From the NCBI GenBank assembly GCA_020426595.1, contig JAGQPS010000017.1, positions 1 to 39,463 of the forward strand: a DNA stretch of 39,463 bases. The letters are read 5' to 3'. Within the stretch, counting starts at the first letter, position 1. Each line of letters opens with the position of its first letter. The position numbers and the translations under genes are program-made. Shown in pieces: positions 1 through 39,463 of the stretch. The DNA is from Planctomycetales bacterium (lineage in GTDB: Bacteria; Planctomycetota; Planctomycetia; Pirellulales; Pirellulaceae). The notes under the pieces were generated by a model. The model saw only the letters and a list, made by a program, of their open reading frames with translations. It searched no databases and had not been told where the DNA came from.

Positions 1-991
1 CATCGCCATGCAGCTTGTCATGCACGAGACTGAACGAACGAACAAAATCGGCGAGCGCCTCCGGTCGATCTCGGTCACTCGTCGGTGGCGGCAGCGATTC
101 CCATTGCTCGTGCAGACGCTGGAGCAGCAACGATTCATGATCATCTTGCTCGACCCAATCCCAGACGGTCGCCATGTAGGCCGCGCTGAGTCCGCGCGAC
201 TCGGCCCATCGAGATAGTCCAGCACTTCTTAGATCCGGCTCCGCATGCCGCCAATGCCATGCCGCTTCGAGGTAGAGGCCAATCTGGACGCGATGCGACT
301 CGTAGAAGTCGATGACCGCTTGTTCGGTCAGCTTCTTTCGCTCGTTGTACGAAGTCACGGGAAAGGGCGCGAAGAAGATACCGTCGGGCTTTAAGACGAG
401 GTGATCCGCGACGTGCTGCGCGGCGCCCAAGTACTTCTTGAGCAAGCTGGGCGACATTCGCAACGCTTCGCCCGTGTTGTCGAAGCCTTCGCCACCCGCC
501 GGATCCGCCGGAAAATCACGCGTGGGTCGAATGTCGATCCCCGTCAGATGGCGGACCGACAAATCGAACTCGGTATTGGAGAGTCGCCGCGGCAAGATCA
601 CGCCGGGATCGCCCGCGTGCTTCTGGGCCTCGACCAACAGGATCGCCTCGATCGCGGCGATCATCTCGTTGCTCTCGGTCACACTCGGCTGCGACGAGTC
701 CTCGGGAGGCATCTCGCCTTGACGAACGAAGTCAAGAATGTGCTTCCATTCTCGAAAGTCGAGCACGACATCATCCGCGCTAACGAACCGCGTGACATCA
801 AGCTCCCCCTTGGCCTCTTCCGAGTTATGGCAATCGCGACAATAGGTCGTGAGGTAAGGAACGACCTTGGTCGAGAAGGGCGTTGGTTCCACGACCGAGC
901 TGGTCGTCTCTTGAGCCGGAACGCTCGTCGTGGCGACGGAGCCGCCGATCACCAAACAAACGGAGAGTACGGTCCAAATCAAACGGATCAT
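1..991 (-). CDS. Planctomycete heme-motif DUF1587/DUF1592-type protein, 3'-truncated by window edge
   Basis: The reading frame is open from an ATG at 991 to the left edge, giving 330 visible residues; the stop lies outside the window. A hydrophobic N-terminus (residues 4-20) ending near VPAQE looks like a signal peptide. CRDCH at residues 51-55 is a CxxCH c-type heme motif, as in the planctomycete PSCyt-type domain. It is followed by a DUF1587-like stretch with LPRRLSNTEFD, RHLTGI, DFPADPAGGEGFDN and SPSLLKKYL. Proteins with this order normally continue into DUF1592, DUF1588 and DUF1585. They are large, exported, probably heme-binding, and of unknown biochemical role. No good Shine-Dalgarno precedes the ATG. 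The S9-peptidase gene lies upstream on the same strand, 230 bp away. The family is clear; the function is not. Confidence 0.88.
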   Translation of the reverse strand, partial: MIRLIWTVLSVCLVIGGSVATTSVPAQETTSSVVEPTPFSTKVVPYLTTYCRDCHNSEEAKGELDVTRFVSADDVVLDFREWKHILDFVRQGEMPPEDSSQPSVTESNEMIAAIEAILLVEAQKHAGDPGVILPRRLSNTEFDLSVRHLTGIDIRPTRDFPADPAGGEGFDNTGEALRMSPSLLKKYLGAAQHVADHLVLKPDGIFFAPFPVTSYNERKKLTEQAVIDFYESHRVQIGLYLEAAWHWRHAEPDLRSAGLSRWAESRGLSAAYMATVWDWVEQDDHESLLLQRLHEQWESLPPPTSDRDRPEALADFVRSFSLVHDKLHGD

Positions 992-1102
992 CGTCGACAC
1001 GACCGGGGCGGAAGGAGGGAGGCCGGCAGTCGATTGCCGTGGCCATTGGGGAAGGGGCGAACGAACTGAATTGTAATCGAACGCTCGCCGAGGAAGCGAC
1101 AA

Positions 1103-1124
1103 GAGCCCCGACGCCTCGGGGCTC
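1103..1124 (-). terminator. Hairpin downstream of the S9 peptidase gene
   Basis: A perfect 9-bp inverted repeat (GAGCCCCGA / TCGGGGCTC) with a CGCC loop lies about 100 bp past the stop of the 1222-3519 gene and upstream of the next gene. There is no clean T-run, only TTGTCGCTT on the minus strand. Terminator function is therefore inferred from stem strength and position. Confidence 0.5.
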
Positions 1125-1221
1125 CTCCGCTTTCCGAATCAAGTCAACGGCTCATACGGAACCGACCCCGCGAGGCTGACCGCTAGGTTACTCGAACCAC
1201 GATTTCTCGCGGCCTGAAAAG

Positions 1222-3519
1222 TCACTCCGGCGCCCTACCGCCGGCGGGTAGCCCGCGCAACAAGAACCGCGTCATTGTCGTGTAGAGATGCGGTGTCGTG
1301 CCGGGACCTTCATAGATTCCGTGCGAACGCCCTGGGTAGGGAATCACCGAGAAGACCTTTTTGTTGGCGACCAGTTGGTTGATCAGCAACTCGGTTCCCT
1401 GGTAATGGCAGTTGTCATCCGCGGTGCCGTGGATGATCAGCAACTCGCCTTGGAGGTTGCCGGCGTGATTGACCGGCGAACCTTCATGGAAGTTGTCTCC
1501 ATTGTCGCTGGGCAATCCCATGTAGCGTTCTTGGTAGATCGTGTCGTAGAGCAGCTGGTTGGGCTCGGGCGCCACGGCGATGCCGAGGTGGTATTTCTCG
1601 GGATAACGAAACAACGCATTGAGCGTCATGCTGCCGCCGCCGCTCCAACCCCAGATGCCCACGCGTTCCGCATCGGCGTAAGGAAGTTGACGACACAGCG
1701 CGTCGAGTGCTGCGGCTTGATCGGCCGGCGCCTGAATCCCAATCTGTCGATAGATCGACTTTCGCCACTCGCGGCCTCGCGGCACCTTGGTCCCACGGTT
1801 GTCGATGCTCACCACGATGTATCCGTGCTGAGCCAGCATGGCGTGCCACAACCATTGGCGCCCGCCCCACGCATCGCGCACGGTCTGACCCCAAGGCTCC
1901 CCATACACGTAGATGAACACGGGGTACTTGAGAGTCGGATCGTAGCCAGGTGGTTTGAGGCAACACGCGTCGAGCTCGATACCGTCACCGATGTCGAGAC
2001 GCAGCAGCTGAGCCTCGGGCATCTCGACCGTCGCAAGTCGCTCGCGAAGCCGGGCATTGTCCGTCCAGGTCTTGATCACTTCGTGGTCCGGCAGTCGCAC
2101 CAGCTCGTGAACAGGCGGAGTCGAAAAGGTCGAGTACGAATGATTCGCATACGAACCGTCCGGCGAGATGTCGTAGGTGTGCCAGCCGGGCTGTTTGGTT
2201 CCCGAGACTTGCCGCAAGTCGCCTGTGTCGAGGTGAACCGCGAAGAGATAACGCTGAGTCGCGTTATCGGGGGATGCGGCGAAATAAACGAGTCTCCGCT
2301 CGGCATCGACTCGCTCGATTTCGATGATGTCGAACTCGCCCGACGTGAGCGGCCGAGTCTGACCATCGGTCATGGAAACGACGTAGGCATGCCGCCAACC
2401 GCTCCGCTCGCTCAACCAAACGATGCTTCGTCCATCGTCGATCCAGCGGAAGGGATTGTCGTTCTCGACCCATGCCGAATCGGTTTCGGTCATGACGGTG
2501 CGTACCTCACCCGAGATGGGATCGGCCAACATGAGCTGGAGGTTCTGTTGCAGTCGATCGAAATGCTGCAACGCCACGCTTGCTCCATCCAACGTCCATT
2601 CCACTCGCGCGATGTAGTTCTGCCGCGGATCTCCGGGCACCTGGAGCCAGCGAGTTTCGCCTCCTTCCGCCGACACGACTCCGACGCGCACGGCGGAGTT
2701 CGTTTCACCCACCTTGGGATACGGGAAGCGTTGCAGGGTGGGGTACTTCTCGGATGTGTTGTCGATCATCACGAACCGAGGCACTTCGGTCGTGTCGAAT
2801 TGCCAGTACGCGATCGACCGTCCGTCGGGACTCCATCGGAACGCGTCGCGAATCTCGAGCTCTTCCTCATTCACCCAGTCCGACGTGCCGTTGATGATCC
2901 ACTCGGAGCCATCGCTGGTCAGGGCGAAAACGCGACCATCGGTGAGGTGCTCGACGTACAGGTTGTTCTCACGAACATAGGCGACTCGTTCACCATCGGG
3001 AGAGAACTTGGCGAACATCAAACTTGATTCGGGCGCGTCGCCGCCGAGTTGCCTAAGTTGCTTGGTTCGGAGATCGAGCACCCAATAGTCACCCCGTGTG
3101 TTCTGTCGCCAGACTCTTCGCGTGTTGGTGAACAACAACAGTTTTGATTCGTCGGCGGAGAACTCATACGACTGCGGTCCCAAAGGTCGCTCGGCACCGG
3201 CCGGCGTTAACTCTTGAGCCGTGGCGACAACTTCAAACTCCTCGGCATCGGGTCGAACCTTGACGAGGTCCCGTCCCCGACCTTCCGATGCGTTTTGAAA
3301 CTGGAAGTAATACGAACCTTGTTCACTCCACTGAAAACTCGGGGCGCCTTCGGCGTTGAACTCGCCTGACTCAAAGAGCCGCTCGATGCTGAACTTGGTC
3401 GCGTCAGTCTCTTGAGCCGACAGAGCCGTAGCAGGTAGCAACAGGCAAAGAGTGGACAGCAACCAACCGCACTGAATCATCGGTCCGCGGCGATACTGAA
3501 AACGAAACGATGCCAACAT
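1222..3519 (-). CDS. Exported S9-family dipeptidyl-peptidase IV-like serine peptidase
   Basis: This is a 765-residue protein from an ATG at 3519 preceded by GGAG at good spacing; the frame extends 27 codons further upstream without a comparable ribosome site. A signal peptide (MIQCGWLLSTLCLLLPATALSAQE) begins at residue 14. Residues about 60-490 have the repeated WSPDG/FSPDGERVAY blades of a DPP-IV N-terminal beta-propeller. The C-terminal alpha/beta-hydrolase domain carries GWSGGG with the nucleophile Ser626, the acid in HGTADDN, and the catalytic His in PGRSHGIYEG. The family removes N-terminal dipeptides, usually X-Pro, from peptides and acts outside the cytoplasm. Length and order match the family. 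Many family members have GWSYGG, so the Gly in the Tyr position may alter substrate preference. It lies between two exported planctomycete-type proteins on the same strand, with more than 200 bp on each side, so it is probably transcribed alone. Confidence 0.92.
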   Translation of the reverse strand: MLASFRFQYRRGPMIQCGWLLSTLCLLLPATALSAQETDATKFSIERLFESGEFNAEGAPSFQWSEQGSYYFQFQNASEGRGRDLVKVRPDAEEFEVVATAQELTPAGAERPLGPQSYEFSADESKLLLFTNTRRVWRQNTRGDYWVLDLRTKQLRQLGGDAPESSLMFAKFSPDGERVAYVRENNLYVEHLTDGRVFALTSDGSEWIINGTSDWVNEEELEIRDAFRWSPDGRSIAYWQFDTTEVPRFVMIDNTSEKYPTLQRFPYPKVGETNSAVRVGVVSAEGGETRWLQVPGDPRQNYIARVEWTLDGASVALQHFDRLQQNLQLMLADPISGEVRTVMTETDSAWVENDNPFRWIDDGRSIVWLSERSGWRHAYVVSMTDGQTRPLTSGEFDIIEIERVDAERRLVYFAASPDNATQRYLFAVHLDTGDLRQVSGTKQPGWHTYDISPDGSYANHSYSTFSTPPVHELVRLPDHEVIKTWTDNARLRERLATVEMPEAQLLRLDIGDGIELDACCLKPPGYDPTLKYPVFIYVYGEPWGQTVRDAWGGRQWLWHAMLAQHGYIVVSIDNRGTKVPRGREWRKSIYRQIGIQAPADQAAALDALCRQLPYADAERVGIWGWSGGGSMTLNALFRYPEKYHLGIAVAPEPNQLLYDTIYQERYMGLPSDNGDNFHEGSPVNHAGNLQGELLIIHGTADDNCHYQGTELLINQLVANKKVFSVIPYPGRSHGIYEGPGTTPHLYTTMTRFLLRGLPAGGRAPE

Positions 3520-3728
3520 TGAGGTCTCCAAGGGAGCGATGTTCGCGAAAAGTTTGTGATGGTGGGATCGATCATTCCCACGGACATTCCGGGATGCCAA
3601 GCACGGCCGTTTCGAACAGGAGGACCAAGAAGCAGCCGCGCCCCGACGAAAGTCGAACGACCGATTCGCCCCGCGCGCCCCGCCGAATCACCGTTTCGAA
3701 CGAAGGACTTGTTGGCAAGTGCGGTGTT

Positions 3729-3740
3729 GCCCCGAAGGGC
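3729..3740 (-). terminator. UUCG-tetraloop hairpin after the DUF1501 gene
   Basis: On the minus strand, GCCC-TTCG-GGGC follows the DUF1501 stop (3746) by about 5 bp. The stem is only 4 bp, but C(UUCG)G is an unusually stable tetraloop. No T-run follows. It could be a terminator or an mRNA 3'-end stabiliser. Confidence 0.35.
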
Positions 3741-3745
3741 GAGTT

Positions 3746-5119
3746 TCAGACCAACTCGGGCATGATCGGATACTGATCGTCGACCAGGTATCGCGGACGC
3801 CCGGTGAAATCCTGCACGGTGGTTCGATGCGGATCGATGCCCATCTTGTGATAGAGCGTCGCCAGCACCTCGGCGAAGTGTACGGGACGGTCGATCGGCG
3901 ATCCGCCGGTTCGGTCCGTCGCTCCGATCACCTGTCCGGTCTTCAAACCACCTCCCGCCAGGAGGCCACCTCCGACCTGAGGCCAGTGGTCGCGTCCGGC
4001 GTCCTTGTTGATGACCGGAGTCCTGCCGAATTCGCCCCAGGCGACCACGCTGACATCGTCGCTCAGTCCCCGTTCATGGAGATCCTCGATCAAGGCGCTG
4101 AGCCCCTGATCAAACTGCGGGCCGTGCGTGTTCTTGAATTCCGAGAAGTTGTTGCTGTGAAAATCCCAGCGGCCAAAGTTCAGTGTCACGCAGCGAGCGC
4201 CGGCTTCCACCAACCGCCTAGCCAACAGGAAGTGCTCTAGGTTACGTGGAGCCCCGTCGCCGTAGTTGCGTGGATCGCCCTTGCCATAACGCTCGCGCAC
4301 CGACTCGGGCTCCTGGCTCACATCCAACGCCTCGGCCAATTGGCTCGATGTGAGAATCCCGAGAGCCTGTTGCTCGAAGGCATCGAGTCCATCCATGCGT
4401 CCACTGGCATCGACGTCACGACGAATACGATCGAGAGCGGAGAGCAACGAACGACGATCCTCGAGTCGCGTGGCATCGATCCCATTGAGCACGAGGTCGG
4501 ATTGCCCTTCACCGTTGGGGCGGAAGGCACTGTGGGCCGCTCCAAGGAAACCGGGGTGACCGGGCGAGCCATAGGGCGGATGACCAGCGCGGGGCGACAG
4601 TCCAACGAAAGGAGGCACGCCGGACCGAGTCGCTCCTTGCAGCTTGGAAAGAGTCGAGCCGACCGAGGGCCAACCTCCCGGCGGTTGATTCGGTACGGGG
4701 CGTCCGGTGTAGCAAATGAATGAATCGTGATTGCCATTGGGCGAACCAACAACGGTTCGCAGAGGCACGCACTTGTCCATGATCGCGGCGAGTCGCGGAA
4801 GATGCTCGCAAATCTGAATGCCCGGAACCGCCGTGTTGATCGGTCGGAACTCGCCACGAATTTCGGCCGGGGCATCGGGCTTGAGATCGTACATGTCTTG
4901 ATGCGGCGGAGCGCCGCACATGTAGATCATGATGATCGCTTTATGCGATTTGCCTCGTGTTCCTGGATGCACGTTCCCCTGCGTCTCATCGGCCTGTGCC
5001 TCGGCGCGCAACAGATCGGGCAGCGCGAGACCTCCCATGCCTAGCGCACCGATCGTCAACATTTCACGGCGAGTCACTCCGCTGCACAGGCGAGTACCTC
5101 GCCCCATGATCGAAAGCAT
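3746..5119 (-). CDS. DUF1501 protein with twin-arginine-type leader
   Basis: This 457-residue protein starts at an ATG at 5119 with AGGA 8 bp upstream. The leader has TRREMLTIGALGMGGLALPDLL (twin Arg at residues 17-18, then a hydrophobic stretch), which suggests Tat export. The body shows DUF1501 hallmarks: IMIYMCGAPPHQDMYDLKP near the N-terminus, CEHLPRLA, VVGSPNGNHDSF, WDFHSNNF, SVVAWGEFGRTP, GRDHWP, and a C-terminal LYHKMGIDP ending YPIMPELV. DUF1501 belongs to the alkaline-phosphatase/sulfatase-like fold; its substrate is unknown. In planctomycetes it is usually paired with a DUF1549/DUF1553 protein. Here that partner is absent, and an S9 peptidase and a DUF1587/1592 protein follow instead. 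Confidence 0.93.
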   Translation of the reverse strand: MLSIMGRGTRLCSGVTRREMLTIGALGMGGLALPDLLRAEAQADETQGNVHPGTRGKSHKAIIMIYMCGAPPHQDMYDLKPDAPAEIRGEFRPINTAVPGIQICEHLPRLAAIMDKCVPLRTVVGSPNGNHDSFICYTGRPVPNQPPGGWPSVGSTLSKLQGATRSGVPPFVGLSPRAGHPPYGSPGHPGFLGAAHSAFRPNGEGQSDLVLNGIDATRLEDRRSLLSALDRIRRDVDASGRMDGLDAFEQQALGILTSSQLAEALDVSQEPESVRERYGKGDPRNYGDGAPRNLEHFLLARRLVEAGARCVTLNFGRWDFHSNNFSEFKNTHGPQFDQGLSALIEDLHERGLSDDVSVVAWGEFGRTPVINKDAGRDHWPQVGGGLLAGGGLKTGQVIGATDRTGGSPIDRPVHFAEVLATLYHKMGIDPHRTTVQDFTGRPRYLVDDQYPIMPELV

Positions 5120-5277
5120 GTCGGATTTCCTAACGCGCTGAGGGAGAGCCAGACTTGAGTGCCGACCTTCGGCAAGCGATCACCGAGGGTCCGCCCAAAA
5201 ATCGAAAGCCAAGAGCGGGAGGGAGCCGATTCTTCAGGAAGTTCAAACGAATCGGCGGAGTGGGTTGGCCAAGTCGC

Positions 5278-5283
5278 ATTATA
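5278..5283 (-). promoter_or_regulatory. Perfect TATAAT -10 candidate for the DUF1501 gene
   Basis: The minus strand reads TATAAT about 160 bp upstream of the DUF1501 ATG, inside the 367-bp divergent gap 5120-5486. There is no convincing -35 box at 16-18 bp, so only the -10 match and the position support it. Apart from this, nothing stands out in the gap. Confidence 0.3.
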
Positions 5284-5486
5284 GACCGGCTCGGCCGGGC
5301 AACTCCAGGCAGATCCACGCGGTTTAGGGCTGCTGATTTCCCGCGATTTCACGGGGTTGGCGCGACGAGGCAAGCTGGAACACGACTCGCCATCCGGTTA
5401 TGAAAGGGGGGAGCCTCCGTGGCACCGCGATCCGTTCCACGAGACTCCATCGATTACCTCGTCGACTCGTGCGGGAGCCAAGCCCA

Positions 5487-7661
5487 ATGTCGTCCCAACA
5501 TCCTCCTGACGAAGAACCGACACGTTCATTGCGATCCGCCGATTCGCGGGAGCCCAATCCACCGAGCACGCAGGGGGAGAATGCCGAGATCACTCGGGAT
5601 TCCGACTCCTCTCACTCCGCTCGGCCGCTTGACCCAACCCTTCGCGTCGACACCGCTCGCTTCGCCCCTCCTGACGGTTCGACCGTCTCGTTGCCGGACG
5701 ACCTAACAACACGGGGCAAGCCGACGACCGCGGCGCTCGGCCGGACCGACTCGCGCACTTTCGGTGAGTATGAACTACTCGACGAGATAGCGCGGGGAGG
5801 CATGGGAGTCGTGTTCCGAGCGCGACAGACCAAGCTCAACCGCCTTTGCGCTCTCAAGATGATCCTCTCGGGAGAATTCGCCGGCGCTGACGACATCCAG
5901 CGTTTTCATACCGAGGCTCAGGCGGCGGCCAACTTGCAGCATCCGGGTATCGTGCCGATCTATGAAGTCGGTGAGTTCGAGGGGCGGCACTTCTTCTCGA
6001 TGGGGCTAATCGAAGGCTCCAACCTGCAGAAGCGCATCGCGGAAGGGCCGCTCAAGGAACGCGATGCGGCCGGAATTGTCATTGAGATCGCTCGGGCGAT
6101 TGAGTACGCCCATCAGCAACAGGTGATTCATCGCGATCTGAAGCCGGGCAATATTCTGCTGGACCAAGCCGGTCATCCGAAGGTCACCGACTTTGGGTTG
6201 GCGAAACGGACAAGTGACGACTCGAGCCTGACCAATACCGGGCAAATCCTTGGTACGCCAAGTTACATGGCCCCAGAGCAAGCTTCGGGCCGGATCCAAG
6301 AGATCAGCGCGGCCAGCGATATCTACGCGCTCGGCGCGATTCTGTACGCTTCGGTCACCGGGCGACCTCCCTTTCAAGCGGCTCATGTCATCGACACGCT
6401 GAGACAAGTGATCGATCAAGACCCGGTACCGCCAAGGCAACTCAACGCGTCGCTCTCGCGCGATCTCGAAACGATTTGCTTGAAGTGTCTGCGGAAGACT
6501 CCCAACCAGCGTTACGCGTCGGCGGCCGAGCTCGCGGATGACTTGGAGCGGTACCTGCGTGGCGAGCCCATTCACGCGAGGCCCATCACGCTGAGCGAGC
6601 GCGGCGTGAAGTTCGTGCGGCGACACCCGTTGCCCACCGCGCTCGTGAGTTGCACGGGCCTGTTGTTGGTGGCTCTCGCCATCTTGTTTGGCTTTTGGTG
6701 GCGCGCGGCCGAGGACCGCTCGACGGCTCTGGCTCAACTCAGTTCCCAACAACAGCAAATGCTGGCCGCCCAGCGCACTCGGCTCGAACAGGCCAATGAA
6801 GCGGCACGCTTGATGCGTGAGTTCCTCAATCCGGTCGCCGATGCCGCCGAGCATTCCCAAGGAACCGAGCGACACGTCCAATCACTCGAGCAGCTCAAGG
6901 TGATCGCGCTCGCGGTCGCGAACTACGAGACGGTCTTCGGGTCATTCCCAAACGACATCACGGCCGCCGATGGAACACCGTTGCTCAGTTGGCGGGTTCG
7001 CCTGCTCCCGCTGCTCAATAGCGAAGGCTTGGATCTTTACGAACAGTTTCACTTGGATGAGCCGTGGGACAGTCCTCACAATCTGACCTTGCTGCCGCTG
7101 ATTCCCGATGAGTTCGCGATCGTCATCGAGGACGATCGAGCCGAAGTTCTCCGCGAGGGAGTCGAACTGGCTCGTCGAATCGAAGAACAGACTCAAGCCG
7201 ATGAGCCACTCGCGATCGACCAAAGCATGGAGTCGCTCCAGCTGGAATTCACGCGGCGGATGATCGAGTATTTGACTCGTGAGCCGGCCATGTCCCAGGA
7301 CGAACCAACGCGGTCGGAGGAGACCTTTTCATTTCGTGTCGACAAGTCCAAGCCGGTCACGTTCTACCAGGGCTTTTCAGGTCCCGGCACGTTCTTCGAA
7401 CCGGGCAAGGATCTCCGCTTCAATGACATCCCCGATGGCACCGCGGAGACCGTCATGTTCGTGGAAGCGGACGCCTCGGTTCCTTGGACTCGCCCCGGTG
7501 GACTGTCGCTCGAGGACGAGCCGAAGGTCGGAGGACTCGGGTTTGGCGAAGGGTTTGGAGTCGCGTTCGCCGATGGTTCGGTTCAATTCCTTGACCGGGA
7601 TATCCCTGCTGAAAAACTGCGGGCCATGGCGACTCGCAATGGAGCGGAACCGATCGAGTAA
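5487..7661 (+). CDS. Membrane Ser/Thr protein kinase fused to a DUF1559-like extracellular domain
   Basis: The ATG at 5487 follows GGGAG and gives 724 residues; the frame continues upstream without a better ribosome site. The N-terminal ~90 residues are polar and low in complexity. The PknB-type kinase domain (about 95-355) has a GGMGVVF glycine loop, the ALKMIL lysine, HRDLKPGN near residue 214, DFGLA and APEQ, so it should be active. One membrane segment (LPTALVSCTGLLLVALAILFGFWW) covers about 382-405. The extracellular part has KVIALAVANYETVFGSFPND, a W-RVRLLPLL block and DEPWDSPHN, ending in GVAFADGSVQFL and ATRNGAE. This is the layout of DUF1559 proteins, without their pilin-like N-terminus. 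The His of the H-x9-DG motif appears to be Phe. The gene ends 10 bp from the convergent lipoprotein gene, which carries the same domain. The outer domain is probably a sensor; its ligand is unknown. Confidence 0.9.
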   Translation: MSSQHPPDEEPTRSLRSADSREPNPPSTQGENAEITRDSDSSHSARPLDPTLRVDTARFAPPDGSTVSLPDDLTTRGKPTTAALGRTDSRTFGEYELLDEIARGGMGVVFRARQTKLNRLCALKMILSGEFAGADDIQRFHTEAQAAANLQHPGIVPIYEVGEFEGRHFFSMGLIEGSNLQKRIAEGPLKERDAAGIVIEIARAIEYAHQQQVIHRDLKPGNILLDQAGHPKVTDFGLAKRTSDDSSLTNTGQILGTPSYMAPEQASGRIQEISAASDIYALGAILYASVTGRPPFQAAHVIDTLRQVIDQDPVPPRQLNASLSRDLETICLKCLRKTPNQRYASAAELADDLERYLRGEPIHARPITLSERGVKFVRRHPLPTALVSCTGLLLVALAILFGFWWRAAEDRSTALAQLSSQQQQMLAAQRTRLEQANEAARLMREFLNPVADAAEHSQGTERHVQSLEQLKVIALAVANYETVFGSFPNDITAADGTPLLSWRVRLLPLLNSEGLDLYEQFHLDEPWDSPHNLTLLPLIPDEFAIVIEDDRAEVLREGVELARRIEEQTQADEPLAIDQSMESLQLEFTRRMIEYLTREPAMSQDEPTRSEETFSFRVDKSKPVTFYQGFSGPGTFFEPGKDLRFNDIPDGTAETVMFVEADASVPWTRPGGLSLEDEPKVGGLGFGEGFGVAFADGSVQFLDRDIPAEKLRAMATRNGAEPIE

Positions 7662-7671
7662 GCCACGGGGA

Positions 7672-8409
7672 TTAGCGTAGCAGCAGTTGCTCACTGAGCT
7701 GCTGCAGCAGAGCCTCATCAACTTCCACGACCCGTCCGCTCCCCATGACCACCAGCGGCTGCGAGCTGTTGATCATCGCCGCGAAGGAAGCGACCTCGAC
7801 GATGGGATCCGACGGTTCCGTCCAGACTCGAGCGCGATCCTCGGTCGCGAGATACCAGCCGACCGCTCCGTCGGTTCCGGTTCGCTGAAAGTCGCCGGTG
7901 GTGTGGGCCTCACCATTGGGATCGGACATCATGCCCGTGCCGTGGACCATCATCAGCACCGTCTTATCGTCCGGCACCGATGCGTAGCGGTATGGCTCGG
8001 GTACGGTCCGAGCGACTTCTCGGTTGTGAGGACTATCCCATGGTTCGTCGAAATGAAACTGTTCATAAAGCGAGGTGTAGTCGACTTGGGTTCCGTCCTC
8101 GAGAGTGTGCTTGAGGAACGGCAGGATCCTCACTCGCCAACTGAACGAGTTGGCGGGGTCGGCATCGACAGGCAATGACTCCGAAGACTGGGGAAATCGT
8201 CGCATCGCGTCGTGAAACTCATGAGCGGCGATCGCGACTTCGATCAACCTCAACTTCGATTCACGCAATTCGGAGTCCAGCTGATTCGTTGTCGCCTCGG
8301 CCTCAACCACGGCTTCTTCTTGCGACGGATTCTGATCGGGCGAACACCCGATGGAGGCTAGGACAAGAAGGCCGCCAGCGAGTGAGCGACAGAATCGTGA
8401 AACAATCAT
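7672..8409 (-). CDS. Lipoprotein with DUF1559-like domain, paralogous to the kinase C-terminus
   Basis: This 245-residue protein starts at an ATG at 8409 with AGGA 6 bp upstream. The leader MIVSRFCRSLAGGLLVLASIGC has a lipobox with the lipidated Cys at position 22. A glutamate-rich linker precedes a domain that matches the outer part of the neighbouring kinase block by block: AIAAHEFHDAMRRFPQS, SWRVRILPFL, SLYEQFHFDEPWDSPHN, a VPDDKTVLMMV strand, and a degenerate C-terminus (VVMGSGRVVEV) where DUF1559 proteins have FADGSV. The two genes converge with only 10 bp between their stops. It could be a periplasmic or surface partner, competitor or decoy for the kinase sensor domain, or simply a duplicated module. 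The homology is visible; the function is inferred. Confidence 0.8.
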   Translation of the reverse strand: MIVSRFCRSLAGGLLVLASIGCSPDQNPSQEEAVVEAEATTNQLDSELRESKLRLIEVAIAAHEFHDAMRRFPQSSESLPVDADPANSFSWRVRILPFLKHTLEDGTQVDYTSLYEQFHFDEPWDSPHNREVARTVPEPYRYASVPDDKTVLMMVHGTGMMSDPNGEAHTTGDFQRTGTDGAVGWYLATEDRARVWTEPSDPIVEVASFAAMINSSQPLVVMGSGRVVEVDEALLQQLSEQLLLR

Positions 8410-8593
8410 GAGGTGTCCTATTCAACGAGAGAGCTGTTGATAACGGAGTGGTCCCGTGCGATCTTCAGTCATCGGCTCTCGCCAAACAACCACGGCAGGG
8501 CAAGTATGGACCGATTGCGGCAACCCGTTCCGACACCAGCAAGGCGGACGTCTCGCATCACAGGTTCTCGGCTTCCGAATGAGGTGTTCGCCC

Positions 8594-9004
8594 ATGCTCT
8601 CTCGTCTACCGCTCTTTTCGCTGTGGTTGACCGCGGTGACCTATTTGGCCTTCGCCGCATGGCTCGGCACGTCACCCGCTGCTTTGCTCGGCGCGTTTCA
8701 GATGCCCGCCGGCACCGCCGGCATGCTCATCGAGATCCGGGCCTTCTATGGAGGCATCGAACTCGGAATCGCCGCCACGATGTTGTTGCTCTGGCACCGA
8801 GGTGATCGATTCGCGGCGTTGCTGGCCGGAGGCTTGCCGCTTGCTGGAGCCGCCTCGGTGAGGATCGTCAGCATGCTCATCGATGAAGTTTCCAGCCTAC
8901 ACCTGGGCATCGCGTGCGCCGAAGCGAGCGGCGGCGTTCTCTGCTTGTTCAGTTCCTGGCTAGTGGTGAGAGACTCGAGCGGACCAGTCGAGGAAATTCG
9001 TTGA
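8594..9004 (+). CDS. DUF4345-like small integral membrane protein
   Basis: This is a 136-residue protein from an ATG at 8594 with GAGGTG 7 bp upstream. The frame is open back to a GTG at 8456, but that extension is polar and has no ribosome site. It has four hydrophobic segments: LFSLWLTAVTYLAFAAWLG, a stretch around AGMLIEIRAFYGGIELGIAATMLLLW, LLAGGLPLAGAASVRIVSMLI, and LHLGIACAEASGGVLCLFSSWLV. The RAFYGGIELGIA core and the ~130-residue length fit DUF4345, a family of unknown function. It is divergent from the lipoprotein gene across a 184-bp gap and ends in tandem TGATGA stops. Confidence 0.7.
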   Translation: MLSRLPLFSLWLTAVTYLAFAAWLGTSPAALLGAFQMPAGTAGMLIEIRAFYGGIELGIAATMLLLWHRGDRFAALLAGGLPLAGAASVRIVSMLIDEVSSLHLGIACAEASGGVLCLFSSWLVVRDSSGPVEEIR

Positions 9005-9023
9005 TGAACCGGCGGGCCTTGTT

Positions 9024-9047
9024 CGGACCGTCCCTTATGGGACTCCG
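9024..9047. terminator. Bidirectional hairpin between convergent genes
   Basis: GTCCC-TTAT-GGGAC is extended by CGGA/TCCG across a 2-nt bulge, giving nine base pairs. It lies in the 112-bp gap between two genes that end facing each other. There is no T-run on either side, so termination is inferred from position. Confidence 0.45.
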
Positions 9048-9116
9048 AGAGGGCAATCGATTCGCCGGACAAGTGCCGCCTGTTCTGTCTTAATGGAATT
9101 GCCGAGTCATCCGAGA

Positions 9117-9938
9117 CTAGTACGCGTGAAGCAGCACCATCGCTCCGTACTGAACCGCCGCCAAGATGACGGCCAACGAAGCGTAGCGATACCAGGTTCG
9201 GTCACGCCGCTTCATGCCACACTCCAACAGCATGAGCAGCGCGAGACAAAACGACAGAAAAGTCCCCGCGCGCAAGATCATGAACGGAAACGAGTCCAGT
9301 CCCTCGAGCACCTTGCGATTGACAAACGGGTAGATACGGATCGTTTCGAACGGCAAGACCAAGATGAGGCCGGTGGCGACGGTCACCGCTTGGGACGCGG
9401 CATAGCCATAGGCGTAGAACGAGTGAATTCGATCGAGCTCAAGCGCCAAAACAAAGAACAGCAATCCCGTCGACATCGCGCCGAGCCAGAAGAACAGCGT
9501 ATACGACGGTCCGGCACTGTCGACTGGGTAGGGTGCCTCGTCAAGCCACTGGAAAAGCACCTGGTCTAGGCCGGCCCAAACCAGACGATTGGCGATGATG
9601 ACCTCGGCGATGACCGCGAGACCGGCTAACCAATCCACTCGTGGAAACTCGCGGAGGGTCAATAGCGCCGCCGCGCGACGAACGACACTCCAGCCCAACA
9701 CCACGATCGCGAGAGTCGTCATGAGCGACATGGGAAGCGCGACTAACCAGCCGATGCGATTCTCGCCACCCGGCGATTGATCAAGGCCCAATGATGAAAT
9801 AGCCGTGATGGGCAACTGGCATATCAGTATTCCATACAGCCATCGACGACGAAGACTTGGGGAGGACCATTCGCGCGACGAGGATTCATGAGTCTCGTCT
9901 ACCGCCGTCGGTTCGTCGCGTGGCGAAAGCTCATCCAT
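9117..9938 (-). CDS. Unrecognised multi-pass membrane protein
   Basis: The preferred start is the ATG at 9938, preceded by GGTGGA at 7 bp, giving 273 residues. An ATG at 9962 and a TTG at 9977 in the same frame are also possible. The N-terminus (about 35 residues) is acidic and cytoplasmic-looking, and is followed by an RRRW charge cluster. About seven hydrophobic stretches follow, including LYGILICQLPITAISSL, WLVALPMSLMTTLAIVVLGW, LAGLAVIAEVIIANRLVW, YTLFFWLGAMSTGLLFFVLAL, AVTVATGLILVLPF, FLSFCLALLMLLE and YASLAVILAAVQYGAMVLL. No catalytic or transporter motif was recognised. It does not look like a shadow frame, because hydrophobicity is periodic and the loops are charged. Its promoter candidate is at 10004-10022. 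Confidence 0.75.
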   Translation of the reverse strand: MDELSPRDEPTAVDETHESSSREWSSPSLRRRWLYGILICQLPITAISSLGLDQSPGGENRIGWLVALPMSLMTTLAIVVLGWSVVRRAAALLTLREFPRVDWLAGLAVIAEVIIANRLVWAGLDQVLFQWLDEAPYPVDSAGPSYTLFFWLGAMSTGLLFFVLALELDRIHSFYAYGYAASQAVTVATGLILVLPFETIRIYPFVNRKVLEGLDSFPFMILRAGTFLSFCLALLMLLECGMKRRDRTWYRYASLAVILAAVQYGAMVLLHAY

Positions 9939-10003
9939 ATCGGCGTCCACCGTGCTCTTCATCCATCGACTGACCAATCGACAATCAACCCTTGCTCGCT
10001 AGA

Positions 10004-10022
10004 CCGGAGTATAACCCTCCGG
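10004..10022 (-). promoter_or_regulatory. TATACT -10 inside a small inverted repeat
   Basis: The minus strand has TATACT at 10013-10008 within an inverted repeat CCGGAG-N7-CTCCGG. TTGAAA lies upstream at a long 19-bp spacing. It is 25-75 bp upstream of the possible starts of the membrane-protein gene. The repeat around the -10 could be an operator or a 5'-end hairpin. Confidence 0.35.
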
Positions 10023-10100
10023 GCGCAAGTCATTTCAAGTCGATTGACGATTCGCCGACATGAATCCGTAACGACGACGGCGATTCCAGCGCACTCGGGC

Positions 10101-10271
10101 TCAATGCGACTTTCGTAGCAACACCATCATCTTGAGATTGATGACGATGAAACGAAAGAACTGCCAAACCAACGACGTGCGTCGGTAGCGTGTGAACCAC
10201 GTCGGCACCGGCGGATAGTACGCTTGTTCGTAGGGCTTTTGATTTTCCGGAATGTCGTGTGATTCCGTCAT
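10101..10271 (-). CDS. Small protein encoded directly after sulfide:quinone oxidoreductase
   Basis: This 56-residue protein starts at an ATG at 10271 with AGGAG 7 bp upstream, 10 bp past the stop of the oxidoreductase gene, so the two are almost certainly co-transcribed. The N-terminal half is polar and Tyr/Pro-rich (KPYEQAYYPPVPTWFTRYRRT). The C-terminal half is a hydrophobic amphipathic stretch (SLVWQFFRFIVINLKMMVLL) ending in basic residues, which suggests a membrane-bound or monotopic helix. I recall similar short YYPPVP...W..R...NLK proteins beside such oxidoreductases in other bacteria, but this was not checked. A possible role is membrane anchoring or quinone-side accessory function of the oxidoreductase. 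It is easily missed because the frame runs back into the upstream gene. Confidence 0.8.
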   Translation of the reverse strand: MTESHDIPENQKPYEQAYYPPVPTWFTRYRRTSLVWQFFRFIVINLKMMVLLRKSH

Positions 10272-10281
10272 GGCGAGTCTC

Positions 10282-11739
10282 CTATTCCGGAATGAGGTAC
10301 CAAAACGGCTTGAGCTTGGCCTTGTAGAGAAACATGCGGTGCAGGATGTACTTAATCCAATGTCCGGCCAATCCGATCTCGCCAAAGGTGAGACTCAGAT
10401 CACGGCCATACTTGGGATATTTCTGGTAGTCGGGAACAATGGGAAACACGGTCATGGAAACCGCGCTTCCCTTGACGATGCTGCTCCCCGTCGAGGCCAC
10501 GCAGGCCGCGCCAATGCGAGCCATCGATGAAGTATGCTCGGGCGACTTCGCTTTTCCCTTGATCATCGCGACGATGTTCCGAGCCACCGATTTGCCGATC
10601 ATCGCCGACGGCATGCCGGTGCGAGGAGGCGTGGGGCTAATCGGCGTCCCGTTGGGACTCTTCATCGGTTTGCTGATCGCGTGCGGCGGGGCAAAGGCGA
10701 TGCCGCACGCGAACATGTTGGGATAGCTCGGCGACTGGTACGTCTTGGGCCAATCCTCGGCCGACCACTGCTCGTAGGGTTTTCCGCTGTAATCCGCATC
10801 GACTCGCATGAACCCATTGGGCGCGAATACCTTGTCCGTGATATCGGCTCCCGACTTGTCGTACGCCTTGAGGCCGACTCCCGAGAAGGGCGGGATCAGC
10901 ATCGTGAAGTCGTACGCGATGCTCCCCGACGAACCGTCGAGCTTTTCAAAGAAGATTTCGGTCTCGGTGACTCGTTGCACGTGCGCTCGCGTGATCCACT
11001 TGATCCCCCGTTCCGCCATGAGCGATTCGGTGAAGATCTTGGTGTTGGTTATGAAACCACCTTCCTTGATATGGGCGCCACCCATCCCGAAGTCGCCGAG
11101 TTCATACTCGTTGGTGAGCCAGACAAGTTCGGCTTGATCGCGGACCTTCTGTTCACGCAGGACGTAGTCGATGTTGAACAGGTACTCGAACGCCGCGCCT
11201 TGGCACGTACAGGTTCCATGTCCGGTGCCGATCACAAACGTCTTTCGCTGACCCTGCTTCATTTCGTCGATGAGTCGCCGCATTTGGGCCGCGCTATGTG
11301 CCGCGTGATCGGCCGTGCAAACCGATTCGGAGAAGCCGCCAGGCCCAAGTCCCTCCGTCGCCTCGAACTTGAGCTTGGGTCCCGTGGCATTCACGAGGTA
11401 GTCGTAGGGCAAACGAGCCCGCTCCCCGATCTTGCCTTGCCCGGTGTATTCGACCTCGACGAACGCGCCACTGTCGCTCGAGTCCCCTTCGGGATGAATC
11501 GAGAGGGCCTTGGCTTGCTGATAGTCGATGCCGACTTTTTGATAGACCGGAGCGAGATCGAAAAGCACCGACTCACGTTTCATCTTTCCCACTCCCACCC
11601 AGATATTGGAGGGAATCCAATTCCACTGGGAGTTGGGAGTCACCACCGTGACTTGATGCTGCTTGCCAAGCCACCGTTTGAGGAAAGCGGCGGCCGTATG
11701 TCCCGAAACGCCACCGCCAAGCACCACGACGCGGGCCAT
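10282..11739 (-). CDS. Sulfide:quinone oxidoreductase-like FAD enzyme
   Basis: This 485-residue protein starts at an ATG at 11739 with AGGAG 7 bp upstream. The N-terminus ARVVVLGGGVSGHTAAAFL is the GxGxxG ADP-binding loop of a flavoprotein disulfide reductase. GHGTCTCQGAAFEYLF has the cysteine-containing catalytic region of the SQR family, and a further Cys lies in IGAACVAST. The C-terminus (VFPIVPDYQKYP, GRDLSLTFGEIGLAGHWIKYILH, KAKLKPFWYLIPE) has the amphipathic, membrane-contacting character of these monotopic enzymes. The reaction is oxidation of sulfide to sulfane sulfur with reduction of the membrane quinone, for detoxification or energy. The SQR subtype was not assigned. It is followed by the 56-residue gene. 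A perfect 18-bp palindrome lies 85 bp upstream of the start and may be its control site. Confidence 0.87.
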   Translation of the reverse strand: MARVVVLGGGVSGHTAAAFLKRWLGKQHQVTVVTPNSQWNWIPSNIWVGVGKMKRESVLFDLAPVYQKVGIDYQQAKALSIHPEGDSSDSGAFVEVEYTGQGKIGERARLPYDYLVNATGPKLKFEATEGLGPGGFSESVCTADHAAHSAAQMRRLIDEMKQGQRKTFVIGTGHGTCTCQGAAFEYLFNIDYVLREQKVRDQAELVWLTNEYELGDFGMGGAHIKEGGFITNTKIFTESLMAERGIKWITRAHVQRVTETEIFFEKLDGSSGSIAYDFTMLIPPFSGVGLKAYDKSGADITDKVFAPNGFMRVDADYSGKPYEQWSAEDWPKTYQSPSYPNMFACGIAFAPPHAISKPMKSPNGTPISPTPPRTGMPSAMIGKSVARNIVAMIKGKAKSPEHTSSMARIGAACVASTGSSIVKGSAVSMTVFPIVPDYQKYPKYGRDLSLTFGEIGLAGHWIKYILHRMFLYKAKLKPFWYLIPE

Positions 11740-11823
11740 TGGACATCTCCTGGTGGAAAGTCGGAGCCCTCTTGAAACGTCGCGACGAAACACAAGGTTC
11801 GCCCGGTCTCAAAGCCACGGCCA

Positions 11824-11841
11824 ACGGTGCGATCGCACCGT
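11824..11841. promoter_or_regulatory. 18-bp perfect palindrome upstream of the SQR gene
   Basis: ACGGTGCGATCGCACCGT is perfectly self-complementary with no spacer and lies in the 217-bp gap between the hydrolase stop and the SQR start. A spacerless palindrome folds poorly as an RNA hairpin, so a dimeric-repressor operator is the more natural reading. The central GCGATCGC is an 8-mer that is over-represented in some genomes, so chance or a methylation site cannot be excluded. Confidence 0.5.
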
Positions 11842-11918
11842 CAACTCAACACACGAGGCTCCGCTTTCTTGAGACCAATCGAGTCGCCCGGGTCTTACCA
11901 AGTTTCTCTCGGACTTTC

Positions 11919-11936
11919 CCAGGCCGCTTCGCCTGG
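11919..11936 (-). terminator. Hairpin after the ECF-kinase-hydrolase gene row
   Basis: CCAGGC-N6-GCCTGG lies 20 bp past the hydrolase stop on the minus strand. The stem is 6 bp, GC-rich, and lacks a T-run. The position fits the end of the row that begins with the ECF sigma gene at 17597. Confidence 0.4.
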
Positions 11937-11956
11937 CCGGACGACGCAACTCGCTC

Positions 11957-13927
11957 CTACCGCCACTGTTCGTCGAAGAACCCGGCGTCCAGGACTCGCC
12001 CCGCCGACTCGTCGGTGGGCGGTTCGCTGAGATCAAGCAAAGCCCAATCGGGCAGTTTTGGATTCTGGAGCGAGTTCGTTCGGTCGTGGGCCTCACGGAA
12101 CGTCGGCCCCGAGTTGAGCACGACGTAGTGCCCCGGACTACGCGGATTCGGTTGAATCAGAATGGGGAGGTGGTGATCGCTCGAGACGGTATGTCCGCAC
12201 AGTTCGAGTTCTTCCTCCGTCCAGTTCAAGGGCAACTCCGGCAACAACCGTTCGAGGTACTGATTGGCGGCGGCGTCTCCCCAAACGATCAAGTGATAGT
12301 TGGCTTCATCCTCCGCGGTCATTTCGTGATCGAACTTGACTCGTAGTTCACCGCGAAAAAGAGTCGCCCAGCGCTGTTCGAAATGAGCCAACTCGGCATC
12401 GAGCCAACGCTGCACCAAGGGATGAGCGGCGGGACGCGACGGCTTGACCACAAGAAACGGCGCCATGAACGCATCATCGATGGGGCCTTGAAGCCTTGGT
12501 CGTTTTCGTAACGGTCCCTCGGGGAGTGGTCCCCAACGCCACGAGTCATCAACGCGCGAGAGCACCAACGGTCGATCCGTTGGCACTTCCGCGAGAGTCT
12601 GGCCGTCGATCGTTAGCGTTTGCGTCGACCGGGGGTCCGTAATGACCAGCTCGAGTACTCCCGACGTCGTCAACTCGAGTGCCTCATCCGTGCGCGACGC
12701 ACTGACACGACTGTCTTGCCAGTGTTGCTCGAGCCCCGTGACTTGAATCCAATCGACTTGGGAGTAGCGGAGCGTGCGAGTCTGCAGCTCAACTTGATCG
12801 GGCAGCGGATCGTTTCCCTCCGCTCGTTCCGTGGCGATCCGCTCGAGGAGGCGCCCCAGCGTTTCGGTCTCGTAGGCATGCGCCGTTGCCGGACCGATCA
12901 GGTGCTCCAGTTCGCGCCCCTCGGCGCGAAAGGCGGCTTCCATCACTTGGGCCGCTTGAATCTGACGGTCGATCTCGCCGCTATAGGCGACGACCGGCAA
13001 GTTGAACAGGTTGCGTGTGTAGCTCGGCACGTCGTACACGTTCCACAGCGTCTGTTCGTAGTGTGGCGGGTAGTTTTCGGGAGCCAAGCGGATGTACTGT
13101 GCGGTTTCGGCGAAACCCGCTCCAGGACTCATCGCGACCCAACGATCGGGATAGTGAGCTCCGATATGCCAACAGCCCGCGCCTCCCATCGAGAAACCCA
13201 TCAAGACGATGCGCCGCGGATCGATGGAATACTGTCGTTGGACCTCCTGGACCACTTCCAATACATCGATTTCGCCGGCGTGCTTGAAGCCGATGCAGTG
13301 ACGGCCAAACGGATGCACCACGATCGCGTCATCGACACGGATCGAACCTCCTCGTCGCAATCGTTCATCGACGAAGTGAAGATCGGTTGCTTGGTCGCCT
13401 CGACCATGGAGCCAGACATAGAGAGGCCAAGCGCGATCGGCCGTGTAATCCGCGGGAATCTCTAGCCCGTAGGGTTGCACCGAGCCGTCGATACTCGATC
13501 GATACCCTCGAACCACACGACCAGTCGCCGTGGTCCAGGTCGGATCCCCCGCGGCGATCGCGTCGGCGCGGTCCTCGGCGAGAGTCAGGACTTGCTTTAG
13601 CTTGTCGACATCGGAGTCGCGGTAGAGTTCGCGCCAGTCGAGCGCCCAACGGGCGGACTTGGTGAGCACGTGGACATCGTCCGCGGCGGAGTGGTCTCCG
13701 ATCAGGGACATTTGCCGGTCCAACGCATCGAGCCGAGCCCGCAACGGCCGTTCGACTTCGTCGCTCAGCTCGAGTCCCACGGGAGGCAAACGACGCTCGA
13801 TCTCAGGCCAAGCCACTTGATCCTGCGAGCGAGCCATCGAGCCGACGCTCATCCAAGCCATCGCCAGAACGACCCACCCTCGTAACCAAGTCACTCGTCG
13901 ATTGTTCTCGTCGCCTCGGCCAATCAT
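11957..13927 (-). CDS. Exported alpha/beta-hydrolase (prolyl-oligopeptidase/esterase type)
   Basis: The ATG at 13927 has AAAGGA upstream and a following export leader (RRVTWLRGWVVLAMAWMSVGSMARSQ), giving 656 residues. A longer frame starts at a GTG at 14053 that overlaps the kinase stop (GTGA), but it would bury the leader about 50 residues inside. The middle holds the hydrolase domain: PYGLEIPADY, LYVWLHGRGD with the oxyanion-type HG, GFSMGGAGCW with the nucleophile Ser246, PVVAYSGEIDRQ for the acid, and TAHAYE as the likely His. The last ~250 residues are beta-rich and unassigned. Such enzymes are carboxylesterases or peptidases; the substrate is unknown. It is third in the row behind an ECF sigma factor and a kinase and may be a target gene of that system. 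Confidence 0.82.
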   Translation of the reverse strand: MIGRGDENNRRVTWLRGWVVLAMAWMSVGSMARSQDQVAWPEIERRLPPVGLELSDEVERPLRARLDALDRQMSLIGDHSAADDVHVLTKSARWALDWRELYRDSDVDKLKQVLTLAEDRADAIAAGDPTWTTATGRVVRGYRSSIDGSVQPYGLEIPADYTADRAWPLYVWLHGRGDQATDLHFVDERLRRGGSIRVDDAIVVHPFGRHCIGFKHAGEIDVLEVVQEVQRQYSIDPRRIVLMGFSMGGAGCWHIGAHYPDRWVAMSPGAGFAETAQYIRLAPENYPPHYEQTLWNVYDVPSYTRNLFNLPVVAYSGEIDRQIQAAQVMEAAFRAEGRELEHLIGPATAHAYETETLGRLLERIATERAEGNDPLPDQVELQTRTLRYSQVDWIQVTGLEQHWQDSRVSASRTDEALELTTSGVLELVITDPRSTQTLTIDGQTLAEVPTDRPLVLSRVDDSWRWGPLPEGPLRKRPRLQGPIDDAFMAPFLVVKPSRPAAHPLVQRWLDAELAHFEQRWATLFRGELRVKFDHEMTAEDEANYHLIVWGDAAANQYLERLLPELPLNWTEEELELCGHTVSSDHHLPILIQPNPRSPGHYVVLNSGPTFREAHDRTNSLQNPKLPDWALLDLSEPPTDESAGRVLDAGFFDEQWR

Positions 13928-14049
13928 CAACACGTCCTTTCCTAGTGGGCATGCCCCGCACGTCACGCGGCCGTCAACATGAAATCGTAAGTGAAAGCCG
14001 CGCGCGATGCGAAGCCGGCCGCCATCGAGAAGGGCAGGGCCGGTCGAGA

Positions 14050-17004
14050 TCACTGGACCGAGGCGTCGTGCGTCTCCTGCAGTTGAGCCAGGGAATCGCG
14101 AGCCCGAGCGGTGCGGGCATCATCCGGCGGAAGCTTCGCCTCGAGGATCGCGAGCGCCGCCCGCAATTCAACGATCGACTCCTCGGTTCGCCCGAGATTG
14201 CGTAGCGTTCCCGCCAAAACCAAACGGCGATCGGCGATGTGGGGATGGTCCGCGGGGAACTCCGCTTGGTCGAATCGCAACGCGTCGCGTTGGAATGCCA
14301 AGGCGGCTTCGTATTCACGCTGATGCTGCAAGATACCGGCGATGCGCTCATGCCAAATCGCGCGATCCGGCAACGGATCTCCTCCCTCAATCTCTTTTAA
14401 CGAGGCCTGCAGTGCTTCGGCGAAAGCTTCTTGCTCACCACGTCCCTCATGGACGAGCGCCAACGCGAAGTAGGCCCAGGCTCGCTTGAAGCTTCGGTCG
14501 CTATGCTCGGCCAATTGACGAACGTGTCGCAGTGCTTCGGTACGGTTGCCTTGCAACTGGCAGAGCCAAATCAGTCCTTCATGAGCGTTCCAACTGAACT
14601 GCCCGTCCGCCTCTTCCCGCTCGAGCATCTTGCGAAACTGCGCTTCGGCCTCGTCAAACCGACCGGCTCGCATCAGCTCAAGCGCCAGTTTCTCTCGCGC
14701 GTGCTGGAGTTTGGGGTGAGCCGGCGCAAGCTGTTCGGCGATGGCGATCGCCCTTTGGATCGCGGGCAAGGCTTGCTGGAAATCACCTTGTCTCCAAAGC
14801 AAGTCGGCATAGTCACCCAGAGCCAGCACGAACAGCGGATGCTGATCGGACATCAATCGTTCGAGTTTCTCCAGCACGCGTCGATACGCTTCCGCGGCTT
14901 GCTCGTATTGGCCGAGTCGACGAAAGCCAAGCATGGCGATGTAGTCACCCGCCATTTGACTGATTCGATCATCGCCTTCCACAACCTGGGTCAATCGCTC
15001 GAGTGAGAGATCTTCCAGATTCGACGTCCCGGCCATTTCCAGTCCGACCCGGGCCGCCTTAACCGCGCTGGAGTTCGGCGGAAAAAACCGCTCACGTATC
15101 GCGAGGGCACGGGAAAAGTGCAGCTTGGATTCCTCGTGCTCGTTCCCCGCGACCAAGGCCCATCCCAATTGAAACTCCACGTCCGCCAACGTGAGCTGGT
15201 GGTCCTTGTCGACATCGCTGGCAAGCGACTCAAGCACCTCACGGTAAATCTCGATCGCGATGGTTCGTTCGCCCAGATCTTGGTGAATCATCGCTCGATA
15301 GAATCGGTTTCGATTGATCTCCAATGACAAAGCCGCATCGTCGTTGGGGATTTCCGCTCGAACGAGGCGGCTGGCCTCGAGCAAGTGAATGGCATCCGCG
15401 TATCGCCCGACACCGCGGTATCCCATCGCGATCGTATCCATTAGCCGCGATTGAATCCGCGGTTGCTGGGCGAATTCGGTGCTCACTCTCGCCGCGGCGG
15501 TATCCAGCATGTCGGCGATCTCCGGAGGCTCCCGCACGCTGGGAAACTGCGAGTCCAGGACCCAGCTCACCGGATCCGCGGCTTGCAACACCGATTCAAG
15601 AAACTCCAGGGACTGGCGGCTGAGTTCCGCCTCTTCCTCGGCGCGTCGCGCATGCCGCCTCGTTTGTGCCAAGGCCTCGATCGCGGCCTTGCGTGCTTGA
15701 GTCTCGCTTCGCGCCGCCGATTCCGCCTCGGTCCGCGCTTGCTCGGCGACGTGCCTCAACCGCACCTCGCGATTCCAACCGCCGGTGACGAGCAAGCTGG
15801 CGACGACTGAAACGGCCGCGACCAACAGCACGAGGGCGAGAATCGTGGCCACCAACTTCGCGGGACCAGGGTTGCGCCGCGCCAATTTCGTGACACGCCC
15901 GAGCATGCCCAAGGGACGCGACTGAATCGGCTCATGCCTCACGAAACGTCGCAATTCAATCGCGAGCAGCTCCGCGGAGGCGATGCGCTTGTGCGGTACC
16001 TTCTCGAGGCACTTGAGACACAAGGTCTCGAGGTCGACCGGCACGTCTCGGCGAAGCAAGCGTGGCGCGGTGGGATCGTGCTGGAGGATCTGCTGCAACA
16101 CGCCTTCCACACCGCCACGAAACGGCAACTCCCCCGTCAACAACTGAAACAGGATGACGCCAAGCGCGTAGACGTCCGTGCGTGGTTCGACTCGGTCGGC
16201 CTCGCCCTCGACTTGTTCCGGGGCCATGTAGGCGGGCGTCCCAAAGACTCCCGTATCCGCGTTCTCAAGCGCCGAGGTTTGCTTCCATGGGCGGGCCAGC
16301 CCGAAATCGGTGATGTAGATGCCACCTTGTTTGTCGAGCAGGATGTTTTGCGGCTTGAGATCGCGATGCACGACTCCCATGCCATGGGCGTAGTGCACCG
16401 CGTCGGCGACTTCGGCGACGAGCGTGGCGATCTCCGCGTCGGTGAGCGCGGTCTGCTTGATGCGATCGGCGAGCGAATCACCATCGATGAGCTCGCTAAT
16501 CATGAACCAGCCGTACTCGTCCTGTCCGGTGTCGAGTAAACGCACGATCCGTGGGTGTTGCAGGCGAGCCACGACTTGACTCTCGCGCTGAAAACGCTCC
16601 TTATCGAATTCCTCATCGGCGTGCGGAGCCTTCAGTGCGACCCAGCGATTGAGCTGTCGATCGAAGGCGCGCCAGACGGTCGCCGATCCGCCCACGCCGA
16701 GCCGGCCATGGATCTCGAAGCGATCGCCTCGAAGCAGAGGCGTGGACAGAGGCGTTTCACCCAGCAACTTGCGGTCGGGTTGATGGAACGTTCGTTCATG
16801 TCGCGGCGCGGCGTAGGTACTGAACTCGCGAGCCAAGCGTGACAACTCCGCTCGCGCCCGCGTCCGAACAGGCTCCTCGACGGCATCGAGATAGCCTTCG
16901 GTGGGCTGCTGTCCCAACCGACGACAGTCGGCTTCGTAGCGATCACAGATCCGCTCGACTTCCAACAGTTGTTCAATCGAAAGTGAGGATGCCTCGTCGC
17001 TCAT
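14050..17004 (-). CDS. Membrane Ser/Thr protein kinase with C-terminal TPR array, paired with ECF sigma
   Basis: This is a 984-residue protein whose ATG overlaps the TGA of the sigma gene (ATGA), a sign of translational coupling. The PknB-like kinase domain (about 95-360) has RLGVGGSATVWRA, the VALKAP lysine, HRDLKPQN near residue 211, DFGLA, TPAYMAPEQ and DVYALG, so all key residues are present. One membrane helix (KLVATILALVLLVAAVSVVASLLV) lies at about 381-404. It is followed by a charged coiled-coil-like stretch and then TPR-type helices to the end (for example RRLGQYEQAAEAYRRVLEKLE and RAGRFDEAEAQFRKMLEREE). In planctomycetes such kinases are encoded next to ECF sigma factors and are thought to control them in place of an anti-sigma factor. 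The outer TPRs probably sense a protein or peptide. Confidence 0.93.
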   Translation of the reverse strand: MSDEASSLSIEQLLEVERICDRYEADCRRLGQQPTEGYLDAVEEPVRTRARAELSRLAREFSTYAAPRHERTFHQPDRKLLGETPLSTPLLRGDRFEIHGRLGVGGSATVWRAFDRQLNRWVALKAPHADEEFDKERFQRESQVVARLQHPRIVRLLDTGQDEYGWFMISELIDGDSLADRIKQTALTDAEIATLVAEVADAVHYAHGMGVVHRDLKPQNILLDKQGGIYITDFGLARPWKQTSALENADTGVFGTPAYMAPEQVEGEADRVEPRTDVYALGVILFQLLTGELPFRGGVEGVLQQILQHDPTAPRLLRRDVPVDLETLCLKCLEKVPHKRIASAELLAIELRRFVRHEPIQSRPLGMLGRVTKLARRNPGPAKLVATILALVLLVAAVSVVASLLVTGGWNREVRLRHVAEQARTEAESAARSETQARKAAIEALAQTRRHARRAEEEAELSRQSLEFLESVLQAADPVSWVLDSQFPSVREPPEIADMLDTAAARVSTEFAQQPRIQSRLMDTIAMGYRGVGRYADAIHLLEASRLVRAEIPNDDAALSLEINRNRFYRAMIHQDLGERTIAIEIYREVLESLASDVDKDHQLTLADVEFQLGWALVAGNEHEESKLHFSRALAIRERFFPPNSSAVKAARVGLEMAGTSNLEDLSLERLTQVVEGDDRISQMAGDYIAMLGFRRLGQYEQAAEAYRRVLEKLERLMSDQHPLFVLALGDYADLLWRQGDFQQALPAIQRAIAIAEQLAPAHPKLQHAREKLALELMRAGRFDEAEAQFRKMLEREEADGQFSWNAHEGLIWLCQLQGNRTEALRHVRQLAEHSDRSFKRAWAYFALALVHEGRGEQEAFAEALQASLKEIEGGDPLPDRAIWHERIAGILQHQREYEAALAFQRDALRFDQAEFPADHPHIADRRLVLAGTLRNLGRTEESIVELRAALAILEAKLPPDDARTARARDSLAQLQETHDASVQ

Positions 17005-17597
17005 GTTCCCGCCTGACTCCAGATATCACGAATCGTTCGCAGCTTCCGTTCGATCGTCGCGACGCCGCGATCGAGTCGCGCGGCGATCTCTTGATTCGTG
17101 TAACCCTCCATCTTGAGCAATGCGATTTGTCGAAGGTCTTCGTGTCGCAGTTGGTCGAGTAGGAATCGAAACTGATCGGCGCACTCCGCGGCGAACTCGG
17201 GGCTCGGTTCACGAGCCAGGAAGGGTTCGCTTGAAACGTCCGAACCAACGGCCTGAAGTTCCGTCGCGTAGACTTGCATCCGCGTATCGCGCTTCTCACG
17301 TTGCTGAAACGTGATGCGGTCGGCGACCTTGCGGGCGGTGATCACCAGCAAGAGGCGCCATAGGTCATCGCGATCGCGCAGTCGCGGAAACTTCCCGTCG
17401 CGGACTCCGGCACAAAAACTCTTGAATGCGCTCACGACGATGTCTTCCTCGTCGTAGGTCGACCGATTGGCCGACTTCATGCGCTGTCGGGCCAGGGCGA
17501 CGAGGCGATGGAAAAAGCTATCCCAAATGTGCCGGACCGCTTCATCGTCGCCGGACCGCATGCCATCGATCCACTGCGTTATCGAATCATCGTCCAC
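17001..17597 (-). CDS. ECF-type sigma factor, planctomycete kinase-linked group
   Basis: This is a 198-residue protein. The N-terminal sigma-2 region carries RHIWDSFFHRLVALARQRM, EEDIVVSAFKSFC and LWRLLLVITARKVADRI. The C-terminal sigma-4 region carries LRQIALLKMEGYTNQEIAARLDRGVATIERKLRTIRDIW, a helix-turn-helix. No anti-sigma gene is present; instead the next gene, overlapping by 4 bp, is a transmembrane Ser/Thr kinase. This layout matches ECF groups whose activity is set by kinase phosphorylation of the sigma factor. It probably directs RNA polymerase to its own row and to unknown targets. Its promoter should lie in 17598-18040, but I could not identify an ECF -35/-10 pair there. Confidence 0.93.
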   Translation of the reverse strand: MDDDSITQWIDGMRSGDDEAVRHIWDSFFHRLVALARQRMKSANRSTYDEEDIVVSAFKSFCAGVRDGKFPRLRDRDDLWRLLLVITARKVADRITFQQREKRDTRMQVYATELQAVGSDVSSEPFLAREPSPEFAAECADQFRFLLDQLRHEDLRQIALLKMEGYTNQEIAARLDRGVATIERKLRTIRDIWSQAGT

Positions 17598-18040
17598 GCT
17601 TCACCTTTTCGCACTCTCGCGAATCGAGCACTTCGCCAGCTTCGGATGCCATCACCAACTTGACCGCCGGGGTCATCGCCGAGCCGCGATTGGCGGCGCG
17701 TTCCACCGTTCGATTCCCGCGTCGTTTCGCCGGTCGAGGCGACGCCTTGGCGGCTTAGCTTACCAACTTGGGCGTCTCAAACGAGTCGAACCTGGGCGCC
17801 GAGCCATCATGCAACCTACGCGGGTCGCGCGAAAACGGTTCTCGGTCGCTCTCCACATAATCCGGCCGAACCCCTTCGATTCGGAATGGGATCCGATATC
17901 GGAAGTGCCAGCACCTTGAAATTACTCGTCGGTTGCTGAGGGGGCGGAGCGACGGACGTGGATTGGTAGGGGAGGGGGCGGGCGTGCCTTGGCACGCACT
18001 ACTGACTCGTTCCTATTTCGTCCGCACAGGAAATCCCAGA
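17598..18040. other. Divergent intergenic region with 16-bp inverted repeat
   Basis: This 443-bp gap lies between the ECF gene and the beta-propeller gene. The clearest element is GCGTGCC-TT-GGCACGC at 17982-17997. TTGGCA inside it could be a -35 box for the propeller gene, but no good -10 follows (CTATTT is poor). The rest shows no gene or strong structure. Confidence 0.4.
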
Positions 18041-19423
18041 ATGGTACTTCGCCGTTGGTTTGAAAGCCTCGGGCCCGGGCTGCTCGTGGCGCTAACCCTG
18101 CTGTTGTCGGGCCTTGGTCGCCCAGCCCAGGCCGATGAGAAAACGTTGATCCTGTCCGAAACCTATTTGCCTCATGAGTGTGCCGAGACACTCGCCAAGG
18201 AGGGGAACACCGTCTTTGTCGCTCAACATGACGGTGGAATCGACATCATCGATGTCTCGAACCAAGCCGCTCCCGTGCTGTTGGCGAATCTCGATCCCGA
18301 TGGTCCGCTATACGATTCGGTGGATATCTGGGACGTGCAAGTCTTGAACGGCGTGCTCTACGCGTTCAATCGAGGCAGCACGCAGGACCCAATCAAGGGG
18401 AACTGGACCGGCGTCTACATGTACGACGTTTCGGTACCTGCTTGGCCGGTCGAGATTGGCGCGATCGTTTGGGGAAGCCAGCCGTATCACCATCTCGGCG
18501 CTTACACGATCAGCGGCGAGGTCGGTCTGATCAACGGAGTTCCTCACGTCTTTGTCTGTTCGCAAATCTCGGGTGACGTCGAGGTTTTCGATGTCAGCAA
18601 CCCAGCGAACGCGGTCTGGCGTTGCAGCCTCTACAGCCCTGGAGGCACGATCGCGGCGCAAACGGTTTATCAGAACAACCGACTCTACACGGCTTGGGGT
18701 CGAGCCGGATTCACGGTCGACGATGTCAGTGTGGTATCCAGTCCCGTGCGACTGGCCAACCAGCCCTACATTGGCTCGCCCGTGATCAACGGTGGTCTGC
18801 AATCCATCAGCCCAACCCCGGATGGCTTGCATGTCGTGACGGGGGAATACACCTATGCCGGTGATGTTCGTTTGTGGGACATCTCGGTCCCGTCCGCGGT
18901 GACCCTCGTCGACTCATGGCGTTTGGGAACCGGCGCGTTGTTGTGGACCGTCCATGCGACGAATGACTACGCGTACGTGGCTCACCTCGAGGACGGCATA
19001 CGGATTCTCGATATCCAATCGCGGACCAGCCTGACTCCGGCTGGCTTCTGTGACCCCGATTCGGGCGCGCCTGCCGTCACTTGGGCGGGCATCTCGGACA
19101 TCGTGATCGACGGATCGACGCTGTTCGCCTGTCACGCCGCACGAGGCCTGTTCATCGTGGAGCACGATCCGTACCTGCCGCTGCCGGATGTCGTGACGAT
19201 CACGTCGGCCAGCTATCGGCAATCGAAACGGGAGTTAACGGTGTACGCGACGAGCAGCGAACAGCCTACCGCGACCCTAACGGTTTCGGGCTTTGGTCAA
19301 ATGACCTGGAATCAACGTCGCTCGCGTTACGAATACAAGATTCGAGTCAACAATAGGCCGGCGACCGTGACGGTAACATCGAGTTCCGGGGGCAGCGACA
19401 CTGCGTCCGTGAGCGTTCGCTAG
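18041..19423 (+). CDS. Secreted LVIVD-type beta-propeller protein
   Basis: The ATG at 18041 (AGGA 9 bp upstream) gives 460 residues starting with a signal peptide (MVLRRWFESLGPGLLVALTLLLSGLGRPAQADE). The body is built from repeats of the form G-x-I-DIIDVSNQAAPVLLANL, VEVFDVSNPANAVW, VRLWDISVPSAVTLVDSW and IRILDIQSRTSLTPAGF, each preceded by a V-VA-HD/EDG strand. This is the LVIVD repeat found in bacterial surface propellers. The last ~90 residues (VVTITSASYRQSKRELTVYATSS) form a separate Thr/Ser-rich beta-sandwich-like domain. No enzyme motif is visible, so binding or a scaffold role at the cell surface is most likely. It is transcribed alone and ends at the strong terminator 19460-19494. Confidence 0.85.
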   Translation: MVLRRWFESLGPGLLVALTLLLSGLGRPAQADEKTLILSETYLPHECAETLAKEGNTVFVAQHDGGIDIIDVSNQAAPVLLANLDPDGPLYDSVDIWDVQVLNGVLYAFNRGSTQDPIKGNWTGVYMYDVSVPAWPVEIGAIVWGSQPYHHLGAYTISGEVGLINGVPHVFVCSQISGDVEVFDVSNPANAVWRCSLYSPGGTIAAQTVYQNNRLYTAWGRAGFTVDDVSVVSSPVRLANQPYIGSPVINGGLQSISPTPDGLHVVTGEYTYAGDVRLWDISVPSAVTLVDSWRLGTGALLWTVHATNDYAYVAHLEDGIRILDIQSRTSLTPAGFCDPDSGAPAVTWAGISDIVIDGSTLFACHAARGLFIVEHDPYLPLPDVVTITSASYRQSKRELTVYATSSEQPTATLTVSGFGQMTWNQRRSRYEYKIRVNNRPATVTVTSSSGGSDTASVSVR

Positions 19424-19459
19424 AGTCGCTCTCCGGGTCGACAAGCCGGATCTCGATCA

Positions 19460-19494
19460 CAGGCAGCCCCAGGTTGGGCTGCCTGTTTTCGTTT
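19460..19494 (+). terminator. Strong intrinsic terminator
   Basis: A perfect 10-bp stem CAGGCAGCCC / GGGCTGCCTG with a 6-nt loop is followed directly by TTTTCGTTT, 36 bp past the propeller stop. This is the clearest rho-independent terminator in the window. Confidence 0.93.
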
Positions 19495-19619
19495 GCGGAT
19501 CGCGGGCCCCATGGCCAAGCCACGGGATGGCAAGCAACGATCAAAGGGACCGACCCCGGCAGGGCAGTCTTGGGTACTCCGGCCGCGCCACTCCGGTCGC
19601 GTCCGTCCAAGGGCTCACA

Positions 19620-19649
19620 TTGACATTGAGTATCTCCCAAGCATACTCA
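19620..19649 (+). promoter_or_regulatory. Sigma70-type promoter with an operator-like repeat, start of glycan cluster
   Basis: TTGACA at 19620-19625 is a perfect -35 box. CATACT follows after 16 bp (four of six -10 matches). A 7-bp inverted repeat TGAGTAT-N9-ATACTCA (19627-19633 / 19643-19649) fills the spacer and overlaps the -10, as a repressor site would. The glycosyltransferase start is about 310 bp downstream; the sequence between is AT-richer at first and contains no convincing gene. Confidence 0.55.
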
Positions 19650-19958
19650 GATTTGGTAGTTAAAATGCGATTTATCAAGGCATACGTGGCTTGCGTCCGT
19701 GGCGATTGGCGACCCTCTTTGCACCCATTGAGTTTGGGTTCCTGACTGCGTGGCGAGCCACCATTCAGACCGAGCGAGCCTGCTCGCGGCCGCTGGAAAG
19801 GCCAAAATCAGGGGCTCGCACGACTCCCGTCTCTTTGTTTTGGGCAATCGCCGGAGGAAGGGTCGAATCGTGGCCTGACGCTCCTCCAGTTGAATCGCTA
19901 CTCCGTATGCGATTGCCTTGCGATCAAAGTTGTCGCCCTCACCGCTAGGAAGAATTCG

Positions 19959-21761
19959 TTGAACACTCTTTCATCACTTTGGAATTGGCTGCGGTGGGGA
20001 TCGGCCAAAGTCACCGTCTCGCAACCTTCCACGAAGACGGCGTTCGATGAGCTAATCGAGCGATTGGGAAGTCCAACCGAGGGCGAACCATTGCGGGTGG
20101 CTGGGATCTTGGACAATTCCACGCTGGTAGGACTTTCTCACGATGTCGCATTAACACCGCTGCACCCCTCCTCATGGCAATCCGCTTTGATTGATGGCTC
20201 GTTCGATCTTTTGTTGATTGAGTCGGGTGAGCGAGGTAACGCGAATACTTGGAAACACTGCTTCTCGCGTCCGTCGGATGGACATCGCGCCGAACTCAGT
20301 TCGGTGCTCGCGAAGTGTCGTGAATTGAACATTCCGACCGTTTTTTGGAATACCGAGGTTCCGGCGATCAACGAGGACTATCTCGCAATTGGCCAGGAAT
20401 TCGACTTCGTTTTTGCCGCCGATCAAACATCGCTGGAAAAGTACCGGCGTGAGCTGGGACAAGAGCGAGTCGGCTTTTTGCCCCTCGCCATCCAACCCAA
20501 GATTCATCAACCCACCGTTGAATCGCAGAGAATCAACCGAATCGGATTTATTGGCAGCTGGAACTCACCCTCGTCGCCGGAACGACAGAACCGCCTTCGT
20601 CAGGTATTCGGGGCTGTTGCCGAATCTTTGGACCTCACGATTTTCGATACCGATCTGAATCGCGGTGGCGATAAGTCCCAGTTTCCGGCCGAGTATACGT
20701 CGAAGAGTTCCGCGAAACTCACCCCGAAGGACCGCGTCGCGAATGTCTATCAGCGGTTTGCGGCTGTCATTGACGTGGACTCGGCGAGCGGCTCCTCCGC
20801 CCCCTTCTCCCGAACGATGGTGGAAGCCGCGGCGTGTGGCATTCCGATCATTGGCACGCACTCCGCGGCCCTGGAAGAGGTCTTCCCGGGGACGTTAGCG
20901 CCGGCGAACGATGCCGACGAATTGAAGCAGTTGATTGAGTCCATTGGCAGCGGTGATTGGGAAGTGCTGAAGCGAGTCGTTCGTGGCGTGCGCGCCGCCC
21001 ACGAGAACCACACTTACCAACATCGCCTTCGTACCATCGCGGAGCGAGTTGGCTTAAGCCCACCCGCCGTTTCGGAGATGCCGCTCACTGCGATCTGTGT
21101 TTCAATGCGTCCCCATCTCGTGGAGCATGTCGCCAGCCAGCTTTTGCGGCAAAACCGGCGTCCCGATGAAGTCATCTATGTCTGCCATTCGCCCGACTTC
21201 AATGAACAGGAAATCCGAGAGGCTTTCCGGGATGAAATCCCGCTCCAGGTTTTTCGCTTGCCGGATGAAGGCTTCCTCGGGGATGGGCTCAACTTGGCGG
21301 TCGAACATGCGACGGGTCGATACCTAGCCAAGATTGACGATGACGATTTTTATGGGCCCAACTACTTCCGAGATGCCCTATTGGCCATGAAGTACTCCGG
21401 CGCGGCGATGGTCGGCAAGGAAACGTTCTTTGCCTTCGTCGAGTCCACGAACCAACTCGTGGTGCGATTCCCTAACAAGCACTATCGCTATCGGACCCAC
21501 ATCGCCGGACCGACATTTGTCTGGGACGGCAATCAGACTCGAGACATTCCATTTGTTCAGCGACGGCAAGGAACCGATTCGGCCTTTCAGAAACAACTTG
21601 TTGAAATGGGCCTGAAGATCTTTGCGACGGACCCCTTCAACTTCCTGATGATCCGACATGCCGATCAACATCAGCACACTTGGAGAGTCAACGACGAAGA
21701 GTTTCTTTCGAAGACCGAGCCGGTCAGCAAAGGTCTCGATCTCGAGTGGGTCGAAGTCTAA
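19959..21761 (+). CDS. Two-domain glycosyltransferase: CgeB/GT1-like plus GT2-like
   Basis: The preferred start is the TTG at 19959, preceded by AGGAAG at 6 bp (600 residues); the frame is open back to a TTG at 19890 without a ribosome site. Residues about 45-370 resemble the CgeB/GT1 family: FDLLLIESGER, NIPTVFWNTEVPAI, FDFVFAADQTSLEKYRRELG, INRIGFIGSWN, and RTMVEAAACGIPIIGTHSAALEEVFPG with the usual acceptor-side Glu region. Residues about 380-590 are GT-A-like: TAICVSMRPHLVEHVASQLLRQNRRPDEVIYV, then AKIDDDDFYGPNYF with the DxD-type metal site at 460-463. Both transferase types are thus in one chain, suggesting two consecutive sugar additions. It is cytoplasmic with no membrane segment and is first in the glycan cluster. 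Confidence 0.85.
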   Translation: MNTLSSLWNWLRWGSAKVTVSQPSTKTAFDELIERLGSPTEGEPLRVAGILDNSTLVGLSHDVALTPLHPSSWQSALIDGSFDLLLIESGERGNANTWKHCFSRPSDGHRAELSSVLAKCRELNIPTVFWNTEVPAINEDYLAIGQEFDFVFAADQTSLEKYRRELGQERVGFLPLAIQPKIHQPTVESQRINRIGFIGSWNSPSSPERQNRLRQVFGAVAESLDLTIFDTDLNRGGDKSQFPAEYTSKSSAKLTPKDRVANVYQRFAAVIDVDSASGSSAPFSRTMVEAAACGIPIIGTHSAALEEVFPGTLAPANDADELKQLIESIGSGDWEVLKRVVRGVRAAHENHTYQHRLRTIAERVGLSPPAVSEMPLTAICVSMRPHLVEHVASQLLRQNRRPDEVIYVCHSPDFNEQEIREAFRDEIPLQVFRLPDEGFLGDGLNLAVEHATGRYLAKIDDDDFYGPNYFRDALLAMKYSGAAMVGKETFFAFVESTNQLVVRFPNKHYRYRTHIAGPTFVWDGNQTRDIPFVQRRQGTDSAFQKQLVEMGLKIFATDPFNFLMIRHADQHQHTWRVNDEEFLSKTEPVSKGLDLEWVEV

Positions 21762-21783
21762 TGTCCAATTGGTGAATTGCCTT

Positions 21784-21802
21784 GGCCTTTCCCGGGGAGG
21801 CC
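21784..21802 (+). terminator. Weak hairpin after the two-domain glycosyltransferase
   Basis: GGCCT...AGGCC with an inner TC/GG pairing around a CCGG loop starts about 22 bp past the stop. There is no T-run. It is the only terminator candidate before the convergent GT-D gene. Confidence 0.3.
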
Positions 21803-22269
21803 CGTCGCCGGCAACCGATTGGTGGGGAATCCAGTGCGTAAGTGGCGATCGCATTAATCCTCGACTCGAGTACCGCCTCTGGAGGTCGCGTTGGAACCTG
21901 CGACTTCGCGGGAGCGGAACGGGGCGCGACTCAGTACTGAATGGGGATTTTCCTCAAAGCGATCCCTCTTGCCGCCAGGGCAGGTCCAGGCGGTCCGAGC
22001 GAACGATCGGGTACTGCAAACGTGCCCCGATCTCCCCAACAAGCTCGGCAACCGCATCCCGTGCTAACGGGCGCGAACCTCTCTTCCACCAGGCCGGATG
22101 TCAATCGCTCGCCGACTCATGATTGGCCGTTTTCGACTTGCCGCCGTACCAGGACGAGCCGACCGTTGCTGAACGGGGTTTCCAAGGCTGCGAGGCCTTC
22201 ACGCTGGGACCTGACATTCGCGGTGCCAGAAAGCTCGAACTTGTCGCGAGGCCGAGCAAGGGCTCGTGC
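21803..22269. other. Gene-poor stretch between convergent glycan genes
   Basis: No gene could be supported here. A short hairpin CCCGT-GCTA-ACGGG lies at 22058-22071. Directly after the GT-D stop (TAG at 22270-22272) the same minus-strand frame stays open for about 50 codons to a TGA. Other frames also stay open for 20-50 codons, as is common at this GC content, so these are not called as genes. The stretch may hold decayed sequence. Confidence 0.4.
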
Positions 22270-24960
22270 CTAGATCATATCGGCGATCGAACGCGTCTTG
22301 GCTCCCAACCAGTAATCAGCCATCGCGCCCACATCCAAAGCGACTCCACCGGCATGGCGCGCCTCGCCACAGAAGATTTTTCCAATGGAACCCCCGGCGA
22401 CTAGGACCAGTGAGCCAGGACTCACTTGGGTTCGAATTTGGTCCAGCACCTGATCATAGACGAATGGCAATGGCTGATCCGAGGACTCAAACAGCTCGCC
22501 ACCCGCGGTGCGGGCGTGAGTTGGAATGGGAATCGTGATGAGGGGTTGGTCGGCCAAGCGTTCTCGCAACGCTCCTTGAATCAATTCTTCCTTGATGCTC
22601 GAGACCACGACGACTCGCCGTGCGGCCGGGATGAGCTGCTCGATGCCTTCAAGATCGAAACAGAGTTGATGAATCCGCTCCTCGGTAAACCTTCGCTCCT
22701 CTCCCGGCAGCTCGAAGGCACCATGCAGCACCGTTACCAGCTCGCGTCTCGAGGGTTCTTCATAGAGCGACTTGCGCGATCCCATGATGTCCCGGGCAAT
22801 CCGGAAAATCGAAGGCACTCCTAGAACATCGGCTTCTCGAATCGCGTCAAACATTTCGCTGGCGATCCGATGCCGCAATTCACTTGGCAAGGTCGTTCCC
22901 CACCATGCCATCTCTCGAAACCTCACTCGTTCCGCCGAGATTTCTCCGGTCCATGCATAGGACTCGCCATCACCAAGACGGATCAACGAGTAAGGGGTAC
23001 GGTCAGCGAGCTTTTGGCGAATCGAGTCCATCAACGACTGTCTCAGCGAGGCATTGCCTCGGCAGTCCATCCAACCGCACTGAGAGGGACGTCGCTCAAA
23101 ACAATCCTTGATGTCTCTTGTGATCTCATCACTGACTTCGGGTGGCACGACGCGACAAAGTCGATCGATCGCATCACCATGAGTCATGGCTGGCAGCACG
23201 CCATTTAGAAAGTCGAGCTCGTAGATCTTCACTTCTTCAATAGGTGTGATACCGAGACGCTCCCGCCAACTTCGGTAATCCGCCTGTCTTCGGGTCACCA
23301 GTCGCAGGATCCCGATCTTACAGATCGGCGGTAGTTTCCCTGCCAACTCACCCAGGTCGTCAAGTATCAGTTCGACGAGTTCAATATCACCGGACTTCAC
23401 CGCCAGCTTGATTAAACAGGAGTAGTCCATGCTGGAGAGCCTGATTTCGCTCTTTCTCAACAACAAGTACCCATGTTTGACCTCGCTCGAATCGACCGCC
23501 TCGCCCCGGTAGTCCGTAACGTGAATCCAAACCAGGGCCTGGGCGCGTTCATCGTTGATATCCGTGAACTTCTCGACCAGGGCAGGGAAGGCCTCATCCC
23601 GATTACGCATCATTCGATCGGTGATGAAACCAACATCCTCCACGCGCATGACCCCATGGTCCACCAAACGATTGAGTGTGAGTACCGGGTCGTGCGAGTT
23701 GGTCAGCAGCGATTCGCAATCCGATCGGCCTAGAACGGTAAAGGATGGGTTGACCGGTTCAGTCCAGTTCGCGAGCGATGGATGAGTGTTGTTGAGCTGT
23801 TTCTTTACTTTGCGCAGCGGGTACTTGCGACTCGTGTAGGGCGATATCAGCGCGGCTCCAAGTCGTGGCAGATAGCCCTTACGCACTTGCGTAACCGCCT
23901 CCATGTGATCGATATGGTTGGCGATCAACCGAAATTGCTCCTGGGCGATTTCCAAGCGTTGGTTCGCGTCGGTCAACTGGTTTTCCAAACGCACCTTTAC
24001 CCTTTGCAGCCATCGCTCGCTCTTCTTCTGACTTCGGCTCCGCGCTTTCCACTCGTCGAGCGACTCGGATAGCTCTCGCAGAGCCAGTTCGGTTTCGTGG
24101 AGTCGAAGTTTGAGCTCCTCCCGATCCGCCTCCCATTTCAGCCGGGCCGCTTCGAAAGCACCAAGAACTTGAACAAGCAGTTCAGCGACGCTGCCGTTGA
24201 CATCGAACGACGAAGCGTCTTCTCCAAGCTCTGTTTTGAGAGTGGACTCGAGTCGTGAAATCGCGGAGCGGATTGTGTCGGGCACCACCGCGGACATCAT
24301 CAAACCCATCCCTGGACTGGAAGCCCCAGGTCCCGCAGGCGGGCACGAGGCGAACTTTGGTTCAGGCAGATCCACGTTGCACCCTTGGGAGTGATCGACA
24401 GGAACTTGTGTGTGCTTCTTCATCTCTTGGAGCGCGGCGTCGAGATCCCCTTGAGCCCCAATCACATCCCAGAACCGGCGAAATCCCGAATCGGGCCTCG
24501 ACATATCGATCTCGACGACTTGGAGCCCTCTGACGGATACACCATCAAAAGTTGGCTCACCGCAAGCTTGCGATATCGGCTGGCTCGCGACCGAATCCGA
24601 TGGCGCCGCGCAACTTCCGCTCTCAGGCTCGCCCGCACACTCGGACAAAGTGCGGAGGTCCCCGTCTCGACCACTCCCCATCACGTCACGGCCTCCGTTG
24701 AGCTGCACCACGACCATTTGGGAGGGGTCACTGACAGCGCACTCTTCCAGACTCGAAAGGGAATGACTTGAAACCTCGATGTGGAATCCCGGTAGGGGGT
24801 GGGCATCTTCTCGAAACCCAGGACCGTCCTCGGCTTGGCCCGTCGAGAAATTGGTGATGTGACGGCATGCGCTGGTAAAGGTCTCCGATCCGCAAGGATC
24901 GGCACCCATCACGAAAACCCATTTGATCGGGCGGTCGTTAAGAGCAGCGTCTAGGGTCAA
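22270..24960 (-). CDS. Sulfotransferase-like / coiled-coil / GT-D fold glycosyltransferase fusion
   Basis: The TTG start at 24960 has GGGGA 8 bp upstream; the product has 896 residues. Residues ~10-190 resemble a sulfotransferase-family P-loop domain with a degraded nucleotide loop: WVFVMGADPCGSETFTSACRHITNFSTG where GxxRSGT would be expected, PGFHIEVSSHSLSS, and a C-terminal FRRFWDVIGAQGDLDAALQEM. Residues ~255-360 are charged and heptad-like (coiled coil). A helical middle of unknown type follows. Residues ~650-885 match the GT-D family (DUF1792): SLIRLGDGESYAW with D664 and E666 of the DGE motif, ADVLGVPS, and LVLVAGGSIGKIFCGEARHAGGVALDVGAMADYWLG. GT-D enzymes transfer sugars from nucleotide sugars without a classical DxD. 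The gene is reversed relative to the rest of the cluster. The N-terminal assignment is less sure than the C-terminal one. Confidence 0.82.
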   Translation of the reverse strand: MTLDAALNDRPIKWVFVMGADPCGSETFTSACRHITNFSTGQAEDGPGFREDAHPLPGFHIEVSSHSLSSLEECAVSDPSQMVVVQLNGGRDVMGSGRDGDLRTLSECAGEPESGSCAAPSDSVASQPISQACGEPTFDGVSVRGLQVVEIDMSRPDSGFRRFWDVIGAQGDLDAALQEMKKHTQVPVDHSQGCNVDLPEPKFASCPPAGPGASSPGMGLMMSAVVPDTIRSAISRLESTLKTELGEDASSFDVNGSVAELLVQVLGAFEAARLKWEADREELKLRLHETELALRELSESLDEWKARSRSQKKSERWLQRVKVRLENQLTDANQRLEIAQEQFRLIANHIDHMEAVTQVRKGYLPRLGAALISPYTSRKYPLRKVKKQLNNTHPSLANWTEPVNPSFTVLGRSDCESLLTNSHDPVLTLNRLVDHGVMRVEDVGFITDRMMRNRDEAFPALVEKFTDINDERAQALVWIHVTDYRGEAVDSSEVKHGYLLLRKSEIRLSSMDYSCLIKLAVKSGDIELVELILDDLGELAGKLPPICKIGILRLVTRRQADYRSWRERLGITPIEEVKIYELDFLNGVLPAMTHGDAIDRLCRVVPPEVSDEITRDIKDCFERRPSQCGWMDCRGNASLRQSLMDSIRQKLADRTPYSLIRLGDGESYAWTGEISAERVRFREMAWWGTTLPSELRHRIASEMFDAIREADVLGVPSIFRIARDIMGSRKSLYEEPSRRELVTVLHGAFELPGEERRFTEERIHQLCFDLEGIEQLIPAARRVVVVSSIKEELIQGALRERLADQPLITIPIPTHARTAGGELFESSDQPLPFVYDQVLDQIRTQVSPGSLVLVAGGSIGKIFCGEARHAGGVALDVGAMADYWLGAKTRSIADMI

Positions 24961-25959
24961 CTCAGCAATCCCCTTACGGTTCCCGACTCAAGGTGGGTGG
25001 CTGCGAATCGGGCGTGCCATCCCGTTAGGAGGAGACCTCCGCGATCCACCTTCGGTAGCGGTCTAGCATCGCTTCGCTACCTCTCTGACTCTAATTGGTT
25101 GGCCGTTCGGCATCCTCATTCTCCTCGGATCGACTCGCGTTTTCTCGTATTTTCTAGTGAGACGGGTGTGGCGAAGTCAGGAAAATGGAATCTGACAGCA
25201 GATCGGTATTGCGTTTCGTTCGGTGGGGCCGCGCCTTCAAAAGGGGGATGAGGGACACGGGTAAGAGCGTGGTTCTGGGCCAGCAGTTCCACGGTCCGGA
25301 GAATCTCGCCTCAGCCCATCGGAAGCCGGTAGAATCCACACCAGTCGTACTCGCCATGCAGGACGGCGAGACACGCCCAATCACGCGCCGTGGCCCGCCA
25401 TGGCCTGCGTTGACAGGTATTTCAGGCGGATCATACTCGGGGTTGCTTGGCCCAACACAAATTGCTCAACGCCTTGAGTGGGTACGAAGTTGGGTCGTCC
25501 GTGCGGATGCCGAACTTCGGGAGTGACCCTGATTTCGTAGCGTAGGTGCTGCTGAAACGCGGACATCGACCAGCCAGATTTGGAGCCCCACTCGGTTGCA
25601 AGAGATGGGTGCGCGATGGCGGTCTCATCCGACTATCCCACTCGACTTGTTCAAGCCCAGAGCGACCCAGTTTGTGTCGTGAGCCCCTAATGAATTGGAA
25701 CACTCCATTTGCTGCTAGACGACCTCAGGATGCCGCTTCTCCCAGCCTCTGGAAGATGTTCTTGGTGAGTAAGATCCTCGCGATCCCCACGGCGCTTGCA
25801 TTTCCACACGATTCTCACGCGCGGTAAACGGGGGCGTGGCGACTGAGATTGTTCCGCGGTCGGGCAAGACCTTTTACTGCTTCGCGTCAGTCGCGAATGC
25901 GTGGCACCTTAAGCAAGGCTGAGCAGCCAGGATCTAGCCCAGCAAGGACACGATGGATC
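24961..25959. other. 1-kb gene-free stretch with possible decayed coding sequence
   Basis: No complete gene is visible in this stretch between the divergent GT-D and hydrolase genes. On the minus strand one frame reads for about 80 codons up to a TGA at 25381 (residues such as AFQQHLRYEIRVTPEVRHPHGRPNF in two parts). A shifted frame then continues with ACLAVLHGEYDWCGFYRLPMG, a stop, and VELLAQNHALTRVPHPPF. This protein-like pattern broken by a shift and a stop suggests a pseudogene, but I could not name a family. A hairpin GGTAGCG/CGCTACC is at 25054-25081. The promoters of both flanking genes should lie here but were not identified. Confidence 0.4.
25176..25196. repeat. Possible extragenic palindrome (GTCAG...CTGAC type)
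   Basis: GTCAG-GAAAATGGAAT-CTGAC is a 5-bp inverted repeat with the phrase AAAATGG followed by TCTGACA. Similar phrases occur in dispersed extragenic palindromes of many bacteria. Only one copy was seen in this window, so its status as a genomic repeat is inferred from memory. Confidence 0.25.
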
Positions 25960-26970
25960 ATGAATGAAAGTCCGAAGTCAGCGACATTGGTCGAGTTTTT
26001 GACTCAATTGCACGAGCACCGAGTGGTTCCCGGTTCGGTCTATCGCTTGAAAATGCCTGAATTCGAGCGGAATGGTGTTGCGGCTTTGCCCATCAAGGTC
26101 GGACATGTGCCCACGGCTGACACTTCGGCCACCAAGCTGATCGTGCAGTTCCATGGAGCGATCGACCAAACACAACGCGCGGTGCCTTTCTTTCAAGAAT
26201 TACTCCCCACGCGACTCGAATCGCAAGACACACTAAGCCTCTCGATTGCCGATGAATCGCTCGAGCGATCAACGGAAATCAAGTCGGGCTGGTATCAAGG
26301 GAGTGCGAGATTTGATCTGTGCGGTGCGATCACCGAGCTCGTATCTCGAGTCAGCGCTCAACTCCGCTCCCAACGTCTGGTGTTTGTTGGCAGTTCGGTG
26401 GGAGCCCATGCGGCCTTGGTGCAGTCTTATCGATTCGAGAATAGCTGCTGCGTCGCCAACAATCCGATTGCCAACATCGGGCACTACTTTGAAAGTCACC
26501 GCAATGCATTCCTGCGGAACTGTTGGCCAGGGGTTGAGAAAGTCGAGGACATTGGAGGCTCGTTCATCAACGACTGTGGCGATCTTTATCGGCAGGGCCA
26601 CCCAAACCAGCTCATCGTCGTTCAGAACCCAACCGATCACCATTTTCATCGGCAAGCCATTCATTTCGTACAGCAGTTGCCGTGGAAAGGCAATTCGCTG
26701 ATGGTCTCGGAGTTTGACCCCGAGGTAATTGGCCACCGATTCAATGGCCTTACCTTGCGTCGGTGGTCACTGGCCGCATTGTCTGCGGATGGCGGCACTT
26801 GTTTGGACATCGCCCGACGATTCCATGAACTCAAGAACGAGGCGCCGGTTGAGGAAAATGTCAGGTCTTCCGAGACGACTATTTCCAAGAGAAACGAGCC
26901 ATCAGAACGGTGGAATCAAGATTCCGCGATCGCGTCCCGCCTAGCCGCAATGGCCCAACAGCAAGGCTAA
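25960..26970 (+). CDS. Alpha/beta-hydrolase-like protein of the capsule/glycan type
   Basis: The ATG at 25960 (AAGGA 10 bp upstream) gives 336 residues. After a polar N-terminus the order is hydrolase-like: TKLIVQFHGAID (a strand with HG as oxyanion motif), then RLVFVGSSVGAHAALVQS, a GxSxG-type elbow with Ser146, NNPIANIGHYF, QLIVVQNPTDHHFHRQAIHFVQ for a possible Asp/His, and EVIGHRFNG. The layout recalls the XcbB/CpsF-like capsule proteins, though this is not certain. No signal peptide is present, so it acts in the cytoplasm. The GSCFA gene starts 6 bp after its stop, so the two are almost certainly one operon. A likely role is modification (acyl transfer or removal) of the glycan or a glycan precursor. 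The substrate cannot be read from sequence. Confidence 0.7.
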   Translation: MNESPKSATLVEFLTQLHEHRVVPGSVYRLKMPEFERNGVAALPIKVGHVPTADTSATKLIVQFHGAIDQTQRAVPFFQELLPTRLESQDTLSLSIADESLERSTEIKSGWYQGSARFDLCGAITELVSRVSAQLRSQRLVFVGSSVGAHAALVQSYRFENSCCVANNPIANIGHYFESHRNAFLRNCWPGVEKVEDIGGSFINDCGDLYRQGHPNQLIVVQNPTDHHFHRQAIHFVQQLPWKGNSLMVSEFDPEVIGHRFNGLTLRRWSLAALSADGGTCLDIARRFHELKNEAPVEENVRSSETTISKRNEPSERWNQDSAIASRLAAMAQQQG

Positions 26971-26976
26971 CTTGGC

Positions 26977-27993
26977 ATGCATCCGTACAAGAACCAGCCC
27001 GCCAAGAAGTTCTGGCGATCGGCAATTACCGAACGATCCTATTTCGATTTGAGTGAGATCGCTCTTCCCATCCCAGTATCACTATCCGACAAGTTCGCGA
27101 CCGCGGGCAGTTGTTTCGCGCAACACATCGGTCGACAGTTAGCGGAGCGTGGCGCCAACTTCCTGGATCTGGAGCCCGCTCCAGATTTTATCCCGAGCGA
27201 AGAGCGAACGCGATTTGGATTTGGACTCTATTCCGCCCGTTACGGAAATGTTTATACGGCCCGTCAGCTTCTGGAGCTAACGCGAGAAGCCATTGGTGAG
27301 TGGATTTCGCCCGAACCGATTTGGACGAAGCAAGATCGTTTCTATGATTCGAAACGGCCGTCCGTCGATCCGATCGGTCATGCGACCGCCGATGAAGTGC
27401 TGACCCTGCGAAAGCAGCATCTGAATGCCATCGCGAAATTGCTCGGCGAGTTGGATGTGTTTGTATTCACACTGGGCCTCACCGAGGCGTGGCAGCTGAA
27501 AGGTGGTAGCGCGGTCTTCCCGACGGCGCCCGGGGTCATCTGTGGTGAATACGACCCGGTCCGCTATGAGTTCGTGAATTACGATGCGTTCTCCGTCTAC
27601 GAAGATCTCGCCGCCTTTCATGCCATTCTCAAAAGTCTGAATCCGCGCGCCAAGCTCGTTCTGACCGTCTCCCCGGTACCTCTCACCGCCACGGCATCCA
27701 AGGATCACGTGCTGGTCGCGACGACGTATTCCAAGAGTACATTGCGAAGTGTGGCGGGAATGGCCTGCGAGAAACTCGCCGACTGCCATTACTTCCCATC
27801 CTACGAGATCATATCGACTCATCCGGCGAGAGGCATGTTCTTCAATCCCGATCTGCGCACCGTGAACCAGCGAGGGGTTAACTTCGTCATGGAGCACTTC
27901 TTTGGATCGATTGGAGTCTCCTCCGGTACTTTCTCCGACTCGGATCCGTGCGAGATCGTGTGCGACGAGGAACGGATCGAAGACGTGCGGTAG
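26977..27993 (+). CDS. GSCFA-domain protein
   Basis: This is a 338-residue protein. The N-terminal KFATAGSCFAQHIGRQL carries the GSCFA signature from which the family (PF08885) takes its name. Further conserved blocks are LDVFVFTLGLTEAW, AKLVLTVSPVPLTATAS, YSKSTLRSVAG and YFPSYEIIS. The family has an SGNH/GDSL-like fold, and Ser in GSCFA and a late His would fit a hydrolase or acyltransferase. Members are often found beside capsule and glycosyltransferase genes, as here. The start at 26977 has only a distant AAGG in the end of the upstream gene, which together with the 6-bp gap points to translational coupling. The protein is probably cytoplasmic, with no leader. Confidence 0.88.
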   Translation: MHPYKNQPAKKFWRSAITERSYFDLSEIALPIPVSLSDKFATAGSCFAQHIGRQLAERGANFLDLEPAPDFIPSEERTRFGFGLYSARYGNVYTARQLLELTREAIGEWISPEPIWTKQDRFYDSKRPSVDPIGHATADEVLTLRKQHLNAIAKLLGELDVFVFTLGLTEAWQLKGGSAVFPTAPGVICGEYDPVRYEFVNYDAFSVYEDLAAFHAILKSLNPRAKLVLTVSPVPLTATASKDHVLVATTYSKSTLRSVAGMACEKLADCHYFPSYEIISTHPARGMFFNPDLRTVNQRGVNFVMEHFFGSIGVSSGTFSDSDPCEIVCDEERIEDVR

Positions 27994-28121
27994 CGCCGCA
28001 GGAGCCTACATGCCCCCCCGGAACGAGGCGATATCGGGCACGTGGTCGCCGCCCGTTGCCTCTCGGTCAAACATATCCGTTTAACGTTCCGCCGCTCATT
28101 TGGATTGAGGTTCGCTCGGCC

Positions 28122-29213
28122 ATGCTCCGAATTCTGCACGTCGTGGGTGCTCGCCCCAATTACATGAAGATGGGTCCCATTCTTCTCGAGATGGCCAAGC
28201 ATCCGGACTTGTTCGAGCAGCGACTCGTTCACACGGGGCAGCATTACGACAGCAATATGTCGAGCGTCTTCTTCGACGAACTGTCGCTTCCTCGACCTGA
28301 TGTCAACCTGCAAGTTGGCTCGGCGAGTCACGCCGTCCAAACCGCTCAGGTGATGACCAAGTTCGAGCCCGTCTTACTTGAGTATCAACCCGACTGGGTG
28401 TTCGTGCCGGGCGATATCAACTCGACCATTGCCTGCGCGTTGGTCGCGGCCAAGCTCGGATTCAAGGTAGCGCACGTGGAAGCGGGCTTGCGTTCCTTCG
28501 ATCGAACGATGCCCGAGGAACTCAATCGTCTCTTGACCGATCAGTTGGCTGATTTGCTGCTGACGCCTTCCCGCGACGGCGACGAGAATCTGCTTCGCGA
28601 GGGAATTCCCGCGGAGAAGATTCGGTTCGTCGGCAACGTGATGATCGACACGCTCGTTCGATTGCTCCCGATCGCGCGGCGCGATTGGCCGGCTCTCGCG
28701 AATCGGCTTGGTGTCGAGCAGTTCGCGCTCGCGACCTTGCACCGTCCCAGCAACGTTGACGATCCGCGAGCGCTTACCGATTTGATCGGCGCCTTGAACG
28801 AAATCAGTCAAACCGTTCCGGTCGTCTTCCCGGTGCATCCACGGACCAACGCTCGGATCGAGTCGCTCGGCTTGAGTTGCTCGCCGAACATCAAGCGTGT
28901 CGAGCCTCTCGGCTATCTCGACTTCCTCGCCTGCCAAGCTCACGCCGCGGTCGTCGTCACCGACTCGGGCGGAGTCCAGGAAGAAACCACTTACCTCGGC
29001 ACGCCTTGCTTGACCGTTCGCCCGAATACGGAACGGCCCGTGACGATCACCCAAGGCACCAACCGACTGATCCAAGGTTCTCGTGAGGCCCTTATTTCCG
29101 AGACCCTGGCGGCGGTGAAGCAAGGTCGTCGCGGAGAGGGCTATCAACCACCTGAGTTCTGGGATGGGCGAGCATCGGAGCGGATTGTGTCCGTGATGCT
29201 AACCCTGAACTAG
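28122..29213 (+). CDS. wecB: UDP-N-acetylglucosamine 2-epimerase (non-hydrolysing)
   Basis: The ATG at 28122, with GAGG upstream, gives 363 residues, the usual family length. Motifs in order: VVGARPNYMKMGPI, HTGQHYDSNMS, PGDINSTIACALVAAKLG, HVEAGLRSFDRTMPEELNR, LLTDQLADLLLTPS, ATLHRPSNVDD, FPVHPRTN, PLGYLDFLACQAHAAVVVTDSGGVQEET and GTPCLTVRPNTERPVT. All active-site regions are intact. It interconverts UDP-GlcNAc and UDP-ManNAc in the cytoplasm, the entry step to ManNAc- and ManNAcA-containing surface polysaccharides. No ManNAc dehydrogenase (wecC) is in the window, so ManNAc may be used directly or oxidised by an enzyme encoded elsewhere. The coding style looks like the rest of the chromosome. 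Confidence 0.96.
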   Translation: MLRILHVVGARPNYMKMGPILLEMAKHPDLFEQRLVHTGQHYDSNMSSVFFDELSLPRPDVNLQVGSASHAVQTAQVMTKFEPVLLEYQPDWVFVPGDINSTIACALVAAKLGFKVAHVEAGLRSFDRTMPEELNRLLTDQLADLLLTPSRDGDENLLREGIPAEKIRFVGNVMIDTLVRLLPIARRDWPALANRLGVEQFALATLHRPSNVDDPRALTDLIGALNEISQTVPVVFPVHPRTNARIESLGLSCSPNIKRVEPLGYLDFLACQAHAAVVVTDSGGVQEETTYLGTPCLTVRPNTERPVTITQGTNRLIQGSREALISETLAAVKQGRRGEGYQPPEFWDGRASERIVSVMLTLN

Positions 29214-29290
29214 GCCGAACTTCGTGATCGAGGCTCGGTCGAAGCAAGCCCCTTCGCTTTGAATCGAGCGGACCCCCGAGGAGCGACTCA

Positions 29291-31627
29291 TTGCCGGAGC
29301 CAACGCCCGACAATACGACACTCATCACCACGCCGAGATTCGTGATCGTGATCGACGATCCGAACCGGCTCGATGTGGAGATCGGCGCGTCGTCCTTGGA
29401 GCGCGAGTTCTCGGTGGGCTGGCTATGGAACTCGCCCGACGGGCCGCGTCCGCTCCATGGTCCCGCCGCCGAGCTCGGTGAGCGGACCGCCTCGCCATCG
29501 CCAGCGTCTCCCTGGCCGGACGGTTTGGAATTTCGGCTCGAGGCGGACTATGTGGTATTCCTCGAGCCCGAACGACAGGTCAAGGAATCCGCGCTCAAGG
29601 AGCTACTCTCCGACCCGCGGAGCGATTCCCAGTCCCGCGAGGATTGGGCGTCGGTTCGAGCCGTGGCGAATTCGGCCGATTCGCTTCGAGCCGAACTAGG
29701 AGTCGTCGCCGATCTCGTCTCGGTCATCGTTCCCACGTACGGACGAGCCGATGTGCTGCGTGAAGCGATCGAATCGGTACGGGCCCAGACGTACGCCAAC
29801 TGGGAACTACTCGTCGTCGATGATAATCCGCCAAACAGCGCGGCTCGACGCGACACCGAATCGCTGCTGCGATCGTACGCTGACGACTCTCGAATCCGGT
29901 ATCTCCGCCATTCCCGACCGCGCAATGGCTCCGCCGCCCGCAACACCGGATTGCTGGCGAGCCGAGGCGAGTACATCTGCTTTCTCGACGACGATGACGT
30001 CTATTTGCCCAACAAGCTGCAAGCCAGCGTCCAGGCGTTGCGGGCGGCGACGAGTCCCGTGGAAGCGGTCTATGGAGGCTACCTCGGCTGGAACTCGGAA
30101 CAAGATGATCCGTCGCGGTACCACGACGGCGACCTGACCTTGGAACTTCTGACGCTCAGATACGATCAGCACTACCTGCACACCAACACGCCGTTGTATC
30201 GACGTCGCGCCCTCTTGTCGATCATGGGATTCGATGAGTCGTTTCGCCGTCATCAGGACGTGGAAATGCACTTGCGTTTCCTGGAACGATTTCGCCTGGA
30301 AGCCGTGCGAGAATCGATGGTCCGTTTTCGGCCCAGCGAACAAAGCACCGGAGGACTCGATGGGCCGGGGCTATTCGCGGTCAAGCAAAAGTTCCTCCGT
30401 CGGTTTCGCTCGACGATCGAACGCTTCCCGCCCGACGTACGAAACGAGATCTACGAGGCTCATTGGCGCGACGTCAAGCATCGCTTCGGTGGAGCCGAGG
30501 AGTTCGCGCGATACTGCGCGTCGCTCGATCCCGAACATCCGATTAACGGCTTCTTTCACGATCTCTGGCGGACGATCGGCGAACTGAGGCGGGAGATCGC
30601 CGCGGCGAAAGCCGAGCAACGCCGTCTCACTTTCCGCGACGAACTATGGTGGGCCTCGACTCGCAATCTTCGTTTACCCCCTCTCGGCGTCGCGGACCTG
30701 CTCGAGATCGCGACTCAGCCACTGACCGCCGCCATGGTGTCGGACCTCCTGGCCGCGCCAACACCAAGCGACCAACAAGCCCTCGCGAGCAAGCAGGGCA
30801 AACTGAGTCTCGTATTGTGCGAGTTCCGGGAACTACTCAAGAATCAAGAGTCGACGGCCCTCGCCGAGCGGCATGCCCAAGTTCAATCCGCTTTGCGTCC
30901 CGCGATCGATCGCGCGGTTCATCTGGCTTCTGGCTGGGAATGGGAGCGCGACGGGTTCTCCTCGTCGGATCTCGAGCAAGCCAGGGAAACGCAAAACGCG
31001 CTCCAGCTCCTCGGTCAGGAGACGCTCGTTGGATCTCAAGGTGAGCCGGCGGCAAGGTCGGTGAGTCCCGCGAATCCGGCGGGCACACCGGGTACGCTGC
31101 TGTTCGCGGCGATGACTCGAGCGGGCCAACCCGCATCCATCGGTCGATACATCGCCCCACACATCAAACGCAAATGCGCGACGAGATACCTCGTACTTCC
31201 CGACGGAAGTCCAGCGGTCTTGCTCGGTCTGCCTGGGTTTCGAATCTGGTCATGGCTCGGTCGCAAGCCACGTTCCTGGATCGATTTGTGCGATCTGAAG
31301 GGCCAACGAATCGCTCTTCCGTCCGATGGCTCGCTGGTCACGCAACAGCTAACCAACCCAACGATTGGCCTCGGTCAAGTCACGGGAATCGTCGTGCGTT
31401 ATCGCGATACCAAGGGACCCGTGGTGCGGTGCCACGGCTCCTCGAGCAAAGAGGGACTTAGCGCCGAGCCCGATGCGGAATTGAGACCGAGCGGCGAACC
31501 TCGGATCGTGATGTTCCGAGAGCCGCTCACATCTTCTCAGCCCGAGCTCTGGCTCGGCTTTCGTACCGTTACTCCCAACGATCGCCCTGGCGTCGTCGAA
31601 GTAAGCGGCTTGCTGGTGCAAGTCTAA
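29291..31627 (+). CDS. GT2 family glycosyltransferase with long unassigned C-terminus
   Basis: The TTG start at 29291 is preceded by GAGGAG at 7 bp; the product has 778 residues. The first ~135 residues are unassigned. The GT2 domain (about 141-340) has VSVIVPTYGRADVLREAIESV, NWELLVVDDN, NGSAARNTGLLASRGEYICFLDDDDVYLPNKL with the metal-binding Asp run at 233-236, and RHQDVEMHLRFLERF. It is followed by a helical, charged region (about 420-560) and a C-terminal domain of about 200 residues containing strands such as RYLVLPDGSPAVLLG, which has no recognised family. No membrane segments are seen. It probably adds sugars in the same glycan pathway as the preceding epimerase, 77 bp upstream. The C-terminal part could bind the acceptor or another transferase. 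Confidence 0.88.
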   Translation: MPEPTPDNTTLITTPRFVIVIDDPNRLDVEIGASSLEREFSVGWLWNSPDGPRPLHGPAAELGERTASPSPASPWPDGLEFRLEADYVVFLEPERQVKESALKELLSDPRSDSQSREDWASVRAVANSADSLRAELGVVADLVSVIVPTYGRADVLREAIESVRAQTYANWELLVVDDNPPNSAARRDTESLLRSYADDSRIRYLRHSRPRNGSAARNTGLLASRGEYICFLDDDDVYLPNKLQASVQALRAATSPVEAVYGGYLGWNSEQDDPSRYHDGDLTLELLTLRYDQHYLHTNTPLYRRRALLSIMGFDESFRRHQDVEMHLRFLERFRLEAVRESMVRFRPSEQSTGGLDGPGLFAVKQKFLRRFRSTIERFPPDVRNEIYEAHWRDVKHRFGGAEEFARYCASLDPEHPINGFFHDLWRTIGELRREIAAAKAEQRRLTFRDELWWASTRNLRLPPLGVADLLEIATQPLTAAMVSDLLAAPTPSDQQALASKQGKLSLVLCEFRELLKNQESTALAERHAQVQSALRPAIDRAVHLASGWEWERDGFSSSDLEQARETQNALQLLGQETLVGSQGEPAARSVSPANPAGTPGTLLFAAMTRAGQPASIGRYIAPHIKRKCATRYLVLPDGSPAVLLGLPGFRIWSWLGRKPRSWIDLCDLKGQRIALPSDGSLVTQQLTNPTIGLGQVTGIVVRYRDTKGPVVRCHGSSSKEGLSAEPDAELRPSGEPRIVMFREPLTSSQPELWLGFRTVTPNDRPGVVEVSGLLVQV

Positions 31628-31639
31628 GTCGCATGCGAC
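31628..31639. repeat. 12-bp palindrome abutting the GT2 stop codon
   Basis: GTCGCATGCGAC starts at the base after the TAA stop. As RNA it would fold only as a 4-bp stem with a CATG loop. It could be a weak 3'-end structure or chance. Confidence 0.25.
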
Positions 31640-31650
31640 ACCATGGCCGT

Positions 31651-31678
31651 AAAAACAAAAAGGGAAGCGCACGTCCCT
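31651..31678 (-). terminator. Intrinsic terminator of the GH-like gene
   Basis: On the minus strand AGGGA-N8-TCCCT is followed by TTTTGTTTTT. The stem is only 5 bp, but the T-run is long. It lies about 130 bp past the stop of the 31809-34484 gene in the convergent gap. Confidence 0.6.
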
Positions 31679-31808
31679 GAATCCAAACGGCTGGTCTGGT
31701 TCGTTCTCCGTGCTCTCGGTATTACTCCGTGGTTGCCCATGAAGAGTCCGTCGCTCACGCTTCGGCTTTCCTCGGAACTTACTAGTCAGCCCCAGACCGC
31801 CAAGTTCT

Positions 31809-34484
31809 TCAGTCGGGACGGCTGAGAAGCTCGATCGCCGCTCGTCGCAGCGACTCCGTGGCGAGCAATGAACCGCGATCGTACGACACCGTTCCGGCGT
31901 CCTCCTCGCTTTGTTGCTCGACGTCTCCTTCCAGAGACACATAGTGAGTGACCCACTCTCGCATTTGTTGTTGACTCCAGCCCTTGCGACGGCGCACCAA
32001 CTCCAAGTACTCGATCAGTTGCTGCAGTTCACGGTATGCCTTGAGCCGCAACGAATGTCGAATCTCGATCTCGTCGGCATTGGACTGATCGAAGATGAAA
32101 ATCCCAAGTTGATCCGCGGAGCGTAACGCGTCGCCGGTCTTATCGACGGTTTGCCAAGGCACCAATCCCGTGGCTCCATGCGACCAGGCCTCGAGCCCCC
32201 AAGCGATCAGTTGGCGGTTGCTGGTCGCGACTGGATTGGAAGTGCCGTAGACCCAAACGTCGATCCGATCGTGAGCCATGCGATCGGTCACAAGACGTCG
32301 ATAGTCGGCGAACGCTCGTGACGAAACGACCCACAAGTCGTCGCGCCCCGCGAGTTGTCCCCGACAAAACTCGGGGCGCGAGATATCGATGCGGTAACGC
32401 GTTCGCGGCGACTCGGAACCCGCGTCCGCCAGTCCTTGATCGGTCAACTCACCGTAGTACCGCAGCGCTCGATAGTCCCAGTACGAGGCGGGTTCGTCCA
32501 GAATCCACGGAGCCTTGGTCGGTTCGTTGAGCGACCCCTTGTTGTTGAAATAGACCTGAAACCCAGCCGCATCCCAGCCCGATCGATGAGCGGTTCGCGC
32601 CCAGTCGGTCATGATCGCTCGGTACGTGTCGGCGTAAACGGGGGCGTCATGGAACGCTTGATAGGCGTCGGGATCGCCGTTGAAGAACTCACGACAATTC
32701 AGCGGCCAACTCTCATGAAATGTGAGATAGAAACCGGGAGCCGCGATGGGACCGCGATGACCATCCGCGAAACACGAGCCATCGAGGAACGGTCCAAAGG
32801 CGACGATGAAGTCGTCCCAATAGGCGCCCGTCGCTCCCGGCTCGATCGCATCGTACCGACGATTGTCCATGCGACGCCCCGAAGGCAGACGCATGTCGAG
32901 CGAACTCTTCCGCGCGCCGGGAGCCGCGGTGTGATGGGAGTAGTGCAACACATTGCAATGAACTCGGTGATCGTACGCGACTCGCTGCAAGGCGTAGTAG
33001 TCCTCGACGCGATCGGGAAGTCCGTAACTGTTCATCTCGCACAAGAACGATGCCTCGCGCGGCAAGGCGAAGGGCAACACCTCCAACTCGATTTCCAGTT
33101 CACGCCCGTCCGACAGCCGAACATTCCCCGTACGCGCTCCAGCCGCCGAGTCAAATGGAACGTAGATGTCGACCACCACCGCTTGGTCGCGTTCGGCGTC
33201 GAGCGGCAGGGGAGAAGGCAGCGGGAGCAGCGGATCTGGAATTCGACTTCCACCATCGACGACATACAAGGCTTGCCACAGATCGACGCGCGGCGACCAA
33301 TCTCGAAAACCGACTTCAAGAGTCGTGGCCCTCGTTCCTCGAACCAATAGCTGGAATCCGACCACCTCACCCGCGGCGGCCTGAAGTCGGACCGTGCGTC
33401 CATCAAAGATCGAATTGTGTCGCCGGTACGACTCCGGTAGATCGCCGACCGCCTTCCCATTCCAGTCGTACTTATCGGTCAACGGAATCGCACTTAACCC
33501 GGACAGGGCGTCGAGGATCGGTCGAGGCTCGATTGGCTCGGGAAACTCCAATCCCGTCCCCACGAACAACTCGCCCGTGATCGTCGCCGCTTCACTCCGA
33601 CGCCCGATTCGGTCGAGCGTGACGATCGAGACGTCATGAGGTCCAGCGCGCACGACCGATGGAGGCAAGTCTCGAAGTTCGACCGCCTGGGTGCTTCCTG
33701 GCTCGACCAACGGAATGTTATGACGACCCACCGAGACACCATCGACCTGAACCTCGTAAGCGAATCCGTCGGACGGAGCCTCGAACCATACTCGGGCGCT
33801 CGTGCCATCGATCGCCTCGAGCCTCGGTCGGGTAGCGGCCTCGGCTGCTGGCTCGGAGTCCGAATCCAGTTCAACCATCAACACGGGCGCTCGGCCCGAC
33901 TGCTCTCGGGAGAAGATCGTCGGATTGCGACCATAGTCGGCGTCGTGTTCATGAATCGCGAGCCCATGCGCGACGCCGATCGCCATGGCATGCACCATGT
34001 CGGGAGGCACCTCCCAGTGATACGCGCCCTCGATGATCGGGGATGTCGCCGCGTGAACGAGCGTGCCGGCGTTTCCTCCACACACCGCCGGAAAACGGGC
34101 TCCCGCATAACCCCAGCCCGCGACACCTTCGATGCCCGCGGTGAGACCGTTGGACGACATCTCGTCCCAGGGAGTCGCTATGGTTGAAATCGTGACACCA
34201 CTTATCGTCTCCGCGGCCGCGTGACACACGAGTTCCGCACGGCGGACTCGCCGGCCTCGAATCGCCGTTAGGTCAAAGCTCATCGCCACCAAATGCTGAT
34301 TGCCTTTGATGCGAATTCGCCCTTGGTTCCCTGCGTTGAGTGTCCACTCGCCGTCGAGCAAGACGATCGAGTTATCTTGAGTCGCCGGCAGAGCGACCGT
34401 TTGAGCCAACGCCGTCGTGGCCAAGCTCGCCAGGCACGTCAGACCAACTCCCAACCAGCATCCCCATCGGCCAACAAGATTCAT
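31809..34484 (-). CDS. Secreted multi-domain protein, GH123/DUF4091-like glycosidase candidate
   Basis: The ATG at 34484 has AAGGA upstream and is followed by a signal peptide (MNLVGRWGCWLGVGLTCLASLATTALAQ); 891 residues. The N-terminal ~190 residues (DNSIVLLDGEWTLNAGNQGRIRIKG, LVAMSFDLTAIRGRRVRRAELVCHA) resemble a DNRLRE-type beta-sandwich. A fibronectin-like stretch follows (ARVWFEAPSDGFAYEVQVDG). The C-terminal half looks like a TIM-barrel glycoside hydrolase of the DUF4091/GH123 kind: FLCEMNSYGLP, VHCNVLHYSH, WILDEPASYWDYRALRYYGEL with an Asp-Glu pair, DVWVYGTSN, and WGLEAWSHGATGLVPWQ. It probably cleaves an external or surface glycan. The catalytic residues and the exact family need a profile search. 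It is unlinked to its neighbours (convergent with GT2, divergent from the protease). Confidence 0.72.
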   Translation of the reverse strand: MNLVGRWGCWLGVGLTCLASLATTALAQTVALPATQDNSIVLLDGEWTLNAGNQGRIRIKGNQHLVAMSFDLTAIRGRRVRRAELVCHAAAETISGVTISTIATPWDEMSSNGLTAGIEGVAGWGYAGARFPAVCGGNAGTLVHAATSPIIEGAYHWEVPPDMVHAMAIGVAHGLAIHEHDADYGRNPTIFSREQSGRAPVLMVELDSDSEPAAEAATRPRLEAIDGTSARVWFEAPSDGFAYEVQVDGVSVGRHNIPLVEPGSTQAVELRDLPPSVVRAGPHDVSIVTLDRIGRRSEAATITGELFVGTGLEFPEPIEPRPILDALSGLSAIPLTDKYDWNGKAVGDLPESYRRHNSIFDGRTVRLQAAAGEVVGFQLLVRGTRATTLEVGFRDWSPRVDLWQALYVVDGGSRIPDPLLPLPSPLPLDAERDQAVVVDIYVPFDSAAGARTGNVRLSDGRELEIELEVLPFALPREASFLCEMNSYGLPDRVEDYYALQRVAYDHRVHCNVLHYSHHTAAPGARKSSLDMRLPSGRRMDNRRYDAIEPGATGAYWDDFIVAFGPFLDGSCFADGHRGPIAAPGFYLTFHESWPLNCREFFNGDPDAYQAFHDAPVYADTYRAIMTDWARTAHRSGWDAAGFQVYFNNKGSLNEPTKAPWILDEPASYWDYRALRYYGELTDQGLADAGSESPRTRYRIDISRPEFCRGQLAGRDDLWVVSSRAFADYRRLVTDRMAHDRIDVWVYGTSNPVATSNRQLIAWGLEAWSHGATGLVPWQTVDKTGDALRSADQLGIFIFDQSNADEIEIRHSLRLKAYRELQQLIEYLELVRRRKGWSQQQMREWVTHYVSLEGDVEQQSEEDAGTVSYDRGSLLATESLRRAAIELLSRPD

Positions 34485-34777
34485 CGACGTCCTTCCCTTG
34501 AGGAACGAACCTCTCACCTGGAGTGTCGGATTGCTTGATCCGACTTCGCGCGACTCAAACTCGTGCACTCACGTTACCGTCGGTCACGAGTAGTGACTAC
34601 CTTGGGACCCACGCCGGACCGAAACCCGCACGAGAGGGTGAGTCCAAGAGCCGTTGCAAGGGATCCGGCTGCCCGTTGTCTTGGCTATGATGGTGAACCA
34701 CTCGGGGTGACTCCCGTGATCGACTCGCGGAACGCTCGGCTCCGCAAGTGGTATCGTTCCTCGCGAAAGAAATGCCC
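34485..34777. other. Divergent promoter region without genes
   Basis: This 293-bp gap lies between the glycosidase-like and metalloprotease genes. TGGCTATGAT at about 34682-34691 resembles an extended -10 for the rightward gene, but no -35 box at normal spacing was found. Nothing else stands out. Confidence 0.3.
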
Positions 34778-35938
34778 ATGTTTGCGACCTTCAGGTTCCC
34801 GGCGACTTTGTTGATCGGCTTGCTCGCGGTTCAGCTGACCCTCGGCGGTTCGCCGGTCGTGTCTTTCGGCCAAGAACCAGGCGAACGCCGCCCGGTTCTG
34901 CAAGTCATCAACGGGAGCGACCAAGCGCTGAACGTCTACTGGCTCAAGAGCGACTCCGAGCGAGTCCCCAATGGTCGAGTGGCCCCAGGAGAGATGACGT
35001 TCATTACGACGACATTGGGACATCGCTTCGTGCTGGTTGGCGAGGACGAGCCCAACGAGCGCGTCGTCACGAGCGAAGTACCGATCCAAGCCGTGAGATT
35101 CGAGCCGCCCAACGAGTTGGGCATTCCCGATTTCTACACACAACATGCCAGCGCGGAAGGCTTGCCGATCGTCGCTTCCGAAGGCGTGAGCCCTTACGCC
35201 GTGCGGGAGGCGGTGTATCTCGTCAATTTGATGCTGGCCAAACGGCCGGACGTGCGCGAGGCGATGATCCGCAGTGGTTCTCGCCTCTGCATACTGGCTC
35301 ACAATGAGTTCACGACCGACCAGCCGGAGTTCGCCCGCATGGCTCGAAGTCCGATGCGCGAGTTTCCCGAGATCGAGGCCAAGGACTTTTGGGATGCTCG
35401 AGCCCGTGGCATGGGTGGCAGCGAACGCGATCCATTCTGTTCGTGCGCCGAGGAAAACCTGTTGGGCTACCCGGGCGATCCCTACTCAACCGAGTGCATC
35501 TTGATTCACGAACTCGCGCACAACATTCACCTGCGCGGCATGATGAACATCGATCCCACGTTCGACGGGCGATTGCGAGCCACCTATCAAGCCGCGATGG
35601 ACGAGGGACTCTGGAAAGGCAAGTACGCGAGCGTCAATCACCACGAGTACTTCGCCGAGGGAGTTCAATCGTGGTTCGACAACAACCGCGAGAACGACCA
35701 CGATCACAATCACGTCGATACGCGTGAGGAGTTGATCGAATACGATCCGCGACTGGCGGAAATCTGCCGCGAGGTATTCGGCGATACCGAACTGCGCTAC
35801 ACCAAGCCAGTAACGCGACTCACGGACGAACACCTCGACGGATACGATCCCGACGCGGCGCCTACCTTTCGTTGGCCGGCTCGTCTACGCAACGCGCAAA
35901 TGGCGATCCGCCAAGCGGCTGAACGACGTGGGCAATAG
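34778..35938 (+). CDS. Secreted HExxH zinc metalloprotease-like protein
   Basis: The ATG at 34778 (GAAAG 8 bp upstream) gives 386 residues; an ATG at 34772 is equally in frame. A signal peptide (MFATFRFPATLLIGLLAVQLTLGG) leads into a beta-strand region of ~90 residues (VLQVINGSDQALNVYWLKSDSERVPNGRVAPGE), which is like a von Hippel-Lindau-type beta domain in pattern. The catalytic part has ECILIHELAHNIHL with H244, E245 and H248 as zinc ligands and base, and NHHEYFAEGVQSWF with E294 as a possible third ligand, a gluzincin-like layout. DPFCSCAEE just before it has two Cys. A His/Asp-rich run (NDHDHNHVD) follows and may bind metal. It is transcribed alone and converges on the DUF1501 gene 36 bp away. 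Confidence 0.78.
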   Translation: MFATFRFPATLLIGLLAVQLTLGGSPVVSFGQEPGERRPVLQVINGSDQALNVYWLKSDSERVPNGRVAPGEMTFITTTLGHRFVLVGEDEPNERVVTSEVPIQAVRFEPPNELGIPDFYTQHASAEGLPIVASEGVSPYAVREAVYLVNLMLAKRPDVREAMIRSGSRLCILAHNEFTTDQPEFARMARSPMREFPEIEAKDFWDARARGMGGSERDPFCSCAEENLLGYPGDPYSTECILIHELAHNIHLRGMMNIDPTFDGRLRATYQAAMDEGLWKGKYASVNHHEYFAEGVQSWFDNNRENDHDHNHVDTREELIEYDPRLAEICREVFGDTELRYTKPVTRLTDEHLDGYDPDAAPTFRWPARLRNAQMAIRQAAERRGQ

Positions 35939-35974
35939 CGGCGAACCAGCGGCGCGAGGCCCATGGGCTTGCGA

Positions 35975-37468
35975 TCACGCCAACAGTTCACGCACGATTC
36001 GCGATGGCTCGACGCCGGTCAATCGTGCATCGAGCCCTTGGAATTTGGCCGTGAAGCGTTGGTGGTCGATCCCCATGAGATGCATTAACGTGGCATGGAA
36101 GTCACGCACGTGGACGCCGTCGGCCGTGATGTTGTACCCGAACTCGCACGTCTCTCCGTAGTTCACGCCACCACGAATGCCGCCGCCCGCCATCCACATG
36201 CTGAAGCAGCGAGGATGATGGTCTCGACCATAGTTGTCGGCTGTGAGGGCTCCTTGCGAGTAATTGGTGCGGCCAAACTCGCCGCCCCAAATCACGAGCG
36301 TATCCTCGAGCATGCCGCGCTGGGCAAGATCATCCAGCAACGCGGCGGCGGGCTGATCGGTTTCGCCACACTGCGTCCGCATTCCGCCAGGCACATTGCC
36401 GTGATGATCCCAGCCCTGGTGATAGAGCTGAATGAACCGCACGCCTCGTTCGGCCAGCCGCCGAGCCAAGACACAGTTCGCCGCGAACGTTCCCGGTTGG
36501 GTCGCGTCGGGACCGTACGACTCGAGCACGTGCGCCGGCTCGGAGGAAAGATCGGCCACGTCCGGGACGCTGCTCTGCATCCGAAAGGCCATCTCATACT
36601 GCTCGATTCGGTTGGCCAGTTCCGGGTCGCCAACTCGCTCTTCCTCCAGCGAGTGCAGTTGCTGCAAACGATCGAGCATGCCCCGCCGACTCTCACCCGA
36701 GATACCGGGCGGATTCGCCAAGTACAACACCGGCTCGCGTCCCGATCGAAACTGCACGCCTTGGTAACGAGCCGGCAGGAACCCCGATCCCCACAAACGT
36801 GAATAGAGCGGCTGGCCTCCCTTGCCCTTGGTGATCAACACGACGAATGCCGGCAAGTCATCCGTTTCGCTGCCGAGTCCATACTGCAACCACGCACCGA
36901 TACTCGGACGTCCCGAGACTTGATTGCCCGTTTGGAGAAACGTGATCGCGGGGTCGTGATTGATCGCCTCGGTGTACATCGATCGGATCACGGCGAGCCG
37001 GTCGACTTGCTTCGCGAGGTGAGGCAGTACCTCGCTCACCCAAGTTCCACTCTCGCCGTGTTGCTCGAAGCGAAAAGTCGAACCGGCCAACGGCAGGTGG
37101 GCCTGATTGCCCGACATCCCCGTGAGCCGCTGACCGTTGCGTACCGAGTCAGGCAACGGCTCGCCTTGGCGCTCGTTGAGCAGCGGCTTGTAGTCCCATG
37201 TCTCCAATTGGGATGGGCCGCCCGCTTGGAACAAGTAAATGACGCGTTTGGCGGTCGGGCGATGGTGAGTCGGATTGATCACACCACGGCTCGGTACGCC
37301 GTCGCCAGGCGATCGTTCGCTCGCGGACTCGCTGGACCAGGCCCGCGCCGCGTCGCGCTGCATCAGATACGTCGCGGCCACGCTTCCCAATCCCAAACCA
37401 AATCGAGTCAGCCAATGCCGTCGTGATGTCGTCATCGAGTCCATAAAACCGTCCATCATATCAACCAT
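35975..37468 (-). CDS. DUF1501 protein paired with a DUF1553 protein
   Basis: This 497-residue protein is annotated from an ATG at 37468; in-frame ATGs at 37459, 37456, 37444 and 37435 make the exact start uncertain, and none has a strong ribosome site. The leader TTSRRHWLTRFGLGLGSVAATYL has twin Arg at residues 16-17, fitting Tat export. DUF1501 blocks: VIYLFQAGGPSQLETWDYKP, LPHLAKQVDRLAVIRSMYTEAINHDPA, RRLAERGVRFIQLYHQGWDHHGN, LVIWGGEFGRTNYSQ, GRDHHPRCFSMWMAGGG, and LMHLMGIDHQRF near the end. It lies 39 bp downstream of the DUF1553 gene, the typical two-gene unit of planctomycetes. The fold is sulfatase/phosphatase-like; the substrate is unknown. It differs clearly from the DUF1501 protein at 3746-5119, so the two are not recent copies. 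Confidence 0.94.
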   Translation of the reverse strand: MVDMMDGFMDSMTTSRRHWLTRFGLGLGSVAATYLMQRDAARAWSSESASERSPGDGVPSRGVINPTHHRPTAKRVIYLFQAGGPSQLETWDYKPLLNERQGEPLPDSVRNGQRLTGMSGNQAHLPLAGSTFRFEQHGESGTWVSEVLPHLAKQVDRLAVIRSMYTEAINHDPAITFLQTGNQVSGRPSIGAWLQYGLGSETDDLPAFVVLITKGKGGQPLYSRLWGSGFLPARYQGVQFRSGREPVLYLANPPGISGESRRGMLDRLQQLHSLEEERVGDPELANRIEQYEMAFRMQSSVPDVADLSSEPAHVLESYGPDATQPGTFAANCVLARRLAERGVRFIQLYHQGWDHHGNVPGGMRTQCGETDQPAAALLDDLAQRGMLEDTLVIWGGEFGRTNYSQGALTADNYGRDHHPRCFSMWMAGGGIRGGVNYGETCEFGYNITADGVHVRDFHATLMHLMGIDHQRFTAKFQGLDARLTGVEPSRIVRELLA

Positions 37469-37507
37469 CGGTTGTTGTTCATTCCAGCGAGACGTCGGCT
37501 CGGTTCA

Positions 37508-39463
37508 CTAGCGCAACATGATCGTTTCGTCGTACGCGAATAGCGTCTGCACGACGACACCCGTGGCCGCCACATCGATCGCGTTGAGTTCCGCTTGAAT
37601 CGGCCGCTCGCCAACACTGAGGAACTCCCGGGCCCGCTCGGGAGCCGCTTCAAAGTAAGCCAGTTGCTCGTCGTACAAACCACGCACGACGTCCCGCTCC
37701 CGATCGGTCGGCGGTCGCCCCGTGAGTCGACGGAACAGCTCGGTCCAACGATCATCGAGTTCCGTGCCATGCCGCAGCACAAGCTGCTCGGACAAAACGC
37801 GAGCCGCCTCGACGTACTGGGGATCGTTCAGAATCACCAGCGCCTGTAACGGCGTGGTGGTCAGTTCCCGACGCGCCGTGCACGTCTCGCGGCTCGTCGC
37901 GTCGAACGTCAGCATCGAGGGAGGCGGCGAAGTCCGTTTCCAAAACGTGTACATGCTCCGTCGATACAAGCCATCCCCCGACGATTGTCGATACGACTTG
38001 CCAGTCCCCGCTTCCTCCCAAAGTCCCGCCGGCTGGTAAGGCATGACACTCGGGCCACCGACTTGCCGCACTAGCAATCCGCTGGCGGCGAGCACCGAAT
38101 CGCGGAACTGCTCGGCCGACAGTCGATGCTTGGGACCTCGAGCCAGCCAGCGATTTCCCGGATCGCTCACGTAGTCATCCGCGTTGTTCGCGACGGAAGA
38201 TTGTCGATAGGTGTTGGATAACACGATCACTCGGCAAAGCTCGTGCAGGTTCCATTGATGATCGACGAGGTACCGAGCCAGAAAGTCGAGCAACTCGGGA
38301 TGCGTTGGGGGCGTACCCTGGGAACCAAAATCCTCGAGACTCACGACAATCCCACGTCCAAAAAACAGATGCCACATCCGATTGGCCATGACGCGGCTCG
38401 TCAGCGGATGACGCGAGTCGGTCATCCATTGGGCCAATGCCAACCGACCGTCTCCCTGTAGCGGCACATCACTCAGGGATTGTGGAACGTTGGCGGTCAC
38501 GACGTCTCCCTTGGCGGTATAGTCGCCGCGAGCCAGCACATGAGTCGCGGGAGCCTGAGGGTCGTGTTCCATCACCATGATCTGACGAATTCCGGTGACG
38601 ACCTCGTTCTCGTGCCGTCGAGCCGCGAGCAGTTCCTCCCCAGCCGCGCGAATGCCCGCATCCTCCACGATTAACTGATGTTCGATCGTCAACGACGAGT
38701 CCCAATCGAGTGGTTCGTCCATCCCGACCACGTCACGAAATGATCTCAAGACTTCCAGGGACGACAGAGGTCGATCAAACACGAACAGCTCATCGACCAA
38801 TCCATCGCGAAATCCGACATCTCGGAAACGGGCGCCCAAGGCGAGCTTCACGCCTCCCGAGTTGGAATCGCCCCATTCGGAACGATGGCGAATATCACGA
38901 GTCAGCTTGTCCCGCTCGACTCGCACTTCCGCTTGCCGACCATTGATGAACAGTCGCAGACCATCGGCTCGGCCGCTTCCATCATGAGTGACGACCAACT
39001 GGGTCCATTGATCGACGGCGATGGTATCGAGCGATTCGATCCGAACCGCGTTCCCCGGCCAGAAGTGGATCATCGAGAATTCGGGGTGGCCATCGTCGAT
39101 GGTCAGCTGAAGACCACGGAAGGCCGAGTCCTCCGCCGCGACGCTTTGGTGCAAGACCAACATCCGCGGCTGTTGAATCGCTGGCTTCACCCAGATGCCA
39201 ATCGTGAAGGGACTCGTCCGACCCAGCTCGGGCGAGTCGGGACATCCAATCTGATTGTCTCCGTCACAACGAGTCGCCTGACCGACGACTCCCGGTTGGT
39301 CTCCCTCCAGCGGCATGTGCATCACTGGCGATGGCAAAACCGGCAGGTCGACAGTCAGTTCATCCGCATGGTCGAGCCAATGCCGCCGAGCCTCGGCGAC
39401 CACCTGTTGATAGCGTTGCTCGGCGCGCGCGACCTCGTCCATCGCTTGCTCATGCGCCATCCG
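37508..39463 (-). CDS. DUF1553 protein with internal LamG domain, 5'-truncated by window edge
   Basis: The frame is open to the right edge, so the N-terminus (expected: signal peptide, CxxCH heme domain and DUF1549) is outside. About 651 residues are visible. After a short helical stretch, residues ~50-250 form a LamG/concanavalin-like domain (FTIGIWVKPAIQQPRMLVLHQ, WTQLVVTHDGSGRADGLRLFINGRQ, VDELFVFDRPLSSLEVLRSF). Residues ~330-630 are DUF1553: LAQWMTDSRHPLTSRVMANRMWHLFFGRGIV, LEDFGSQGTPPTHPELLDFLA, CRVIVLSNTYRQSS, LSAEQFRDSVLAASGLL, LYRRSMYTFWKRTSPPPSM and TTTPLQALVILNDPQYVEAARVL. LamG between DUF1549 and DUF1553 suggests glycan binding. It is the first gene of the unit with DUF1501 and is probably exported. 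Confidence 0.93.
   Translation of the reverse strand, partial: RMAHEQAMDEVARAEQRYQQVVAEARRHWLDHADELTVDLPVLPSPVMHMPLEGDQPGVVGQATRCDGDNQIGCPDSPELGRTSPFTIGIWVKPAIQQPRMLVLHQSVAAEDSAFRGLQLTIDDGHPEFSMIHFWPGNAVRIESLDTIAVDQWTQLVVTHDGSGRADGLRLFINGRQAEVRVERDKLTRDIRHRSEWGDSNSGGVKLALGARFRDVGFRDGLVDELFVFDRPLSSLEVLRSFRDVVGMDEPLDWDSSLTIEHQLIVEDAGIRAAGEELLAARRHENEVVTGIRQIMVMEHDPQAPATHVLARGDYTAKGDVVTANVPQSLSDVPLQGDGRLALAQWMTDSRHPLTSRVMANRMWHLFFGRGIVVSLEDFGSQGTPPTHPELLDFLARYLVDHQWNLHELCRVIVLSNTYRQSSVANNADDYVSDPGNRWLARGPKHRLSAEQFRDSVLAASGLLVRQVGGPSVMPYQPAGLWEEAGTGKSYRQSSGDGLYRRSMYTFWKRTSPPPSMLTFDATSRETCTARRELTTTPLQALVILNDPQYVEAARVLSEQLVLRHGTELDDRWTELFRRLTGRPPTDRERDVVRGLYDEQLAYFEAAPERAREFLSVGERPIQAELNAIDVAATGVVVQTLFAYDETIMLR

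Follow-up and report, generated by a model that had tools for sequence, protein, structure and literature searches.

A GT-D-type glycosyltransferase gene with a degenerate sulfotransferase-like N-terminal part on a planctomycete contig

In DUF1792, the domain of streptococcal dGT1 that represents the GT-D family PF08759 (structures 4pfx and 4phr), a DxE motif binds Mn2+ (PMC6493773). The GT-E class, to which TagA and TarA belong, is ion-independent and has no DxE; the motif is missing from TagA (PMC6493773). Streptococcal dGT1 is described as a multidomain protein with a helical interaction domain (PMC5063993). Here, we describe a gene whose product has a GT-D-like domain at one end and a sulfotransferase-like (ST-like) part at the other, and compare it with these and other systems.

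The window, by which we mean the whole 39,463-nt stretch of DNA analysed, is the entire contig C88 of a 5.96-Mb assembly in 867 contigs (Planctomycetales bacterium, GCA_020426595.1). It encodes an ECF sigma factor next to a kinase-TPR protein, together with DUF1501, PSD1/DUF1553 and DUF1559 proteins, a gene content that we take to be planctomycete-like. The reading frame of interest lies exactly where the preliminary description of this DNA had placed it, and its features are collected in Table 1. Two further genes of the window gave no Pfam match: 31809–34568 (minus strand, 919 aa) and 25849–26970 (plus strand, 373 aa), the second containing a VFVGSSVGAHAAL stretch that resembles the nucleophile elbow of alpha/beta-hydrolases.

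Table 1. Positions in the window of the gene, its parts and one neighbouring gene
Feature	Position	Strand	Basis
DUF3880-like/GT1_2 + GT2 protein, neighbour of the gene	19890..21761	+	Homologue adjoins GT-D genes in L005 (E 2e-44)
Entire gene, TTG start, 896 aa (alternative GTG start at 24987 in the same frame, 905 aa)	22270..24960	-	Open frame; ribosome-binding-like AAGGGG 9 nt upstream of TTG
GT-D domain, residues 630-896	22273..23073	-	PF22882 E 6.8e-13; DUF1792 4pfx Z 10.3, 192 aligned, rmsd 3.7
D-G-E (DxE) motif	22963..22971	-	Sequence; RLGDGE region conserved in relatives
Alpha-solenoid-like helical domain, residues about 410-620	23101..23733	-	Shared with C95 paralogue; model helices
Coiled-coil-like helix, residues 255-364, no proline	23869..24198	-	Weak SMC-type matches
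Linker, residues 184-222	24295..24411	-	ATG codons (residues 218, 221, 222) that could act as internal starts
Second ST-like block, residues 147-183, with a strand and the FRRFWDVIGAQGDLDAALQEM helices	24412..24522	-	Profile 23.6 bits; pLDDT 90+ over 151-180
Residues 65-146, site of lost DNRL and HLxRD...S, S/G/E/P-rich, 92-133 predicted disordered	24523..24768	-	pLDDT <50 at 92-133
First ST-like block, residues 14-64, with a strand, the degenerate P-loop (ADPCGS), a helix and the HIE strand	24769..24921	-	Profile 29.5 bits

The assignment of the C-terminus to GT-D, which the preliminary description had made from its RLGDGE signature, was borne out. Residues 641–793 matched the GT-D-like family PF22882 at 48.9 bits, above the curated cut-off of 27, and RLGDGE (residues 661–666) falls inside this match and supplies an intact DxE. 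The family named at the time for comparison, PF08759, gave no match in the reading frame up to E 1. NCBIfam NF040628 (GT-D_rel) scored 33.8 bits, under its threshold of 75 bits, and PDB sequence searches with either half of the protein returned nothing useful. Across five aligned GT-D sequences the R, G and D of the motif were invariant, as were many further columns. A model of residues 400–896 (pLDDT 63, from a four-sequence alignment) resembled DUF1792 in fold (Table 1) and scored as high against TagA (Z 11.3). An assignment to GT-E, with TagA and TarA, is disfavoured by the DxE, which TagA lacks. GT-D is therefore the better assignment for the C-terminal half, which, judged from its sequence, would be expected to transfer a sugar.

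The same genome encodes a 709-aa paralogue on contig C95, which is 39% identical to the window protein over residues 410–896 and has a coiled coil, the helical region and GT-D, with no ST part. The unit of helical region and GT-D was found again in three tandem genes of the Deltaproteobacteria MAG HKST-UBA01 (L005) and in proteins of ∼1030 aa on Sinorhizobium/Ensifer plasmids (L041, L042). The plasmid genes (L041:3955–7053 and L042:3877–6969, both on the plus strand) have GT-D at the end of the product, the long N-terminal part of which matched no Pfam family up to E 0.1. The tandem genes (L005:5569–10549, plus strand) adjoin a gene for a DUF3880-like glycosyltransferase. Among 392 sampled genomes of the window's phylum no GT-D relative was found beyond its own genome; IMG/VR yielded none, no phage record contained the full window protein, and the genome G001 does not have the gene. 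The search within the phylum of L005 covered five genomes.

Between the two ends, the coiled coil that had been proposed as a connection is plausible at residues 255–364 (Table 1). The earlier list of domains did not include the solenoid-like helical domain at about residues 410–620. In the model, its helices aligned with TPR/PPR-type repeats at Z 8–10, which may reflect a common arrangement only. Standing ahead of the catalytic domain, solenoid and coiled coil would probably serve in oligomerisation and in binding an acceptor or a partner.

Genes for GSCFA, UDP-GlcNAc 2-epimerase and a GT2 protein also lie near the gene. That a homologue of the DUF3880-like neighbour stands beside GT-D genes in L005 as well supports a role in common that concerns glycans. 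From this gene context, we infer a glycan role for the window protein, which may act as a metal-dependent GT-D glycosyltransferase in surface-glycan synthesis.

We then consider the N-terminal part. Residues 11–207 were matched in two genomes of the same taxonomic family, once by a standalone ST-like protein of 232 aa (L007) and once by an ST-like domain in front of a GT2-GT4 protein (L008). Further members came from planctomycete genomes, 18 IMG/VR contigs (L021–L038) and two plasmids (L039, L040). The plasmid-borne members, from Pseudanabaena and Streptomonospora, are both annotated as hypothetical protein; Pfam matches to the family are weak. Members at L055:1492–2124 and L056:1417–2124 (plus strand) carry GRTAS in place of GRCGS in the P-loop and form a separate subgroup.

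When 26 intact relatives, without the window, were used to build a profile, it matched the reading frame with a full-sequence E of 7e-15, in residues 14–64 and 147–183 only, and the 232-aa relative used as a query found the window independently (E 8.5e-14). The HIE block and FWDVIGAQGDLDAALQ, from which a degenerate sulfotransferase-like domain had been proposed, fall inside these two stretches, in agreement with that proposal. Intact members carry TGRCGS, HE[ST], HIEVDNRL and HLxRD...S. Pfam matches to Sulfotransfer_3 were seen in 6 of the 14 rows of the family alignment (best 1.3e-5) and to Sulfotransfer_4 likewise in 6 of 14 (best 3.5e-5); the window row itself matched neither.

A model of residues 1–206 gave a P-loop alpha/beta fold with modest confidence (pLDDT 68, pTM 0.63). 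Its top Foldseek match was SULT1C1 (E 0.016). VIA-align placed it at Z ∼7 to Teg14, StaL, TPST2 and 3-OST over 131–144 residues, tied with P-loop kinases, for which about 110 residues aligned. The structural comparison that the preliminary description had suggested thus recovered the P-loop fold, with sulfotransferases among the top matches, but did not set these apart from kinases. The ST assignment rests on sequence homology and not on the fold match; by that homology, residues 14–183 are sulfotransferase-like by descent, a real but degenerate member of the family.

The degeneration shows at the positions that are invariant in the 26 relatives. Of these, F16, A31, H60 and E62 are retained in the window protein, and G21, R22, H42, E43, R66, L67, R89 and S97 have changed. 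In the phosphosulfate loop the family TGRCGS has become ADPCGS, with D and P replacing G21 and R22, which agrees with the earlier statement that the N-terminus is without the PAPS-binding RSGT loop. The R and S that bind the 3′-phosphate (HLxRD...S) align with positions 89 and 97, both of which are G in the window; a shifted R is present at position 91 (QLNGGRD), but it cannot replace both lost residues. The loss is uneven along the domain. Mean identity to the family, for the window versus an intact reference, was 0.43 versus 0.55 in residues 9–40, 0.19 versus 0.56 in 41–75, 0.10 versus 0.37 in 76–145 and 0.29 versus 0.34 in 146–190. When residues 64–145 were compared with the family, 256 of 500 shuffles of the same stretch scored at least as well. 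A compensated frameshift in this middle portion was considered and rejected, as the other reading frames match the family profile nowhere.

Because invariant motif residues are lost and residues 64–145 score no better than shuffles, PAPS binding by this part of the protein is, to judge from these comparisons, very unlikely. The domain might instead still be an enzyme with shifted residues, or have another P-loop function in binding a small molecule. C23, G24, H60 and E62 are conserved, and migrated residues are described as possible in pseudoenzymes (PMC10211241). The genome also encodes an APS kinase and other sulfotransferases, so that the cell can probably make PAPS. Nevertheless, neither phosphate-binding site survives, the DNRL segment is missing and the middle is indistinguishable from shuffled sequence; we regard continued activity as improbable. 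No intact member of the small ST-like family was found among the contigs of this genome that were searched.

A scan of all collected loci with both profiles found ST and GT-D together only in the window reading frame, and no second such protein among them. Elsewhere, the ST-like proteins are standalone or joined to GT2, GT4 or CgeB-like domains, and the GT-D relatives have no ST part. The preliminary description had named separate N- and C-terminal proteins in relatives as a sign of chance fusion or misassembly, and the parts do occur there as separate proteins; within the sample, the fusion is thus private to this genome. Two unrelated genes could have been joined wrongly in so fragmented an assembly, and no second genome has the fusion. 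However, the join is in frame and free of stops, GC3 is almost equal on its two sides (0.62 and 0.63), and the ST part is already degenerate, unlike an intact gene misplaced by assembly. A misassembly is therefore hardly probable. On the sequences sampled, the pairing is a lineage-specific fusion, found in one genome, whose ST module is apparently non-catalytic.

Fusions with an intact ST-like domain were observed at other loci. The domain stands in front of GT2-GT4 at L061:2607–5723 (1039 aa) and L008:5370–8600 (1076 aa), and in front of GT2 at L015:2736–4916 (727 aa), all on the minus strand; for L061 and L015, the GT2-GT4 and GT2 assignments, respectively, come from sequence likeness to L008 and not from profile scans of these two proteins. 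At L021, it is joined to a CgeB-like GT1_2 protein. The L061, L008 and L015 proteins are candidate bifunctional enzymes of sugar and sulfate transfer. Given these fusions, both modules appear to join glycosyltransferase partners repeatedly, the window pairing being unique so far. In the open-access papers searched, we found nothing on sulfotransferase-glycosyltransferase fusions or on this domain combination.

How the ST-like part came to persist is the point on which two readings compete. Under the first, the gene for a small ST-like P-loop protein would have been joined in frame to the front of the GT-D gene in this lineage. The joined domain would then have been deprived of its PAPS- and acceptor-holding residues; its central segment would have been replaced by, or have decayed to, a disordered stretch, with the flanking strands and helices kept. 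With those residues lost and the central segment gone, the part could not transfer sulfate, and the glycosyltransferase would most likely have retained it for structure or for docking. A substrate-binding role, as suggested in the preliminary description, would be conjectural. Several observations support a retained module: the frame runs uninterrupted for more than 200 codons, free of frameshifts and with length changes in-frame only, and the structural flanks are kept far better than the middle. When neutral substitution was simulated to 67% ancestral identity, with substitutions only, the frame remained open in 4% of runs.

Codon usage counts against such a module. The training blocks from this genome averaged 0.217 in codon log-odds per codon, with a minimum of 0.037. 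Residues 1–190 fell under all of them at 0.033, and residues 61–140 stood at −0.03; by the codon statistics of the same genome, residues 191–222 also scored negative. The fusion is, moreover, known from one genome, which has a paralogue without the ST part. A codon signal below all training blocks is as expected for a decaying relic, and makes this a serious rival: an upstream small ST-like gene would have lost its stop and its activity and now be a tolerated extension or an untranslated pseudogene, with the protein starting near residues 218–222. The ATG codons in the linker could start a protein resembling the C95 paralogue, and the parts lie apart in relatives. The long open frame and its rarity in the neutral simulations, the better conservation of the flanks and the AAGGGG ahead of the TTG speak against it. 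We consider such a relic a substantial possibility. The best explanation, to which we give somewhat under an even chance, is a GT-D enzyme with a retained, non-catalytic ST-like module that would have a structural or docking role.

A more specific version, that a pseudo-sulfotransferase domain was recruited as a regulatory or acceptor-reading module of the GT-D enzyme, itself non-catalytic, from a little-known family of small ST-like proteins with repeated fusions to glycosyltransferases, appears doubtful to us. The domain combination, without a match in the papers searched, leads to this small family. The intact fusions to GT2 and GT4 enzymes would make bifunctional sugar and sulfate transfer testable, and the window copy would be the same module after loss of its chemistry.

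The locus can be set against five groups of known proteins. The two plasmid-encoded members of the small ST-like family (WP_015146198.1 and WP_131102953.1) are homologous to residues 14–183; in that family, the catalytic motifs are intact, and its proteins are mostly standalone and never occur with GT-D in our set. Teg14, StaL, TPST2 and 3-OST share the P-loop alpha/beta fold of the window model, at the Z scores that kinases equal, but their PAPS-binding residues are absent from the window. The GT-D proteins of L041, L042 and L005 have the same helical region and GT-D, with 34–36% identity over the C-terminal third; their N-terminal part is another domain or is absent, and none has an ST-like domain. 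TagA/TarA match the window model in fold (Z 11) and differ in the DxE, present in the window and missing from TagA (PMC6493773). DUF1792/dGT1 shares both the GT-D-like fold and the DxE. It differs in family, as the window matches PF22882 and not PF08759, and in company: the partner in dGT1 is a GT-A domain, whereas those in the window protein are an apparently dead ST-like module, a coiled coil and a solenoid.
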